This document shows, piece after piece, positions 1 to 64,000 of a DNA stretch of 64,000 nt (positions are counted from its first letter, which is position 1; every line of letters begins with the position of its first letter). The position numbers were made by a program, and so were the translations under genes. This DNA comes from Betaproteobacteria bacterium HGW-Betaproteobacteria-1 (GTDB taxonomy: Bacteria > Pseudomonadota > Gammaproteobacteria > Burkholderiales > Methylophilaceae), in NCBI GenBank assembly GCA_002842435.1, contig PHCX01000005.1, forward strand, positions 124,001 to 188,000, read 5' to 3'. The notes below the pieces were generated by a model. The model searched no databases and was not told the origin of the DNA. It was given only the letters and a program-made list of their open reading frames with translations.

Positions 1-1
1 A

Positions 2-778
2 CTGATAGAGACCAGTTTTGGTGCTCCGTTCCATGATTTTGCCGGCTCAGTGGTGGTTCATGCCATGGGCGGCTGGATTGCACTGGCGGCAGTGGTGCTG
101 CTGGGCGCGCGTATTGGTCGCTACAGCAAGGATGGCCGCTTGCACGCGTTTCCGCCTTCCAACATTCCCTTCCTGGCATTGGGTGCCTGGATACTTACGG
201 TGGGCTGGTTCGGCTTCAACGTCATGTCCGCACAGGCAATAGAAGGCATCACCGGCCTCGTGGCGGTCAACTCGCTGATGGCCATGGTGGGCGGCACGCT
301 TGCTGCCTTGCTCGCCGGCAGAAACGACCCGGGTTTTGTTCATAACGGCCCACTGGCCGGCCTGGTCGCTGTCTGTGCCGGGTCAGATTTGATGCATCCA
401 CTTGGCGCGCTGGTGACCGGTCTGATTGCAGGCGGTTTGTTTGTCTGGGCGTTCACACTGACCCAGAACCGCTGGAAGATCGACGATGTGCTGGGTGTCT
501 GGCCTTTACACGGTTTGTGCGGTGCCTGGGGCGGCATTGCCGCGGGCATCTTTGGCGCGGTCAGTCTCGGTGGTGTAGGCGGCGTGACCTTGATGGCACA
601 GGTCGCCGGTACTCTGCTCGGCGTGACCGTTGCCCTGATTGGCGGGATCGTCGTCTATGGCGGACTCAAGGCATTTGCCGGTATCCGACTGAATGCCGAG
701 GATGAATACATGGGTGCTGATCTCGCCATACACAAAATCTCTTCTACACCAACCGGAAGTGCCGCCGGCGACGATTGA
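2..778 (+). CDS. amt: ammonium transporter (Amt family), C-terminal part
   Basis: The gene is cut by the left window edge; the frame is open from base 2 and encodes 258 residues. It is the C-terminal half of an inner-membrane Amt/MEP/Rh ammonium channel, which passes NH3/NH4+ into the cytoplasm. Visible family marks are the DFAGS-VVHAMGGW segment near the left edge, several Gly/Ala-rich membrane helices, the VWPLHGLCGAWGGIAAGIFG helix carrying the second pore histidine, and a cytoplasmic tail ending after EYMGADLAIH. The tail lacks the usual HGE-A-Y ending but keeps the length. Any glnK partner would lie outside the window. Family assignment is secure; substrate is by homology. Confidence 0.9.
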   Translation: MIETSFGAPFHDFAGSVVVHAMGGWIALAAVVLLGARIGRYSKDGRLHAFPPSNIPFLALGAWILTVGWFGFNVMSAQAIEGITGLVAVNSLMAMVGGTLAALLAGRNDPGFVHNGPLAGLVAVCAGSDLMHPLGALVTGLIAGGLFVWAFTLTQNRWKIDDVLGVWPLHGLCGAWGGIAAGIFGAVSLGGVGGVTLMAQVAGTLLGVTVALIGGIVVYGGLKAFAGIRLNAEDEYMGADLAIHKISSTPTGSAAGDD

Positions 779-830
779 CCGCGCAGTTCAGATTCGGTTT
801 TCTGCCTGGCCATGCATGCTAAAATCGTGC

Positions 831-1526
831 ATGGTCAAATTTCATGTTCTGATCCCGGCTGCCGGCTCCGGCAGCCGCATGGGTTCTGGTATCCCCAAGC
901 AGTATCTGCCACTTCTCGGTATGCCGCTGGTGGCACATTCCCTCAAGTTGTTCACTGAAAATCCTCGCATCGATTCAGTCAATCTCGTGTTGAGTGCCGA
1001 AGATGCCGAGTGGCAAAAACTTGGTATCGTGCTCGATCAAAAGGTCACCGTGCATCGTTGCGGCGGGGAAACGCGCGCAGCTACCGTGCTTAATGGTCTT
1101 GCGCAAATGAACGACGCGGCTGATGATGACTGGGTGCTGGTACATGATGCAGCACGACCTGGCCTGACGCACGAACTGCTGAATCGTTTGCTGGATGATT
1201 TGCAGGACGACCCGGTCGGTGGCTTGCTGGCGATTCCGTTGGCTGATACATTGAAGCGCGCTGATGCAGCGCAGCGAGTTGCAAGAACCGAGCCCAGGGA
1301 AAGCCTCTGGCAGGCGCAGACTCCGCAAATGTTTCGTTATGCCATGCTGAAAAAAGCCTTGCAGGCTAGCAGCGCAGCACCAACCGATGAAGCGCAGGCA
1401 ATCGAAGCCTTGGGACACAAACCGAAACTGGTGCTGGGCGACCTGCGTAATCTCAAGATTACCTATGCCCGCGATCTGGCGCTGGTGGCGGCCATTTTGA
1501 ATGCGGAAAAACCTGAAGGAGAGTAA
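831..1526 (+). CDS. ispD: 2-C-methyl-D-erythritol 4-phosphate cytidylyltransferase
   Basis: 231 residues. IspD transfers CMP to methylerythritol phosphate, the third step of the MEP isoprenoid pathway, in the cytosol. The N-terminal nucleotide-binding loop reads [12 protein letters not shown] (residues 7-18) followed by PKQYL (22-26); Arg16 and Lys23 match the catalytic Arg/Lys pair of the family. The VHDAARP motif and a late D-LKIT segment are also present. The frame is open far upstream into amt, but the ATG at 831 gives the normal family length and places the loop correctly. ispF follows after 2 bp, so the two genes are almost certainly co-transcribed and translationally coupled. Confidence 0.96.
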
Positions 1527-1528
1527 TA

Positions 1529-2011
1529 ATGATTCGAGTGGGACATGGATTCGATGTGCATCAGTTGGTGGAAGGGCGCGCCTGCATTATCGGTGGTGTG
1601 GAAATTCCCTATGAAAAAGGCCTGCTGGGTCATTCGGATGCCGATGTCCTTTTACACGCCATCTGCGATGCATTGCTCGGCGCGGCATCACTCGGTGACA
1701 TCGGCCGGCATTTTCCGGATACGGATCCGCAATACAAGGGGATTGATTCACGAGAGCTGCTGCGGCAGGTATACAAGCTTCTGCACAGCAAGCACTACGA
1801 CGTCATGAATATTGATGCGACTATCATGGCACAAGCGCCCAAACTGTCACCCTACATCGAGCAGATGTGCATGAATATTTCCTCTGATTGCAACCTGTTG
1901 CGGGACTCGATCAATGTCAAGGCAACCACAACGGAGAAGCTCGGTTTCACCGGTCGTGGAGAGGGTATTGCGGCCGAGGCGGTTTGCCTTATCCAGAAAT
2001 ACCAGATTTAA
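1529..2011 (+). CDS. ispF: 2-C-methyl-D-erythritol 2,4-cyclodiphosphate synthase
   Basis: 160 residues, the usual family length. IspF cyclises CDP-methylerythritol 2-phosphate to the 2,4-cyclodiphosphate with loss of CMP, working as a trimer with a metal at each site. The metal ligands are visible as Asp9 and His11 (GHGFDVH) and His43 (DADVLLHA); the [10 protein letters not shown] and late [18 protein letters not shown] motifs are intact. The ATG lies 2 bp after the ispD stop, with a GGAG ribosome site inside the end of ispD (AAGGAGAGTAATA). It forms an ispD-ispF operon, as in many proteobacteria. Confidence 0.97.
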
Positions 2012-2055
2012 ATTTGGCTTTGCTTGATTTGACTCGGGGTTAGCCTGGCCTGGGT

Positions 2056-2598
2056 TCAGGATGCCTTGAGCAATACGATGACGGCGCCACTGCCGCCATC
2101 TTGCTGTCTGGCCTGGGCATAGGCAATGACCTCATCTTTTTGCATGAGCCAGTTGCGCAACTTGTGCTTGAGTACCGGCTCTCGATTCCTCGAACCCAAC
2201 CCCTTGCCGTGAATGATACGGACGCAGCGAATCCCGCGCTTTTTGCATTCTGCCAGAAAGTCAGCTACATAGAGTCTGGCCTCATCGGCGACCAGGCCAT
2301 GTAAATCGATGGCAGCCTGAACCACCCAGTGACCCCGACGTAGTTTGCTTAGAATGTCGGGGGAATGACCGTCGCGCAGGTACAGGAGCTCTTCGCCACT
2401 TTCCAGTTCGTGCGCAGGAATATAGCCATCACTTAAGGAGTCAGCCAGCGCCTGACGCTCGTCACGGATAAACTGTTTTGGGATAGGTTTCGGCGCAGGT
2501 GGTTTATGCAGTACACGTTTGACATTCAACGGGCGCGCGCCTTTGACTGCTTCTAGAAACAGCTGGATTTCATCTTCCTTGTCGAGGTCTTCAGCCAT
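2056..2598 (-). CDS. smrA: Smr-domain protein (SmrA/YdaL-like putative nuclease)
   Basis: 180 residues with a variable charged N-terminal half and a C-terminal Smr domain (about 95-178). The two family signatures are present: DLHG at 98-101 and HGKG at 130-133. Smr domains, also found at the MutS2 C-terminus, nick DNA or cleave RNA in characterised examples; the substrate of this stand-alone type is not settled. It is convergent with ispF (44-bp gap). trxB is read in the same direction from upstream, separated by 139 bp. The gene symbol is by analogy; the domain call is firm. Confidence 0.85.
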   Translation of the reverse strand: MAEDLDKEDEIQLFLEAVKGARPLNVKRVLHKPPAPKPIPKQFIRDERQALADSLSDGYIPAHELESGEELLYLRDGHSPDILSKLRRGHWVVQAAIDLHGLVADEARLYVADFLAECKKRGIRCVRIIHGKGLGSRNREPVLKHKLRNWLMQKDEVIAYAQARQQDGGSGAVIVLLKAS

Positions 2599-2737
2599 GG
2601 TGGATTAGGAATGCCAGTAAACATGAAAAAGCGCACAAAGCAGGCTGTATTCTGCCCCCTCCGCACGCTTTTATACAACGCTTCCCTGATTTTGGCAGCC
2701 GGATTGCCTACGGCAACACGGTGCAGTCAAAGTCTCT

Positions 2738-4040
<1,303 letters not shown>

Positions 4041-4505
4041 CTATTTTTCTAGCAGACTCCTGAGCATCCAAGCCGTCTTCTCATGGATCTGCAGGCGTTG
4101 GGTCAGGAGGTCTGCGGTCGCTTCGTCACCTGCCTTGTCAGCCGCCGGGAAAACGGAGCGCGCGGTGCGGCAGACGGCTTCATGGCCGGCGACCAGTTCC
4201 TTGATCATGTCCTGGGCCTTGGGCACGGATTCGCTCTCGGGAATCGAGGTAAGCTTGGAAAATTCGCGGTAAGTTCCCGGTGCATAAAAATCCAGCGAGC
4301 GTATGCGTTCTGCGATGGCATCAACTGCAAGTGCCAGTTCGTTGTACTGGGTTTCGAACATCAGGTGCAGGGAGTTGAACATCGGCCCGGTGACGTTCCA
4401 GTGAAAATAATGTGTCTTCAGATACAGGGAGTAGCTGTCAGCCAATAGGTGGGACAAACCTTCTGCAATTTTTTTGCGATCTTTTTCGTTGATGCCGTTA
4501 TCCAT
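4041..4505 (-). CDS. dps: Dps-family DNA-binding/ferritin-like protein
   Basis: 154 residues, one ferritin-like four-helix domain. Dps dodecamers oxidise Fe2+ with H2O2, store the iron and shield DNA. The intersubunit ferroxidase ligands can be placed as His35, His47, Asp62 and Glu66, with the spacing seen in Listeria Dps (12, 15 and 4 residues). The helix 1 motif [12 protein letters not shown] is typical. An AAGGAG ribosome site precedes the ATG. oxyR lies directly upstream on the same strand and trxB downstream, which suggests peroxide control. The N-terminal tail is short with few lysines, so DNA binding in the E. coli manner is not assured. Confidence 0.93.
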
Positions 4506-4547
4506 TTTGTTCTCCTTGGTTGGTGATATGCAATTTACAGAGTGACA

Positions 4548-4581
4548 CTATGGATTCATCATAGGTTCACTTATCTCATAG
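4548..4581. promoter_or_regulatory. candidate OxyR-type site upstream of dps
   Basis: The 134-bp gap between oxyR and dps contains CTAT (4548-4551), ATAG (4561-4564) and ATAG (4578-4581), echoing the ATAG/CTAT elements of OxyR operators. The spacing does not match the four-element consensus (9 rather than 7 between half-sites), so this is only a candidate. A separate AT palindrome, AAATTTAT-TTA-ATAAATTT, lies at 4598-4616. Confidence 0.25.
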
Positions 4582-4639
4582 CACAAATTGATTGTATAAA
4601 TTTATTTAATAAATTTTGACTATCTTTCCGAGGCGGCAA

Positions 4640-5593
4640 TCATGGCGAATGATTGCTTTCAGAGGGTGGCAAATCCAGCGACTGAACACCGGTCAGGTTG
4701 GCATTAAGAATGGCCTGCCTGACCGCTTCGATCGCCTCGGGACGGGGGAAACTCTTGCGCCATGCCAGTGCGACTCGCCGCATCGGTGCCGGCTGGTTGA
4801 AAGGGCGGAAAGCCAGCATGCGGTTCTCTTCGCGGGTTGGAACGCATGCAGTGCTGGGCAGGATGGTCATGCCGACGCCGGAGGTGACCATGTAGCGGAT
4901 GGTTTCCAGCGAGCTGCCTTCCAGTGTCTGTTGGATGCCGCTGGCAGTTTGCGTGTTGCCGAGTTGCGGGCAGACCTTCAGCACCTGGTCGCGGAAACAG
5001 TGCCCGGCTCCCAGCAACAGGATGGTTTCGTCGACCAGTTTCGCCGGATCGATACTCTTTTGTTTCGCCCAGGCATGATTGGCCGGCATCGCGAGTTGGA
5101 ATGGCTCATCGTAAAGAGGCTGTGTAATCACGCCCGGCTCCTCGAAAGGCAGCGAGATGATGATGACGTCCAGCCTGCCACGTTTCAGTTGCTCGCGCAG
5201 ATCGCCGGTGTAGCTTTCCTGGATGATGAGCTGCATGTCGGGAGCACGCTCGCGCAGGATGGGGATGATCTGCGGTAGCAAATAAGGCCCGACAGTATAG
5301 ATAGCGCCCAGCCGCAGCGGATGACTCAGCGGGTCGCCGCTCTGTTGGGCGATGATCTTGATGCCGGCGGCTTCTTCCAGGATACGCGCAGCCTGTGCAA
5401 CGATCTGTTCACCGACGTGGGTCAGGCTGATCTCATTGGAACCGCGCTCGAAAATGGCGACGCCCAGCTCCTCTTCCAGTTTCTTGATGCCGACACTCAA
5501 AGTAGGCTGGCTGACAAAGCAGGCATCGGCGGCGCGGCCGAAATGGCGTTCGCGGGCTACAGCCACCACATATCGAAGTTCGGTAAGCGTCAT
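4640..5593 (-). CDS. oxyR: hydrogen peroxide sensor/activator OxyR (LysR family)
   Basis: 317 residues. An N-terminal winged helix-turn-helix (1-60; motif GRAADACFVSQPTLS) is followed by a LysR effector domain. With the ATG at 5593 as start, the peroxide-sensing cysteines fall at exactly 199 and 208 (GHCFRD...VCPQL), the E. coli OxyR numbering. An in-frame TTG three codons upstream (5602) is less likely. Oxidised OxyR activates genes such as dps, katG and trx functions; dps directly follows and trxB is next, in line with this. It is divergent from ftsK. Confidence 0.95.
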   Translation of the reverse strand: MTLTELRYVVAVARERHFGRAADACFVSQPTLSVGIKKLEEELGVAIFERGSNEISLTHVGEQIVAQAARILEEAAGIKIIAQQSGDPLSHPLRLGAIYTVGPYLLPQIIPILRERAPDMQLIIQESYTGDLREQLKRGRLDVIIISLPFEEPGVITQPLYDEPFQLAMPANHAWAKQKSIDPAKLVDETILLLGAGHCFRDQVLKVCPQLGNTQTASGIQQTLEGSSLETIRYMVTSGVGMTILPSTACVPTREENRMLAFRPFNQPAPMRRVALAWRKSFPRPEAIEAVRQAILNANLTGVQSLDLPPSESNHSP

Positions 5594-5680
5594 ATTCTGC
5601 AATCGTACCTGTGATCAATCAGAGGTTTTATTTTACGCGGATTTTACTCTGCCACAGTTATTAGTCAGTGGCATTGATAC

Positions 5681-5689
5681 TGCTATAAT
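5681..5689 (+). promoter_or_regulatory. extended -10 promoter for ftsK
   Basis: TGCTATAAT at 5681-5689 is a perfect -10 hexamer with the TGn extension; no good -35 is seen at 16-18 bp, as usual for extended -10 promoters. Transcription would start near 5696, only 12 bp before the first possible GTG (5708), which favours the later GTG at 5753 as the ftsK start. Confidence 0.55.
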
Positions 5690-5752
5690 CGATTCGTTCA
5701 ATAACTTGTGCTGGGCTCGATCATCTTGTTTTTTCAGAAAAAAGCGAATGCA

Positions 5753-8038
5753 GTGAATGGGCGCCTCATCAAACCGGCGGCGTCTGAAGTCAACCCGAAA
5801 AAAGCCCGTCTGGTGCGAGAGGCATGGTGGCTGGTGCTGGTGACGACCGGTATATTTCTCGCTTTGATTCTGTTCACCTATCATCGCGATGATCCTTCAT
5901 GGTCACATAGCGCCAGCGATAGCGCCATTATTCACAATGCCGGTGGCGCACTGGGAGCCTGGTTCTCAGACATCCTGCTCTATCTGTTCGGCTTCTCGGC
6001 CTGGTGGTTTGTCGTTCTTAGCTTTTATGCAATGTGGCTGGTTTATCTCAAGCTGGAGGCGGCCACCAACGAGCAGCCGATGCTGATCATCAATATCGCT
6101 GGTTTCGGCATGCTGTTGTTGGCATCAGCTACCCTGGAGGCTGGCCATCTCATGAGTCTGCCGGCTGATCTGCCCTTGTCGCCGGCCAGGGGAGGTTTGA
6201 TCGGCACGGTGTTTGATGGTTTTTTGCAGGGCCTGCTCGGGTTTGCCGGTTCCAGTCTGACGCTGTTGCTGCTGTTCGCCGTCGGCTTCAGCCTGTTCAC
6301 CGGCTGGTCCTGGATCATGATGACGGAAAAACTGGGCGCTGCGCTGGAGTGGACATATCACACAGCAATTGACCAGTTCCAGGCCTGGCAGGATAGAAAA
6401 GCCGGCAAACTGGCTGAGCAGTTGCGTACCGAATATGTGGCGAGCGAACGCAAACGTACGGAAGACCGCCCGCCGGTAGAAATCGTCACACCGGCGCTGG
6501 AAATCCCCAAGAGCGAGCGCGTGCAGAAGGAGCGTCAGGTTTCGCTGTTCGAAGGCATGCCGGATACCTCCTTGCCGCCGCTACATCTGCTGGATGAAGC
6601 CAAGGGCGAGATCGAGGTGCAATCGGCCGAGACATTGGAATTCACCTCGCGTCTGATCGAACGCAAGTTGATGGATTTCGGTATCGAGGTCAAGGTGCTG
6701 ACCGCCTTGCCCGGTCCGGTCATCACCCGCTACGAACTTGAGCCTGCGCCAGGTGTGAAGGGCAGTCAGGTGACCAATCTGGTCAAGGACCTGGCGCGTG
6801 CTCTGTCGGTGGTTAGCGTACGTCTGGTGGAGACGATTCCGGGCAAGACCTGCATGGGGCTGGAGATTCCCAACCCCAAGCGGCAGATCGTCTTTCTTTC
6901 GGAGATTCTCGGTTCGCAGGTCTATCACGACATGCATTCGCCGCTGGCCATCGCGCTCGGCAAGGATATCGCAGGCAAGCCGGTGGTCGCCGACCTGGCC
7001 AAGATGCCGCATGTACTGGTGGCAGGGACCACCGGTTCCGGTAAATCGGTCGCCATCAATGCCATGATCCTGAGTCTGGTTTACAAGGCCGAACCCAGTC
7101 AGGTGCGCCTGATTCTGGTCGATCCCAAGATGCTCGAACTCTCGGTTTATGAAGGCATTCCGCATCTGTTGGCACCGGTGGTCACCGATATGCGACAGGC
7201 TGCCAGTGCGCTGACATGGTGTGTGGCCGAGATGGAACGACGCTACAAGTTGATGTCGGTGCTGGGCGTGCGCAACCTGGCCGGTTACAACCAGAAGATC
7301 CGCGAGGCGGAAAAAGCCGAGAACCGGATGCCCAATCCGTTCTCGCTGACACCGGACGAACCGGAGCCTTTGGATGAAATGCCGACCATCGTCGTCGTTA
7401 TTGACGAACTGGCCGACCTCATGATGGTGGTCGGCAAGAAGGTCGAGGAATTGATCGCACGCCTGGCGCAGAAGGCACGCGCTTGTGGCATCCATCTGGT
7501 GCTGGCGACGCAGCGGCCGTCGGTCGACGTCATCACCGGCCTGATCAAGGCCAATATTCCGACCCGCATCGCCTTCCAGGTTTCGAGCAAGATCGATTCA
7601 CGCACCATTCTTGACCAGATGGGTGCCGAGGCGTTGCTCGGGCAGGGCGACATGCTTTACCAGCCGCCGGGCACGAGCAACCCGCAGCGCATTCACGGTG
7701 CCTTTGTTTCCGACCAGGAAGTGCATCGCGTGGTCGATTATCTGAAGACGCTGGGTGAACCAAATTACATCGAAGGCATTCTTACCGGAGCAACGGAAGA
7801 GAACGGCGAGAATGGATTCAGTGCCGGCGAAGGCGGCGGTGAGGCTGATCCGCTTTATGATGATGCAGTCGCTATTGTTTTGAAGACGCGCCGCGCTTCG
7901 ATCTCCTCCGTGCAGCGGCAACTTCGCATCGGCTATAACCGTGCCGCCCGCCTGATCGAGGATATGGAGCGGGCTGGTCTGGTTTCTGCCATGCAGAGCA
8001 ATGGCAATCGCGAAGTGCTTGCTCCCAAATCAGAATGA
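5753..8038 (+). CDS. ftsK: DNA translocase FtsK
   Basis: About 761 residues. FtsK is anchored in the septal membrane and pumps DNA toward dif to resolve chromosome dimers. Four to five N-terminal membrane helices (about 20-190) are followed by a short linker and the RecA-like motor: Walker A GTTGSGKS near residue 425, Walker [12 protein letters not shown] near 545, then the C-terminal winged-helix gamma domain ([22 protein letters not shown] region, last 70 residues). The linker is far shorter than in E. coli, as is usual in betaproteobacteria. The start is uncertain: GTG at 5753 is chosen because the promoter lies close upstream; GTG 5708 would add 15 residues. lolA follows within 20 bp. Confidence 0.95.
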
Positions 8039-8054
8039 ATTTGACGGAAACTCC

Positions 8055-8663
8055 ATGCGCCAACTTGTTATTACCTTGTTTTTTCTGCTGCCGCTGGCAG
8101 CCCATGCGGCCGGCACGCAACGCCTGACGCAGTTCTTCGACAAGACCACTTCGCTGCGCGCGCAGTTCGAGCAAGTGGTGACCGACAATCGCGGCCAGAA
8201 GGTGCAGGAGGTCAGTGGCACCATGCAGATATTGCGTCCCGGAAAATTTCGCTGGGATTACCGCCAGCCCTATGAGCAGGAGATCGTCGGCGACGGTACG
8301 CGCATCTGGCTCTATGACCCGGAACTGAATCAGGTGACAGTACGCAACATGAGCCTGGCCATCGGTTCCAGTCCGGCCGCATTGCTGGCAGGCAGCAAGG
8401 AGGTGGAAAAGAATTTTACGCTACAGGATATGAAGTCCAGTGATGGCCTGGAATGGGTGACAGCCACCCCGAAAGAAGCCGATAGCGGCTTTGATCAGGT
8501 CAGGCTTGGTTTCGGCAAGCTGGGCTTGGAAAGAATGGAGCTGCAGGATAGCTACGGCAATCTCACCGCGATTCGTTTTTCATCGGTGGAAACCAATCCC
8601 GGTCTTGGTCAGCATATCTTCATGTTCAAGCCGCCGGCAGGTGCCGATATCGTCGGCGAATAA
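8055..8663 (+). CDS. lolA: outer-membrane lipoprotein carrier protein LolA
   Basis: 202 residues with a signal peptide (MRQLVITLFFLLPLAAHA, cleavage near 18). LolA is the periplasmic chaperone that takes lipoproteins from LolCDE to LolB at the outer membrane. The FRWDYRQPYEQEIVGDG and LYDPELNQVTV strands, and the late FSSVETNPGL segment, are typical of the half-barrel. The upstream in-frame stretch overlapping ftsK is not a signal peptide, so the ATG at 8055 is preferred. It is co-transcribed with ftsK (16 bp gap) and ends at a strong terminator. In many betaproteobacteria rarA and serS come next; here about 6 kb is inserted between. Confidence 0.94.
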   Translation: MRQLVITLFFLLPLAAHAAGTQRLTQFFDKTTSLRAQFEQVVTDNRGQKVQEVSGTMQILRPGKFRWDYRQPYEQEIVGDGTRIWLYDPELNQVTVRNMSLAIGSSPAALLAGSKEVEKNFTLQDMKSSDGLEWVTATPKEADSGFDQVRLGFGKLGLERMELQDSYGNLTAIRFSSVETNPGLGQHIFMFKPPAGADIVGE

Positions 8664-8693
8664 GCAGCCCGAATCATTTGAATCGAAAATTTT

Positions 8694-8734
8694 ACGGCCA
8701 ATCTGTTGCAAAATTGCAACAGATTGGCCGTTTT
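8694..8734 (+). terminator. rho-independent terminator after lolA
   Basis: A perfect 16-bp stem (8694-8709 with 8716-8731) and 6-nt loop, followed by TTTT and a pyrimidine-rich tail. It sits 31 bp after the lolA stop. An A-rich stretch on the left side would also allow some termination on the minus strand. Confidence 0.88.
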
Positions 8735-8817
8735 CCTTTAATTTCATGTGAAAATCTCCTGTATTTATGTATAGTTAGCAATAAATATGCATAAAAAATA
8801 AATCGGGGATGATTTAA

Positions 8818-10152
8818 ATGCTGATGCAACGTCTTCAGACGCTGGTTCTTGCTTGTCTGCTCACAACCTTCTCACTAATGGCGCTGGCCGACGAAACGCT
8901 TGACCAAGCCGCCGAACTCATCAAACAAAAGAACTTCAAGCCAGCCTACGAATTGTTGGAACCACTGGAATCAGAACGTGCCGGTGAGGTCGACTACGAT
9001 TATCTGCTAGGCGTGGCAGCCATCGAGAGTGGTCAAGTCTCGCGCGGCGTTTTCGCGCTGGAGCGCGTGTTGGCCCAGCAACCAAATAACATGAATGCCC
9101 GTGCCATGATTGCCAAGGGTTACTTCAGAGGAGGCGAAGCGGAAAATGCTCGTGCTGAATTCCAGAATATTCTCAGTCAGAATCCCGATGCGGATCTGGC
9201 GCAGTTGATTGAACGTAACATGTTGTCGGTGGATAAGGCGACCGGTCAGACTACCACTTTTGCTGCCTACATCGACGGTGGTTGGGGTTTTGACAGCAAC
9301 ATCAATAGTGCTACATCAAACTCCACAGTTTCCGCATTTATTCCCGGCTTGGGTTTGATTGATCTGACGCTAAATGATGCCTCTCGTGAACAATCGAGTA
9401 AATATCTCAGCTTGTCCGCTGGCGCATCTTTTCGTGCGCCATTATCGAAGAATCTGAGTTTGTTCGGCTCTGCGCAGGGTAGTGCCCGTAGCAACTGGAA
9501 TGAGAGCGACTTCGATCCGAGCTATGTCGACTTTAGCCTCGGTCTGACTTACAAGAAATTTATCGATACTTATACTGTGGCATTGCAACGCAACAATTTT
9601 AACGTAGACAGTGACCGTTTTAGAGAGTCTCACGGCGTTGCGCTCCAGTGGCAACGTCAAATCGACGACCAGAATCAACTCACGGTTTATGCCAATACCG
9701 CAGATTTGAATTACCCTGATACGAAAGTGCGCGATGCCCAGAGGACATTGGGTGGCGTTGGTTGGGGGCATGCCTTCACAGGTGACAAGGCACCGGTCGT
9801 TTTTGTCACGGGTTATTATGGGAAAGAGGATGTAGACGATTCGACATTCGATTTTCTGAGTCACGACATTTATGGAGCACGTGTAGCAGTTCAGTCTGTG
9901 CTGCATTACAAACTGGTGGCTTATGCCAATGCCAGTTACGAACTACGTGAGCATGATGAGCGGGATCCGGCTTTCCTGAAGACGCGCAATGATGATCAGT
10001 TCGATTTTGCCATTGGCCTGCGTTATCTGCCCATGCCCGGCTGGACCATCCGTCCGCAGCTCAGTTATCTGGACAATGATTCCAATATAGGGCTGTTTGA
10101 TTTTGATCGGACAGTGTTGTCAGTTAATTTCCGTAAAGATTTCAATTGGTAG
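8818..10152 (+). CDS. TPR plus outer-membrane beta-barrel protein (Slam/T11SS-like architecture)
   Basis: 444 residues: signal peptide to about residue 24 (LMALA), a periplasmic TPR-like helical part (25-145; LIKQKNFKPAYELLEPLE, then repeats ending QNPDADLAQ), then about 290 residues of alternating beta strands ending in an aromatic residue (FNW), the usual signal of an outer-membrane barrel. A short TPR followed by a C-terminal barrel is the plan of Slam/type XI secretion translocators and of DUF560-like proteins. Homology is not proven from sequence reading alone; a porin-like outer-membrane TPR protein is the alternative. AT-rich DNA and a GGGGA ribosome site precede the start. The FecR-domain gene follows after 37 bp, which suggests an exporter/cargo pair. 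Confidence 0.6.
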   Translation: MLMQRLQTLVLACLLTTFSLMALADETLDQAAELIKQKNFKPAYELLEPLESERAGEVDYDYLLGVAAIESGQVSRGVFALERVLAQQPNNMNARAMIAKGYFRGGEAENARAEFQNILSQNPDADLAQLIERNMLSVDKATGQTTTFAAYIDGGWGFDSNINSATSNSTVSAFIPGLGLIDLTLNDASREQSSKYLSLSAGASFRAPLSKNLSLFGSAQGSARSNWNESDFDPSYVDFSLGLTYKKFIDTYTVALQRNNFNVDSDRFRESHGVALQWQRQIDDQNQLTVYANTADLNYPDTKVRDAQRTLGGVGWGHAFTGDKAPVVFVTGYYGKEDVDDSTFDFLSHDIYGARVAVQSVLHYKLVAYANASYELREHDERDPAFLKTRNDDQFDFAIGLRYLPMPGWTIRPQLSYLDNDSNIGLFDFDRTVLSVNFRKDFNW

Positions 10153-10189
10153 CCCGTTGCCGTTTGCGCAGGTTACGAGGAGCTCAATC

Positions 10190-11410
10190 ATGAATAACGA
10201 AAAATCTTTTAGACTCAACTCTCAGGCACTGGTTGCGTTGGCGATTTCTGCCGCGTTCCCGGTCACTTCCTTTGCTGCAGCCGGCCGCGTCGAGTTTGCT
10301 ATCGGGGGAGTGACGGCAATCAATGTCAACGGTGCGGCACGGCCGCTGAGCAAGGGTGCTGATATCAATTCAGGTGACACCATCAAGACCGCTGATGGTC
10401 GTGTGCAGGTCAGGTTCACGGATGGTGGTTATATGTCCCTGCAGCCCAACACCGAGTTTGTGGTGGAAAACTACAATTACGACGGCAAACAGGACGGTAG
10501 CGAGCGTGGATTTTTTCGCCTGGTGGAAGGCGGTTTGCGTGCGATCACTGGCATCGTCGGCCGCAACAACCGCCCAGCCTATCGTGTGGCGACCCCTGTG
10601 GCGACCATCGGCATCCGCGGGTCCGAATTCCTGGCTGAGCACCGTGGTCAAAAACTACGGACGCGGGTCATAGGCGGTTCGATCTATATCGAGAACGAAT
10701 TCGGCGATCTGATTCTGTTCAAGGGGCAGAGCGCAGAGGCCGAAGAAGGCAAGAAGCCGCAATATAGTGAAGAAGAGTCCGGTGTGCAGGCCAAGGGGCC
10801 TGATGGAGGCAATCCTGAAACTGGCAAGAATGAATCGGAACAGGAGCGCGAGGACAGCACCATCTTTGCCGTGAATGAGCAATATGACGATGAAGGCCGG
10901 TCGACAGGATTGGGCGACACTCCGGTGACTTTGGCGCATGTGATTGCTGAATATAGTGCCCAGAATGCGCTTGGTTATTACATCTTGGATTTTGACAAGA
11001 GTTCCGCCATCGCTGGCTTGAACGAGGGTAAATTCGAATACGGTTACCTCGACGTCTATTTCGGCGATTACACGGTATCTAACTCATTCGATATTTCGGC
11101 GAAAAACAATTCTACTTTAGCAACAGATACCGAAACATTTTATGGCTCAGGGAGTTTGACCTCTGCTGGTGACTTGAGTATTTCCGGAGCCTCAACTGGT
11201 TCGATATGTGGGAGCGGTTGCACATTCAATGGTGCTGGTGCATTGTCAGGTGCCAAGGCTGAAACCGCTACAATTAATTACACGATTAATGGTGTGAGTT
11301 TTGAGCATGGCTCACCTACAGTAACGGGTACTGGTGTTTACAATGCCTACGGTATTCAGGCAGAAGATGGTGCTGGTGCCGTACTGTATGGCAATGAAAT
11401 TGGACTCTAG
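10190..11410 (+). CDS. secreted FecR-domain protein with C-terminal beta-rich region
   Basis: 406 residues. A signal peptide (about 1-29, ending TSFAA) leads to a FecR domain (about 32-170): GDTIKTADGRVQVRFTDGG, then PVATIGIRGSEF and VIGGSIYIEN. A charged Glu/Lys linker follows (175-240), then a Ser/Thr/Gly/Asn-rich region (240-406) with short strands such as YLDVYFGDYTVSNSFDIS and TVTGTGVYNAYGI, resembling the small C-terminal barrels of surface-exposed proteins. It is not a classical iron-sensing anti-sigma factor: there is no cytoplasmic helix, sigma factor or receptor nearby. ATG 10190 has a GAGGAG site. It is probably co-transcribed with, and possibly exported by, the preceding barrel protein. 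The stop overlaps the convergent glycosyltransferase gene by 4 bp. Confidence 0.7.
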   Translation: MNNEKSFRLNSQALVALAISAAFPVTSFAAAGRVEFAIGGVTAINVNGAARPLSKGADINSGDTIKTADGRVQVRFTDGGYMSLQPNTEFVVENYNYDGKQDGSERGFFRLVEGGLRAITGIVGRNNRPAYRVATPVATIGIRGSEFLAEHRGQKLRTRVIGGSIYIENEFGDLILFKGQSAEAEEGKKPQYSEEESGVQAKGPDGGNPETGKNESEQEREDSTIFAVNEQYDDEGRSTGLGDTPVTLAHVIAEYSAQNALGYYILDFDKSSAIAGLNEGKFEYGYLDVYFGDYTVSNSFDISAKNNSTLATDTETFYGSGSLTSAGDLSISGASTGSICGSGCTFNGAGALSGAKAETATINYTINGVSFEHGSPTVTGTGVYNAYGIQAEDGAGAVLYGNEIGL

Positions 11411-12294
11411 GGTTCTTCAGTATTTGCTGCTCTGAGTCCGAGAATCAGATTTAAGGCTTCCTGTTCGGTTTCGAACAGGAAGCCTTTTTCATATCCGGAG
11501 ACAATTTCAGTGTGACCTCCATCGTTGAAGCAGACGATGGGTAATTTACTGGCAATGGCTTCAGCAACTTCGATGGAGAACGCATCCTTGTTATGAGCTG
11601 AAGTCCTGTAATAGAAGCAGTCGAGCAATGCATGTGTCGCAGGAACCTTGTGATGCGGAACTGCAGGAAGTAACTCAATATTCGCCTGATTGCCCAGCCA
11701 GGTAGCAAGACAGGTGCCACCAAAAATTTTCACTTGGATATCGTTTTGCGCGAGTTCGCGGTAGATATCGATATCATGATAATGGTGCTTGCCGATGCTG
11801 TCTGCCCCGATGCGGCCTACGGTAAAGGGCAGGTTTCTTTTTCTTTCTTGTCGGACTACAGGCTTGAATTTTGCAGGGTTTGGCAGCGGGTAATGAATCT
11901 CCCCCGGCAGGCCTATCGTATCCCTGATCATCTCTGAGATATAGTTGATTTCGACTTCGCGTTTTCCATCCAGAACAAGCCGATGCATGCTCCGGTAAAA
12001 TGCATCCTGATCAAACTGGTTATGCATAAGTACTATGCGCTTGAATTTTACCTGGTCATACCAGCTGCCGATGGTCGTGCTTGAACCATATATATAGAGT
12101 GATCCGCCACTCGGCGCTACCTCCTGATAGGCCTTGATGTTTCTGATTGGGTAAACCGCAAGATCTGTGTGCGGCATTTGCTCGCACCACAGAAAAACCT
12201 CCGCATTGTCGTGAAGTCGTAGATACATGTCGATTGCGCACCAGTCGTCGCCATTTGCGTTGATGAATGGTGCAATGATGTGTATCGTCTCCAT
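11407..12294 (-). CDS. glycosyltransferase, group 1-like (GT-B)
   Basis: 295 residues, cytosolic, no membrane helix. The C-terminal half has the GT-B/GT4 style: VKIFGG, a helix-loop resembling a donor-site region, and the Glu-rich motif DAFSIEVAEAIASKLPIVCFNDGGHTEIV, in which the E-x7-E-like acidic residues bind the nucleotide sugar. The N-terminal acceptor domain is short, so the protein is smaller than typical GT4 enzymes (350-400 aa). The donor and acceptor are unknown. It starts 28 bp from the divergent GT41 gene and overlaps the end of the FecR-domain gene by 4 bp, so it belongs to the same accessory block. Modification of the neighbouring secreted protein is an inference only. Confidence 0.65.
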   Translation of the reverse strand: METIHIIAPFINANGDDWCAIDMYLRLHDNAEVFLWCEQMPHTDLAVYPIRNIKAYQEVAPSGGSLYIYGSSTTIGSWYDQVKFKRIVLMHNQFDQDAFYRSMHRLVLDGKREVEINYISEMIRDTIGLPGEIHYPLPNPAKFKPVVRQERKRNLPFTVGRIGADSIGKHHYHDIDIYRELAQNDIQVKIFGGTCLATWLGNQANIELLPAVPHHKVPATHALLDCFYYRTSAHNKDAFSIEVAEAIASKLPIVCFNDGGHTEIVSGYEKGFLFETEQEALNLILGLRAANTEEP

Positions 12295-12322
12295 GACGTA
12301 TATTCAACTCCCTGATTGAACG

Positions 12323-14539
12323 ATGAGTGTGTCGGAAGAAGTCTACCGCAAAATCCAGCATTACCTTCAACTTGCCCAATACAAGGAAGCTGAGCGTACC
12401 TGCCTTTTTGAACTGGGCAAACTGGCAGAGAAAGATGGCTATCTGCTTTTTCTGCTTGGTACGACTGCACGCATGCTGCATAAGAAACAGGCGGCCTCGG
12501 TTGCCTTTAATGCAGCATTGAGTACTGACCAGAATAATATTGACTACCTTCAGGCCTCAGCCTCTGCTCGCGAGGCGTTGGGTGATCATGAAGCGGCATA
12601 TCGCCTGATGGCGCGAGTAATCGAGCTTGCTCCGCATGATGTCAATGCGCGAGCCAATCTGGCGGTGGCGCTGGATCGTCTGAATCGTGGCGAAGAAGCT
12701 CTGGATGTTTATGCTGCTGTGTTGCAGCTAGATGCCAGGCAGAGAACAGCCAATCTCAATTACGGGACCTTGTTGTATCGAATGGGACGCAAACGCGAGG
12801 CGCTTGTCCACAACCGTCAGGCGCATGTCAGATTGCCGGAAGTGTTTGGCACCCTATATAACCTGGTCGATACACTGATTGCCAATTTCGAGTATCAGGA
12901 GGCGCTGGATTATTGTGAGGAAGGCCTGATTCAGCGACCACGTCACGCCCACCTGATGATGAAAAAGGGGATTGCACTGGGCGGCCTTTCCAGACGTCAG
13001 GAATCGCTGGCGGCGCTGTCATCGGCAAGGATCATGCAGCCGGGCGTCATACGTGATTATCTGCCGGAGACCAGACACCTGCCCGCTTCCATCAGCATCT
13101 ATCTTGATGGCGAAATTCTGGAGTACGAGGCTCGCTATACCGAACAGACATCCTGTTATTGGCAGTACCGGGGCGATTATCTGCAAAAACTCCACCATGC
13201 CATTCAGGACAAGCCTTACCGGAATCGTGCTTTGTCCGGTATTGAGAATGCTTTCAGATTGCTTTCTTTGGATATCCCCGCCGTAGATAGACTCAAGCTG
13301 ATGCGAAACACTGGCAGTGTGGTGTCGGATTTTGCATGGCGTTATGCACTTGAGCCTTTTCAATTTCACCGCGCAGACCATGTCGTAATTCGTATCGGTT
13401 ATCTTTCCCCGGATTTTCGCGAACATGCAACAGCGATTCTGGGCCGGCAGATTTATGGAACGCACGACAGATCGAGGTTCAAAATCTACGGGTATTCCCT
13501 GTACAACGCAAAGCAGACTGATCGCTATCGGACTGAAATCGAGAATACCGTCGATGTGTTTCGTGATGTATCGGCGATGCATGCAGCTGATATTGCCAAA
13601 TTGATTCATGCGGATGAAGTTGACATATTGATAGACCTCGCCGGTTACAGCGCGTTCTGCCGCACGGAAGTCATGGCAATGCGTCCGGCGCCTGTCCAGA
13701 TGCAATATCTTGGTTTTCCCGGCACCATGGGCGCGGATTTCATCGATTACGCATTGATCGACAAGACGATCTGTCCGGACGGGAAACAGCAGGAGTGGCA
13801 CGAGCAGGTGATTCGCCTGCCGCACACACTTTATCCCTATGACAATGAAGCGAACAATGCGCCTACAAAACTCACACGGACCGATTTCAATTTGCCGGAG
13901 GACGCCTTTGTTTTTTGTTGTTTGAACAACAGCTACAAGATCGAGCCGCAGATTTTCGAGTGCTGGATGAGGATATTGAAGGCGGTGCCAAACAGCGTAC
14001 TGTGGCTCTTGGGCAAGGGACTGGATGTGCAGGACAATCTCGAGCGTGAGGCCGAGATGTGTGATGTGGATAAATCGCGTCTGGTGTTTACCGGGCGCGT
14101 GTCGCTGGAGCAGCATTTGCCGCGCTATCAGCTGGCCGACCTGTTTCTGGACACCTATTGGCACAACGCCCACACTACGGCGGCAGAAGCCTTGTGGCAA
14201 GGATTGCCGTTACTGACTATCCACGGCGAGGTAGCTTCGGCGCGTGGCTCTTCCATCATTCTGCATGCGCTGGAGATGCCGGAGCTGGTGACGCGGGATT
14301 TTGACGAATACGAGCACCTCGCCGTCCATTACGCCACGCATCCGGCCGAATATGCCGCCATGCGGGAGAAATTGCGGGCCAAACGGTATACTGCACCCAT
14401 GTACAACACCAAGCTGACCGTGAAGCATATCGAACGCGCCTACCGCATGGCTTGGGAGCGTCACCAGGCCGGCATGCCGCCAGCGGCGTTCGATGTGCCG
14501 GAGATCGACGACCTTGAATTGCGAAAGAGTATCCATTGA
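12323..14539 (+). CDS. TPR-containing GT41 glycosyltransferase (OGT/SPINDLY-like)
   Basis: 738 residues. TPR-type helical repeats fill about 1-245, a linker follows, and the rest is the GT41 catalytic region of O-GlcNAc transferase-like enzymes, which move a sugar from a UDP or GDP donor to Ser/Thr or Asn of proteins. Key positions are conserved: His368 in SPDFREHAT (counterpart of OGT His498), Lys539 in YKIEPQ (OGT Lys842) and His617-Thr-Thr (the OGT HTT motif that holds the donor). RPAPVQMQYLGFPGTMG is the classic central motif. No signal peptide; cytosolic. The last codon overlaps the TTG start of rarA. The protein substrate is unknown; the co-located FecR-domain protein, rich in Ser/Thr/Asn, is a plausible candidate. 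Confidence 0.85.
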   Translation: MSVSEEVYRKIQHYLQLAQYKEAERTCLFELGKLAEKDGYLLFLLGTTARMLHKKQAASVAFNAALSTDQNNIDYLQASASAREALGDHEAAYRLMARVIELAPHDVNARANLAVALDRLNRGEEALDVYAAVLQLDARQRTANLNYGTLLYRMGRKREALVHNRQAHVRLPEVFGTLYNLVDTLIANFEYQEALDYCEEGLIQRPRHAHLMMKKGIALGGLSRRQESLAALSSARIMQPGVIRDYLPETRHLPASISIYLDGEILEYEARYTEQTSCYWQYRGDYLQKLHHAIQDKPYRNRALSGIENAFRLLSLDIPAVDRLKLMRNTGSVVSDFAWRYALEPFQFHRADHVVIRIGYLSPDFREHATAILGRQIYGTHDRSRFKIYGYSLYNAKQTDRYRTEIENTVDVFRDVSAMHAADIAKLIHADEVDILIDLAGYSAFCRTEVMAMRPAPVQMQYLGFPGTMGADFIDYALIDKTICPDGKQQEWHEQVIRLPHTLYPYDNEANNAPTKLTRTDFNLPEDAFVFCCLNNSYKIEPQIFECWMRILKAVPNSVLWLLGKGLDVQDNLEREAEMCDVDKSRLVFTGRVSLEQHLPRYQLADLFLDTYWHNAHTTAAEALWQGLPLLTIHGEVASARGSSIILHALEMPELVTRDFDEYEHLAVHYATHPAEYAAMREKLRAKRYTAPMYNTKLTVKHIERAYRMAWERHQAGMPPAAFDVPEIDDLELRKSIH

Positions 14540-15855
14540 GTGACCTGTTCGAACCTGTGAGCCCGCAGGCGCCTTTGGCCGAAAAATTGCGGCCGAAATC
14601 GCTGGAAGAGGTGGTGGGACAGTCGCATCTGCTGGGCGATGGCAAACCGTTGAAGCTGGCTTTCAGCTCCGGCAAGCTGCCTTCCATGATCCTGTGGGGC
14701 CCGCCGGGTGTGGGCAAGACCACGCTGGCGCGGCTCATCGCCAACACGGCCGATGCTGAATTCATCCCCATTTCTGCTGTACTGTCCGGTATCAAGGATA
14801 TCCGCGAGGCAGTCGAGCGCGCCGAGCACACGCTACAGCAGTCCGGCCGCAAGACCATCCTGTTCGTCGATGAGGTGCACCGTTTCAACAAGGGCCAGCA
14901 GGACGCTTTCCTGCCGTTCGTCGAAAGCGGCCTCATCACCTTCATCGGCGCGACGACCGAGAACCCTTCATTTGAGGTCAATAGCGCGCTCTTGAGCCGG
15001 GCGCAGGTGTTCGTGCTGAATGCCCTGTCCGAGGATGAGCTGGGGCAGTTACTGCAACGCGCGCAGGATGTGATGCAAGCGCCGTCGATGACGGCGGAGG
15101 TGCGCGAGCAGGTGTTGGCTTATGCTGACGGTGACGCCCGCCGTTTGCTCAATTTCCTCGAAGGCCTGTTCAATGCGGCCATGACTGCCGGTGTCGGCGA
15201 AATCGACGAGGTTTTCCTGCAATCGACCATGGCGAGCAAGTTGCGCCGTTTCGACAAGGGCGGTGAGGCCTTCTACGACCAGATATCCGCACTGCATAAA
15301 TCGGTGCGCGGTTCCAATCCTGATGCTGCTCTCTACTGGTTTCTGCGCATGCTGGACGGTGGTGCCGACCCGCTCTATCTCGGTCGCCGTATCATCCGCA
15401 TGGCGGTCGAGGATATCGGCATCGCTGACCCGCGCGCGCAGACCATGGCGCTGGAAGCCTGCCAGATCTACGAGCGTCTCGGTTCGCCGGAAGGCGAGCT
15501 GGCGCTATCCAACGCCGTCATCTATCTGGCCGTCGCGCCCAAGAGCAATGCCGCCTATATGGCCTACAACCAAGCCAAGGCCTTCGTCGCGTCCGACAAG
15601 TCGCGACCTGTGCCCTTGCATCTGCGCAATGCGCCGACCAAACTGATGAAAGCGCTGGATTACGGCAAGGAATACCGTTACGCCCATCATGAGCCCGGCG
15701 CTTATGCCGCTGGCGAGACTTATCTGCCGGACGAAATGCCGCCTGTCAGCTTTTATGAGCCCACGCCCAGAGGTTTGGAGGGTAAAATCGGGGAAAAACT
15801 CGCACACCTGCGCGAATTGGACCGTCAGGCCAAGAAGGTGAACGGTAAAAAATAA
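14536..15855 (+). CDS. rarA: replication-associated recombination protein RarA (MgsA), AAA+ ATPase
   Basis: 439 residues. RarA acts at stalled forks and interacts with SSB. Walker A is GPPGVGKTT (from residue 55), Walker B LFVDEVHRF near 110-118, sensor FIGATTENPSFEVN near 138-150, arginine-finger region ALLSRAQVF, then the C-terminal tetramerisation domain with RHPDA-like GSNPDAALYW and the MAVEDIGIADPRA helix. The likely start is a TTG at 14536 that overlaps the stop of the GT41 gene (TTGA), so translation may be coupled; the next residues SDLFEP match known N-termini. serS follows after a long inverted repeat. Confidence 0.94.
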   Translation: MSDLFEPVSPQAPLAEKLRPKSLEEVVGQSHLLGDGKPLKLAFSSGKLPSMILWGPPGVGKTTLARLIANTADAEFIPISAVLSGIKDIREAVERAEHTLQQSGRKTILFVDEVHRFNKGQQDAFLPFVESGLITFIGATTENPSFEVNSALLSRAQVFVLNALSEDELGQLLQRAQDVMQAPSMTAEVREQVLAYADGDARRLLNFLEGLFNAAMTAGVGEIDEVFLQSTMASKLRRFDKGGEAFYDQISALHKSVRGSNPDAALYWFLRMLDGGADPLYLGRRIIRMAVEDIGIADPRAQTMALEACQIYERLGSPEGELALSNAVIYLAVAPKSNAAYMAYNQAKAFVASDKSRPVPLHLRNAPTKLMKALDYGKEYRYAHHEPGAYAAGETYLPDEMPPVSFYEPTPRGLEGKIGEKLAHLRELDRQAKKVNGKK

Positions 15856-15874
15856 CGAGCGGTACAACAATACA

Positions 15875-15996
15875 GCCACAGAGGACACAGAGAGCACAGA
15901 GAAAACCCTATTGACCAAAAACTCGTTCAATTCTTTGAAAAGTTCGGATCCTGGTCTCGTTTTGAAGTTCTCTGTGAACTCTGTGTCCTCTGTGGC
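15875..15996. repeat. long inverted repeat, CCACAGAGG family, copy 1
   Basis: Two 29-bp arms (15875-15903 and 15968-15996), each starting or ending with GCCACAGAGGACACAGAG, match at 27 of 29 positions when one is reverse-complemented; the spacer is 64 bp. It fills the rarA-serS gap. A related, less perfect copy lies at 40717-40787. No T-run follows, so it is not a typical terminator; it looks like a dispersed palindromic element of the REP/MITE kind. Confidence 0.85.
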
Positions 15997-16006
15997 AAAT
16001 CAGTAA

Positions 16007-17293
<1,287 letters not shown>

Positions 17294-17336
17294 GCCTGCT
17301 TCGGCAAGGGAGTAAGCGAATGTCAGCGAGGCGCTA

Positions 17337-18977
17337 ATGTCGGGTTATCAGGAACTTGCCCTGTTGCTGTTGTTGGCAGCAGTGATTGGCGCGATTGCCG
17401 TTCGCTTGCGTCAGCCACTGATCGTGGCTTTCATACTGGTCGGTATGCTGGCCGGTCCTTCCGGTTTTGGGCTGGTGCATGCGCACAGCGAGATCGGTTT
17501 GTTGGCGGAACTGGGCATCACCATCCTGCTGTTTGTCGTCGGCCTCAAGCTCGATCTGCATCTGGTGCGCAATCTCGGGCCGGTAGCGCTGGCGACCGGT
17601 CTGGGACAACTGGCGTTTACCGTATTCTTCGGTTATCTGCTGGCGCGCGGTATCGGTATCTCGCATATCACGGCGCTCTATGTCGCGATCGCGCTGACCT
17701 TCTCCAGCACCATCATCATCGTCAAGCTGCTTTCCGACAAGCGCGAGATCGATTCCCTGCACGGGCGTATTTCCATGGGTTTTCTCATCGTGCAGGATAT
17801 CGCCGTGGTCATCGCCATGGTGCTGATGAGCGCCTATGGTCTGGGCACGGGCGAGGGCGGCGTCGGCATGGTGGCGATGATGCTGGTTTTGAAGATGACT
17901 GCCGTGCTAGCTGTACTTGCACTGATGATGCGCTATGTGTTGCCGCACTTGCTGCACCTGCTGGCCAAATCCGGCGAACTGCTGCTGGTGTTCGCCATCG
18001 CCTGGGGCGCTGCGCTGGCCACTCTCGGCGATGCTGCTGGTTTCAGCAAGGAGGTCGGTGCCTTTCTCGCCGGTTTTTCACTGGCATCCACCAATTATCG
18101 TGAGGCCATCAGTTCGCGCCTGACTTCGTTGCGGGATTTCCTGCTGTTGTTCTTTTTTATCGATCTTGGCGCCAAACTGGAACTGGGTTCACTTGGCACC
18201 AACATTCCGGAGGCGGCGGCGCTCTCGCTGTTCGTGCTGATAGGCAATCCGCTCATTGTGCTGGCGATCATGGGTTACATGGGCTACCGCAAACGTACCG
18301 GGTTTCTGGCAGGGCTGACGGTGGCGCAGATCAGCGAGTTCTCGATCGTCTTCGCGGCGCTCGGTGTCAGCATGGGTCATATCGACCTCAATGCGGTAGG
18401 GCTTATCACGCTGGTTGGTCTGGTCACTATCACGGCCTCGACCTATATGATTCTCTACTCGCAGCCGCTGTACGATTTCTGCAAACCCTGGCTGACTGTG
18501 TTCGAACGCAAGAAACCGTTCCGTGAAATGGCCTTCGAGGGGAGCCGCAAGCTGGAAACGGAACCTGATGTGGTGATATTCGGCATGGGTCGTTTTGGCA
18601 GCCGTCTCGCGAATGAATTGCAGGCGCAGGGTTACCACGTGCTTGGCGTCGATTTCGACCCGACCGTAGCACGTTCATATCAGCACCGCGATGTGCCTGT
18701 CAGGTTCGGCGATGCAGAAGATCCGGTGCTGGTAGAAACACTCCCTCTATCTTCAACTGCCTGGGTGGTCAGCACTATCGCCGACCTCAATCTCAACCTT
18801 TCGCTTTACAAGGCTTTGCGCCATCATGGCTATCAGGGCAAGGTAGCCATGACGGCGCATCTGGCCGGCGATGTCGGCCGGTTGAAGCGAGCCGGTGTTA
18901 CGCGTGTGCTACAGCCGTTCGAGGACGCCGCCGATTTCGCCGCCAAGACTCTGTTTGAAGATAGCCCGAAGGAATAA
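17337..18977 (+). CDS. CPA2-family cation:proton antiporter with TrkA-N domain (Kef/YbaL-like)
   Basis: 546 residues. About 12 membrane helices (1-385) form a Na+/H+-exchanger fold, including the unwound-helix region GFLIVQDIAVV and the GAFLAGFSLA segment. A cytosolic Rossmann RCK/TrkA-N domain occupies 405-535, with GMGRFG as the nucleotide loop and D-VDFDPTVA after the second strand. Kef-type systems export K+ in exchange for H+ and are gated by glutathione adducts or nucleotides; which ion this one carries cannot be read. The gene directly precedes a Usp gene (4 bp), and a second CPA2 gene lies convergent on the other side of the Usp pair. Confidence 0.88.
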   Translation: MSGYQELALLLLLAAVIGAIAVRLRQPLIVAFILVGMLAGPSGFGLVHAHSEIGLLAELGITILLFVVGLKLDLHLVRNLGPVALATGLGQLAFTVFFGYLLARGIGISHITALYVAIALTFSSTIIIVKLLSDKREIDSLHGRISMGFLIVQDIAVVIAMVLMSAYGLGTGEGGVGMVAMMLVLKMTAVLAVLALMMRYVLPHLLHLLAKSGELLLVFAIAWGAALATLGDAAGFSKEVGAFLAGFSLASTNYREAISSRLTSLRDFLLLFFFIDLGAKLELGSLGTNIPEAAALSLFVLIGNPLIVLAIMGYMGYRKRTGFLAGLTVAQISEFSIVFAALGVSMGHIDLNAVGLITLVGLVTITASTYMILYSQPLYDFCKPWLTVFERKKPFREMAFEGSRKLETEPDVVIFGMGRFGSRLANELQAQGYHVLGVDFDPTVARSYQHRDVPVRFGDAEDPVLVETLPLSSTAWVVSTIADLNLNLSLYKALRHHGYQGKVAMTAHLAGDVGRLKRAGVTRVLQPFEDAADFAAKTLFEDSPKE

Positions 18978-18981
18978 AAAC

Positions 18982-19854
18982 ATGACCGATTTTTCACGTA
19001 TTTTGCTGGCGACCGACTTTTCTGAACGTAGCGAGAACGCGGCGCAACGCGTGCTGCTGCTGGAGTCGGCAGGCGTGAAGGAATTGCGGCTGCTGCATGT
19101 CCTCTCGGGGACCTTGCTGGATGAACTCAAGCATCTGGTATCAAAGGGTGTCAGTGCGCGCTTGCGTGAGGCAATGCAGCAAAAACTGATAGAGCAGGCA
19201 ACCAAACTGCAAACTGCGGCGGACCTGAATGTGGAGTCCAGCCTTGAGATCGGAAGGCCGCATGCGGTCATCATTCAGCAGGGCAAGGAAACTGACAGCC
19301 TGATTGTTGTCGGTGCCCATGCCAGTGCAGTGCGCGACTGGGTGCAGGGTTCCATGCTCGAGCGTTTGCTCGGCGGTAGCCAACAGCCCATGCTGGTCGT
19401 CAGGCAGCCTGCCAACACTCCATATCGCCGCGTGTTGGTGCCGGTGGACTTTTCGCCTTGTTCCAGCGCCGCCGTTGAAGCTGCGATGAAACTGGCGCCG
19501 CAGGCCGAGATCACATTGCTTCATGTTTCTGCATTGCCATTCGAAAGCAAGTTGCGCTTTGCCGGTATTTCAGAGGCTGAGATGACTGAATACCGGCTCA
19601 CTTGCCGGCAAGGGGCAGAGCGTGAGATGGATAGTTTCATGCAAGGGCTGACAATGCATTCGAAACCCCTTGTCAGTCGGCTGGAATATGGCAATGCGCC
19701 GGAAGTCATCCTGGAAATGGTAGATCAAGAGGCTAGTGACCTGATCGTCATGGGGCGCTATGGAAAATCCGGTATCGGGCAGATGCTGCTGGGCAGCGTG
19801 ACTGAATATGTGGCGACGACCAGTGACCGTGACATCATGGTGGTCGGTCTTTGA
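18982..19854 (+). CDS. tandem universal stress protein (two UspA domains)
   Basis: 290 residues with two UspA domains (about 3-145 and 150-290). The second has the ATP-binding motif G-2x-G-9x-G-S (GRYGKSGIGQMLLGS), so it probably binds ATP; in the first (VVGAHASAVRDWVQGS) the motif is degenerate. Both domains begin with the DFS strand-loop (ILLATDFSE, VLVPVDFSP). It starts 4 bp after the antiporter stop and runs into the next Usp gene, so the three form an operon. Usp proteins often sense nucleotide or stress status; coupling to the adjacent Kef-like antiporter is inferred from gene order. Confidence 0.9.
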   Translation: MTDFSRILLATDFSERSENAAQRVLLLESAGVKELRLLHVLSGTLLDELKHLVSKGVSARLREAMQQKLIEQATKLQTAADLNVESSLEIGRPHAVIIQQGKETDSLIVVGAHASAVRDWVQGSMLERLLGGSQQPMLVVRQPANTPYRRVLVPVDFSPCSSAAVEAAMKLAPQAEITLLHVSALPFESKLRFAGISEAEMTEYRLTCRQGAEREMDSFMQGLTMHSKPLVSRLEYGNAPEVILEMVDQEASDLIVMGRYGKSGIGQMLLGSVTEYVATTSDRDIMVVGL

Positions 19855-19874
19855 GTTCAATGGAGCAGGGAAGT

Positions 19875-20762
19875 ATGGAAAAGACCAAACAGAGCAGCCT
19901 TCCGGCCAGGCGTGTGTTGCTGGCGACCGATCTCAGCGCGCGTTGCGATCGGGCATTGGATCGCGCTGCGCAGCTTGCCAAGGAATGGCAGGCAGAATTA
20001 CTGGCGGTGAATGTGGCTGAAAGCACGCAGTCGCCGGATATGGTCCTGAACTGGGCTTATGGGGCAGATGAAGCGAACATGCAGATCGTGCAACAGCAGT
20101 TGCGCGAGGATCTGGTGACGGCCGCAGTGCCTGTCAGTGTCAGGGTAGTCAAGGGCGAACCTGCCGCCAGCATCGCTGAAGTTGCCAATCAGGACGCCTG
20201 CGATCTGCTCGTCACCGGCATGGCGCGCAGCGAACCCTTTGGCCGATTCATACTGGGCACGACGGTGGAAAAGCTGGTGCGACTGACGAGCCAGCCGGTG
20301 CTGGTGGTGCGCAAGCGTCCGCACGGGCCTTATCGCAGGGTGCTGGTGGCCAGCGACTTTTCGCGTGCATCTTCCCTTGCCTTGCATACTGCACTCAAGC
20401 TGTTTCCTGATAATCAGATCGTGCTGTTCCATGCCGTCAAACAAAGCTTGGCAGAACTGGCGAGTGACATGCCGAAGCAATTGCAGGCAGATGCCGGCTT
20501 CCAGGCCAGGGCAAACGAGTTTTATGATGTCATCGGTTTGAGCGCCCCAGACCGGGCGCGCATTACGCTGCATGTGGAAGGCGGTGCCCTGGAGGCTGTA
20601 ATGACACAGTACGTGCGCAAACATAATATCGATCTGGCAGTTATCGGCAGCCGCGGTCAGAACAGCCTCATGGCAGGTTTGCTCGGCAGTTCGGCTTCCA
20701 AACTGCTGCATTGGTTGCCTTGCGACACGATGATTATCGGTGCCCAGCAGAGCGCTGACTGA
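19875..20762 (+). CDS. second tandem universal stress protein
   Basis: About 295 residues with two UspA domains (VLLATDLSARCDRA at the front, VLVASDFSRASSLA in the middle). Domain 2 keeps GSRGQNSLMAGLLGS, the G-2x-G-9x-G-S ATP motif; domain 1 has GMARSEPFGRFILGT, where the second Gly is Arg. Several starts are possible: TTG 19851 overlapping the previous stop, ATG 19860 and ATG 19875. The last is preferred because CAGGGA lies just before it. It is 22 bp from the end of the convergent second CPA2 antiporter. Duplication of the preceding gene is likely ancient, as the sequences are quite different. Confidence 0.87.
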   Translation: MEKTKQSSLPARRVLLATDLSARCDRALDRAAQLAKEWQAELLAVNVAESTQSPDMVLNWAYGADEANMQIVQQQLREDLVTAAVPVSVRVVKGEPAASIAEVANQDACDLLVTGMARSEPFGRFILGTTVEKLVRLTSQPVLVVRKRPHGPYRRVLVASDFSRASSLALHTALKLFPDNQIVLFHAVKQSLAELASDMPKQLQADAGFQARANEFYDVIGLSAPDRARITLHVEGGALEAVMTQYVRKHNIDLAVIGSRGQNSLMAGLLGSSASKLLHWLPCDTMIIGAQQSAD

Positions 20763-20784
20763 GCTTTCGCTGGCCCAATATGCG

Positions 20785-22482
20785 TCAGGCAGCAGCCTTG
20801 GGCGCGAAGCGTTGCATCACGTGGTTGGTCATGCCACGCGCCAATTCCTCTTCGCCGTAGAATACGGTTCCCAGGTTTTCCTTGCGCAGCAGTACCGATT
20901 CATCCTCATTATGCGTGCGTAGTACGATCTCGATCTCAGGATTCAGCGTGCGCGCCGTATCGACCATCTGCCGCACATTGATGGAATCCGGTGTCGCTAC
21001 CACCAGCATGGCCGCCTGTGCGATATGCGCCTGTACCAGCACGACAGGGTCGGAAGCATCGCCGGAGACGGCCGGGATATCCTTCTTGCGCAGGCTTTCG
21101 ACGATCTCCCTGTTCTGTTCCGCTACCACATAGGGGATGCCGCGCTCTTCCAGGGCGTCGGCGATGCGGCGGCCGACACGGCCGAAGCCGACCAATACGA
21201 CCTGACCTTCCAGATATTTGCGCTCGGTACTCATCGGCAGTTCGGCATAGGGATCGACCCGGCTGTTGAAACGGCGGGCGGTGGCTGAGCGTTCCAGCAG
21301 CCATTTGCTGACAGGTGAAACCGAGGCAAAGACCAACGGATTCAGAGCGATGGAAATCAGCGCACCGGCCAGTACCAGACTCAGGCCTTCGGATGGCAGT
21401 ATGCCCAGGGTAAGGCCGAGACCAGCCAGAATGAAGGAGAATTCACCGATCTGCGCCAGACTGGCAGCAACAGTCAGCGCAGTGTTGAGCGGGTAACGGA
21501 AGGCCAGTACCAGAGCCATTGCTGCGATGGATTTGCCGATGATAATGATGCCGACTACTGCTACTACATGCAGCGGTTCTTCCAATAGAACTGAAGGTTC
21601 GAACAGCATGCCGACGGAGACAAAGAACAGCACGGCGAAGGCGTCACGGAAAGGCAGAGATTCTTCTGCCGCACGATGGCTGAACTCGGATTCACGCATG
21701 ACCATGCCGGCAAAGAATGCACCCAGCGCAAATGAGACATTGAACAGTGCAGTGGCACCATAGGCGATACCGATGGCGGCAACGATGACGGATAGCGTGA
21801 ACAGTTCGCGTGAGCCGGTCTTGGCGATATGCCACAGCAGCCACGGCATGATGCGGCGACCGGCGACCAGCATGAGGGCGATGAAGGCGGTGACTTGCAG
21901 TAACGTGAAACCGATGGTCTGCCACAAGGGCGTGCCATTGGACTGCTGTTCGCCGCCCAGCATGCCGGCCAGCGGAGGCATCAGCACCAGTACCAGCACA
22001 GTGACGAGGTCTTCCACCACCAGCCAGCCTACGGCGATCTTGCCGTTCATGCTCTCCAGTATGCCACGCGATTCCAGCGCTTTCAGCAATACCACCGTGC
22101 TGGCGCAGGAAAGCGCGAGGCCGAAGATCAGGCCTTCTCCCAGACTCCAGCCCCACCAGTGGGCGATACCCATACCGAGCACCGTTGCCAGTGTCATCTG
22201 GACGATGGCGCCGGGCAGGGCGATACGCTTGACCGAAAGCAGGTCGTCGATGGAGAAATGCAGGCCGACGCCGAACATCAGCAACATGACGCCGATTTCG
22301 GCGAGTTGGCTGGCAATGCCGACGTCGGCGACAAAACCCGGGGTCGCAGGGCTAAGCATGATGCCGGCGAGCAGGTAGCCGACCAGTGCCGGCAGACGAA
22401 TTTTTTCTGCGATAAAGCCGAAAATCAGCGCTAAGCCGAGGCCGGCGGCTATCGTCGTGATCAACGAGATGTTGTGTTCCAT
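20785..22482 (-). CDS. CPA2-family cation:proton antiporter with TrkA-N domain (KefB/YbaL-like), second copy
   Basis: 565 residues. The membrane part (about 1-390) has GYLLAGIMLSPATPGF, GVGLHFSIDDLLSVK and VGWLVVEDLVTVLVLVLMPPL, closer to E. coli YbaL than the first antiporter in this window. The TrkA-N domain begins near 420 (VVLVGFGRVGRRIADALE) and ends RTHNEDESVLLRKE, a typical YbaL/KefB close. It is encoded opposite to, and convergent with, the antiporter-Usp-Usp operon. mltF lies upstream on the same strand with a 59-bp gap, so the two may be co-transcribed. The transported ion is not deducible. Confidence 0.9.
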   Translation of the reverse strand: MEHNISLITTIAAGLGLALIFGFIAEKIRLPALVGYLLAGIMLSPATPGFVADVGIASQLAEIGVMLLMFGVGLHFSIDDLLSVKRIALPGAIVQMTLATVLGMGIAHWWGWSLGEGLIFGLALSCASTVVLLKALESRGILESMNGKIAVGWLVVEDLVTVLVLVLMPPLAGMLGGEQQSNGTPLWQTIGFTLLQVTAFIALMLVAGRRIMPWLLWHIAKTGSRELFTLSVIVAAIGIAYGATALFNVSFALGAFFAGMVMRESEFSHRAAEESLPFRDAFAVLFFVSVGMLFEPSVLLEEPLHVVAVVGIIIIGKSIAAMALVLAFRYPLNTALTVAASLAQIGEFSFILAGLGLTLGILPSEGLSLVLAGALISIALNPLVFASVSPVSKWLLERSATARRFNSRVDPYAELPMSTERKYLEGQVVLVGFGRVGRRIADALEERGIPYVVAEQNREIVESLRKKDIPAVSGDASDPVVLVQAHIAQAAMLVVATPDSINVRQMVDTARTLNPEIEIVLRTHNEDESVLLRKENLGTVFYGEEELARGMTNHVMQRFAPKAAA

Positions 22483-22541
22483 TTGAATCCGTTCTTTAAG
22501 CGTGTCGCTGAGAATTATAAAGCGGCTAGTGCAGGATACAG

Positions 22542-23954
22542 TTATTGCACCAGCGTGGATTGAGTAAAAATCCGGGCCAGATCAAAACTGGGTAACAGAG
22601 GGCTGTGTGGTGGTTCGTATTTCTCCAGTATCTTGTGGTAGGTGCGGATCGACTCGACGAAAATCACCGGCGCGCCACCACGGGCAAAACCGTATTTGAC
22701 GGTAGAGTAGTACTCGACCTTGTTCAGCAATGGCAAGGTCTTTTTGACATCGGCCCAGCTGTCCGGATTCAGTTTCATGCGCTGCGCCAGTACTCGCGCA
22801 TCTTCCAGATGAGCATAGCCGATATTGTAGGCAGCCAGCGCCATCCATGTGCGGTCAGGCTCCGGCACCCGTTTGGGGACGGTGTCCCTGAGCATGATGA
22901 TATAGCGTGCGCCGCCCATGATGGCCTGTCTGGCATCCAGTCTGTCAGTGACGCCCAGCATGTCGGCAGTGGCTTCGGTCAGCATCATCAGGCCGCGGAC
23001 ATTGGTTGGCGAGGTGTTGAGCCTGTCCCAGTGCGATTCGCGATAGCTGACGGCAGCCAGCAGGCGCCAGTCGAGTCCCGTCATCTCCTGGGCTTCCTTG
23101 AACAGATCGATATACAGCGGCAACAGCGTGCGAGTACGCTTGAGAAATGTGGTCACGTCCGGCGTGTCCAGCCGTTGCGAATGACCGTAATAGCGGTCGA
23201 TCAGATTACGCAGCGTGCCATCTTGCTGAATACGGGCAAAATAGATGTTGGCTTGTTCATAGAGCCAGCGATTGCCGGTCTTGGGAAAAGCCCAGGCGAT
23301 ATGTTCTTCCTTGCCGAGCGCGAGGCCGATGCCGAGATTGGGGTAGAAATTGCGCAGCATGGCAACCAGGTGACCGTCGGACACGGTGTAATCCAGCAGG
23401 CCTTCGGCGACCTGTTCCATCAGCTCGTCGGCACTGACTTTTTCCAGTGCCTGCCATTCCAGTTTGGGGTAATTCTGTGTTTTCTCCGCCAGACGTTCGG
23501 CATAACTGGTGCCTGCCGGCACTGCGATGTTCTTGCCGATCAGGTCTTCGATTTTCTTTGGTGCCTTGTTGATCTCAGTGTTATAGACGATGTGCTGTTG
23601 TACGTTTTGATACGGTACGGAAAACTGTACCAGATGCTTGCGCAAGTGCGTGATGCTGAGGTCGGCTGCGGCGAAATGCGCTTCACCCTTGAGCAGGGTG
23701 GGGATGACCTCGGTGATGTTGTTGACCAGGACGAATCTGACGCTGTATTCGGGGCCCAGACTCTCGGCAAACTTTGTGGCAAGGTCGTATTCGAGGCCGG
23801 CAATTTGATCATTGCCATCAATGTAGTAGGTGTTCGGTCCGTTATGTGTGACGACTACGATTTCCTTGCTTTCCCTCGGATCGGGCAAAGGCTTGACAGG
23901 CTCTTGGCAAGCGGTTAGCAGAAGAACTGCGAGGATGATGGTTAACCGGAGCAT
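22542..23954 (-). CDS. mltF: membrane-bound lytic murein transglycosylase F
   Basis: 470 residues. A lipoprotein signal (LLLTAC, lipid-accepting Cys16) is followed by a periplasmic substrate-binding-like regulatory module (about 28-265; YDLATKFAESLG, LSITHLRKHLVQFSVPY) and a C-terminal SLT/GH23 domain (about 285-440). The catalytic glutamate is Glu306 in SYRESHWD; the following NVRGLMMLTEATA and AAYNIGYAHLEDA motifs complete the active site. MltF cleaves the MurNAc-GlcNAc bond, leaving 1,6-anhydro ends, and has a role in wall remodelling. It is divergent from tRNA-Ser. Confidence 0.95.
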   Translation of the reverse strand: MLRLTIILAVLLLTACQEPVKPLPDPRESKEIVVVTHNGPNTYYIDGNDQIAGLEYDLATKFAESLGPEYSVRFVLVNNITEVIPTLLKGEAHFAAADLSITHLRKHLVQFSVPYQNVQQHIVYNTEINKAPKKIEDLIGKNIAVPAGTSYAERLAEKTQNYPKLEWQALEKVSADELMEQVAEGLLDYTVSDGHLVAMLRNFYPNLGIGLALGKEEHIAWAFPKTGNRWLYEQANIYFARIQQDGTLRNLIDRYYGHSQRLDTPDVTTFLKRTRTLLPLYIDLFKEAQEMTGLDWRLLAAVSYRESHWDRLNTSPTNVRGLMMLTEATADMLGVTDRLDARQAIMGGARYIIMLRDTVPKRVPEPDRTWMALAAYNIGYAHLEDARVLAQRMKLNPDSWADVKKTLPLLNKVEYYSTVKYGFARGGAPVIFVESIRTYHKILEKYEPPHSPLLPSFDLARIFTQSTLVQ

Positions 23955-24038
23955 TCTGCCAGTTTCACCAACTTTGGCAAATTTGTCTAGCTGGAAAAGG
24001 TCGAGATTGGCCTGAGCAATGTTAAAATAGCGTCACGC

Positions 24039-24128
24039 GGAGAGGTGGCAGAGTGGTTGAATGTACCTGACTCGAAATCAGGCATACGTGCAAGCGTATC
24101 GAGGGTTCGAATCCCTCCCTCTCCGCCA
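24039..24128 (+). tRNA. tRNA-Ser (anticodon CGA)
   Basis: 90 nt including the encoded CCA (24126-24128). The acceptor stem GGAGAGG (24039-24045) pairs with CCTCTCC (24118-24124); the anticodon arm CCTGA-CTCGAAA-TCAGG places CGA at 34-36, reading codon UCG. A long variable arm (CATACGTG-CAA-G-CGTATC) confirms a class II serine tRNA, and GGGTTCGAATCCC is the T arm. A TAAAAT -10-like element at 24023-24028 lies just upstream. Confidence 0.97.
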
Positions 24129-24184
24129 TCTTTTATTGCTGCTGGTTCAATCCGGCAGACTCAGTTTCAGCTGCTCCGGCTTTT

Positions 24185-26899
24185 TTACATCCGTTCAATC
24201 TTGCGCGTGCGCAAGAACGCCTTTTCCGCCTCTATGGCAAGGAACAGCAGAGCCCCCAACCCCAGAATCATGAGCCACGACAGCATGTCTAATGGTGTGC
24301 TACGGAACAGATGCTGCATGGGCGCGGCATAGGTAAAGGCCAGTTGTAGAAGGATGAGAATGCCGGTCACCAGCAGGGCCATCCGGTTGCCGGTCAGGGT
24401 TTCGAAACTGAATGCCGATGCAGTGAAGTGGCGCGCATGGAACAGGTAGAACATTTCCCCGACCACCAGCATGTTGACCGCTGCTGTCCGCGACATTTCA
24501 ATCGAGCTACCACGTGCCTGTTCCCATTCGAACATGATGAAGGTGACAGCGACCATCAGGAGGCTGACAAAAAGCACGCGCATGGCCAGTGGTCGGGTTA
24601 TCAATGGCTGGCCGGGTGGGCGCGGCACATGATGCATGACACCTTTTTCGGCTGGTTCAAAAGCCAGCGCCAGCGCCAGTGTGACGGCAGTCACCATATT
24701 GACCCAGAGGATTTGACCGGCAGTCACCGGCAGGGCCAAACCTCCAAAGATCGCAATCATGATGACTCCTGCCTGTCCGCCGTTGGTGGGCAGGATGAAG
24801 ATCAGTGATTTCTTGATGTTGTCGAAGACTACACGGCCTTCGCGCACTGCCTTGGCAATCGTGGCGAAGTTGTCGTCGGTCAGCACCAGGTCCGAGGCTT
24901 CACGTGCGGCATCGGTGCCTTTCTGACCCATGGCAACACCGATATCGGCAGCTTTCAGTGCTGGTGCGTCGTTGACCCCGTCGCCGGTCATGGCTACCAG
25001 GTGTCCCATGGACTGCAATGCAGCCACCAGACGCAGTTTGTGTTCCGGACTGGCACGGGCAATCACGTCCGTGCTCATGGCGCGCTTTTTCAGTTCCTCA
25101 TCACTCAGGGTCTCGATCACTTCCCCAGTCAACGGGTTGTCTGCAAGAAGTCCCAACTGGCGGCCGATGGCAGCGGCAGTAATGGCATGGTCGCCGGTGA
25201 TCATCTTGACGCGTATTCCCGCCTGCTGGCATTCGGCGACAGCCGTGATAGCCTCTTCACGCGGCGGGTCTATGAGACCGACCATGCCCAGCAACTCGAA
25301 ATCAGTTGTGATGTCGTTGGTGCTAATCGCGGTGGTATCGGCCGGCATCTTGCGGATAGCCAAGGCGAGGACCCGTTCACCGGCTTCGGCGGCTTCTTCG
25401 ATGCGTGCCTGCCAGTCCTTGTTGTTGAGTGGTTTGCCTCCGGCTTCACTGCTGCAGAGTTCGAGCACCCGCTCTGGCGCGCCCTTAAGCAGCAGAAACA
25501 CACCCTTTTCATGGTTATGATGCAGTGTTGCCATGTAGCGATGCTCGGATTCAAAAGGGATATCGTCCTGACGCGGGAATTGTTTGCCGGTGTCAACAGG
25601 GTCCAGTCCGGCCTTGATGGCGAACGTCAGCAGCGCGCCTTCTGTCGGATCTCCGACCAGATTCCATTCACCGGCTTCGTCATGTTTCAGGTGGGCGTCA
25701 TTGCACAACAGCGCGCAACGGGCGAGGGCCAGCAAGGGCTCATGTGTTTCAGGATTGATAGCGGTTTCGTTCAGGTGAAAGCCGCCGTCAGGTGCGTAGC
25801 CGGTGCCGCTGACGCTGACGCTGATCGTGTCAGTTGGCAGCATGAGTCGTACCGTGGTCATTTCGTTGCGGGTCAGCGTGCCGGTTTTGTCGCTACAGAT
25901 GACCGTTACCGACCCCAGAGTCTCGACCGCGGGCAGACGTCTGATGATTGCCCGGTTTCTGGCCATGATACGGGTACCGATGGCGAGCACTATAGTGACG
26001 ATAGCTGGCAGGCCTTCAGGAATGGCGGCAACAGCGAGACCGATGACCGCAATGAATATGTCGACACCACTCATGTCGGCGAAATAGTGGCCATAGAGGA
26101 AGGTGACCAGGCTGACGGCCAGGATGAAAATTGTAATCCTGCGTGCAAACTGATCGAGGCGTCGGGTTAGTGGTGTGGATAGGGACTGTATATCGCCGAC
26201 CATGCTGCCGATGCGACCGATCTCGGTCTGTGTGCCAGTAGCGACAACGATGCCATGTGCTTGCCCGAAAGCGACCTGGGTGCCGGAGTAGGCCATGGAA
26301 CCGCGATCACCGATGGCGGCGCTCGGCGCTACCATTTCGGTATGTTTTTTGACCGGAACCGATTCTCCGGTGAGTACGGCTTCGGTAATGTGCAGGTTCT
26401 TGACGCGGATAAGTCGCAGGTCGGCGGGGATCTTGTCGCCGGATTCCAGCAGCACGACATCGCCGGGTACCAGGTGTTGCGCGTCGATATTGTGCCGTTC
26501 ACCTCCGCGCATTACCGTTGCACGGCTGGCCAGCATCGAACGAACCGCTTCCAGTGCCTTCTCCGCCTTGCCTTCCTGGATGAAGCCGATCAGTGCGTTG
26601 ATCAGTACCACGCCGAAAATGACACCGGCATCAATATAGTTCTCAATCAATAGTGTGGTGATGCCGGCAGCGAGCAGCACATAAATCAGCGGATTATGGA
26701 ATTGCAGAAGAAAGCTGAGCCAGGACGGGCGGCGTTTGGAATCAGGCAGGCTGTTCTCGCCATGCAGGTCCAGACGGATCCTTGATTCTTCATGTGACAG
26801 ACCTTCAATCCGGCTATTCTGCCTTTGCAGTGTTTCTTCCGCACTGAGTGCATGCCAGTCGATGGTTTCCTTTTTGGCGGCTGACTTTTTACGATTCAT
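24185..26899 (-). CDS. P2-type (Ca2+/cation-transporting) P-type ATPase
   Basis: 904 residues with an N-terminal cation-ATPase domain (WHALSAEETLQRQ), ten predicted helices, the actuator loop LTGESVP, PEGLPAIVTIVLAIGT in helix 4, the phosphorylation motif with Asp337 in CSDKTGTLT, the KGAPERVLELC nucleotide loop and TGDGVNDAPALKAADIGVAMG hinge. This is the layout of SERCA/PMCA-like and mycobacterial CtpF-like pumps; substrate is probably Ca2+ or another divalent ion, but no assay-level inference is possible. The frame is open about 100 codons upstream through the cytochrome gene; ATG 26899 begins the real homology. It follows the small cytochrome c gene by 23 bp, an unusual pairing. Confidence 0.9.
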   Translation of the reverse strand: MNRKKSAAKKETIDWHALSAEETLQRQNSRIEGLSHEESRIRLDLHGENSLPDSKRRPSWLSFLLQFHNPLIYVLLAAGITTLLIENYIDAGVIFGVVLINALIGFIQEGKAEKALEAVRSMLASRATVMRGGERHNIDAQHLVPGDVVLLESGDKIPADLRLIRVKNLHITEAVLTGESVPVKKHTEMVAPSAAIGDRGSMAYSGTQVAFGQAHGIVVATGTQTEIGRIGSMVGDIQSLSTPLTRRLDQFARRITIFILAVSLVTFLYGHYFADMSGVDIFIAVIGLAVAAIPEGLPAIVTIVLAIGTRIMARNRAIIRRLPAVETLGSVTVICSDKTGTLTRNEMTTVRLMLPTDTISVSVSGTGYAPDGGFHLNETAINPETHEPLLALARCALLCNDAHLKHDEAGEWNLVGDPTEGALLTFAIKAGLDPVDTGKQFPRQDDIPFESEHRYMATLHHNHEKGVFLLLKGAPERVLELCSSEAGGKPLNNKDWQARIEEAAEAGERVLALAIRKMPADTTAISTNDITTDFELLGMVGLIDPPREEAITAVAECQQAGIRVKMITGDHAITAAAIGRQLGLLADNPLTGEVIETLSDEELKKRAMSTDVIARASPEHKLRLVAALQSMGHLVAMTGDGVNDAPALKAADIGVAMGQKGTDAAREASDLVLTDDNFATIAKAVREGRVVFDNIKKSLIFILPTNGGQAGVIMIAIFGGLALPVTAGQILWVNMVTAVTLALALAFEPAEKGVMHHVPRPPGQPLITRPLAMRVLFVSLLMVAVTFIMFEWEQARGSSIEMSRTAAVNMLVVGEMFYLFHARHFTASAFSFETLTGNRMALLVTGILILLQLAFTYAAPMQHLFRSTPLDMLSWLMILGLGALLFLAIEAEKAFLRTRKIERM

Positions 26900-26922
26900 T
26901 GCATTCCAGTGATGAAGTGTGG

Positions 26923-27207
26923 CTAGTAGAAATAATAAGTTGAATTGAGGTAGCGGCTGACTTCGTTTACTTCTTCTTCTGTCCATTTCACACCGATGGC
27001 ATCCTGCCAGCGCTCGACCTCTTTTTTCAGGCCATTCAGGTCTGCCGCGATTCTGCCGTCTCGCCAGTGTATCTGCTGGTTGTGGCATTCGATGCAGTGG
27101 TTTCTGTAAAGCATTTCGCCGCGCGACATCTGAGGATCCTGATGGTCGTCGGCAATGGCGATCCCCGGTAGGGTGAGTAGCAGCATGATGGCGAGATAGC
27201 GATACAT
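26923..27207 (-). CDS. small monohaem c-type cytochrome
   Basis: 94 residues: a signal peptide (MYRYLAIMLLLTLPGIAIA, cleavage near 19) and one haem-attachment motif Cys38-Ile-Glu-Cys41-His42. A distal Met ligand is not obvious in the short C-terminal part (the only downstream candidates are absent, the chain ending YLNSTYYFY), so axial coordination may be His/His or unusual. It would be a periplasmic electron carrier or haem sensor. It is divergent from ccoI and shares its 170-bp control region, including an FNR box; the P-type ATPase gene follows. The function is not known. Confidence 0.8.
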   Translation of the reverse strand: MYRYLAIMLLLTLPGIAIADDHQDPQMSRGEMLYRNHCIECHNQQIHWRDGRIAADLNGLKKEVERWQDAIGVKWTEEEVNEVSRYLNSTYYFY

Positions 27208-27329
27208 GGTGATTCAACTCCTTATAAGTAGTAGTCTTCGATTATCCGGCGTAGTTCAAAATGTAGCTACAGATACAAGTATAAGCAACTGGGGTAGCGG
27301 TGGCCGGAGGATTGTCAATTGGTGGACAG

Positions 27330-27343
27330 TTGATTTACATCAA
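27330..27343. promoter_or_regulatory. FNR/ANR box upstream of ccoI
   Basis: TTGATTTACATCAA is a perfect match to the TTGAT-n4-ATCAA consensus. It lies in the divergent gap between the cytochrome c gene and ccoI, centred about 41 bp before the first ATG of ccoI. An FNR with the matching ExxSR recognition helix is encoded at 34771-35490. Confidence 0.88.
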
Positions 27344-27377
27344 GCACCGGTTGCAGCGAATAACTTAGGCTTTCAGG

Positions 27378-29654
27378 ATGCAAGAGATGACATTCAAGAA
27401 CGCCAGTTCCTCCTATCAATCAGCTATAAACGCGGCAGCTGACAATGTCAGTCATGCTGTGCTGGATGACCCCATCGAGTGGCCGACGTTCAGTCGCCAA
27501 GATACCGCAGATTCATCATTGTGGGATTCGCATCTGGTGATCGAGGGTATGCATTGCGCCGCCTGCGCCAATACTGTCGAGCGCGCCCTGAAGTCCGTGC
27601 CCGGGGTTTTGCAGGCAGAAGTCAATGGCGTCACCGGACGTGCTGCAATCAAATGGTCAGCCAGTCAGACCAGGCCTTCGGACTGGGTGACGGCGGTCAA
27701 TCGTGCCGGCTATGGTGCCATGCCGGCATCGGATGCGGATGCCCTGGCCAGCCGTAAAAAGGTGCAGCGCCTGGCACTCTGGCGCTGGCTGGTCGCCGGA
27801 TTTTGCATGATGCAGGTCATGATGTATGCCGCGCCGGTCTATGTTGCCGAGCCGGGCGACATGACGCCGGATATCCTGCATCTGTTGCGTTGGGCCTCCT
27901 GGGTACTGACGCTGCCCGTCATGCTGTTCTCCTGCGGTCCTTTCTTTGAAAATGCCTGGCGCGATATCCGCCATCAGCAGATCAGTATGGATCTGCCGGT
28001 TTCACTCGGCATCATCATCATGTTTTTTGTCAGTTCGATCGCGACGTTCTGGCCGCAGGGCTGGTGGGCGGAAGAGGTCTATTTCGACTCCATCACCATG
28101 TTCGTCTTTTTCCTGCTGACCGGCCGCTGGCTGGAAACGCGTTTGCGCAACAGGACGGCCGGTGCACTCGATGACTTGATGCGACGCCTGCCTGAAAGCG
28201 TTGAGCGCCAGATGTCGGACGGTAGCTTCGAGCGCATATCCAGCCGGCGTATCCGTCAGGGCGATGTACTGCGTATTTTGCCGGGTGAGGCGTTCCCGGC
28301 AGACGGTGAACTGATCGATGGCGAGACGCAGGCAGACGAAGCACTGCTCACTGGCGAATCGCGCCCGGTAAAAAAGACACTACACTCCGAACTGATTGCC
28401 GGCAGTCATAACCTGTCTTCCGCTATCCTGATGCGGGTCGGTAAGGTCGGACAGGATACGCGTTATGCGCAAATTGTTACGCTGATGGAAAAGGCTGCGA
28501 CCGACAAGCCGCGGCTTGCCATACTTGCGGACCGTATCGCCCGGCCATTCCTGCTGCTGGTGCTGCTGGCGGCATTGGGCGCTGTTGTTTACTGGTGGCC
28601 GATAGATCCGGCGCGCGGCCTGATGGCGGCGGTCGCGGTGCTGGTGGTCACCTGTCCATGTGCCCTGTCGCTCGCGACGCCTGCCGCCATGCTGGCTTCT
28701 GCCGGTGCTTTGGCCAAGCGCGGGGTGTTGACACGCCGTTTGCAGGCGCTGGAGATGATGGCAGGCATCGATACGGTGGTGTTCGACAAGACCGGCACAC
28801 TGACCAATGACCGCATGAAAGTCAGCAGCATCCAGGTTCGGAATGGCTGGTCTGCCGATGATGCCCTGCAACTGGCGGCAGCGATTGCGCAGCATTCCCT
28901 GCATCCGGTATCGCGTGCATTGGCAGAGAGTTGTCCGCATGGTCGTCAGGCAGTGGATACGGTGAAGGAGGTTTCGGGGCAGGGCCTGATGGCAGAAACC
29001 CCGCATGGGGCTGTCAGATTGGGTTCTGCGCGGTTTTGTGAAGTTGATTTTCCTGAACAGGCCCATATGCAGGTACATCTGGCTGACGCGCGTGGCTGGC
29101 TGGCAAGTTTCGATCTGGATGAGGACATTCGTGAAGATGCGGCCGTCAGCATTGCGCAATTGCGTGACGCCGGCATGGCCGTCGAGATACTTTCCGGTGA
29201 TCGCCGGGCTGCGGTGCAGCGTGTAGCCAGCTCACTGGGTATAGAGCAGATTTCTGCGGATAGTACGCCGCAGGATAAATTGACGCATATACAAAAGCTG
29301 CAGCAGGCCGGACATCGTGTCGCCATGGTTGGTGACGGGCTCAATGACGGACCGGTGTTGGCCGGTGCGCAGGTGTCCATTACTCTGGGGCAGGCAGCGC
29401 CGTTGGCACAATCGCAGTCAGATTTCGTTATCCTTGGTGCCCAGTTGCAGACGGTTTCACTTTTACTTTTGCATGCAAGGCGTACTATGTACATCGTGCG
29501 GCAGAATCTTTTATGGGCGGCAGTCTATAACGCGGTCTGCATCCCATTGGCTGTCACTGGCTGGATCAATGCCTGGATAGCCGGGCTTGGCATGGCCCTG
29601 AGTTCCTTGCTGGTCATCATGAACGCGGCAAGGCTCGCCAAAATAAGGAGATAA
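27378..29654 (+). CDS. ccoI: copper-translocating P1B-type ATPase CcoI (cbb3 oxidase assembly)
   Basis: Up to 758 residues. An N-terminal heavy-metal domain (about 52-118) has GMHC60AAC63; eight helices follow, with the copper site Cys426-Pro-Cys428 (TCPCALSLATP), phosphorylated Asp470 (FDKTGTLT) and GDGLNDGPVLAGA. CcoI/FixI pumps Cu+ for maturation of the cbb3 oxidase. ccoS follows after 2 bp and ccoNOQP after that. The start is unsure: ATG 27378 and ATG 27387 are both close to where an FNR-dependent transcript would begin, and a later start is possible. The gene order ccoIS before ccoNOQP, rather than after ccoGH, differs from the textbook rhizobial arrangement. Confidence 0.92.
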   Translation: MQEMTFKNASSSYQSAINAAADNVSHAVLDDPIEWPTFSRQDTADSSLWDSHLVIEGMHCAACANTVERALKSVPGVLQAEVNGVTGRAAIKWSASQTRPSDWVTAVNRAGYGAMPASDADALASRKKVQRLALWRWLVAGFCMMQVMMYAAPVYVAEPGDMTPDILHLLRWASWVLTLPVMLFSCGPFFENAWRDIRHQQISMDLPVSLGIIIMFFVSSIATFWPQGWWAEEVYFDSITMFVFFLLTGRWLETRLRNRTAGALDDLMRRLPESVERQMSDGSFERISSRRIRQGDVLRILPGEAFPADGELIDGETQADEALLTGESRPVKKTLHSELIAGSHNLSSAILMRVGKVGQDTRYAQIVTLMEKAATDKPRLAILADRIARPFLLLVLLAALGAVVYWWPIDPARGLMAAVAVLVVTCPCALSLATPAAMLASAGALAKRGVLTRRLQALEMMAGIDTVVFDKTGTLTNDRMKVSSIQVRNGWSADDALQLAAAIAQHSLHPVSRALAESCPHGRQAVDTVKEVSGQGLMAETPHGAVRLGSARFCEVDFPEQAHMQVHLADARGWLASFDLDEDIREDAAVSIAQLRDAGMAVEILSGDRRAAVQRVASSLGIEQISADSTPQDKLTHIQKLQQAGHRVAMVGDGLNDGPVLAGAQVSITLGQAAPLAQSQSDFVILGAQLQTVSLLLLHARRTMYIVRQNLLWAAVYNAVCIPLAVTGWINAWIAGLGMALSSLLVIMNAARLAKIRR

Positions 29655-29656
29655 GC

Positions 29657-29794
29657 ATGGACATTCTATTTTTGCTGATTCCACTGTCCGTGATTCTTGT
29701 GCTCGCCATACTCGCAGGTCTCTGGTGGGCGATTTATAACGATCAATTCGAAGATATCGAGCAAGAGGGTGAGCGAATTCTGCATGACGATTGA
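29657..29794 (+). CDS. ccoS: cbb3 oxidase maturation protein CcoS
   Basis: 45 residues. One membrane helix (IPLSVILVLAILAGLWWAI) is followed by the family signature NDQFEDIEQEGERIL. CcoS is needed to load cofactors into the CcoN subunit. The ATG has an AAGGAG site overlapping the end of ccoI, so the two are translated together. An FNR box overlaps its stop codon by 4 bp. Confidence 0.93.
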   Translation: MDILFLLIPLSVILVLAILAGLWWAIYNDQFEDIEQEGERILHDD

Positions 29795-29804
29795 CCTATA
29801 TCAA
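29791..29804. promoter_or_regulatory. FNR box upstream of ccoN
   Basis: TTGACCTATATCAA overlaps the ccoS stop and is centred 67 bp before the ccoN ATG. Class II spacing predicts a start near 29839; the bases at the expected -10 (29827-29832, AAAATG) are a weak match. The same 14-mer, reverse-complemented, lies upstream of ompW. Confidence 0.85.
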
Positions 29805-29864
29805 ATGCTTTAGTTTCGCTCTGCGACAAAATGTCTCACAGAATCGTCAACTTGGGGTAGTGAT

Positions 29865-31301
29865 ATGAGTCTAAATAGCTCTGAAGCAGTGATGTACAAC
29901 GATACCGTTGTACGGCAATTTTCAATTATGGCGGTCATCTGGGGTGTGGTGGGCATGCTGGTAGGCGTGATCATTGCAGCCCAGTTGTATATCCCGGAAC
30001 TGAACCTGGGATTACCGTGGACCAGTTTCGGCCGATTGCGACCGTTACATACCAATGCAGTGATCTTCGCTTTTGGCGGCAGTACCTTGTTTGCCACGTC
30101 ATATTATGTGGTGCAACGTACTTGCCAGACCCGATTGTTCGGCGGCTCATTGGCGTCGTTCACGTTCTGGGCCTGGCAACTGGTCATTGTGGCGGCGGCA
30201 GTCTCGCTGCCTCTGGGCTTTACGCAGGCCAAAGAGTATGCCGAGCTGGAATGGCCGATTGATATCCTGATCGCAGTGGTCTGGGTCTCTTACGCCATTG
30301 TCTTCTTCGGCACCATAGGTAAGCGCAAGGTCAAGCACATCTATGTAGCCAACTGGTTCTTTGGCGCTTTCATCATTGCTGTAGCCTTGCTGCATATCGT
30401 CAATAGTGCGGCGATTCCGGCAGACTTCATGAAATCCTACTCCGCCTATGCCGGCGTGCAGGATGCCATGGTGCAATGGTGGTACGGTCACAATGCGGTA
30501 GGTTTCTTCCTGACTGCCGGCTTCCTCGGCATCATGTACTACTTCGTACCAAAGCAGGTTGAGCGTCCGATCTATTCCTATCGCTTGTCTATCGTGCACT
30601 TCTGGGCGCTGATCTTCACTTATATGTGGGCAGGTCCACACCATTTGCATTACACCGCATTGCCTGACTGGACCCAATCCCTGGGTATGGTGTTCTCGCT
30701 GATTCTGCTGGCGCCAAGCTGGGGCGGCATGATCAACGGCATGATGACCATGTCCGGCGCCTGGCACAAGCTGCGTAGCGATCCTATCCTGCGCTTCCTG
30801 ATCGTTTCGCTTTCCTTCTACGGCATGAGTACCTTTGAAGGCCCGATGATGGCGATCAAGACCGTGAACGCGTTGTCGCATTACACTGACTGGACTGTCG
30901 GTCACGTGCACTCCGGTGCCTTGGGCTGGGTTGGTATGGTTTCGATGGGTGCGCTTTACTACATGATTCCTCGCCTGTTCGGTCAGAAGCAGATGTATAG
31001 CGTCAAAGCGATTGAACTGCACTTCTGGATGGCAACCATCGGTATCGTGCTCTATATCTCCGCCATGTGGATATCAGGTGTGATGCAAGGTTTGATGTGG
31101 CGCGGTGTTAATGCTGATGGCACGCTGACCTACACTTTCGTTGAGAGTGTGAAAGCGACCTATCCATTCTATGCCCTGCGCCTGCTCGGCGGCCTGCTTT
31201 ACCTTGGCGGTATGCTGGTAATGCTGTGGAATGTGCTGAAGACCACATCAAATGGTCAATCCGTCAATGTCCCTGTTCCGCCCGTTGCGGCTCATGCTTA
31301 A
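29865..31301 (+). CDS. ccoN: cbb3-type cytochrome c oxidase subunit I
   Basis: 478 residues, about 12 membrane helices. CcoN carries haem b and the haem b3-CuB centre where O2 is reduced. Expected histidines appear in [15 protein letters not shown] (low-spin haem), [18 protein letters not shown] (CuB and the Tyr-His region), [15 protein letters not shown] (CuB) and [14 protein letters not shown] (haem ligands). High-affinity oxidases of this class support growth at very low oxygen. It has a GGGG(T)AG ribosome site. It is the first gene of ccoNOQP, preceded by an FNR box. Confidence 0.98.
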
Positions 31302-31313
31302 GGAATAAAGAAA

Positions 31314-31940
31314 ATGGCTGACCACAATAAAAAACCAGGTTTCTCTCACGAAAAGATTGAAACCAACAATTTCCTGATGATCGTGTTGATTCTGGTCGTC
31401 GTCTCCTTCGGTGGCCTGGTGGAAATCGTTCCACTGTTCTTCCAGAAGACGATGACGGAACCGATCAAGGGCTTGGAACCCTACACTCCGGTGCAACTGG
31501 CTGGCCGTGATATCTACATCCGTGAAGGCTGCTATAACTGCCATTCGCAGATGATCCGGCCGTTCCGTGCTGAGGCCTTGCGCTACGGTCATTACTCGGT
31601 GGCGGGTGAGTTTGTTTATGACCATCCGTTCCAGTGGGGCAGTAAGCGTACCGGCCCTGACCTGCATCGTGTCGGCGGCAAGTACAGCGATGAATGGCAT
31701 CGTATCCACTTGATCAATCCGCGCGATGTGGTACCGGAATCCAATATGCCATATTACCCCTGGCTGGAGAAAAATCTGGTCGATGCCGATGGCCTGGCTC
31801 CAAGAATGCGGGCATTGCGCAAGGTTGGTGTGCCTTACAGCGACGAACAGATCGCCAATGCCAAGGCCGAGGTTGAAGGCAAGACCGAAATGGATGCCCT
31901 GATCGCTTACCTGCAGGGCCTGGGCAGAACATTAAAATAG
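31314..31940 (+). CDS. ccoO: cbb3-type cytochrome c oxidase subunit II (monohaem)
   Basis: 208 residues. One N-terminal membrane anchor (about 20-43) and a periplasmic cytochrome c domain with Cys73-Tyr-Asn-Cys76-His77 ([13 protein letters not shown]). A methionine ligand is likely in [12 protein letters not shown]. CcoO passes electrons from CcoP to CcoN. It starts 12 bp after ccoN with an AAGGAATAAAGAAA leader. Confidence 0.98.
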
Positions 31941-31953
31941 CGGGGTGAATTCG

Positions 31954-32091
31954 ATGGATATCAATACATTACGCATCATCGCAACCGTCGCAAGCTTTAT
32001 CGTCTTCATCGGTATCGTGGTCTGGGCTTGGTCACGTCGACGTGAAGTGGATTTTAAAGAAGCGGCCAATCTGCCTTTTGAACAGGATTGA
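31954..32091 (+). CDS. ccoQ: cbb3-type oxidase small subunit CcoQ
   Basis: 45 residues: one membrane helix (ATVASFIVFIGIVVWAW) followed by a charged tail SRRREVDFKEAANLPFEQD. CcoQ stabilises the complex, especially in the presence of oxygen. It lies between ccoO (13 bp) and ccoP (10 bp) in the operon. Confidence 0.93.
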   Translation: MDINTLRIIATVASFIVFIGIVVWAWSRRREVDFKEAANLPFEQD

Positions 32092-32101
32092 GGAATAAAA
32101 A

Positions 32102-33007
32102 ATGAGTGATTTTGAATTCACCAGCAGTTTCTGGCCGTTGTTTATCTCGGTAATCACAGTACTGGGCATCCTTGGTTGCGCAATTCTGCTGTGGGTAACC
32201 AACAAAACCAAGGTTCAGCCTACGGAGGATATGAGTACTGGTCATGTATGGGATGGCGACTTGCGTGAAATGAACAACCCGTTGCCGCGTTGGTGGGTGT
32301 GGATGTTCATCATCACCATCGTCTTCTCGGTTGCCTATCTCATCATCTATCCTGGCATGGGTTCCTATCAGGGCAAACTGGGATGGACGCAAGTTGGCCA
32401 GTTTGAAGCTGAGATGGCCAAGGCCGAGGAAGTGACCAAACCACTATATGACAAATTTACCGCCATGTCGGTGGAAGAGGTCGCTGCAGACGAGCAGGCC
32501 ATGGCAATCGGTGGCCGCCTGTTTCTTAACAACTGTGCGCAGTGTCATGGGTCGGATGCGGGCGGCAGCAAGGGCTTCCCTAACCTGACCGACAATGACT
32601 GGCTGCATGGGGGTGAGCCGGAAACCATCAAGGCGACCCTGACCAATGGCCGTGTCGGCATGATGCCGCCGATGGCATCCATGGTCGGCAGTGAAGATGA
32701 CGTCAAGAATGTGGCGAACTATGTCTTGAGTCTCTCCAACAGTCAACACGACGCTGCACGCGCCGAGTTGGGCAAGGAGAAGTTCATGGTCTGTGCTGCC
32801 TGCCACGGTCCGGAAGGCAAGGGTAACCAGATGATGGGCGCACCCAATCTGACTGACGGCATCTGGTTGCATGGTGCCGGCGAGAAGAACATCATTGCCA
32901 TGATTAATAATGGCAAGATGAACCAGATGCCGGCCCAGGCCGACAAGTTGAGCGAAGCACAGATCCATGTGTTGACCGCATATGTCTGGGGCTTATCCAA
33001 CAAGTAA
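32102..33007 (+). CDS. ccoP: cbb3-type cytochrome c oxidase subunit III (dihaem)
   Basis: 301 residues. Two N-terminal membrane segments (about 12-34 and 60-80, the second after NPLPRWWVWMF) precede two cytochrome c domains with Cys145-Ala-Gln-Cys148-His149 and Cys231-Ala-Ala-Cys234-His235. MMPPM and MNQMPAQ supply the methionine ligands. CcoP receives electrons from the bc1 complex or soluble cytochromes. Its length and the two-helix N-terminus are usual for proteobacteria. Confidence 0.98.
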   Translation: MSDFEFTSSFWPLFISVITVLGILGCAILLWVTNKTKVQPTEDMSTGHVWDGDLREMNNPLPRWWVWMFIITIVFSVAYLIIYPGMGSYQGKLGWTQVGQFEAEMAKAEEVTKPLYDKFTAMSVEEVAADEQAMAIGGRLFLNNCAQCHGSDAGGSKGFPNLTDNDWLHGGEPETIKATLTNGRVGMMPPMASMVGSEDDVKNVANYVLSLSNSQHDAARAELGKEKFMVCAACHGPEGKGNQMMGAPNLTDGIWLHGAGEKNIIAMINNGKMNQMPAQADKLSEAQIHVLTAYVWGLSNK

Positions 33008-33028
33008 TAGTAGATTGGCAGGAGCGGT

Positions 33029-34465
33029 ATGGCAGAGAATGCGGCAGGTGCCAAACGGGAGGAAACCCCGGATGAGGTAATGGTGTCACTTTACGCTGCG
33101 CAGGAGAAGATTTACCCGCGCAGCGTTTCCGGGATATTCAGCAAATGGCGCTGGGTGATGATCTGGATTACTCAGATCGTCTTTTATGGCGTGCCCTGGC
33201 TGCAATGGGGGGAACGTCAGGCCGTGCTGTTCAATCTGGAGGCCAGGCGTTTCTATATCTTTGATCTGGTTCTGTATCCGCAGGACCTGATCTACCTGAC
33301 TGCCATTCTCATCATCTCGGCGCTCTCGCTGTTTCTGTTCACAGCAGTGGCAGGGCGTTTGTGGTGCGGATATACCTGTCCGCAAACGGTTTATACCGAG
33401 ATTTTTCTCTGGTTTGAGAAGGTCATCGAGGGCGACCGCGCTGCCCGCATGAAACTCGACAAGAGTGGAATGACGGCGGAGAAGGTCACCAAGAAATCAC
33501 TCAAGCATCTGGTGTGGGGTCTGTTCGCTTTATGGACAGGTTTCACTTTCGTTGGTTATTTCACACCCATACGCGAATTGTTGCAAAACTGGATGGTGTT
33601 GCAGATGGGGCCGTGGGAAACCTTCTGGGTGTTCTTTTACGGATTTGCCACTTATGGCAATGCCGGTTTCATGCGTGAGCAGGTGTGCAAGTATATGTGC
33701 CCGTATGCGCGTTTCCAGAGTGCCATGTTCGACAAGGACACCCTGATCGTCACCTATGACGATGAACGTGGCGAGCCACGAGGCAGCCGTTCGCGCAAGG
33801 ACGATGCGAAAAGCCTGGGGCTGGGTTCCTGTATCGATTGTAATCTTTGCGTGCAGGTTTGCCCCACCGGCATCGACATCCGCAAGGGCCTGCAGTATGA
33901 ATGTATCGGATGTGGTGCCTGTGCAGATGTTTGTGATACGGTCATGGACAAGGTGGGTTATCCGCGCGGTCTGATTCGTTATACGACGGAAAACGGCATG
34001 CACAATCACTGGACCAGTAGCGAGATACTGCGCCGAGTGTTGCGGCCGAGGGTGCTGATATATTTCAGCATACTGGCCTTGCTGGTGATTGGCTTGTTGA
34101 CCAGTTTGGCTGTGCGTACGCCGTTTATGGCTGACGTGGTTCGGGATCGCGGTGTGATGTCGCGTATCGTCGAAGGTGGCTTGCTGGAGAATGTCTATCG
34201 CATGCAGTTGATGAATGCTACCGAGAATACGCAGTCCTATCGGATTGAAGCACGGGGTGAGGATGGCTTGCTACTTAAATCACCTGATCTTGATGCGGCG
34301 GGTAGTGTGATTCTTGAACCTGCTCAGTCGAAGTGGATCACGTTGTATCTGCAGATACCTGACGGCAATCTTGAACCGGGTTCGCATCGTGTCTGGTTTG
34401 ATGTGGAAATGCTGGGAAGTGATAAGGTGCTGGAAGAAAAATCGGTGTTCCTGGTTCCAAGATAA
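33029..34465 (+). CDS. ccoG: cytochrome c oxidase accessory protein CcoG (RdxA/FixG)
   Basis: 478 residues. About five membrane helices and two ferredoxin-type 4Fe-4S motifs in the cytoplasmic loop (CIDCNLCVQVCPTG and CIGCGACADVC), plus the Cys-rich CGYTCPQTV and CKYMCPYARFQ of the NapH-like core. A C-terminal immunoglobulin-like domain (about 370-478) is periplasmic. CcoG reduces Cu2+ to Cu+ for CcoI during oxidase assembly in characterised systems. It follows ccoP by 21 bp with a GGAG site. Confidence 0.95.
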   Translation: MAENAAGAKREETPDEVMVSLYAAQEKIYPRSVSGIFSKWRWVMIWITQIVFYGVPWLQWGERQAVLFNLEARRFYIFDLVLYPQDLIYLTAILIISALSLFLFTAVAGRLWCGYTCPQTVYTEIFLWFEKVIEGDRAARMKLDKSGMTAEKVTKKSLKHLVWGLFALWTGFTFVGYFTPIRELLQNWMVLQMGPWETFWVFFYGFATYGNAGFMREQVCKYMCPYARFQSAMFDKDTLIVTYDDERGEPRGSRSRKDDAKSLGLGSCIDCNLCVQVCPTGIDIRKGLQYECIGCGACADVCDTVMDKVGYPRGLIRYTTENGMHNHWTSSEILRRVLRPRVLIYFSILALLVIGLLTSLAVRTPFMADVVRDRGVMSRIVEGGLLENVYRMQLMNATENTQSYRIEARGEDGLLLKSPDLDAAGSVILEPAQSKWITLYLQIPDGNLEPGSHRVWFDVEMLGSDKVLEEKSVFLVPR

Positions 34466-34507
34466 GGGTTTGAGTGACGGACGTACGGATGAAAGTTGAG
34501 GATGGAT

Positions 34508-34774
34508 ATGGCAGCGAATATGCAGGTAAACGGGCAGGACACAAAACAGTGGTGGAAGTACGGCTATGTCTGGCTGATATTGAGCGGGCCGATTGCAGTC
34601 ATCATCGCTTCCTTCATCACGCTGAGTCTGGCGTTGAAAACGCCTGACCCTGTGGTTGATGATTACTATCGCAAGGGCATTGAGATCAATAAACGGTTGG
34701 AAACGAAAGAGCTTTTACCTGCAGTAGAAGGCCGGAATCATGCAGTAACTCCGGCAGAGGATACGCAACCTTAA
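34508..34774 (+). CDS. ccoH: FixH/CcoH-family protein (short form)
   Basis: 88 residues from ATG 34508, chosen because GAGG lies 6 bp before it; ATG 34502 and a TTG at 34496 are alternatives. A single membrane helix (GYVWLILSGPIAVIIASFITLSLAL) is followed by the FixH signature DPVVDDYYRKGIEIN. It is about half the length of alphaproteobacterial FixH, lacking the C-terminal periplasmic domain; short forms are common in betaproteobacteria. It assists cbb3 assembly with CcoG and CcoI. Its stop overlaps that of the convergent fnr by 3 bp. Confidence 0.88.
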   Translation: MAANMQVNGQDTKQWWKYGYVWLILSGPIAVIIASFITLSLALKTPDPVVDDYYRKGIEINKRLETKELLPAVEGRNHAVTPAEDTQP

Positions 34775-35490
34775 CAGAAGCTATCCGGATCAAAAATCCT
34801 CTTCAGCGCATCGGGTTTCAGTATTTTCACCCAGCGTTGCTTCACTTCGATGATTCCCTCGTCACTGAACTTTGAAAACGTGCGGCTGACAGTTTCTAGC
34901 TTCATGCCAAGATAGCTGCCAATCTCTTCGCGCGTCATGCGTAGCACCAGTTCAGATCTTGAGAATCCTCTGGCATTCAGTCTCTGCACCAGATTCAGCA
35001 GGAATGCGGACAGGCGCTCTTCTGCCCGCATATTGCCCAATAGCATCATCACGCCCTGGTCGCGGACGATTTCGCGGCTCATGATCTTGTGCACATGGCG
35101 CTGCAACACCGGAAATTCGCGCGACATTTCTTCTACATTGGCAAACGGCATGACGCAGACTTCTGCATCTTCCAGCGCCACAGCATTGCAGTTGTGATGA
35201 TCACTGGTAATGCCATCCAGGCCGATAATTTCGCCAGCCATCTGGAAACCGGTTACTTGTTCACGGCCATCCTGACTGGAGACGCAAGTCTTGAAAAATC
35301 CAGTGCGTATGGCATAGAGCGAAGTGAAGGAGTCCCCATTGCGATAAAGAGTTTCTCCCTGGCTGACTTTGCGCCTGGTGGCTACAACGTCATCAAGTTT
35401 TTGCAACTCTTCCTGGCTCAGGCCTATGGGCATGCAGAGTTCGCGCAGGTTGCAATTTGAACAGGCGACTTTGTAAGTTTCTAATAGCAT
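34771..35490 (-). CDS. fnr: oxygen-sensing regulator FNR (Crp/Fnr family)
   Basis: 239 residues. Cys10, Cys13 and Cys19 (ACSNCNLRELC) and Cys112 (AEVCVMPF, matching E. coli Cys122) can bind the oxygen-labile 4Fe-4S cluster. A cyclic-nucleotide-like beta roll and dimerisation helix lead to a helix-turn-helix with MTREEIGSYLGMKLETVSR; the ETVSR segment reads TTGAT half-sites. Four such sites occur in the window (ccoI, ccoN, hemN, ompW), so this gene is very likely their regulator. It is convergent with ccoH and divergent from hemN (143-bp gap). Confidence 0.96.
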   Translation of the reverse strand: MLLETYKVACSNCNLRELCMPIGLSQEELQKLDDVVATRRKVSQGETLYRNGDSFTSLYAIRTGFFKTCVSSQDGREQVTGFQMAGEIIGLDGITSDHHNCNAVALEDAEVCVMPFANVEEMSREFPVLQRHVHKIMSREIVRDQGVMMLLGNMRAEERLSAFLLNLVQRLNARGFSRSELVLRMTREEIGSYLGMKLETVSRTFSKFSDEGIIEVKQRWVKILKPDALKRIFDPDSFC

Positions 35491-35608
35491 GGCGGTTGCC
35501 TGAGTTAAGACCTGTCTAGCTTACCGGTTTTAACGGTTTGTTGGTAGGCGTTTGAGTGGAAATTTACAATTACAGGCAAAATCACACCTGACAGTTCTTT
35601 GCAGATAC

Positions 35609-35622
35609 TTGACCTGCATCAA
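35609..35622. promoter_or_regulatory. FNR box upstream of hemN
   Basis: TTGACCTGCATCAA matches TTGAY-n4-ATCAA. It is centred only 19 bp before the first ATG of hemN; class II spacing would put the transcript start near 35657, which favours translation from the later ATG (35676). Repression from this position is the alternative. Confidence 0.8.
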
Positions 35623-35633
35623 TACAGAAAATC

Positions 35634-37088
35634 ATGAAAGCAGGCACAGTCACGAAAAATGACCGGAATGCCGACATGATTGCAGATACCATTAATCAGC
35701 CACCAGAAACGTTGCCTGAATTGACGCCAGAGATCTTACGAAGATTCGATGTGCCGGGTCCAAGATATACCTCATATCCTACTGCCGACCGCTTTGTCGA
35801 AGCCTTTGGTGAGGAGGACTTCATGCTGGCGCTGGAGCAGCGCAAGGTCGGTGGCCTGGCGCTACCGCTTTCAATCTATGTGCATATTCCGTTCTGCGAC
35901 TCCCTCTGTTTTTATTGTGCCTGCAACAAGATTGTTACCAAGCATCACGAACGTGCGGCTGAGTATCTGCGTTATCTCAACCGTGAGCTGGATTTGTACA
36001 TGGAAAAGCTGGGTGAGAAGCAAACTATCAGCCAGTTGCATCTGGGGGGGGGGACTCCTACCTTCTTCAGTGATTCTGAACTGGCGGAACTGATGGACAT
36101 GTTGCGTCGCAATTTCATTCTGGAGCCCAATGGGGAATATTCAATCGAGATTGATCCGCGCACGGTGACTGAGGCGCGTCTCGCACGTCTGGCAGAAATC
36201 GGTTTTAATCGCTTGAGCTTTGGTGTGCAGGATTTCGATCACGAAGTGCAAAAGGCGGTGCATCGGGTGCAACCTGCAGAGCAGGTGTTCGATCTGGTAG
36301 CAGCTGCCCGCAGACTTGGATTTGAATCCATCAATATTGATCTGATTTACGGGTTGCCGAAGCAGACTGCCAAATCTTTCCGGCGCACGTTGGAGCAGGT
36401 TGCCAGCCTCAGGCCGGACCGCATTGCGCTTTATGCTTATGCGCATCTTCCCGAACGCTTTAAGCCACAACGACGTATACATGAGGCAGATTTGCCAACT
36501 GCGGCGGATAAGCTCAGCATGCTGTCAAATGCTATTGCCGGCTTTTTGAGCAATGGTTACGTCTATGTCGGCATGGACCATTTTGCCTTGCCTGATGATG
36601 CGTTGGCCATTGCCAAAAGACAGGGCAGGTTGCATCGGAATTTCCAGGGGTACAGCACGCAGCCGGATTGCGACCAGATCAGCCTCGGTGTTTCTGCAAT
36701 CGGCCGTGTCGGCGCGACATATAGCCAGAATGCCAAGACGCTTGAGGAGTATTACGACTATCTGGATCAGGGTCGCCTGCCTGTTGTACGCGGATTGCCG
36801 CTGACGCGGGATGACCTTGTGCGGCGTGCCGTTATCATGGCGCTCATGTGCCAGGGCCAGGTGTTGTATGAGTCCATCAACCTGGCCTATCTGATCGACT
36901 TCAAACACTATTTTGCAGATGAGCTCGCCAAGCTGGAACAGCTGGTGAATGACGGTCTGGTCGAAATCGATGATACGGGCATACAAGTCACAGGCACTGG
37001 CTGGTTTTTTGTTAGAGCGGTGGCCATGGTGTTTGATCGTTATTTGCAGGCGGACAGAAATCGCACCCGGTTCTCCAAGATCATCTAA
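35634..37088 (+). CDS. hemN: oxygen-independent coproporphyrinogen III oxidase
   Basis: 484 residues from ATG 35634 (470 from ATG 35676, which fits the FNR site better). A radical-SAM enzyme that decarboxylates coproporphyrinogen III under low oxygen, supplying haem for the cbb3 oxidase. The cluster ligands are Cys88, Cys92, Cys95 with Cys97 (CDSLCFYCACNK); LHLGGGTPTF is the SAM glycine motif and MDHFALPDD the substrate region. The glycines of that motif are encoded by an uninterrupted run of ten G (36044-36053), a spot prone to slippage. The C-terminal HemN domain is complete. A terminator follows. Confidence 0.96.
   Translation: MKAGTVTKNDRNADMIADTINQPPETLPELTPEILRRFDVPGPRYTSYPTADRFVEAFGEEDFMLALEQRKVGGLALPLSIYVHIPFCDSLCFYCACNKIVTKHHERAAEYLRYLNRELDLYMEKLGEKQTISQLHLGGGTPTFFSDSELAELMDMLRRNFILEPNGEYSIEIDPRTVTEARLARLAEIGFNRLSFGVQDFDHEVQKAVHRVQPAEQVFDLVAAARRLGFESINIDLIYGLPKQTAKSFRRTLEQVASLRPDRIALYAYAHLPERFKPQRRIHEADLPTAADKLSMLSNAIAGFLSNGYVYVGMDHFALPDDALAIAKRQGRLHRNFQGYSTQPDCDQISLGVSAIGRVGATYSQNAKTLEEYYDYLDQGRLPVVRGLPLTRDDLVRRAVIMALMCQGQVLYESINLAYLIDFKHYFADELAKLEQLVNDGLVEIDDTGIQVTGTGWFFVRAVAMVFDRYLQADRNRTRFSKII
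36044..36053 (+). repeat. hemN: G10 homopolymer inside hemN
   Basis: Ten consecutive G bases encode the end of Leu and Gly-Gly-Gly of the conserved GGGTP motif. The frame is intact as given. A change of one G would truncate the enzyme. Confidence 0.9.
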
Positions 37089-37110
37089 TTCAGTTTCTAT
37101 TTCAGATTAG

Positions 37111-37143
37111 CGGCGTCCCGTCATTCAGCGGGGCGCCGTTTTT
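37111..37143 (+). terminator. rho-independent terminator after hemN
   Basis: A 10-bp GC-rich stem (37111-37120 with 37129-37138, one G-U pair), 8-nt loop, then TTTTT. It begins 22 bp after the hemN stop. Confidence 0.88.
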
Positions 37144-37181
37144 ATTTAGCCCTTTTTAACTGGAATCCATTTTCTGCAGGC

Positions 37182-37214
37182 AAAAAAAAGCCTCTACAGA
37201 TATCTGCAGAGGCT
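37182..37214 (-). terminator. rho-independent terminator after ompW
   Basis: On the minus strand an 11-bp stem (37214-37204 with 37199-37189, one mismatch) and 4-nt loop are followed by a run of eight T (37189-37182). It lies about 49 bp past the ompW stop and faces the hemN terminator. Confidence 0.87.
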
Positions 37215-37262
37215 AATGTGGAGACTTTTTAAGCAGCTACTTACCGTAGCTTGCAAACTTGA

Positions 37263-37961
37263 TTAGAAGCGCTTGCCGATGCCGATGCCGATAACCCATG
37301 GGTCGATATCGAGAGAGTCGATCTTGGTCCAGTTGCCGCCAGTAACAGGGCCTTTCATTTTAACGTCGGTGTCGATTTGGACATATTTAACGTCGGCATT
37401 GATCATCCAGCCATCTTTAAGGTTGATGTCGAAACCGGCTTGGGCAACCAGACCCCAGCTGTCGCTGTCGATCTTGATCTTGTCGCCAGCTGTGGCGCCA
37501 CTCTTGAACTTCAGGTTGCGATCCAGCATATGGGTGTAGTTAACGCCGGCGCCAATGTATGGGTCAAATGTTTGATCCGGACGGAAGTGCCATTGCAAGG
37601 TCAGTGTTGGGGGCAGCAGGTTGACTTCACCCAGATTCTGGTCGCCGATTACGCCAGCACTGTCACCACTGATCTTGACGTCATGCTTGGTGCCGAGGGC
37701 CAGAATCAGTTCAGCTGCGATGTTCTTGGTGATGTAATAGGAAATATCGAGTTCGGGAATAACGTTGTCGTCTACTTTAAGATCGGCACTAGGAGTCATT
37801 ACCGGGGCAACGTTCTTGTTTACGGTTTGTCCCAGCTTGCTGGACTCATTGGGAGATACGTTGACGGCTCTCAGACGTACTACCCAGTCACCTTCTTCAG
37901 CAAAGGCAAAGTTAGGTAAGAATGCAGCAGCCAAAGCAGCTGCCAATAGTGTTTTTTTCAT
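37263..37961 (-). CDS. ompW: OmpW-family outer-membrane protein
   Basis: 232 residues. Signal peptide MKKTLLAAALAAAFLPNFAFA (cleavage near 21), then an eight-stranded barrel beginning GDWVVRLRAVNVSPNESS and ending WVIGIGIGKRF with the terminal Phe. The LPPTLTLQWHF and PYIGAGVNYTHML strands are family marks. OmpW forms a narrow hydrophobic channel and is FNR-dependent in enteric bacteria; an FNR box with class II spacing is present here. ATG 37961 is chosen over an in-frame start 10 codons upstream, because it begins the signal peptide and has AGGAG upstream. Confidence 0.95.
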   Translation of the reverse strand: MKKTLLAAALAAAFLPNFAFAEEGDWVVRLRAVNVSPNESSKLGQTVNKNVAPVMTPSADLKVDDNVIPELDISYYITKNIAAELILALGTKHDVKISGDSAGVIGDQNLGEVNLLPPTLTLQWHFRPDQTFDPYIGAGVNYTHMLDRNLKFKSGATAGDKIKIDSDSWGLVAQAGFDINLKDGWMINADVKYVQIDTDVKMKGPVTGGNWTKIDSLDIDPWVIGIGIGKRF

Positions 37962-38005
37962 TTCCCTGGCTCCTATATGGACAATTAACAATTAAGTCAG
38001 AACGG

Positions 38006-38047
38006 ATTTTAGGGCTGCCGTTTCGGCCTGCACTTGATATAGGTCAA
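38006..38047 (-). promoter_or_regulatory. FNR-dependent class II promoter of ompW
   Basis: The FNR box TTGACCTATATCAA (minus strand, 38047-38034) is centred 29.5 bp before a TAAAAT -10 hexamer (38011-38006). This gives a site at -41.5 and a predicted start near 37999, leaving a 38-nt leader. The box is identical to that before ccoN. The same gap also serves the divergent DUF2788 gene. Confidence 0.82.
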
Positions 38048-38123
38048 TAAAGCGTGGATTAGCCCTTGAGTGTGCAAGAAAGCAACAGCAGACTAGCGCC
38101 TTCTCTTGCATAAGTAAACATTA

Positions 38124-38348
38124 ATGCAAAATACGATATTTGGTATGACGGAATCGCAGCTGACCGAATTTGGTATGACTTATGGTGTCGGTGGCCTCAT
38201 GTTGATGATGCTGTTGATAGTCGGACACCTGGCATGGGAGTCAAATGCCGGCAAGTTCGGGACTTTTGTGCTGTTTCTCGGGCTGACGCTGGGACTGGTG
38301 GGTTTTGTTGCAAAATTTGTCATCAAATCCTCGTTGGGCCTGGAATGA
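38124..38348 (+). CDS. small membrane protein, DUF2788 family
   Basis: 74 residues with two predicted helices: GGLMLMMLLIVGHLAW and FGTFVLFLGLTLGLVGFVAKFVI, joined by ESNAGKFG. The pattern (MTE-Q start, W-SKAGKFGTFVLFLGL) fits the DUF2788 family of small inner-membrane proteins of unknown role. The ATG at 38145 (MTESQLTEF) may be the true start, as neither has a clear ribosome site. It diverges from ompW and could share its FNR control. Confidence 0.65.
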   Translation: MQNTIFGMTESQLTEFGMTYGVGGLMLMMLLIVGHLAWESNAGKFGTFVLFLGLTLGLVGFVAKFVIKSSLGLE

Positions 38349-38383
38349 CTGCAACCCGGCTGGTCAACGCCGGAGCTAAGTAT

Positions 38384-38827
38384 TTACTGATAGCGCAGGG
38401 TTTCGATCGGGTTTAAGCGTGCAGTCTTGCGAGCAGGGTAAAAGCCAAAGAAAATTCCCACTGTTGCTGCCACGCTGAAAGCCAGGATCACGGATTGGCT
38501 TGAGATGACGATTGCAGTTTGTGATAGCTGGTTGATCAGCAATGCACCGCTGATGCCGAACGTCAGCCCGATCAGGCATCCGACTAGCGAGATCATGATG
38601 GCCTCCAGCAGGAATTGCAGCAGAATGTCGTATTCACGGGCGCCGATCGCCATACGGATGCCAATCTCCCGTGTTCGCTCGGTGACTGATACCAGCATGA
38701 TATTCATGATGCCGATGCCGCCGACCAGTAGCGAGACGGAAGTAATCGCCCCCAATAGCAGGGACATGGTACGCGTGGTCTCCGTCGCGGAATTTGCCGC
38801 GGCCGTCAGGTTGCGAAAGGGTCGTCG
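38384..38827 (-). pseudogene. remnant of a MacB-type ABC transporter permease (C-terminal end)
   Basis: The open stretch encodes the last 147 residues or so of a MacB/FtsX permease: an RNLTAAANSATETTRTM start, then SLLLGAITSVSLLVGGIGIM, VSVTERTREIGIRMAIGA and the final ARKTARLNPIETLRYQ. A full MacB has about 650 residues with an N-terminal ATPase; here a TAG (38828-38830) ends the frame and no ATPase or periplasmic part is found. It is a truncated, presumably inactive relic. The neighbouring DNA up to 39102 has no intact gene. Confidence 0.85.
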
Positions 38828-38931
38828 CTACGGTACCAGATGCTGCTTTCGGCATGGACGACAGCGGATTGCATCATCAGAATCAGGAATGCAAGGTAGA
38901 AGTGGCGAATTGGGAGCGCGTTTACGGTCAG
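38806..38931 (-). pseudogene. relic ORF with signal-peptide-like segment
   Basis: A 41-codon open stretch without a usable start codon before codon 19 reads as a signal peptide (HFYLAFLILMMQSAVVHA) and then AESSIWYRSDDPFAT and stop. It overlaps the macB relic in another frame. It looks like the broken front of an exported protein joined to the permease remnant by deletion. No family could be assigned. Confidence 0.35.
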
Positions 38932-38973
38932 TTATTTCAGTTGTTCAATTGCAGCATGATACTGCTTACATCA

Positions 38974-39102
38974 GGGGGGGGGCTGTCTGCAGACATGATC
39001 CTTAATGTAAACAAGCTGATGCAAGGTCAGCTTGGTTCGCAGCCGACCTTGCATCAGCGTCATGAGTTCTCTTTGGATGACTACCCGGAGCGTAACGCCA
39101 GT
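38974..39102. other. non-coding stretch with G9 run and long hairpin
   Basis: The interval holds a run of nine G (38974-38982) and a perfect 13-bp inverted repeat (39016-39028 with 39045-39057; CTGATGCAAGGTC) with a 16-nt loop. The hairpin is 46 bp past the stop of the ABC-F gene on the minus strand and may serve as its 3' end, though no T-run follows. Confidence 0.55.
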
Positions 39103-40695
39103 TTAAATGTCCTGGCTTTCCAGGTATTCCTCATAGTTGCCGCGGTAATCGATGATGCCATCCGGTTTGATTTCCAGAATGCGGGTGGCGATGGAGCTGA
39201 CGAATTCACGGTCATGGCTGACGAAGAACAGCGTGCCTTTGTATTTGTCCAGGGCAGTGTTCAATGCCTCGATCGATTCCATGTCCATGTGGTTGGTCGG
39301 TTCATCCATGAGCAATACATTGGTTTTTGCCAGCATCAGCTTGCCATATAACATGCGGCCTTTTTCACCACCAGAAAGCACTTTCACTGATTTTTTAGTG
39401 TCCTCGCCAGAGAATAAAAGCCGGCCCAGCATGCTGCGTACAACCTGGTCGTCATCACCAGCCTGGGTGAAGCGTGTCATCCACTCAAACAAAGTTTCGC
39501 CATTCTCGAATTCGTATTCATGGTCTTGTGCGAAATAGCCGAGCTTGGCTTTTTCCGCCCATTTGACCTTGCCGTGATTCGCTGTCAGATCGCCGGCCAG
39601 GCAGCGTAATAGCGTGGTTTTACCGACACCGTTTTCACCGATGATGGCAATCTTTTCGCCAGCTTCCACCATCATGCTGAAGTCATTGAACAAAGGGTGA
39701 TCGAAACCGTGACTGAGTTTCTCCACTTCGACAGCATTGCGATGCAGTTTTTCCCTGTCATCGAATTCAAAACGGATGAACGGGTACTGACGGCTTGAAG
39801 GCTTGATGTCTTCTACCTTGATCTTGTCGATCTGCTTGGCGCGGCTGGTCGCCTGCTTGGCTTTGGACGCATTGGCCGAGAACCGGCGTACAAAGTCCTG
39901 TAAATCGGCAATCTGCTGTTTGGCTTTGGCATTGTCCTTGGCTTGCTGTGCACGTGCCTGTGTTGAGGCCTCCATGAAGTCATCGTAGTTGCCCGGATAG
40001 ACTGTCAATTTGCCGTAATCCATGTCGCAGGTGTGCGTACAGACCTGATTCAAAAAGTGCCGGTCATGCGAAATGATGATCATGCTGCAATCGCGGTTGT
40101 TCAGCACGTCTTCCAGCCAGCGGATAGTGTTGATGTCGAGGTTGTTGGTCGGTTCGTCCAGCAGCAGGATGTCCGGATTGGCAAACAAGGCCTGTACCAG
40201 CAGCACACGTAGTTTCCAGCCGGGCGCGATGGCACTCATTGGACCATTGTGTTGCTCGATAGGGATACCAACACCCAGCAACAGTTCGCCGGCGCGTGCT
40301 TCAGCCGTATAGCCGTCGTATTCTGCATAGACACCTTCCAGTTCGGCGGCCTTCATGTAGTCGTCTTCGGTCGCTTCCGGATTCATGTAGATGGCGTTCT
40401 TCTCTACATTGGCGGCCCACATTTGTTCATGGCCCATCATGACGACATCCAGCACGCGCTGGTCTTCATAGGCGAACTGATCCTGTTTTAGCCAGGCCAT
40501 GCGTTCGTTGCTGTCGATCGTGACGTTGCCGGCAGAGGGTTCCAGCACGCCAGCCAGAATTTTCATGAAGGTGGACTTGCCACAGCCGTTGGCGCCGATC
40601 AGGCCGTAGCGATTGCCTTCGCCGAATTTGACGGAGATGTTCTCGAACAATGGCTTGGCGCCAAACTGCATGGTGATATTGTTAGCTATAAGCAA
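39103..40695 (-). CDS. ybiT: ABC-F family ATPase (YbiT-like)
   Basis: 530 residues, two nucleotide-binding domains and no membrane part. Walker [10 protein letters not shown] and GENGVGKTT; Walker B with DEPTNNLD and DEPTNHMD; the second signature is LSGGEKGRM, while the first is the YbiT-type [12 protein letters not shown]. The charged interdomain P-site tether lies near 240-320. ABC-F proteins act on the ribosomal E site to adjust translation or protect against antibiotics; YbiT members are housekeeping factors. Symbol by similarity of signature. It lies downstream of the nitroreductase gene, separated by the second CCACAGAG repeat. Confidence 0.92.
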
Positions 40696-40716
40696 AATGA
40701 ATCCTTAAAAAATCTG

Positions 40717-40787
40717 GCCACAGAGTGCACTGAGATCCCAGAGAATCAGGACTTGGTTCTCTCTGTGTGCTCTGTGAACTCTGTGGC
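40717..40787. repeat. inverted repeat, CCACAGAGG family, copy 2
   Basis: Arms 40717-40745 and 40757-40787 both carry GCCACAGAG, with imperfect pairing further in and an 11-bp spacer. The motif composition (repeated CACAGAG) and the intergenic location match copy 1 at 15875-15996. Confidence 0.75.
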
Positions 40788-40797
40788 TTAAATGGAG

Positions 40798-41403
40798 TTA
40801 ATCAAATTTGTTACGAATGACGACTTCTTCCATCGGCAACTGACCGCCGCGTGGCATCGCAGGCTGCAGCGCCTTGCCGACGACGACAAACATGGCCGGG
40901 ATGTGATCGGCAGGCAGGTTCAGTAATCTGGCAACGGCATCAAAGTCGAAGCCGTCCATCGGGCAGGTGTCATAACCCATTTCCCTCGCTGCCAGCATGA
41001 TGGTCATTGCTGCCATACCGCAGGATCGCATCGCCTCGTCGCGCTGCACCTGTTCACGGCCGCCGTAATACTGGCCAATGGCCGGAATCAAGAAATCCTG
41101 CACCGGCTTGGCTGCATTGCGCCAGTAGCGTTCCGGTTGTTTCTCCCAGGCCTTGAGGTCCGCTGTCAGCACGATCAACAGAGAAGCATCGGTGACCTGT
41201 GCCTGATTCCAGCTGACCTTGCGGATTTCCTGTCTTAATGCGGCATCCTGTACCAGCACAAAGCGCCAGTTCTGGATGTTGAAGGCAGTGGGGGAGAGCA
41301 TGGCAAGCGACATCAGCTTGCTGATCTCATCTTCGGTCATGCCGTGTTGCGGGTCATATGCCTTGACGGCGCGACGCTCTCTGATGGCTTGTTCTATATT
41401 CAT
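40798..41403 (-). CDS. nitroreductase-family FMN oxidoreductase
   Basis: 201 residues, single FMN-binding nitroreductase domain, probably a dimer. RERRAVKAYDP at the front and SPTAFNIQNWRFVLV bind the FMN phosphate and ring; AAREMGYDTCPMDGFD is the usual C-terminal cofactor loop. Such enzymes reduce nitro compounds, quinones or flavins with NAD(P)H; the physiological substrate cannot be read. The start overlaps the greB stop by 4 bp, suggesting coupled translation. Confidence 0.9.
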   Translation of the reverse strand: MNIEQAIRERRAVKAYDPQHGMTEDEISKLMSLAMLSPTAFNIQNWRFVLVQDAALRQEIRKVSWNQAQVTDASLLIVLTADLKAWEKQPERYWRNAAKPVQDFLIPAIGQYYGGREQVQRDEAMRSCGMAAMTIMLAAREMGYDTCPMDGFDFDAVARLLNLPADHIPAMFVVVGKALQPAMPRGGQLPMEEVVIRNKFD

Positions 41404-41903
41404 GATTCGTAATGGATATCCAGAATTTCCAGGGATATGTTGCCGGCCGGGCGCTGCCAGACGACAGTGTCACCTATCTTGTGACCAATCAACGCTTTTG
41501 CCAGCGGTGAAATCCAGCTGACTTTATTGAGTTGAGCATCGGCTTCATCTTCGCCGACGATGTGAAAGCACTGGCGCTCGCCTTCGTCGTCCTCGATTTC
41601 GACTGTGGCACCGAACAGCACCGTGTCGTGTCCCTGTGTCGCCGGGTCAATCAGAATGACAGAGTCCAGTCTGGCTCGCACATAGCGCAGGTCGCGCTCG
41701 ACTTCGGCGATTCTTTCCTTGGTGAAGGTGTCGTCGGAAGATTTCTTCAATTCATCCAGCTTGGCGACCAGCTCTTCTTCCCAAGTCTGCAATTCCAGTG
41801 CGCCGGTCGGAGTCACATAATTAGGGTGCGGGCTGACCGGGCGTTCCGCCAGCTCGGCACCCGCCTGACCGACGTTATCTTCATTGACAAAAGCACGGCT
41901 CAT
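41400..41903 (-). CDS. greB: transcription elongation factor GreB
   Basis: 167 residues. GreB rescues backtracked RNA polymerase by stimulating transcript cleavage. MSRAFVNED is the classic GreB N-terminus; the coiled coil spans about 15-80 with the acidic tip DDTFTKERIAEVERDLRYV, and the C-terminal FKBP-like domain ends in SWISPLAKALIGHKIGDTVVWQRPAG. The gene lies directly beside the outer end of the guaA island; without the island its start would be 61 bp from the guaA stop. Confidence 0.94.
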   Translation of the reverse strand: MSRAFVNEDNVGQAGAELAERPVSPHPNYVTPTGALELQTWEEELVAKLDELKKSSDDTFTKERIAEVERDLRYVRARLDSVILIDPATQGHDTVLFGATVEIEDDEGERQCFHIVGEDEADAQLNKVSWISPLAKALIGHKIGDTVVWQRPAGNISLEILDIHYES

Positions 41904-41963
41904 ATTGATTCTTTCAGGGTTGCGGTGAACGAGGTTTGGACGGCGAATGCTACAAAATGCTCG

Positions 41964-41981
41964 CTATTCCCACTCAATGGT
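41964..41981. repeat. direct repeat, distal att copy of the guaA island
   Basis: CTATTCCCACTCAATGGT matches the guaA 3' end (53125-53142) at 17 of 18 positions in the same orientation. On the minus strand it reads as ...TIEWE-stop, the end of GMP synthase, but without the rest of the gene. It marks the far boundary of the island. Confidence 0.85.
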
Positions 41982-42049
41982 AAACAAGCCTCGAAAAGCC
42001 AATAACGGCGGGGTATGGCGGTCATACGTATCGCACCATGAAAAACACC

Positions 42050-42096
42050 CTTCAGCGCTAGAGGCAATTTAATAGATTGCGGATTCAACGCTGAAG
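42050..42096. repeat. inverted repeat near the island end
   Basis: CTTCAGCG (42050-42057) pairs with CGCTGAAG (42089-42096), and inside it GCAAT pairs with ATTGC. It lies 137 bp past the ndvB stop on the minus strand, in the 329-bp gap between greB and ndvB that has no other recognisable feature besides the att repeat. It may end the ndvB transcript. Confidence 0.4.
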
Positions 42097-42232
42097 TGCG
42101 TGCCGGGCAAGCGCCTGCATAGCCCTGTGGTTTGCAGCAAAACTTCAGTGGATTGAAAGCCTGATGTCTTTCGTGGTTTTTCCTCGGCACCAAATACGAC
42201 ATACCAGCGGTCTCCAAGTATATAAGATGCCC

Positions 42233-45200
42233 TTAGTCCAAGTCCACCTCGACGAAATGTTCCCGACGGTCGTCGATCAGCGGAATACGGGTATCGGGAC
42301 GTTCGGCGCCGTCTACCCTTACGCGGATGGCCTGCCCCGAAGGTTCGCCGACGCGCCTGACGGTGATGTGGTAGACGGTGTCGCGATAGCGGTAGTGGAT
42401 TTTGTAGGAATCCCAGTCGGCAGGGACACAGGGCGCAATGCGTAGATGGTCCACTTCCAGTTGCAGGCCGAGCAGGGTTTCCACGGTCAGCCGGTACATC
42501 CAGCCTGCCGCCCCTGTGTACCAAGTCCAGCCGCCGCGGCCGGTGTGCGGCGCCACGCCATAGATGTCCGCGCACATGACGTAGGGCTCGACCTTGTAGC
42601 GTTCGATCGCCTCCGGCGTGCTGCCGTGATGGACCGGATTGAGCATGGCGAAGAATTCCCACGCGCGTTCGGTGTCGCCCATCATGGCAAACGCCATCGT
42701 GGTCCAGATCGCGGCATGGGTATATTGGCCGCCGTTCTCGCGTACACCGGGGATGTAGCCCTTGATGTAGCCGGGCTCCAGTGCTGATTTGTCGAAGGGC
42801 GGGTCGAGCAGCTGGATGATCTGTTTGTCGCGCCGCACCAGTCGCTGGTCCACCGCGGCCATCGCCTGCCGTGTGCGTACCGGATCGCCGCCCTTGGAGA
42901 TGACCGCCCAGCTCTGGCTGATCGAATCGATTTGGCATTCGTCGTTGCTGGCCGAGCCGAGCGGGGTGCCGTCGTCGAAATACGCGCGTCTGTACCACGC
43001 GCCATCCCAGGCCTGGGTTTCTATGTTGGTGCGCAGCAGCGTTGCCTGGCCGCTGCACATGTCGGCAAAGGCCGCATCGCCCCGCCCACGCGCCAGGCCC
43101 GCGAACAACTCAAGGTTCTCGACCAGGAACCATGCCAGCCACACGCTTTCGCCACGGCCCTCCTTACCGACCAGATTCATGCCGTCGTTCCAGTCGCCGC
43201 AGCCCATCAGTGGCAGGTTGTGGGCGCCGAAGCGCAGACCGTGCTTGATGGCACGCACGCAGTGCTCATAGAGACTGGCAGCTTCTGGTGAACGCTGCGG
43301 CTGGTCATAGTAGGCCTCCTCTTCCGTATACAGCTCACGGCCCTCCAGAAAATGGATGGACTCATCGAGTACGCCGGTATCGCCGGTCGCCCGCACATAG
43401 CGACAGGTTGCATAGGGTAGCCACAGATAGTCATCGGAGAAATGGGTGCGTACGCCTTGCCCGTTGGGCGGGTGCCACCAGTGTTGCACGTCGCCCTTGA
43501 GAAACTGGCGCCCGGCGTGCAGGATCAGCTGCTCGCGGGCGAGCCACGGTGTCGCATGAACCAGCGCCATGGTGTCCTGCAATTGGTCGCGGAAGCCGTA
43601 AGCACCGCCGGACTGGTAGTAGCCGCTGCGTCCCCACAGTCTGCACGAAAGCGTTTGATAGACCAACCAGCCGTTGGCCAGCACGTTGAGCGCAGGGTCT
43701 GGCGTGTCCACATTCACCGCGCCCAAAGTGCGGTTCCAGTGCTCCCACACCGCTTCCAGTGCCTGCCGCGCGCCCGCGCGCCCGCTGAAACGCTGGATGA
43801 AATGTCGCGCTTCGTCGGCATTGCTGGCCGCGCCGAAGACGAAAACGATCTCACGCGTTTGTCCTGCGGCCAGTTCGACTCCGGCCTGGATTGCGGCGCA
43901 CGGATCGAGGCCGGCCCCGGTCCGGCCCGACAGGCGTTTGCGACGCATTGCCGCCGGGCTTGCAAGCGAGCCATTGCGACCGATGAACTCGGTGCGGTTT
44001 CCGCTCACCGAGCGTTCGCGCTCGCTGACCTGTGCAAACACCACCCGATTGGCGCATTCGCGGCCATAGGCATTGCGGGCAAACAGCGCCCCGGTTTGCG
44101 GGTCCGTTTCGGTGACGATGTGCATCTGGTTGGCGTGGCGCCACTCGCCGAGCACCAGTTCCCAATACCCGGTCAGCGACAGACTGCGCGTGCGCAGCGA
44201 CTGGTTGTGCAGCTTGACCACTACAAATTTGACCGCGGCGTCCATGGCGACGTAGGTATGGAGCTCCGAGCCGATGCCGGCTTCATAGTGCTCGAACACG
44301 CTGTAGCCGAAGCCGTGCCGGCATACATAGCCTGATTTGCCGCGGGCTGGTAGCGGCGTCGGCGACCAGAACGCTCCCGTTTCCTCGTCGCGGATATAGA
44401 GCGCCTCGCCACTGCTGTCGGAGACTGGGTCGTTGTGCCAAGGGGTGAGCCGGAACTCATGCGCGTTTTCCGCCCAGGTATACGCGCTGCCGCTTTCGCT
44501 GACGACTGTGCCGATGTGCGGGCTGGCGATCACGTTGACCCATGGAGCTGGCGTGATCTGGCCGGGTTCAAGGGTGATGACATATTCGTGTCCGTCGGGC
44601 GTGAAGCCACCGAGGCCGTTGCAGAAAATGCGCTCGCGCGCCGCCAGTGGGTACACCGGTTCGGCGGGCGCTTGCTGCGAGGGTTCCAGGCGGTCTGACG
44701 CACGCTCTGCCGACACGCGGCGTTCCACTTGCTCGATCAGGTTTTCAGCGTTGTCGCTGAAAACGATGCGCGCGACCGTCTGCAGCAGCACCCGCTCGTC
44801 CTCGGACAGCTCTTCGGCACGGCGCACGAAGACGCCGCCAGGCTTGTCGATCACCTGCGCTTCGGGACCGGCATTGATCAGCCCCATGATCAGGTCCTGC
44901 AGCACCGCGCGGTAGCCTGAAAAGTCCTCATTGACAATCACCAGATCGGTAACCAGACCTTTCATGCGCCAGTAGGCGTGCGCCTGCAACACCTGCTTGA
45001 CCAGATCGATGCGATTGATGTCGCCGATGCGCAGTTTGACGATCGGCAGATCGCCCGAGATACCAAAACGCCACAGCCCGGACTGCCCCAACTGGTTGCG
45101 GGCGATGATGCCGGGTGTAGCCCGGCGCAGGGCATTGCCGTAAATGACCGAACTGGCCAGGCGACCAAAAATCTGGGCATCGGCTTCGGTGATGCTGAGA

Positions 45201-48200
45201 TGGCGCAGCACTTCCTGGCTCTGGAACCAGGCCATTTCGAACGCGCGTTCGACGAAGTGGCGGTCGCAATATTTCTCGATCAGGGCCAATGCGGCTTCGC
45301 GCGTGTCCGCAATGCCGGAGATGATCTGCACGCACGCAGATTCGTCGGGCGACAGGGTGAGCGTGCGGCGGATCGCTACGATGGGATCGAGTACCGATCC
45401 CTCGGTGTTCGATAACCGCAGGCTGTCGCGGCTTTCCAGTACCAGCGGGTTGGTTGCTGTGCGACCACGTCCGATGAAGCGGGCACGGTCGGTTTCGTAG
45501 GACGGTTCGTCGGCCACAGTGCCCGGCGCGGCCAGCAGATGGAACATCCAGGGCACCTGCTCGCCCGGTGTACGGGGGCGCCGGGTGCAGAGGATCGCCT
45601 GCCTCTCGGGCAGGATTTCAGTCTGCACGAACAGGTTGCTGAATGAGCGGTGCGCCAGATCGGCATTCAACGGCGCCAGCACCACTTCCGCGTAGCTCGT
45701 CAACTCAATGTGACGGTGCCGCGCCGATTGGTTGGTGAGCGTAATGCGGCGGATTTCGACATCGTCCTCGGGGGACACGCTGATCTCGGTATGCGCCTCG
45801 ATTGACTGATCGCGTCGCCGGTATTCGGCGCGTGCCTGCACAAAAATCGCCTCGTAGTGATCGGCGCGGCGCAGGGTCGGTTGATGGGCGGTCGACCAGA
45901 ACCGTCCCGTGTCGCGATCTCGCAGGTAAATGAAGGTGCCCCAGCCATCGGCGGTGGCGTCCTCGCGCCAACGGGTGATGGCGAGGTCGCGCCAGCGGCT
46001 GGCGCTGCCGCCGGCATGGGTCGCCATGACATGGTAGCGTCCGTTCGACAACAGGTGAACTTCAGGGATCGGCGTGTTCGCGTCACTAAATACGCGCATG
46101 ATCGAACCGACGTCCGCGCTGGGGGGGCGTGCGGCGGCGCTGACTTCGGCTGCGTGCGGGTGCAGGGTGGCGCCCTTCTTCGGCACTCGCTCCTGCAGCA
46201 GCAGTTCGGTTGCCCGCGCCAGCGGGTCGGACATGAAACGGCGCTGCATCGGCTGGTTGAGTAATACATGCGCAAAAGCCAGCAGGCTCATACCCTGATG
46301 GTGTGCCATGAACGACCGCACGATGGCGTGCGGCTTGCCGCGAGGCACCCGTGTTGGCGTGTAATCGATCGCTTCGTAGAAGCCAAAGGCACCAAGAAAT
46401 CCCTGCTTGGCCAGCGTCTGCAGGTTGCGGCATGCTTCGCGCGGCATCACGGTCAGTGCTAGTGCGCTGGCATAAGGAGCAATGACCAGGTCGTCTCCCA
46501 GTCCGCGCTTGAAGCCGAGGCCGGGCACGCCGAATGCTCGGTATTGGTAGACCTGGTGTATGTCGGTGGCGTTGTAGCATGACTCGGAAATCCCCCACGG
46601 CACCTCGCGTTGCCGGCCGTATTCGATCTGGCGCGACACTGCGGCCTTGCAGGTCTGCTCCAGCAGGGTGTTCGGATAGCTCGGCATGATCAGCTGCGGC
46701 ATCAGGTATTCGAACATCGACCCGCTCCACGAAATCAGGCTGACATCACCACCGTGACTGGTCAGTAGTCGGCCGAGCGAGAACCAGTGCTTCTGCGGCA
46801 CTTGTCCCTGCGCGATGAGCAGGAAACTGGCCAGACGTGCTTCCGATGCCAGGAGATCGTAGCATGATGGATCGCGGCGTCGTTCGCTGACGTCGTAGCC
46901 GATGGTCAAGAGACCACATGCGGCATCGTATAGAAATTCGAAATCCATTACCGCCAGTGCGCGGCAACGATTCATCAGGTCATCAATAGTGTCGAGTTGC
47001 GTTTGCGCGCCTGTGCCGCCTAACTTAATCCATGTCGGAATGGCGCTGAAGCGCTGCGACTCGGGTGCCAGGAATTCAAGCTCCTCTCGCAGGGCGCGGG
47101 ATTGCTGGTCGAATGCCTGCGCCCAGTAAGCCAGTTCGCTATCGGTATCGACATCCGCCGGTAGCCAGGCAACCAGTTCACCGCCGATGCGGTGAATCTC
47201 GTCCAGCATGCTGGTGGCAGCAGCCAATGTCTGCGGTGGTCGATCCAGTGTGAATGTGCGCAGGGTGTCCTGTAACAGGCCAACCTTTTTTCCGAGCTCG
47301 GGGGCGGGGTTGGCAGGCAACTGCTTGGCCAGTACCTGCAAGGTGTCTTGCAGGCCCCGCAGCGCGCTGGCTGGCAGCACCGGCTGATGTCTCAGTTCGG
47401 CCAGGCCCGCTTGCAGTGTGAGCAGGCAGCCGGCCAGGTTGCCGCTGTCTACCGACGAGACGTATTGCGGGTGGAGCGGTTGCAGGGTGCGGGTGTCGTA
47501 CCAGTTGTAGAAATGGCCACGGTAGCGTTCCAGCTTTTCCATTGAGGCCAGTGTGTTGTCGATGCGCTGCAGGCATTCCCTGACCGTGAGATAACCGAAA
47601 TCGACCGCAGCCAGGTCTGCCAGCAGCGACATGCCGATGTTGGTGGGCGAGGTGCGCGAGGCGATGGCCGGCGTCGGGTATTCCTGGAAGTTGTCGGGCG
47701 GCAGCCAGTTGTCATCCGGGCCGACGAACTCTGCAAAGTAGCGCCAGGTTCGCCGGGCTGATGCCCGCAGGAACGCTTGTTGATCCCCACTCAGGTCCGG
47801 GGTGGGCGACACCAGAGGCTGGCTGATCCACCAGCCGACGATGGGCGATACCAGCCACAGCAACAGGAGGGGTGCAGAAAGAAGCCATTCCGCCGGGGGC
47901 TGGGTCCAGGCCAGTGTCACGCCCAGGGTCACTGTCAGAACAGGTGCGGTCCACATCTCCACGGCAAAATCGGCTAGCGTGCGGCATGCGTTGCGGTGTG
48001 CGTAAGCGGGCAGTTGCCACAGCAACAGCCCGCGTCTCGTGAACAACATGCGTATCCCCGAGCGCATGATGGCCCCCAGGCTTATCAGTGTGTCGTAGGG
48101 CAAAAAGATCAGGGTCAGAAAGGCGAGCGTGAGCGGACGTCCCGCCGATTTGCTGGTAAGGCTCAGGTGCACCAGCCAGTCGCGTTCTTCAGGTTTGCGG

Positions 48201-50755
48201 ATGAGTTCGATCACGCTGGACAGCAGGGTGGGCAGGAACACCACCACCAAGACCAGCAGGGGCCACACCCACACGGGTTCCGGGCCCCAGAGCCATCCCC
48301 CGGCCAGCAAGGCAAGCAGCGATGGTGCCACCAGGCTGCGCCGCAGGTTGTCGAGAAGCTTCCACAGCGACAAGGCCGAGAGCGGGTTCGCCTGTCGCTT
48401 TCCCTTTTCTCCATTCTGGCCGGGTGGTCCCGGCACGCGCGGCAGCAGCCAGCCGGCCAGCTGCCAGTCTCCGCGTATCCAGCGATGGCGACGGCTGGCC
48501 TCGATGGTATAACTGGCCGGATGCTCTTCGATGAGGTCGACATCGGTCACTAGCGCCGAGCGCGCATAGCCGCTTTCCAGCAGGTCGTGACTGAGGATGA
48601 GGTTTTCCGGAAAGCGCCCGTCGACGGCCTGGCGGAACGCATCGACGTCGTAGATGCCCTTGCCGATGAACGAGCCTTCCCCAAACACATCCTGGTAGAC
48701 GTCCGAGACTTCGCGCGTGTAGGGGTCGATGCCCGAGTCGCCGGCGAACAGCTTGGTAAAGCGCGACTGGCCGGCACTGGTCAGGCTGATTGAGGCGCGT
48801 GGCTGCAGGATTGCGTAGCCTTCGACGACGCGTCCCTTGGCGGTATCGTAGACCGGCCGGTTGAGCGGGTGCGCGAGGTTGCCGACCAGGGTACGTGCCG
48901 CGTCGCGCGGCAGCTGGGTGTCGGTATCGAGGGTGATGACGTAGCGGATCGAAGCGAGCAGTGACTGATCGCCGACAATGTCCGAGAACGCAGTTTGCGC
49001 TTCGCCCCTGAGCCGGGCGTTGAACTGCTCCAGTTTGCCGCGCTTGCGCTCATAACCCATCCACACCCGTTCGAACGGATTCCACACTCGTGGCCGGTGG
49101 AACAGATAGAAGATGCACGGGCGATCGTCGCGGTAAGTCGCGTTGAGCGTCTCCACTGCGGTGCGTGCATAGGCGAGCAAGGCCGCGTCGTCCGGCAGCG
49201 TCTGTTCTGACGCGTCGCGGAAATCCGTCAGCAGGGCAAAGAACAGATTGGCGTCGCGATTGCCGAGATAGCGGATCTCCATGGCTTCGAGCAGGTCATC
49301 GACGTCCTGCTGGCTCGCCAGCAGGGTGGGGACGATCACCATGGTGCGATGGCTGTCCGGAATCCCCATGGAAAAATCCATGCGGGGTAACGCACGCGGC
49401 GGTACGAACAACGTGACCGCCAGGTTCACCAGCGGGACAGCCAACGCCGAGGCAGCAATGATGAGCGGAAACGCAAGCAGCCAGAGCCGTTCGTCAGCCG
49501 GATCGAACCCGCCGAGCGCAGACAGCACGGCTGCTGTCGTCAGTAGCGTGAGCAGCAGGATGGGGCCGAGATAAAGGGGCAGGCAGAGATACCGGCTCAC
49601 GCGGCCGATACGGGATTTCCACGATGGCCGCCCGTCAACCGCACGCTCCAGTTGCGGGCGGCCATGGTCTACAAGGTAGTAGCCGACATGTGCGCTGCGG
49701 TCATGCATGCCTCGTTGTGCCGCGGCCACCCGTGCAAGCGCAATGGCTTCGCGCGCCACCTCCATTTCACTGGATGCACTGCGTCGCGCCACGTCCTCGA
49801 TGATATGCCGGTAGCGGTCGCGGGTGGCGAAATCCTGGCTGGCGTGTATCGCCGACGGGTCTTCGCGCAAGGCCTGTTCGACGATGCTGAGCGACTCGAC
49901 AAACTGCTTCCAGTCAGTGGCGCCGATGAAACGCAGGCTGCCGATGCTGTTGGCGATGGATATCTGGTTAGCTGCGGCGATACGGCCGTCCGCTTCGGAC
50001 AATTCGGTTGCGGTCACTCCCTGTTCGAGCAGCTTTTGCTCGACCCAGGTTTGCACGAAGGCCATGGCCGGCCCCTGCGCCTGGAGTCGACCGTAAAACT
50101 CCTCCACGAACGGCGCGGTCAGTGGCACATCGGCATTGGCGAACTCGGCCAGTAACTGGATCAGCCGTTTCGGCTCGGTTTCGGCCGTCGAGAGCATGCG
50201 GTCTGCCCAGGTGATGGCCGCATCGCGCTCTTCGCGACGCTGGGCGATGCGTACGCCGACGCGGCGCAGATTCTCCAGTATCGCCAACTGCAGCATGATC
50301 GGGAACGCCCACAGCTCGCCCAATCTCAGTGGTTCAGCGGTCTGGTAGGCTGCGATGAATTGGGTGGTATTGTCGCTGTCGACACGACCATCCATATGCG
50401 AGATCAGCTCCAGCGCCAGGTCGTAAATGCGGGGGAAACCGGCGGACGGACCATCTGCCAGACGAGGCAACTGCCGGCTGTAGCCGCGCGGCAAATTCCG
50501 GCGCGCCACGGTGATCTGCTGTTCGATCAGGTAGAAGTTATCGAGCAGCCAAGCCTCTGCCGGCACGATCCGTTGCCCATCGCTGGCGACGGCGGTGACG
50601 ACGTCATATGCTGCCAGCAGAACCCGTGCATTGTCTGCCAGCCGTGGCAGCAACCGATCAGGGCCTGGACGCGGATCGATCCTGTGCTGGCCCGCCAGCG
50701 TGATCGCGTGACGCTTCAGTTGCTCGATACTGAACAGCTCCGCGCGTAGCAACAT
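42233..50755 (-). CDS. ndvB: cyclic beta-1,2-glucan synthase (NdvB/Cgs type, GT84-GH94)
   Basis: About 2840 residues from ATG 50755 (the frame is open 49 codons further). Order: helical N-terminal part, membrane helices near 425-490, the GT84 glucosyltransferase core (LDTDTQLPRDAART near 610; later RHRWIRGDWQ), a second helix group near 820-1000, a glycoamylase-like domain (about 1100-1500; SWSGSMFEYLMP, GYDVSERRRDPSCYDLL), and glycoside-phosphorylase (GH94) domains to the C-terminus with GCGDWNDGMN near 2520. Cgs enzymes build, size and cyclise beta-1,2-glucans, which are then exported to the periplasm for osmoadaptation and host contact. It fills most of the guaA island, and its GC content is clearly above that of flanking genes, indicating transfer. 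Confidence 0.93.
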   Translation of the reverse strand: MLLRAELFSIEQLKRHAITLAGQHRIDPRPGPDRLLPRLADNARVLLAAYDVVTAVASDGQRIVPAEAWLLDNFYLIEQQITVARRNLPRGYSRQLPRLADGPSAGFPRIYDLALELISHMDGRVDSDNTTQFIAAYQTAEPLRLGELWAFPIMLQLAILENLRRVGVRIAQRREERDAAITWADRMLSTAETEPKRLIQLLAEFANADVPLTAPFVEEFYGRLQAQGPAMAFVQTWVEQKLLEQGVTATELSEADGRIAAANQISIANSIGSLRFIGATDWKQFVESLSIVEQALREDPSAIHASQDFATRDRYRHIIEDVARRSASSEMEVAREAIALARVAAAQRGMHDRSAHVGYYLVDHGRPQLERAVDGRPSWKSRIGRVSRYLCLPLYLGPILLLTLLTTAAVLSALGGFDPADERLWLLAFPLIIAASALAVPLVNLAVTLFVPPRALPRMDFSMGIPDSHRTMVIVPTLLASQQDVDDLLEAMEIRYLGNRDANLFFALLTDFRDASEQTLPDDAALLAYARTAVETLNATYRDDRPCIFYLFHRPRVWNPFERVWMGYERKRGKLEQFNARLRGEAQTAFSDIVGDQSLLASIRYVITLDTDTQLPRDAARTLVGNLAHPLNRPVYDTAKGRVVEGYAILQPRASISLTSAGQSRFTKLFAGDSGIDPYTREVSDVYQDVFGEGSFIGKGIYDVDAFRQAVDGRFPENLILSHDLLESGYARSALVTDVDLIEEHPASYTIEASRRHRWIRGDWQLAGWLLPRVPGPPGQNGEKGKRQANPLSALSLWKLLDNLRRSLVAPSLLALLAGGWLWGPEPVWVWPLLVLVVVFLPTLLSSVIELIRKPEERDWLVHLSLTSKSAGRPLTLAFLTLIFLPYDTLISLGAIMRSGIRMLFTRRGLLLWQLPAYAHRNACRTLADFAVEMWTAPVLTVTLGVTLAWTQPPAEWLLSAPLLLLWLVSPIVGWWISQPLVSPTPDLSGDQQAFLRASARRTWRYFAEFVGPDDNWLPPDNFQEYPTPAIASRTSPTNIGMSLLADLAAVDFGYLTVRECLQRIDNTLASMEKLERYRGHFYNWYDTRTLQPLHPQYVSSVDSGNLAGCLLTLQAGLAELRHQPVLPASALRGLQDTLQVLAKQLPANPAPELGKKVGLLQDTLRTFTLDRPPQTLAAATSMLDEIHRIGGELVAWLPADVDTDSELAYWAQAFDQQSRALREELEFLAPESQRFSAIPTWIKLGGTGAQTQLDTIDDLMNRCRALAVMDFEFLYDAACGLLTIGYDVSERRRDPSCYDLLASEARLASFLLIAQGQVPQKHWFSLGRLLTSHGGDVSLISWSGSMFEYLMPQLIMPSYPNTLLEQTCKAAVSRQIEYGRQREVPWGISESCYNATDIHQVYQYRAFGVPGLGFKRGLGDDLVIAPYASALALTVMPREACRNLQTLAKQGFLGAFGFYEAIDYTPTRVPRGKPHAIVRSFMAHHQGMSLLAFAHVLLNQPMQRRFMSDPLARATELLLQERVPKKGATLHPHAAEVSAAARPPSADVGSIMRVFSDANTPIPEVHLLSNGRYHVMATHAGGSASRWRDLAITRWREDATADGWGTFIYLRDRDTGRFWSTAHQPTLRRADHYEAIFVQARAEYRRRDQSIEAHTEISVSPEDDVEIRRITLTNQSARHRHIELTSYAEVVLAPLNADLAHRSFSNLFVQTEILPERQAILCTRRPRTPGEQVPWMFHLLAAPGTVADEPSYETDRARFIGRGRTATNPLVLESRDSLRLSNTEGSVLDPIVAIRRTLTLSPDESACVQIISGIADTREAALALIEKYCDRHFVERAFEMAWFQSQEVLRHLSITEADAQIFGRLASSVIYGNALRRATPGIIARNQLGQSGLWRFGISGDLPIVKLRIGDINRIDLVKQVLQAHAYWRMKGLVTDLVIVNEDFSGYRAVLQDLIMGLINAGPEAQVIDKPGGVFVRRAEELSEDERVLLQTVARIVFSDNAENLIEQVERRVSAERASDRLEPSQQAPAEPVYPLAARERIFCNGLGGFTPDGHEYVITLEPGQITPAPWVNVIASPHIGTVVSESGSAYTWAENAHEFRLTPWHNDPVSDSSGEALYIRDEETGAFWSPTPLPARGKSGYVCRHGFGYSVFEHYEAGIGSELHTYVAMDAAVKFVVVKLHNQSLRTRSLSLTGYWELVLGEWRHANQMHIVTETDPQTGALFARNAYGRECANRVVFAQVSERERSVSGNRTEFIGRNGSLASPAAMRRKRLSGRTGAGLDPCAAIQAGVELAAGQTREIVFVFGAASNADEARHFIQRFSGRAGARQALEAVWEHWNRTLGAVNVDTPDPALNVLANGWLVYQTLSCRLWGRSGYYQSGGAYGFRDQLQDTMALVHATPWLAREQLILHAGRQFLKGDVQHWWHPPNGQGVRTHFSDDYLWLPYATCRYVRATGDTGVLDESIHFLEGRELYTEEEAYYDQPQRSPEAASLYEHCVRAIKHGLRFGAHNLPLMGCGDWNDGMNLVGKEGRGESVWLAWFLVENLELFAGLARGRGDAAFADMCSGQATLLRTNIETQAWDGAWYRRAYFDDGTPLGSASNDECQIDSISQSWAVISKGGDPVRTRQAMAAVDQRLVRRDKQIIQLLDPPFDKSALEPGYIKGYIPGVRENGGQYTHAAIWTTMAFAMMGDTERAWEFFAMLNPVHHGSTPEAIERYKVEPYVMCADIYGVAPHTGRGGWTWYTGAAGWMYRLTVETLLGLQLEVDHLRIAPCVPADWDSYKIHYRYRDTVYHITVRRVGEPSGQAIRVRVDGAERPDTRIPLIDDRREHFVEVDLD

Positions 50756-51285
50756 GGTATCCCGGTCGTGACGTAGCGTATTCCGTATGCGTGCCGAAAA
50801 TCCGAACGATTTGATGCTTATGGCATGCTCCTTGTTCGAACTGTGGGTGCTCAGCGCAGTTCTGGCCTTATGCCTGCTATTTACCGAAAAGGCAGCCCGC
50901 ATGCTTGCAGGCCATCAGCCTTTACCGGTTTATTCGGTCACAATGAATTGTATGCTTTTGGTAGGAGTTTAGAACATCAAGGTGAAAAGAAATCGGCACA
51001 TCGTCTCCAATGGCCAGATCAGTGCATTTCAGGGCGTCGCAATTCTGAGCGGGAGAAATAGACCAAACTGCCATCTATCGCAACGGCCAGATGTCCTTTA
51101 TGTCTGCCCGATCCTGAAAAAGACTAAAAGAGCCTGCAATTTCGCTGACTTTATCTAGTTCATTGCGTCGCTACCATCGAAGCCAGGCTGCACCTGAGTG
51201 TCAGTCAAGAAGGAGCGGTTGCTTGCTCTCCGAGCTTGGCATCCGCAGACCTGCTTGTGCTCTCGCACCAGCCCAGCATGCACGA
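50756..51285. other. 530-bp gap between the OmpA-like gene and ndvB
   Basis: No convincing gene, tRNA or repeat is seen. It must contain the ndvB promoter and the end of the OmpA-like transcript (both on the minus strand). No integrase fragment was recognised in any frame. Confidence 0.4.
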
Positions 51286-52194
51286 TCATCGCGAGGTCGT
51301 GCCGTTATTTTCGATGATGACTTCGACGCGGCGGTTCAACTGGCGCCCGGAGGCGCTATCGTTGCCAGCGACCGGAGAACTTTCACCCTTGCCTGATGTG
51401 ACGAGGCGCATGGAAGCAACCCCCTGGCTCATCAGCCAGGCTTTCACAGAATCTGCACGACGCTGCGACAATCCCAGATTGTATTCCTCGCTGCCGACGC
51501 TGTCGGTGTGACCCTCGATAAGCACGGAGCGATTCTGATAACGGTTGAGGAAGGCGGCAAGCTTGGCAAGATTTGTGGCCGCGCCGCTCTTGATCTCAGC
51601 CTTGCCGGTGTCAAACAGCACGTCGCCCAGTGTCACAACCAGCCCACGCTCGGTGGTTTTGGCATTGAGCTCTGCGATCTGGCGTTGTAATTCGGCTGTC
51701 TCCTCTTGCGCTGCCAAAGTATCCATACGCGCTGAATCTGCCTTGCTACGGGCGCTGTCGATTTCCTGCTGCGCAGCCAATGTTTCCATGCGTGCAGATT
51801 CGGCCTCCCTGCGAGCGCTGTCGGCTTCCTGTGTGCGGGAATCGAGACGCGCGCGCTCACGTTGTTGGCTCAACATCGCACGCTGCTCTACTAGCAGGCG
51901 GCTTTCCGCCAGTGCCTGGGCAGTATCAACCTTGCGATCAGCGATGTACACCAGGTGTTCGCTTATTTCTTTGTTCGCCTGCGGTGCCTCGGCTGCACGC
52001 ACGGCGGCTTCCGCTTCCTTGATGGCGACCGGTGCCCGGGATGCAAGCTGCGGGTCAGACTGTAGTTGTGTGAGCTTGCTGCGAGCATTGTCGGCAGCCT
52101 TCGGCTGGATTGGCGTTGCGGAGCATGCGATCAGGATCACAGATGCCACGGTGGTGGCTATCAGCGTTCTAGCGTTGCGGATTGGTGTTTTCAT
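51286..52194 (-). CDS. OmpA-family peptidoglycan-binding lipoprotein with coiled coil
   Basis: 302 residues. Lipobox LIAC with Cys24; a DUF4398-like helical part (30-110); a Glu/Arg/Ala-rich coiled coil with a tandem 21-residue repeat (125-145 and 146-166, each DSAR...SARM-TLAAQ-E); then an OmpA C-terminal domain (about 185-295) with GHTDSVGSEEYNLGLSQRRAD, which binds diaminopimelate in the wall. It would tie the outer membrane to peptidoglycan. Its start codon shares one base with the stop of the preceding DUF4398 gene (TAATG), so the two are coupled. It is inside the guaA island. Confidence 0.88.
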   Translation of the reverse strand: MKTPIRNARTLIATTVASVILIACSATPIQPKAADNARSKLTQLQSDPQLASRAPVAIKEAEAAVRAAEAPQANKEISEHLVYIADRKVDTAQALAESRLLVEQRAMLSQQRERARLDSRTQEADSARREAESARMETLAAQQEIDSARSKADSARMDTLAAQEETAELQRQIAELNAKTTERGLVVTLGDVLFDTGKAEIKSGAATNLAKLAAFLNRYQNRSVLIEGHTDSVGSEEYNLGLSQRRADSVKAWLMSQGVASMRLVTSGKGESSPVAGNDSASGRQLNRRVEVIIENNGTTSR

Positions 52195-52634
52195 TATCGA
52201 TCTCCTGTACTGCGCTGCATTTCCTGCTTCAGTGTCTCGGTGCCTTTTAGCATCTGCTCGTTGATCACTCGAGCCTTGGCCACTTCGGCCCGGGCGGAAG
52301 CGAGTTCAGCGTCGACGCGTGCCTCTTGGGCGAGGCGCTGGGCAAGGCCCATTTGTTCATTCTGCACCGCGCTGCGGGCGGCAGTGAGCTTGTCGCGCGC
52401 CTCGCTCAGTTCAACGGAGGCATAATCAGCGACTCGCGCGCGTTCGGCATTTGCAATTGCCTGTTCGGCGGCTTGCAGATCCGACGTAGGTGGCTGAGGC
52501 GCTGAGGCGCACCCGCCAAGCAACAGCAGGCCAGCAACTGCGACTCCCATGAATTTTCCAGTAGTTGAGGTGGTCGGTCGTAACGACAAATTATGGTCAC
52601 CCTTGACCATTGATAAACGCATTTTCTGAGTCAT
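52194..52634 (-). CDS. DUF4398-domain lipoprotein
   Basis: 146 residues from ATG 52634, which has a GAGGAG site. A hydrophobic signal with lipobox LLGGC (Cys42) follows an unusually long, basic N-region; ATG 52550 would give a normal-length signal but lacks a good ribosome site. The mature part is helical and Ala/Glu-rich (QAAEQAIANAERARVADYAS, then DKLTAARSAV), the DUF4398 pattern. Such proteins occur next to OmpA-like lipoproteins; their role is unknown. It forms a two-gene operon with the next gene. Confidence 0.8.
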   Translation of the reverse strand: MTQKMRLSMVKGDHNLSLRPTTSTTGKFMGVAVAGLLLLGGCASAPQPPTSDLQAAEQAIANAERARVADYASVELSEARDKLTAARSAVQNEQMGLAQRLAQEARVDAELASARAEVAKARVINEQMLKGTETLKQEMQRSTGDR

Positions 52635-53124
52635 GTGATGCTCCTCGTGTGAATCGCGGTGTCCTACACCTCGACATAGCAGCGAGTATCCCGGACTGCA
52701 GTGGAATGTTCGGTGCGCTGGCATACATAGGCAGGTGATTGATGTGCTGTGGTAGCGACAGCTGCCGGATATGGCTCTGCAATGGAGACATTCATGCTCG
52801 GGTGAGCTACCCACCCTGGTTTGTAAAGGTATGGATCGGTTGTGCTAAAGAGGAAATCTATAGCCGGCTTCCAGCATTCTCTGTGATTTATGGGCTACAA
52901 ATCATTGCTGCCGAGAGCTGCGTCTGCAGCATGAGCATTGCGCTCATGTCATCGATCTGGAGTGTCCGGCCGTGTTCTGAGGAGGCGCAACTGGCTCACC
53001 CTTGGCTTTTGGGCATGGGGTGGCCAATCTTGCGATCAAGGTCAGCGTCAATAAATCACATGCGACGTCTCATACCGGCAAGACGCTTGAGACGATGGCG
53101 GATATTCAAGAAGCGGGTATTTTT
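52635..53124. other. 490-bp gap between guaA and the DUF4398 gene
   Basis: Directly next to the guaA attachment site, where an integrase gene would be expected. Only short, unconvincing open frames are seen. The promoter for the DUF4398-OmpA pair must lie here. Confidence 0.4.
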
Positions 53125-54687
<1,563 letters not shown>

Positions 54688-54758
54688 GGGAAAGCCAATA
54701 ATAAAAAATGCCGCCGGAGCGGCAGTAGTGAAATTAATAGTGATATGAATATATGCAA

Positions 54759-55481
54759 CTAGTCGGAAAGGTAGTATTCGACCGTGGAGACCACACGCAC
54801 CTTCTTGATGTGCGCGGTGCTTGAGTCACGGTTTTCGATACTGAAAGTGCCCTGATTGGCACGCTTGATCTTGCCCAACGTGCTGTCGGAGTCCTTGGCG
54901 AACTTGTCTGCCGCTTGGCGCGCGTTCTTGGTCGCTTCCTCGATCATCTCTGGCTTGATGTCATTCAGCTTGCTGTAGATGAATTGCGTGCTGTAGCTGT
55001 CACCGGCAATCGCAATCCCTTCGCGTCCGAGATCGACCACCCGGATCATGCTTTCGCGTGCCAGATCAACCTGGCTGGAATACACGGTAATGGTCGAGCT
55101 TGCCGTATAGCGGAATTTTGAGACGTAGGATGAATCGTATTCACGCGCCAGCTTGTCGACCACGGCAGGCGTCGAGATGGTGATTTCGCTGTCCTTGAAA
55201 CCCTGCGCCTTGAGGAATTCGACCACCTTGCCGTTCTTTTCCTCTATTGTCTGGTAGAGATTCACCAGATCATTGTCGGCCATGCTGAAACTGATGGGCC
55301 AGATGGCGATATCGGCCGGGACTTCGCGCTCGGAGAGGCCTTTGACCTCTACCGTGCGCTCCATCATCTTGATATCAACAATGCTTTTCGAAAGCAGAAA
55401 GGCTGCACCCAGAAGACCGACGAAAAGAAGCGCACCGAGTATGGCTGATTCAAATACATAACGATTGTTCTGAGCAGCCAT
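54759..55481 (-). CDS. SIMPL (DUF541) domain protein
   Basis: 240 residues. An N-terminal membrane anchor (about 12-34; [18 protein letters not shown]) and a periplasmic SIMPL domain (about 42-238) with [22 protein letters not shown] and [20 protein letters not shown] proteins, named after a mouse signalling factor, protect against oxidative or envelope stress in some bacteria; the mechanism is unclear. It sits between guaB (9 bp) and guaA (71 bp) on the same strand, so it is probably co-transcribed with guanine nucleotide genes, though no functional link is known. Confidence 0.88.
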
Positions 55482-55490
55482 GATTTACTC

Positions 55491-56972
<1,482 letters not shown>

Positions 56973-56975
56973 CTA

Positions 56976-57004
56976 ATTATACCGACTTGACGAATTCTGG
57001 TAAA
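56976..57004 (-). promoter_or_regulatory. sigma-70-type promoter of guaB
   Basis: On the minus strand TTTACC (57004-56999) and a perfect TATAAT (56981-56976) are separated by 17 bp. Transcription would begin about 18 nt before the guaB ATG. Confidence 0.65.
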
Positions 57005-57126
57005 TCTCAAACTTGAGTTAATCATTCAAGTCAATGCGTTAAACAGGATTGGTCTTATGCATTGACGGCAGTCATGAAGCGACTTAATGTTCACATAAAT
57101 CAACCGGCTTCAGGAAAGATACCGTA

Positions 57127-57600
57127 ATGAACAAATTCGCTCTGTTAACCTTGGCTTTGATGCTGGCAGCGCCGCAGATGGCGAATGCCGCCATCTACAA
57201 GTGGAAGGACAAGGACGGCGTCACGCGATACTCGGATACTCCGCCGCAGGGAGCTGTACCTTATGAGTCTCTGGGCAGCAGGAAACCTGCTGCGGCCAAG
57301 CCTGCAGCCGATGCGGCTGATACCGAGACAAAGCCTGCGACGCCGGCACAGCCCGGGAATGCCGAAGCCAAACCGCAGGAGACCCCTGAACAACTCAAGG
57401 AAAAACAGCGGGTGGAGGAAGAGAACAAGAAGATTCGAGCACAGAATTGCTCAACTGCACGGGCCAATCTGCAGACATACACTCAGGGCGGCAGAATCAG
57501 CCGCATGACCGAGCAGGGCGAGCGTGAATATCTGGATGATGAGGCCCTAGCCAAGGGTGCAGAACAGGCGCGCAAGGAAATTGCCGAATTTTGTGACTAA
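57127..57600 (+). CDS. DUF4124-domain periplasmic protein
   Basis: 157 residues. A signal peptide (MNKFALLTLALMLAAPQMANA, cleavage near 21) is followed by the DUF4124 motif IYKWKDKDGVTRYSDTPPQGA, then an Ala/Pro/Lys linker (55-90) and a charged helical tail with one Cys pair (NCSTARANLQTY and EFCD). Function unknown; such proteins are common and often paralogous in betaproteobacteria. It diverges from guaB. Confidence 0.85.
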   Translation: MNKFALLTLALMLAAPQMANAAIYKWKDKDGVTRYSDTPPQGAVPYESLGSRKPAAAKPAADAADTETKPATPAQPGNAEAKPQETPEQLKEKQRVEEENKKIRAQNCSTARANLQTYTQGGRISRMTEQGEREYLDDEALAKGAEQARKEIAEFCD

Positions 57601-57643
57601 GCAAGAGCGGCAGGGCAATAGTGGTAGCCATAGCTGCCTATGG

Positions 57644-57985
57644 TCAGGCTTCGCCTTCGGCGGAGCCGCCACCCTTCTTCATGACCTTGCCCTCGGCAGC
57701 GCGTTGTCGCCGCACCTCTTTTGGGTCTGCGATCAGCGGCCGGTAGATCTCCACCCGATCCAGATGGCGTAACACCGTATCCGATTTGACCAGCTTGCCG
57801 AAGATGCCGAGCTTGTTGGTGGCAAGATCGATTTCCGGAAATTTCTCGATGATGCCGGAAGCGATTACTGCAGCTTCCGCTGTTGTGCCATCCGCAACGT
57901 TGACCGGGATGATCAATTGCTGCTTGGGCAGGGCATAGGCCACTTCCACCATGATGTTTTTGTGGCTGGTGTCTTCAGTCATCAA
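57644..57985 (-). CDS. rnfH: RnfH/UPF0125 family protein
   Basis: 113 residues with a beta-grasp ubiquitin-like fold: IMVEVAYALPKQQLIIPVNV, then TAEAAVIASGIIEKFPEIDLATNKLGIFGK and DRVEIYRPLIADPKEVRRQRA. Its 3' tail is Gly/Lys-rich. The function is unknown; it nearly always accompanies ratA, whose stop its start overlaps by 4 bp, as here. Confidence 0.92.
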   Translation of the reverse strand: MMTEDTSHKNIMVEVAYALPKQQLIIPVNVADGTTAEAAVIASGIIEKFPEIDLATNKLGIFGKLVKSDTVLRHLDRVEIYRPLIADPKEVRRQRAAEGKVMKKGGGSAEGEA

Positions 57986-58410
57986 TAAACCTTATCTGCG
58001 CGCTCGACAAACGCATCAACAAATGTATTCGCAATGTGGCTGAACACGGGTGAGATGAGCTTTTCCAGAAAGGCATTGGAAAACTCGTAGTTCAGCCTGA
58101 ATTCGATTTTACATGCATCCTCGGCCAGTGGGATAAAGCGCCAGACCCCCTCCAGATGACGGAAGGGACCATGCACCAGTTTGATATCCATCAGGCTGGG
58201 ATAGACCTTTTCATTCTCGGTGGTGAAATTCTGCTTGATGCCGTGGTAATCGATATGCAGGGTGGCGCTGGTGAATTTCTCATCGCGTTTCAGCAGGTCT
58301 ACGCCGCCACACCAGGGCAGGAAATCGGGATATTGTTCTACTTCATCGACCAATGCGTACATGCGTGCTGCCGAGTGACCAACCAGCACTGTTTTTTCAA
58401 CCTGCGCCAT
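57982..58410 (-). CDS. ratA: RatA-family START-domain protein (ubiquinone-binding, COQ10-like)
   Basis: 142 residues from ATG 58410 (MAQVEKTVLVGHSA); an upstream TTG is less likely. SRPBCC/START fold: MYALVDEVEQYPDFLPWCGGV, then LVHGPFRHLEGVWRFIPL and the C-terminal helix FVDAFVERADKVY. E. coli RatA was described as a toxin that blocks 70S assembly, while homologues bind ubiquinone and help respiration; the latter is the more general role. It pairs with rnfH and is divergent from smpB, the standard arrangement. Confidence 0.92.
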   Translation of the reverse strand: MAQVEKTVLVGHSAARMYALVDEVEQYPDFLPWCGGVDLLKRDEKFTSATLHIDYHGIKQNFTTENEKVYPSLMDIKLVHGPFRHLEGVWRFIPLAEDACKIEFRLNYEFSNAFLEKLISPVFSHIANTFVDAFVERADKVY

Positions 58411-58471
58411 TCGCAACCAATCTTGGAAACCAACTAGAGTAAAATGCCAATTTTAGTCTATCTGACCTGAC

Positions 58472-58927
58472 ATGAGCATCGCCCAAAACAAAAAAGCCTT
58501 TCACGACTACTTTATCGAGGAGAAATACGAAGCCGGTATTGTCCTTGAAGGGTGGGAGGTCAAGGCCATCCGCGACAACCGCGTGAATCTGAAGGAAGCC
58601 TACGTCATCATCCAGCGTGGCGAGATCTACCTGATCGGCTGCCATATCACGCCCTTGGGTGCCGCTTCCACGCATATCCGGCCGGATGCCATCCGCACGC
58701 GTAAACTGCTGCTGCACAACGAAGAAATTGCCAAGCTCATCGGCAAGGTGGAGCGTGCCGGCTATACGTTGGTGCCGCTGGATATGCACTATGTGCGTGG
58801 GCGTATCAAGATTCAGATCGGCCTCGCCAAGGGCAAGAAACAGTACGACAAGCGTGATGCTGAACGTGAAAAAGACTGGAAGCGTGAACAGGGTCAGATC
58901 ATGAAAAGACACAACAAGATTGCCTGA
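58472..58927 (+). CDS. smpB: SsrA-binding protein SmpB
   Basis: 151 residues, OB-fold barrel with a C-terminal tail. SmpB binds tmRNA and lets it enter stalled ribosomes. Marks: [45 protein letters not shown], then [13 protein letters not shown] and the tail [20 protein letters not shown] that mimics the anticodon stem. Its RNA partner ssrA is encoded 177 bp downstream. Confidence 0.98.
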
Positions 58928-59024
58928 CGTTTGTAGTGCTGACAAATTTGGCGTAGCCGATATTTAAGTGCAGTGGCCGTATCTGCTTGTCCGTAACAAA
59001 TGAGGTTGTTGCGGCTTAATCGGG

Positions 59025-59030
59025 TATAAT
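59025..59030 (+). promoter_or_regulatory. promoter of ssrA
   Basis: A perfect TATAAT -10 hexamer; the -35 region is poor (TTGTTG is only 13 bp away). Transcription from near 59037 would give a leader of about 68 nt before mature tmRNA. The leader can fold: TATGACTGAAC (59037-59047) pairs with GTTAAGTCATA (59061-59071), one mismatch. Confidence 0.55.
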
Positions 59031-59104
59031 TTCAAATATGACTGAACTTAATGCAGTATTGTTAAGTCATAGATTCGCTACGTTACAAACGTGAGAAACT
59101 TTCA

Positions 59105-59467
59105 GGGGCCGACCCGGTTTCGACGTGGGTTGCAAAGCAGTGCAGGGCATACCGAGGGTTCAGGTTTCCTCGTAAATCCATCTGAAAAAGTATAGTCGCA
59201 AACGACGAAACTTACGCTCTAGCCGCTTAATCCCGGCTGGACGCTGCACCGAAGGGTCTCTCGGTCGGGTGGGCAACCACAGCAGCGTCATATAGAGAGA
59301 CTCGTGTTGTATCGGGTTACTTGATACAACATTAAATCCAAGGTGACTCGCTTCACATTCGCTTGCTCGTTGGTGGATGTGCGGTTAAATCAAACAACAC
59401 AGCTAAGTATGTAGAACTGTCTGTGGAGGACTTGCGGACGCGGGTTCGATTCCCGCCGGCTCCACCA
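59105..59467 (+). ncRNA. ssrA: transfer-messenger RNA (tmRNA)
   Basis: 363 nt with encoded CCA. The tRNA-like end pairs GGGGCCG (59105-59111) with CGGCTCC (59457-59463), and the T arm is GCGGGTTCGATTCCCGC. The resume codon GCA is at 59198 and the tag open frame (59198-59230) encodes ANDETYALAA and TAA; adding the charged alanine gives AANDETYALAA. One-piece type. It releases ribosomes from broken messages with SmpB. Its last 18 bp are repeated at 59637-59654. Confidence 0.97.
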
Positions 59468-59468
59468 A
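59451..59468 (+). repeat. att direct repeat, copy 1 (3' end of ssrA)
   Basis: TCCCGCCGGCTCCACCAA, the T-arm/acceptor end of tmRNA including CCA, occurs again without change at 59637-59654. The 3' end of ssrA is a classic target of tyrosine integrases. Confidence 0.85.
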
Positions 59469-59472
59469 ACAC

Positions 59473-59504
59473 AAAAGGGTCACTCGAAAGAGTGGCCCTT
59501 TTTG
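59473..59504 (+). terminator. rho-independent terminator after ssrA
   Basis: AAAAGGGTCACTC pairs with GAGTGGCCCTTTT around a GAAA tetraloop (one G-U pair), followed by TTTGTTT. It begins 6 bp past the tmRNA. Confidence 0.88.
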
Positions 59505-59518
59505 TTTGATCAATACGG

Positions 59519-59634
59519 GAAGCGAACCCGCAGCGGGTTCGACTAGCCGACCATGTGTCGGCTGGACGCGGAACGCAGTGCAGCGGGCCTGAGTGCAGGC
59601 CGAGGTTTTCGCGGAAGCAACGCGAAAGCCGAGC
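59519..59634. repeat. four consecutive hairpins between the ssrA repeats
   Basis: Stems: 59524-59531/59533-59540 (GAACCCGC), 59545-59551/59557-59563 (AGCCGAC), 59586-59591/59596-59601 (GGCCTG) and 59604-59613/59621-59630 (10 bp with one G-U). All are palindromic and closely spaced, so a transcript or single strand would be almost fully structured. There is no credible open frame. The role is unknown. Confidence 0.7.
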
Positions 59635-59636
59635 AA

Positions 59637-59654
59637 TCCCGCCGGCTCCACCAA
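59637..59654 (+). repeat. att direct repeat, copy 2
   Basis: Exact copy of the ssrA 3' end (TCCCGCCGGCTCCACCAA), 186 bp downstream. The foregoing bases are not tmRNA, so this is an attachment-site scar, not a second gene. Confidence 0.85.
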
Positions 59655-59661
59655 TCCCGCA

Positions 59662-59691
59662 AACCCCAACCGGAAACGGTTGGGGTTTTTT
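59662..59691 (+). terminator. rho-independent terminator after the second ssrA repeat
   Basis: Perfect 11-bp stem AACCCCAACCG (59662-59672) with 59677-59687, GAAA tetraloop, and six T. The transcript it ends would come from the hairpin cassette, as no gene precedes it; it may have been the original ssrA terminator, moved away by an insertion. Confidence 0.85.
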
Positions 59692-59917
59692 ATTGCCCGT
59701 ATCCTATGGCTTGGCCTTCGAAAATCGCCAGCAGGTCATCCAATGCCTGGTTCATCCACCTGAGGTCACCGACTTAGCCCAAGTGGATGGCGTCCTGGTT
59801 GTGGTTGAGGTGGCCGTCGGCCAGTTACTGCAATGTTTCTAACTTGTCGCGGACCATCGGCAGGCGCTGGAGGATGGAGAAGCCAAGTTCGGCTAAACAG
59901 GGTAATCATTCATTTAT
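59690..59917 (-). pseudogene. decayed ORF with two in-frame stops
   Basis: On the minus strand one frame reads LAELGFSILQRLPMVRDKLE, then a stop, LADGHLNHNQDAIHLG, a stop, and VGDLRWMNQALDDLLAIFEG to a final TAA. The continuous protein-like composition across two stops suggests a small helical protein that has decayed by point mutation. The family is not recognised. Confidence 0.5.
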
Positions 59918-59937
59918 CGGGGCAATGGAGTGGTTAT

Positions 59938-59969
59938 TTACCCCAATTCAAGGTACGATTACCCCATTT
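59938..59969 (+). promoter_or_regulatory. paired TTACCCCA motifs upstream of fic
   Basis: TTACCCCAATT (59938-59948) and TTACCCCATTT (59959-59969) are direct repeats exactly 21 bp (two helix turns) apart, ending 19 bp before the fic ATG. This is the layout of an operator bound by a protein on one DNA face; the Fic protein itself ends in a putative winged helix that could bind it. Confidence 0.45.
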
Positions 59970-59988
59970 GCGGCCCCTGAGATCATTC

Positions 59989-61083
59989 ATGCACTCACTC
60001 TTGCCCGATTACCTCGCCAAGCTGCGCTTTGACGCCCAGCAACTGGCGACGCTGCGCGCTCTGGGCGAGTACAGGGGCAAGCAGCAGTTGTACGTAGCGC
60101 AGTCGCCTGAAGTGTTGAGCGACTTGCGGCAGGTGGCCGTGGTGGAGTCCACCGAGTCATCCAACCGCCTGGAGGGTGTGGTGGTCGCGGCACACCGCCT
60201 GAAATCCCTGGTGCTTAAAAATGCCACACCGCAAAGCCGCTCCGAGCAAGAGGTGGCAGGCTACCGTGACGCGCTCGGCCTGATCCACGAAAGCGGTGAG
60301 CAGATGCCGTTTTCAGAGGGCACCGTCCTGCAGCTCCACGGCATTCTGTATCGCTACATGCCACAGCCGGGCGGGCACTGGAAAGCTACTAACAACGACA
60401 TCGTCGAGCGCCACCCAGATGGCAGCTCGCGCATTCGCTTCCGGCCCGTGGCGGCGCATCTCACGCCCATGGCGATGACTGACCTGATTGCGCGCTACCG
60501 CACTGCACTGGATCAACACTTGGCCGACCCGTTGGTGCTGGTGCCGCTGGTTATCCTCGATTTTCTCTGCATCCACCCATTTTCGGATGGCAATGGCCGC
60601 ATGGCGCGGCTGCTCACCTTGCAGTTGCTCTATCACTTCGACTACGCCGTGGGCCGCTTTATCAGCCTGGAGCGCATCTTCGAAGAATCGAAAGAAAGCT
60701 ATTACGAAACACTGGAAGCCAGCTCGCAAGGCTGGCATGACGGCACCCACGATATTGCTCCGTGGCTGGACTACTTCTGGGGCGCACTGCTGCGCGCCTA
60801 CAAGGAATTCGAGGATCGTGTCGGTACCATTGAACGCGGCCGCGGCGCCAAGGGCGACCGGGTGCGCGCCGAAATCCTCAAGAGAAACCTGCCGTTTTCG
60901 ATTTCGGAAATCGAAGAAGCCTGCCCCGGCATCAGTCGCGACATGGTGCGCGTCGTCTTGCGTGCCATGAAAGCTGAAGGGTTGATCACGCCAACGGGCA
61001 AAGGCCGTGCAGCCAAGTGGGAGCAGACACCACAACCTGTTGGGCAAGCTATCCTTGCCCAGCCACACAGATCGGGCAACTGA
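59989..61083 (+). CDS. fic: Fic-family protein with C-terminal winged helix
   Basis: 364 residues from ATG 59989; the frame is open to 59833 but the added part is not protein-like. The N-terminal inhibitory motif is Ser58-Asn-Arg-Leu-Glu62-Gly63, making it class II (self-inhibited). The catalytic motif begins at His196: HPFSDGNGRMAR, complete. Fic enzymes mostly transfer AMP to protein hydroxyls. Residues about 280-345 (LPFSISEIEEACPGISRDMVRVVLRAMKAEGLI) form a winged-helix DNA-binding element. It lies 18 bp before hsdR, in what is probably one operon, inside the ssrA-linked island. The target is unknown. Confidence 0.9.
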   Translation: MHSLLPDYLAKLRFDAQQLATLRALGEYRGKQQLYVAQSPEVLSDLRQVAVVESTESSNRLEGVVVAAHRLKSLVLKNATPQSRSEQEVAGYRDALGLIHESGEQMPFSEGTVLQLHGILYRYMPQPGGHWKATNNDIVERHPDGSSRIRFRPVAAHLTPMAMTDLIARYRTALDQHLADPLVLVPLVILDFLCIHPFSDGNGRMARLLTLQLLYHFDYAVGRFISLERIFEESKESYYETLEASSQGWHDGTHDIAPWLDYFWGALLRAYKEFEDRVGTIERGRGAKGDRVRAEILKRNLPFSISEIEEACPGISRDMVRVVLRAMKAEGLITPTGKGRAAKWEQTPQPVGQAILAQPHRSGN

Positions 61084-61101
61084 AAGGGAGATCGGTACCT
61101 C

Positions 61102-63900
61102 ATGACCAAATCCGAGGCACAAACCCGGTCAGAGTTGATTGACCAGCAACTCGCTCAGGCTGGCTGGAATGTCAAAGACCACACCCAGGTCGTCGAAGAG
61201 TTCGACATCCTCACCCCCTTGCCTGAAGGTGTAGCAGAGCCACGCACGCCTTATGAGGGGCACCAATTCAGTGATTACGTCCTGCTGGGTAAAGACCGCA
61301 AGCCGCTGGCGGTGATCGAGGCCAAAAAGACCAGCCGCGATGCTGCCATTGGCCGTGAGCAGGCGAAACAGTATTGCTACAACATCCAGCAGCAATCGGG
61401 TGGTGAATTGCCTTTCTGCTTCTACACCAATGGCCACGAAACCTATTTCTGGGATCTGGAGAATGCCCCGCCGCGTAAGGTCATCGGCTTTCCAACGCGC
61501 GACGATCTGGAACGCTTTGCCTACATCCGCCGCAATCGCAAGCCGCTAACGCAAGAATTCATCAATACCTCAATTGCCGGGCGAGACTACCAAATACGCG
61601 CAATTCGTTCAGTGCTCGAAGGCATTGAGCAAAAAAAGTGCGATTTTCTGCTAGTGATGGCCACTGGTACCGGCAAGACCCGCACCTGCATTGCCATGGT
61701 CGATGCCCTGATGCGCGCAGGCCACGCTGAGAGGGTGTTATTTCTGGTTGATCGCATAGCATTACGAGAGCAGGCGCTTGCAGCTTTCAAAGAACACATG
61801 CCCAATGAACCACGCTGGCCGAATGTAGGTGAAAAGCTGATTGCCACGGATCGCCGTATTTACGTTGCCACCTATCCCACGATGCTCAACATCATTCGGG
61901 ACGAGACGCAGCAGTTGTCGCCGCACTTCTTCGATTTCATCGTCGTCGATGAGAGCCACCGCTCGATTTACAACACCTACGGCGAAGTACTCGACTATTT
62001 TAAAACCATCACCCTGGGTTTGACGGCCACGCCGACCGACATCATCGATCACAACACCTTCCAGCTTTTCCATTGCGAAGATGGCTTGCCGACCTTTGCC
62101 TACACATTTGAAGAGGCCGTGAACAATGTGCCTCCTTACCTCTGCAACTTCCAGGTCATGAAGATTCAGACCAAGTTCCAGATGGAGGGCATCAGCAAGC
62201 GCACGATTTCCCTGGAAGACCAGAAGAAGCTGATCTTGCAGGGCAAAGAGGTTGAGGAGATCAACTTCGAAGGCACACAGCTCGAAAAGCAGGTGGTCAA
62301 CAAGGGTACCAACACCCTGATTGTCCGCGAGTTCATGGAAGAAGCCATCAAGGACGCCAACGGCGTGCTGCCGGGCAAAACCATCTTCTTCTGCGCCACC
62401 AAGGCCCATGCCCGGCGCATGGAAGAAATCTTCGACAAACTCTACCCGCAGTATCACGGCGAGCTGGCCAAGGTGCTGGTGTCGGATGATCCACGCGTCT
62501 ACGGCAAAGGCGGCCTGCTCGATCAGTTCACCAACAACGACATGCCGCGCATCGCCATCAGCGTAGACATGCTCGACACCGGCATCGATGTGCGTGAAAT
62601 CGTTAACCTCGTATTCGCCAAACCGGTCTACTCCTATACCAAGTTCTGGCAGATGGTCGGGCGCGGCACGCGCTTGCTGGAAACCAGCAAACCCAAGCCC
62701 TGGTGCCTTGAGAAAGACGTGTTCCTGATCCTCGACTGCTGGGACAACTTCGAGTACTTCAAGCTCAACCCAAAAGGCAAGGAGCTCAAGCCGCAATTGC
62801 CGCTGCCAGTCCGGCTGGTCGGCCTGCGGCTCGACAAGATCGAGAAGGCCAACGATAGCGGCAATGCCGACATCGCCGCGCGTGAAATCGTCAAGTTGCG
62901 CCGGCAGATTGCCTCACTACCGAAAGAATCGGTAGTGATCAAGGAAGCCGCAGCCGCGCTGGCGCGGCTGGAAGACGAAAATTTCTGGATCAGCCTTAGC
63001 CACGACCGGTTGGAATTCCTGCGCGCTGAAATCAAGCCGTTGTTCCGCACTGTCTCCGAGGCGGATTTCAAGGCCATGCGCTTCGAGCGTGACCTGCTCG
63101 AATACTCGCTGGCCGTACTGAACGAAGACAAGGAGCAAGCCGAAACCCTCAAGGCGGGCATCGTCGAACAGATCAGCGAACTGCCGCTCTCCGTCAGTTT
63201 TGTGAAGCAGGAAGAAACCCTGATTCGCGCCGCGCAAACGAGTCATTACTGGGCCAAGGCCGACGAAGATGCCTTCGACGAACTGGTCGCCAGACTCGGC
63301 CCCTTGATGAAGTTCCGCGAACAAAACCCTGGCCCGGAGCAAACCCACCTCAATCTGGCAGATGAGTTACATAAGAAAGAATGGGTAGAATTCGGCCCGC
63401 AGCACGAGGCGGTCAGCATCACCCGCTACCGCGAAATGGTAGAGGCCTTGATTGCCGAGCTGACCGAGTACAACCTGGTGCTGCAAAAGATCAAGAACGG
63501 CGAGGCGGTAAGCGCGATGGAGGCCAATGAACTGGCCGAACTCTTGCACGAAGAACATCCACACATCACCGAAGAACTGCTGCGCCAGGTCTACAAGAAC
63601 CGCAAGGCGCGCTTTATCCAGTTCATTCGCCATATCCTCGGCATTGAAGTACTCAAAAGTTTCCCGGACGAAGTCAGCGCAGCTTTTGATCACTTCATCC
63701 GCGCTCATACCACGCTCAGCAGCCGGCAAATGGAATTCCTCAACCTGCTGAAGAACTTCATCATCGAGCGCGAAAAGGTAGAGAAGAAAGACCTGATCAA
63801 CGCCCCCTTCACAGTCATTCACCCGCAAGGTATACGCGGTGTATTCAGTCCGGCCGAAATCAACGAAATCCTGCAGCTGACCGAACGGTTGGCTGCCTAA
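61102..63900 (+). CDS. hsdR: type I restriction-modification system, restriction (R) subunit
   Basis: 932 residues. The N-terminal nuclease domain (about 10-150) has the PD-(D/E)xK pattern with D in FSDYVLLGKDRKP and VIEAKK; the motor has Walker A MATGTGKTRT near 187, DESH box FIVVDESHRSIYNTYGEVL, and motif VI region FWQMVGRGTRL. A helical C-terminal part binds HsdM. HsdR translocates and cuts DNA unmethylated at the target. hsdM begins 16 bp later; hsdS would lie beyond the window. Confidence 0.95.
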   Translation: MTKSEAQTRSELIDQQLAQAGWNVKDHTQVVEEFDILTPLPEGVAEPRTPYEGHQFSDYVLLGKDRKPLAVIEAKKTSRDAAIGREQAKQYCYNIQQQSGGELPFCFYTNGHETYFWDLENAPPRKVIGFPTRDDLERFAYIRRNRKPLTQEFINTSIAGRDYQIRAIRSVLEGIEQKKCDFLLVMATGTGKTRTCIAMVDALMRAGHAERVLFLVDRIALREQALAAFKEHMPNEPRWPNVGEKLIATDRRIYVATYPTMLNIIRDETQQLSPHFFDFIVVDESHRSIYNTYGEVLDYFKTITLGLTATPTDIIDHNTFQLFHCEDGLPTFAYTFEEAVNNVPPYLCNFQVMKIQTKFQMEGISKRTISLEDQKKLILQGKEVEEINFEGTQLEKQVVNKGTNTLIVREFMEEAIKDANGVLPGKTIFFCATKAHARRMEEIFDKLYPQYHGELAKVLVSDDPRVYGKGGLLDQFTNNDMPRIAISVDMLDTGIDVREIVNLVFAKPVYSYTKFWQMVGRGTRLLETSKPKPWCLEKDVFLILDCWDNFEYFKLNPKGKELKPQLPLPVRLVGLRLDKIEKANDSGNADIAAREIVKLRRQIASLPKESVVIKEAAAALARLEDENFWISLSHDRLEFLRAEIKPLFRTVSEADFKAMRFERDLLEYSLAVLNEDKEQAETLKAGIVEQISELPLSVSFVKQEETLIRAAQTSHYWAKADEDAFDELVARLGPLMKFREQNPGPEQTHLNLADELHKKEWVEFGPQHEAVSITRYREMVEALIAELTEYNLVLQKIKNGEAVSAMEANELAELLHEEHPHITEELLRQVYKNRKARFIQFIRHILGIEVLKSFPDEVSAAFDHFIRAHTTLSSRQMEFLNLLKNFIIEREKVEKKDLINAPFTVIHPQGIRGVFSPAEINEILQLTERLAA

Positions 63901-63915
63901 ATAACAGGGCATCCC

Positions 63916-64000
63916 ATGCTACAAAACAACCCCGAACTCAAAAGCAAGATCGACCAACTATGGAACAAATTCTGGAGCGGCGGCATCAGCAATCCGCTCA
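63916..64000 (+). CDS. hsdM: type I restriction-modification system, methylase (M) subunit, 5' fragment
   Basis: Only the first 28 codons are in the window: [20 protein letters not shown] then SGGISNPL, the standard N-terminus of the HsdM helical domain (class I SAM-dependent N6-adenine methylase). The gene runs past the right edge. Confidence 0.88.

Follow-up and report, generated by a model that had tools for sequence, protein, structure and literature searches.

A probable type 11 secretion variant with a FecR-domain cargo and linked glycosyltransferases in a Methylophilaceae bacterium

Introduction

Type 11 secretion systems (T11SS), among them Slam1/2, NilB and HrpB, couple an outer-membrane protein, made of TPRs and a SlipAM/DUF560 barrel, with a neighbouring Sec-exported protein that carries an eight-stranded barrel at its C-terminus (PMC8406197, PMC12282271). 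TbpB, LbpB, HpuA and fHbp are given as Slam cargo and hemophilin as of the T11SS-1B type (PMC8406197). The hemophilin/HrpC cargo is non-lipidated. Glycosylation of T11SS cargo is raised for Pls and other cargo, and left unsettled, in the main text of PMC12282271.

The HMW1A/HMW1B/HMW1C system of Haemophilus influenzae combines a surface protein, a dedicated translocator and a cytoplasmic GT41 enzyme (PMC3983070). Its translocator is of the two-partner type (type Vb), and HMW1C, which has an AAD fold, acts as an N-glycosyltransferase. The ngt-agt locus of Actinobacillus pleuropneumoniae pairs an HMW1C-like enzyme with an alpha-6-glucosyltransferase; as described in PMC5303269, its transferase is of the N-linked NGT type, its genes are co-transcribed, and it holds neither adhesin nor transporter. 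For the serine-rich-repeat adhesins, an active transferase acts with a partner that chaperones the exported protein in the GtfA/GtfB couple, which is Gram-positive, works with accessory Sec export and carries a DUF1975 domain (PMC6973325). In Caulobacter, FlmG joins a TPR part that binds the substrate to a GT-B domain, and O-glycosylation takes place in the cytoplasm before export (PMC7591256); its substrates are flagellins, its sugar is pseudaminic acid, and no T11SS takes part.

Here we describe a four-gene locus that shares the T11SS plan, including a putative cargo without a lipobox. It differs from the known T11SS in the N-terminus of the cargo, which is FecR/retention-like, in its hosts, which are environmental methylotrophs and other Proteobacteria, and in the linked GT4 and GT41 genes. 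The word FecR is absent from the main text of the 2025 survey of T11SS cargo (PMC12282271), and a FecR-domain T11SS cargo is not named in the literature that we searched, supplements excepted. Unlike the HMW1 system, the locus has a T11SS translocator and a TPR-bearing, OGT-type GT41. It shares with ngt-agt the pairing of two transferases, which here are encoded in opposed orientation. The best overall explanation, to which we give a probability of roughly 0.6, is a T11SS pair accompanied by GT4 and GT41 accessory enzymes of the same module. The locus lets one ask whether a T11SS cargo is glycosylated, and a retention-type N-terminus would suggest how a non-lipidated cargo could stay attached. 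The gene set recurs at varied genome sites in many soil and water bacteria, where its role may be to produce a surface protein decorated with sugars and to present it on the cell.

Results and Discussion

A four-gene cassette at the lolA-rarA junction

The window, that is, the whole stretch of DNA analysed, comprises 64,000 nt of contig PHCX01000005.1 (GCA_002842435.1; positions 124,001-188,000, forward strand) from a member of the Methylophilaceae. Coordinates below are those of the window and refer to the plus strand unless noted. A check of the open reading frames found all four genes where a first-pass annotation of this DNA had placed them. They are flanked on the left by lolA (8001..8663; Pfam LolA, 1.3e-48) and on the right by rarA (14536..15855; Pfam MgsA_C, 4.3e-64), whose TTG start overlaps the stop of the GT41 gene by 4 bases. 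The annotation took the four genes to be an insertion between lolA and rarA, and the other genomes of the genus bear this out. In three of the five (G014, G045 and G033), rarA directly follows lolA, with 20, 130 and 21 bases, respectively, between the last lolA sense codon and the rarA start. Therefore the cassette occupies exactly the lolA-rarA junction. In G064 the cassette is present and divided between two contigs, and in G055 the contig end falls inside the translocator gene.

Downstream of lolA lies a terminator-like hairpin (8694..8731; 17 pairs, a loop of 4 and a T-rich tail), which suggests that the cassette is transcribed from a start of its own. The hairpin has the longest stem of the 8 terminator-like sites found, where shuffling predicts 5.9. 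A second such hairpin (11453..11486; 15 pairs) is located just 3' of the cargo gene, where it falls inside the GT4 gene at its 3' end. The GT4 gene (11407..12294, minus strand) and the FecR gene converge, and the set is therefore not a single operon.

The first gene encodes a Slam-like translocator

The first gene (8818..10152) encodes a protein of 444 residues that matches Pfam SlipAM (E=3.7e-13, 50.1 bits, cut-off 22) and TPR_19 (E=4.6e-08). SlipAM is matched at E<=0.001 by 40 of the 45 aligned translocator proteins, that of the window included. The narrower TPR_Slam model (PF24575) stays below cut-off for the window protein (E=0.055) and matches one of the 45 aligned proteins at 5.5e-06. 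The AlphaFold2 (AF2) model (pLDDT 93.9) shows seven N-terminal helices followed by 14 long strands. It is laid out as TPRs at about residues 40-141 and a 14-strand barrel at residues 147-443, with the C-terminus ending in FNW. In the fold search, the best fits among solved structures were OmpG/CymA barrels and TPR domains; no solved Slam was among the matches listed in two fold searches. Profile match and predicted model together assign the first gene product to the Slam/DUF560 outer-membrane proteins of type 11 secretion. The TPR-plus-barrel, Slam/type XI-like plan read from the DNA in the first pass is thus retained, the barrel protein belonging to the SlipAM/DUF560 family.

Translocator and FecR protein form a conserved pair

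The second gene (10190..11410; likely ATG start at 10190, not the TTG further upstream) encodes a protein of 406 residues with a FecR domain (Pfam FecR, 2.2e-13). We collected 79 loci by translocator alignment alone, without reference to FecR. In 66 of them, or for 67 of the 82 translocator ORFs, a gene for a FecR protein comes after the translocator gene; these loci are spread over Beta- and Gammaproteobacteria and lie at differing chromosomal sites. The 13 loci that lack it all follow ftsK-lolA, and 12 of them also have rarA; the remaining one, L109, ends at the contig end. At E<1e-30, a threshold picked after the tables had been seen, a FecR match occurs in 21 of 150 genomes, and each of these belongs to the 25 genomes that match the translocator at the same level. 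Co-occurrence of translocator and FecR protein holds even where the two are unlinked. A search of the genome contigs by the cargo's own sequence gave 16 pattern matches, none of which was confirmed.

The putative cargo joins a FecR domain to a predicted eight-strand barrel

Residues 1-29 of the FecR protein (10190..10276) read by eye as a Sec-type signal peptide that ends in TSFA and lacks a lipobox. A lipobox pattern occurs in one of 67 cargo relatives. The FecR domain (residues 32-169; 10283..10696) appears related to the retention/anchoring domain of adhesins: it matches 5ix9 both by profile (E=8e-5) and by fold (Z 10.3), and the retention_LapA profile matches 48 of 49 cargo proteins, with 42.2 bits for the best relative and 28 for the window protein against a cut-off of 50. 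In the AF2 model, eight C-terminal strands (residues 260-391) form a barrel (residues 258-391; 10961..11362) that is a putative T11SS targeting domain. Its best solved match is the fHbp barrel 4ayn (Z 12.1, rmsd 2.3, 114 residues aligned), and TbpB (Z 11.3), HphA (Z 11.2) and HpuA (Z 10.6) score close behind. Sequence queries with the cargo alone returned nothing from the PDB at E up to 1, and Foldseek alone gave no cargo match at E<=0.001.

The same eight strands could instead make a small outer-membrane barrel, the Slam-like protein then being an unrelated porin that exports no FecR protein. Ail, a true eight-strand membrane barrel, fits the FecR protein at Z 11.4, a tie with the cargo-type barrels, and a count of hydrophobicity by strand face did not separate a soluble from a membrane barrel. 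However, 44 of the 50 fold-search matches listed are fHbp, TbpB, LbpB, HpuA or hemophilin (many entries of few proteins), the others including two of NHBA and three of Ail. With lists open to E=10, slam_lipo matches 10 of 49 cargo proteins (best 1.5e-9) and TbpB_B_D matches three (best 2.1e-6, above cut-off); neither matches the window cargo itself, and in the three relatives where these matches were placed they fall on the same C-terminal part. Given also that the FecR protein has a SlipAM partner at 66 of the 79 loci, we regard a membrane barrel as very improbable.

We consider it equally hard to sustain, and if anything slightly more so, that the FecR protein is an anti-sigma regulator of the iron type or an envelope sensor that is not exported. 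The name of the domain invites this reading, and a separate FecR regulator is described near TbpB/Slam genes elsewhere (PMC11233812). Against it, the protein begins with a signal peptide of the cleavable type (as judged by eye) and ends in a cargo-type barrel, the Pfam scan placed no domain besides FecR above cut-off, and no sigma factor is found among the six other proteins scanned (FtsK, LolA, SlipAM, GT4, GT41 and RarA).

A profile model of the cargo C-terminus trained on all members found 57 of 59, which is circular. Two fairer models were scored on proteins that had been held out: training on Methylophilaceae recovered 39 of 54 and training on Polaromonas 28 of 47, and neither model matched any of 15 other FecR proteins; four rows were dropped from this test, namely three barrel-bearing tandem second cargos and one FecR fragment.

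A cargo released by LapG was also considered and rejected. The genome encodes a Peptidase_C93 protein, but the cleavage site is not enriched: [TPAS]AAG, which we take to be the di-alanine cleavage motif of LapG, occurs in one of 57 cargo linkers (1.5 expected), and AA in 28 (25.8 expected).

Homology, predicted folds and linkage thus all point to the translocator and the FecR protein being a T11SS pair, from which we infer transport with high confidence. The FecR protein would be exported by Sec, and the Slam-like protein, with its TPRs and 14-strand barrel, would recognise the eight-strand barrel at the C-terminus of this cargo. The cargo would then be passed, non-lipidated, to the cell surface or the medium, the FecR domain being the variable N-terminal 'effector' part.

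The glycosyltransferases are linked to the pair

The third gene encodes a GT4-type GT-B glycosyltransferase of 295 residues (Pfam Glycos_transf_1, 2.4e-12), in agreement with the first reading. The acid pair D/E-x7-E is kept in all 16 aligned GT4 proteins. The fourth (12323..14539) encodes a GT41 enzyme of 738 residues with N-terminal TPRs (Pfam Glyco_transf_41, 1.7e-82). The catalytic His (H368), the UDP-binding Lys (K539) and the HTT motif (617-619) of GT41 are all present, as had been proposed. In phmmer searches it matches the OGT, XcOGT and SPINDLY structures; the 58 PDB sequences that it matches at E<=0.001 include none labelled NGT or HMW1C, and the NGT equivalog profile gives 26.1 bits against a cut-off of 1000. 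By these matches the enzyme is of the TPR-bearing OGT/SPINDLY type. The HMW1C-like enzyme of ngt-agt is a GT41 family member as well.

The GT41 gene follows the pair in about a third of cases. A nearby GT41 is lacking for 42 of the 67 pairs, 13 of them with less than 3.5 kb of DNA left; the neighbour count omits L101, whose GT41 ORF begins before the cargo end, and includes the doubtful L100 first pair, L105 and L151. Within 6 kb of the pair, GT41 is found downstream at 14 of 39 loci and upstream at none, and GT4 at nine and none, respectively. Thus GT4 and GT41 are linked to the pair beyond chance. Of the 67 pairs, 13 keep the full arrangement of translocator, cargo, reversed GT4 and GT41. 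With order and orientation unchanged, it is seen at different sites in Methylophilaceae, Polaromonas, Dechloromonas, another Rhodocyclaceae record and a Burkholderiales record. Methylovorus sp. MM2 (L079) has the pair with a GT41, and Polaromonas JS666 (L118) has the set together with a second cargo gene. At E<=1e-10 the GT4 occurs in three of 150 genomes of the family, each time inside the cassette. Since the order is kept and the in-family GT4 is confined to the cassette, the prediction that the four-gene neighbourhood would recur in other genomes holds; the genes stay together also far from lolA-rarA.

A single cassette-specific clade of GT41 was rejected: the tree needs 6 label changes (at least 2 forced), compared with a mean of 19.2 over 500 shuffles. 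GT41 therefore joined or left the cassette more than once. The labels are noisy, the 'non-cassette' row L198 being identical to the cassette row L095 and L151 being a wrong-frame ORF.

The role of the glycosyltransferases

At about even odds, GT41 and GT4 would be cytoplasmic accessories of the module whose most likely task is to glycosylate the cargo ahead of its export by Sec. What the data show is the linkage and the enzyme families; the cargo would be the substrate. The TPR-GT41 would select the substrate and add or present the first sugar, and the GT4 would add sugar.

A less probable but substantial alternative keeps the T11SS pair but gives GT4 and GT41 another substrate (flagellin, pili, LPS or exopolysaccharide), their position beside the pair then having other causes. 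Some adjacency would be found in any case, since GT41 is widespread in the order, with 64 of 120 genomes having it. The GT4 gene, being convergent, is not co-transcribed with the cargo gene, and AMP-binding-like and methyltransferase-like genes also lie 3' of the cargo. The nine Polaromonas cassette GT41s, whose companion GT4 is intact, appear catalytically dead: all lack the catalytic His and Lys as well as the TT of HTT. Nor do sequons or S+T content of the cargo track GT41. Sequon density does not differ between cargos that have a GT41 and those that lack one (1.38 and 1.37 per 100 residues; n=21 and 35; p=0.77), and neither does S+T content (0.222 and 0.203; p=0.11). In both groups sequons somewhat outnumber those of shuffled sequence (88 versus 61.9 with GT41, 154 versus 123.7 without). 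Against this alternative stand the one-sided placement of both genes downstream of the pair, the confinement of the family's GT4 to the cassette, and the same order and orientation at different sites in several taxa.

Sequons and S/T content were accordingly dropped as marks of a glycosylation target, both groups being alike. A simple mucin-like reading is disfavoured as well: the poly-Thr linkers of Polaromonas (L125, L128 and L129) are at loci where no GT was found. In the window cargo, residues 192-406 contain 19.5% S+T and 6.0% N. The Ser/Thr/Asn-rich C-terminus of the secreted FecR protein noted in the first pass is largely predicted beta-barrel and not a disordered tail. The same annotation proposed that the set could make, sugar-coat and export a surface protein. 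The export half is sustained by SlipAM, the cargo-type eight-strand barrel and the conserved linkage; sugar-coating stays conditional, the glycosyltransferase linkage beyond chance being what points to it. Overall, the translocator-cargo pair is probably a T11SS variant with linked glycosyltransferases of presumed role.

A more detailed version of the accessory-enzyme reading appears unlikely. Here the non-lipidated cargo would be exported C-terminus first and kept on the cell by its FecR domain, a relative of the LapA/ice-adhesin retention fold, which would remain as a folded plug on the periplasmic side of the T11SS pore. Export would follow O-glycosylation by a two-protein transferase, the active GT4 with the TPR-GT41 as selector (in Polaromonas a GtfB-like pseudo-enzyme). 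GT4 with the Polaromonas pseudo-GT41 might in this way resemble GtfA/GtfB in plan.

Finally, the neighbours of the pair were inspected. No TonB or TonB-receptor gene was recognised by eye among the printed representatives of recurrent neighbour families. Other genes found 3' of the cargo encode an AMP-binding-like protein family, at five loci, one of which also has a methyltransferase-like gene.

The cassette between lolA and rarA

The first-pass annotation had described four extra genes between lolA and rarA; both the open reading frames, all four intact, and the Pfam matches bear this out. On the forward strand, a translocator combining TPRs with SlipAM (Surface lipoprotein assembly modifier, DUF560; 8818-10152) precedes a FecR-domain protein, the putative cargo (10190-11410). 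A GT4-type Glycos_transf_1 enzyme lies on the reverse strand (11407-12294), and a GT41 protein with TPRs and Glyco_transf_41 on the forward strand (12323-14539). GC content is 47-55% across the cassette versus about 57-60% in the sequence close by on either side. Downstream of lolA lies a strong terminator-like hairpin, and a second one lies downstream of the FecR gene. The host genome, of 2.5 Mb, contains one SlipAM match only; the FtsK of the window is shared at 98% with Methylophilaceae bacterium UBA7525 (locus L076), which places the host in the Methylophilaceae. The host genome also encodes a LapG-like (Peptidase_C93) protein (G000:C3:496540-496878), and the window carries an ordinary tmRNA gene (59105-59467, tag ANDETYALAA) and an ordinary tRNA-Ser(CGA) gene (24039-24128).

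Predicted structures of the translocator and cargo

The AF2 model of the translocator (45 sequences; mean pLDDT 93.9) has seven N-terminal helices followed by 14 long strands; the first helix takes in the signal peptide. Its best fits among solved structures were CymA (Z 22.2), OmpG (Z 21.4), further porin-like barrels and TPR domains, and SlipAM was matched in 40 of the 45 sequences. This predicted architecture of TPR helices and a 14-strand barrel with SlipAM is the plan of type 11 secretion system (T11SS) proteins.

The cargo was modelled from the window protein and 48 relatives (49 proteins; mean pLDDT 81.9, pTM 0.51). The model comprises the FecR domain and eight C-terminal strands (260-391), joined by a linker (about 195-250) that is poorly predicted; pLDDT block means for the strands are 76-95 up to residue 390. 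The top VIA-align fit was the C-terminal barrel of fHbp (4ayn; Z 12.1, rmsd 2.3, 114 residues); the 50 listed rows comprised 44 fHbp/TbpB/LbpB/HpuA/hemophilin, two NHBA, three Ail and one anchoring domain (5ix9). Since Ail is a membrane barrel with a tied Z, the fold alone is no proof of a cargo-type barrel. Foldseek alone, run on the whole cargo chain, gave no match at E<=0.001, with TbpB top-ranked at 1.2e-3. With lists open to E=10, NCBIfam slam_lipo matched 10 and Pfam TbpB_B_D three of the 49 cargo proteins. In the three relatives with coordinates these matches are C-terminal (L095 374-510, L151 373-505, L148 377-460); neither profile matched the window cargo itself, eight other proteins of one set or 19 of the 20 of two other sets. 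In Polaromonas loci L125, L128 and L129, which have no GT4 or GT41, long Thr-rich linkers join the FecR domain and the barrel.

By sequence profile and fold, the FecR domain of the cargo is a relative of the retention module found in large adhesins. The retention_LapA profile of NCBIfam matched 48 of 49 members (best listed 8.4e-11, 42.2 bits against a cut-off of 50), and a profile search reached 5ix9, an anchoring domain from an antifreeze protein (E=8e-5), to which the cargo also fits in fold (Z 10.3, 75 residues, 25% identity). Retention modules anchor type 1 and type Vb system adhesins in the outer membrane, according to PMC13090378; one in a T11SS cargo would be new. The cargo linkers showed no enrichment of a LapG cleavage site.

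Linkage of translocator and cargo

Of 105 stretches that the translocator alignment confirmed in the contigs searched, the 80 top-ranked were taken and gave 79 loci. A pair was scored where a FecR protein on the same strand had its FecR domain within 700 bases after the translocator. A FecR protein follows 67 of 82 translocator ORFs, fragments of ORFs counted, in these loci (66 of 79 loci). The 13 loci without FecR all lie after ftsK and lolA, with rarA downstream in 12 and the contig ending in L109; in one, L085, two genes resembling by eye the endonuclease/phosphatase family and phospholipase D separate translocator and rarA. Record titles span Methylotenera, Methylobacillus, Methylovorus, Methylophilus, Azospira, Dechloromonas, Azonexus, Propionivibrio, Polaromonas and bacteria titled Gammaproteobacteria. 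Genes within 6-6.5 kb were clustered. Judged by eye among the largest families listed, the surroundings differ outside Methylophilaceae: Rhodocyclaceae loci have dihydrofolate-reductase-like and decarboxylase-like neighbours and Polaromonas loci cytochrome/sulfur-oxidation-like ones; among those families, the four cassette families and an AMP-binding-like protein recur across lineages. At E<1e-30, FecR occurs in 21 of 150 family genomes, all within the 25 having the translocator (Fisher p about 6e-22, ignoring kinship and with a threshold picked post hoc).

RarA was used to search six genomes from this genus, one of them the genome of the window. In G014, G045 and G033, rarA comes directly after lolA, 20, 130 and 21 bases past the last lolA sense codon. 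G064 has the same four genes broken across two contigs, and in G055 a contig end falls within the translocator gene. Twenty neighbourhoods of the wider family were also compared with the window's genes. As far as contigs extend, the translocator occupies the lolA-rarA interval in all genera fetched but g9. The cargo follows it in genera g1, g2, g6, g7, g11, g13 and g16, and also in g9, at another site. GT41 lies further downstream in g1, g2, g13 and g16, and GT4 is present in g1 and g13, the g13 set being divided between two contigs. For g19 and g22, FecR is distant or on a separate contig; in G048, for example, the translocator lies near 1.70 Mb and FecR near 2.50 Mb. Decaying translocator copies were seen at G076:C2:171999-172673 (remnants with stops) and G105:C15 (one stop), and in Methylobacillus glycogenes (L066/L081) the FecR gene and ftsK each read as two ORFs.

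Glycosyltransferases and proposed mechanism

Among the 67 pairs, 13 have GT4 and GT41, 12 GT41 alone and 42 neither, a GT41 count that misses L101 (where the GT41 ORF begins before the cargo end) and includes the doubtful first pair of L100, L105 and L151. All 13 sets share the window's arrangement, with GT4 reversed and ahead of GT41; a second cargo gene (L117, L118, L123) or AMP-binding-like genes (L113) intervene in four of them, and in L102 a contig end cuts GT41. In the 39 pairs with 6 kb on both sides, strong GT41 matches numbered 14 downstream versus 0 upstream, and GT4 matches 9 versus 0. At E<=1e-10, GT4 occurs in three of 150 family genomes (the window's own, G064 and G012), each time in the cassette.

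The window GT41 is of OGT/SPINDLY type, not HMW1C type; a second GT41, encoded elsewhere in the same genome, falls in a separate part of the GT41 tree. Cassette GT41s form several lineages there, including Methylophilaceae (5 rows, 100/99) and Polaromonas (9 rows, 100/100). The active-site His and Lys are present in all five Methylophilaceae cassette enzymes. The catalytic His, the UDP-site Lys and the TT of HTT are kept in none of the nine from Polaromonas (L117-L120, L123, L127, L135, L137, L138), which are likely pseudo-glycosyltransferases, judging by these motifs. All 16 aligned GT4s retain the acid pair, its first member being Asp in the window. By analogy only, an intact GT4 with a motif-less Polaromonas GT41 resembles GtfA/GtfB, in which one transferase works and its partner holds the substrate (PMC6973325). 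The cassette GT41s of L100, L101, L116 and L121 keep His and Lys, but their N-x-HTT motif is replaced by NGGTT or NGATT.

The first-pass annotation had proposed that these genes could make, sugar-coat and export a surface protein. Export is well supported by gene families, predicted folds and linkage; glycosylation of the cargo by the linked glycosyltransferases is plausible, given linkage and enzyme families. In the mechanism that we infer from the observed families, predicted folds and linkage, the TPR-GT41 would bind the FecR protein in the cytoplasm, a step modelled on the binding of flagellins by the TPR part of FlmG (PMC7591256), and together with GT4 would add one or more sugars. Sec export would come next; the T11SS protein would then capture the C-terminal barrel, and the cargo would pass to the surface. 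Against the sugar step stand the many pairs without glycosyltransferases, poly-Thr linkers in loci lacking them, and sequon and S/T content of the cargo, neither of which differed with the presence of GT41. T11SS with barrel-type cargo is already known; the article texts searched seem to contain no description of a FecR-domain cargo that has GT4 and GT41 linked to it.

Further genes at the loci

The AMP-binding-like family comprises seven proteins in five loci, six of them downstream, with Pfam AMP-binding matches of 1e-5 to 2e-5, below the cut-off. These PaaK/CapK-like proteins (by eye) follow the cargo in L090 (12884-15126, after an intervening methyltransferase-like gene), L100 (13052-14038), L103 (3133-4488) and L113 (12800-16949, three tandem copies), and are possibly a fifth, optional cassette member. 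A second FecR protein, short in most loci (about 230-280 aa) and without a barrel-profile match, lies directly upstream of the translocator in L096, L099-L102, L106-L108, L111, L112, L116, L126 and L133. In Polaromonas L117, L118 and L123 the cargo gene is followed in tandem by a second one whose product has the same barrel, and L100, a Propionivibrio MAG, has two tandem translocator-cargo pairs (9977-12669 and 16379-19111).
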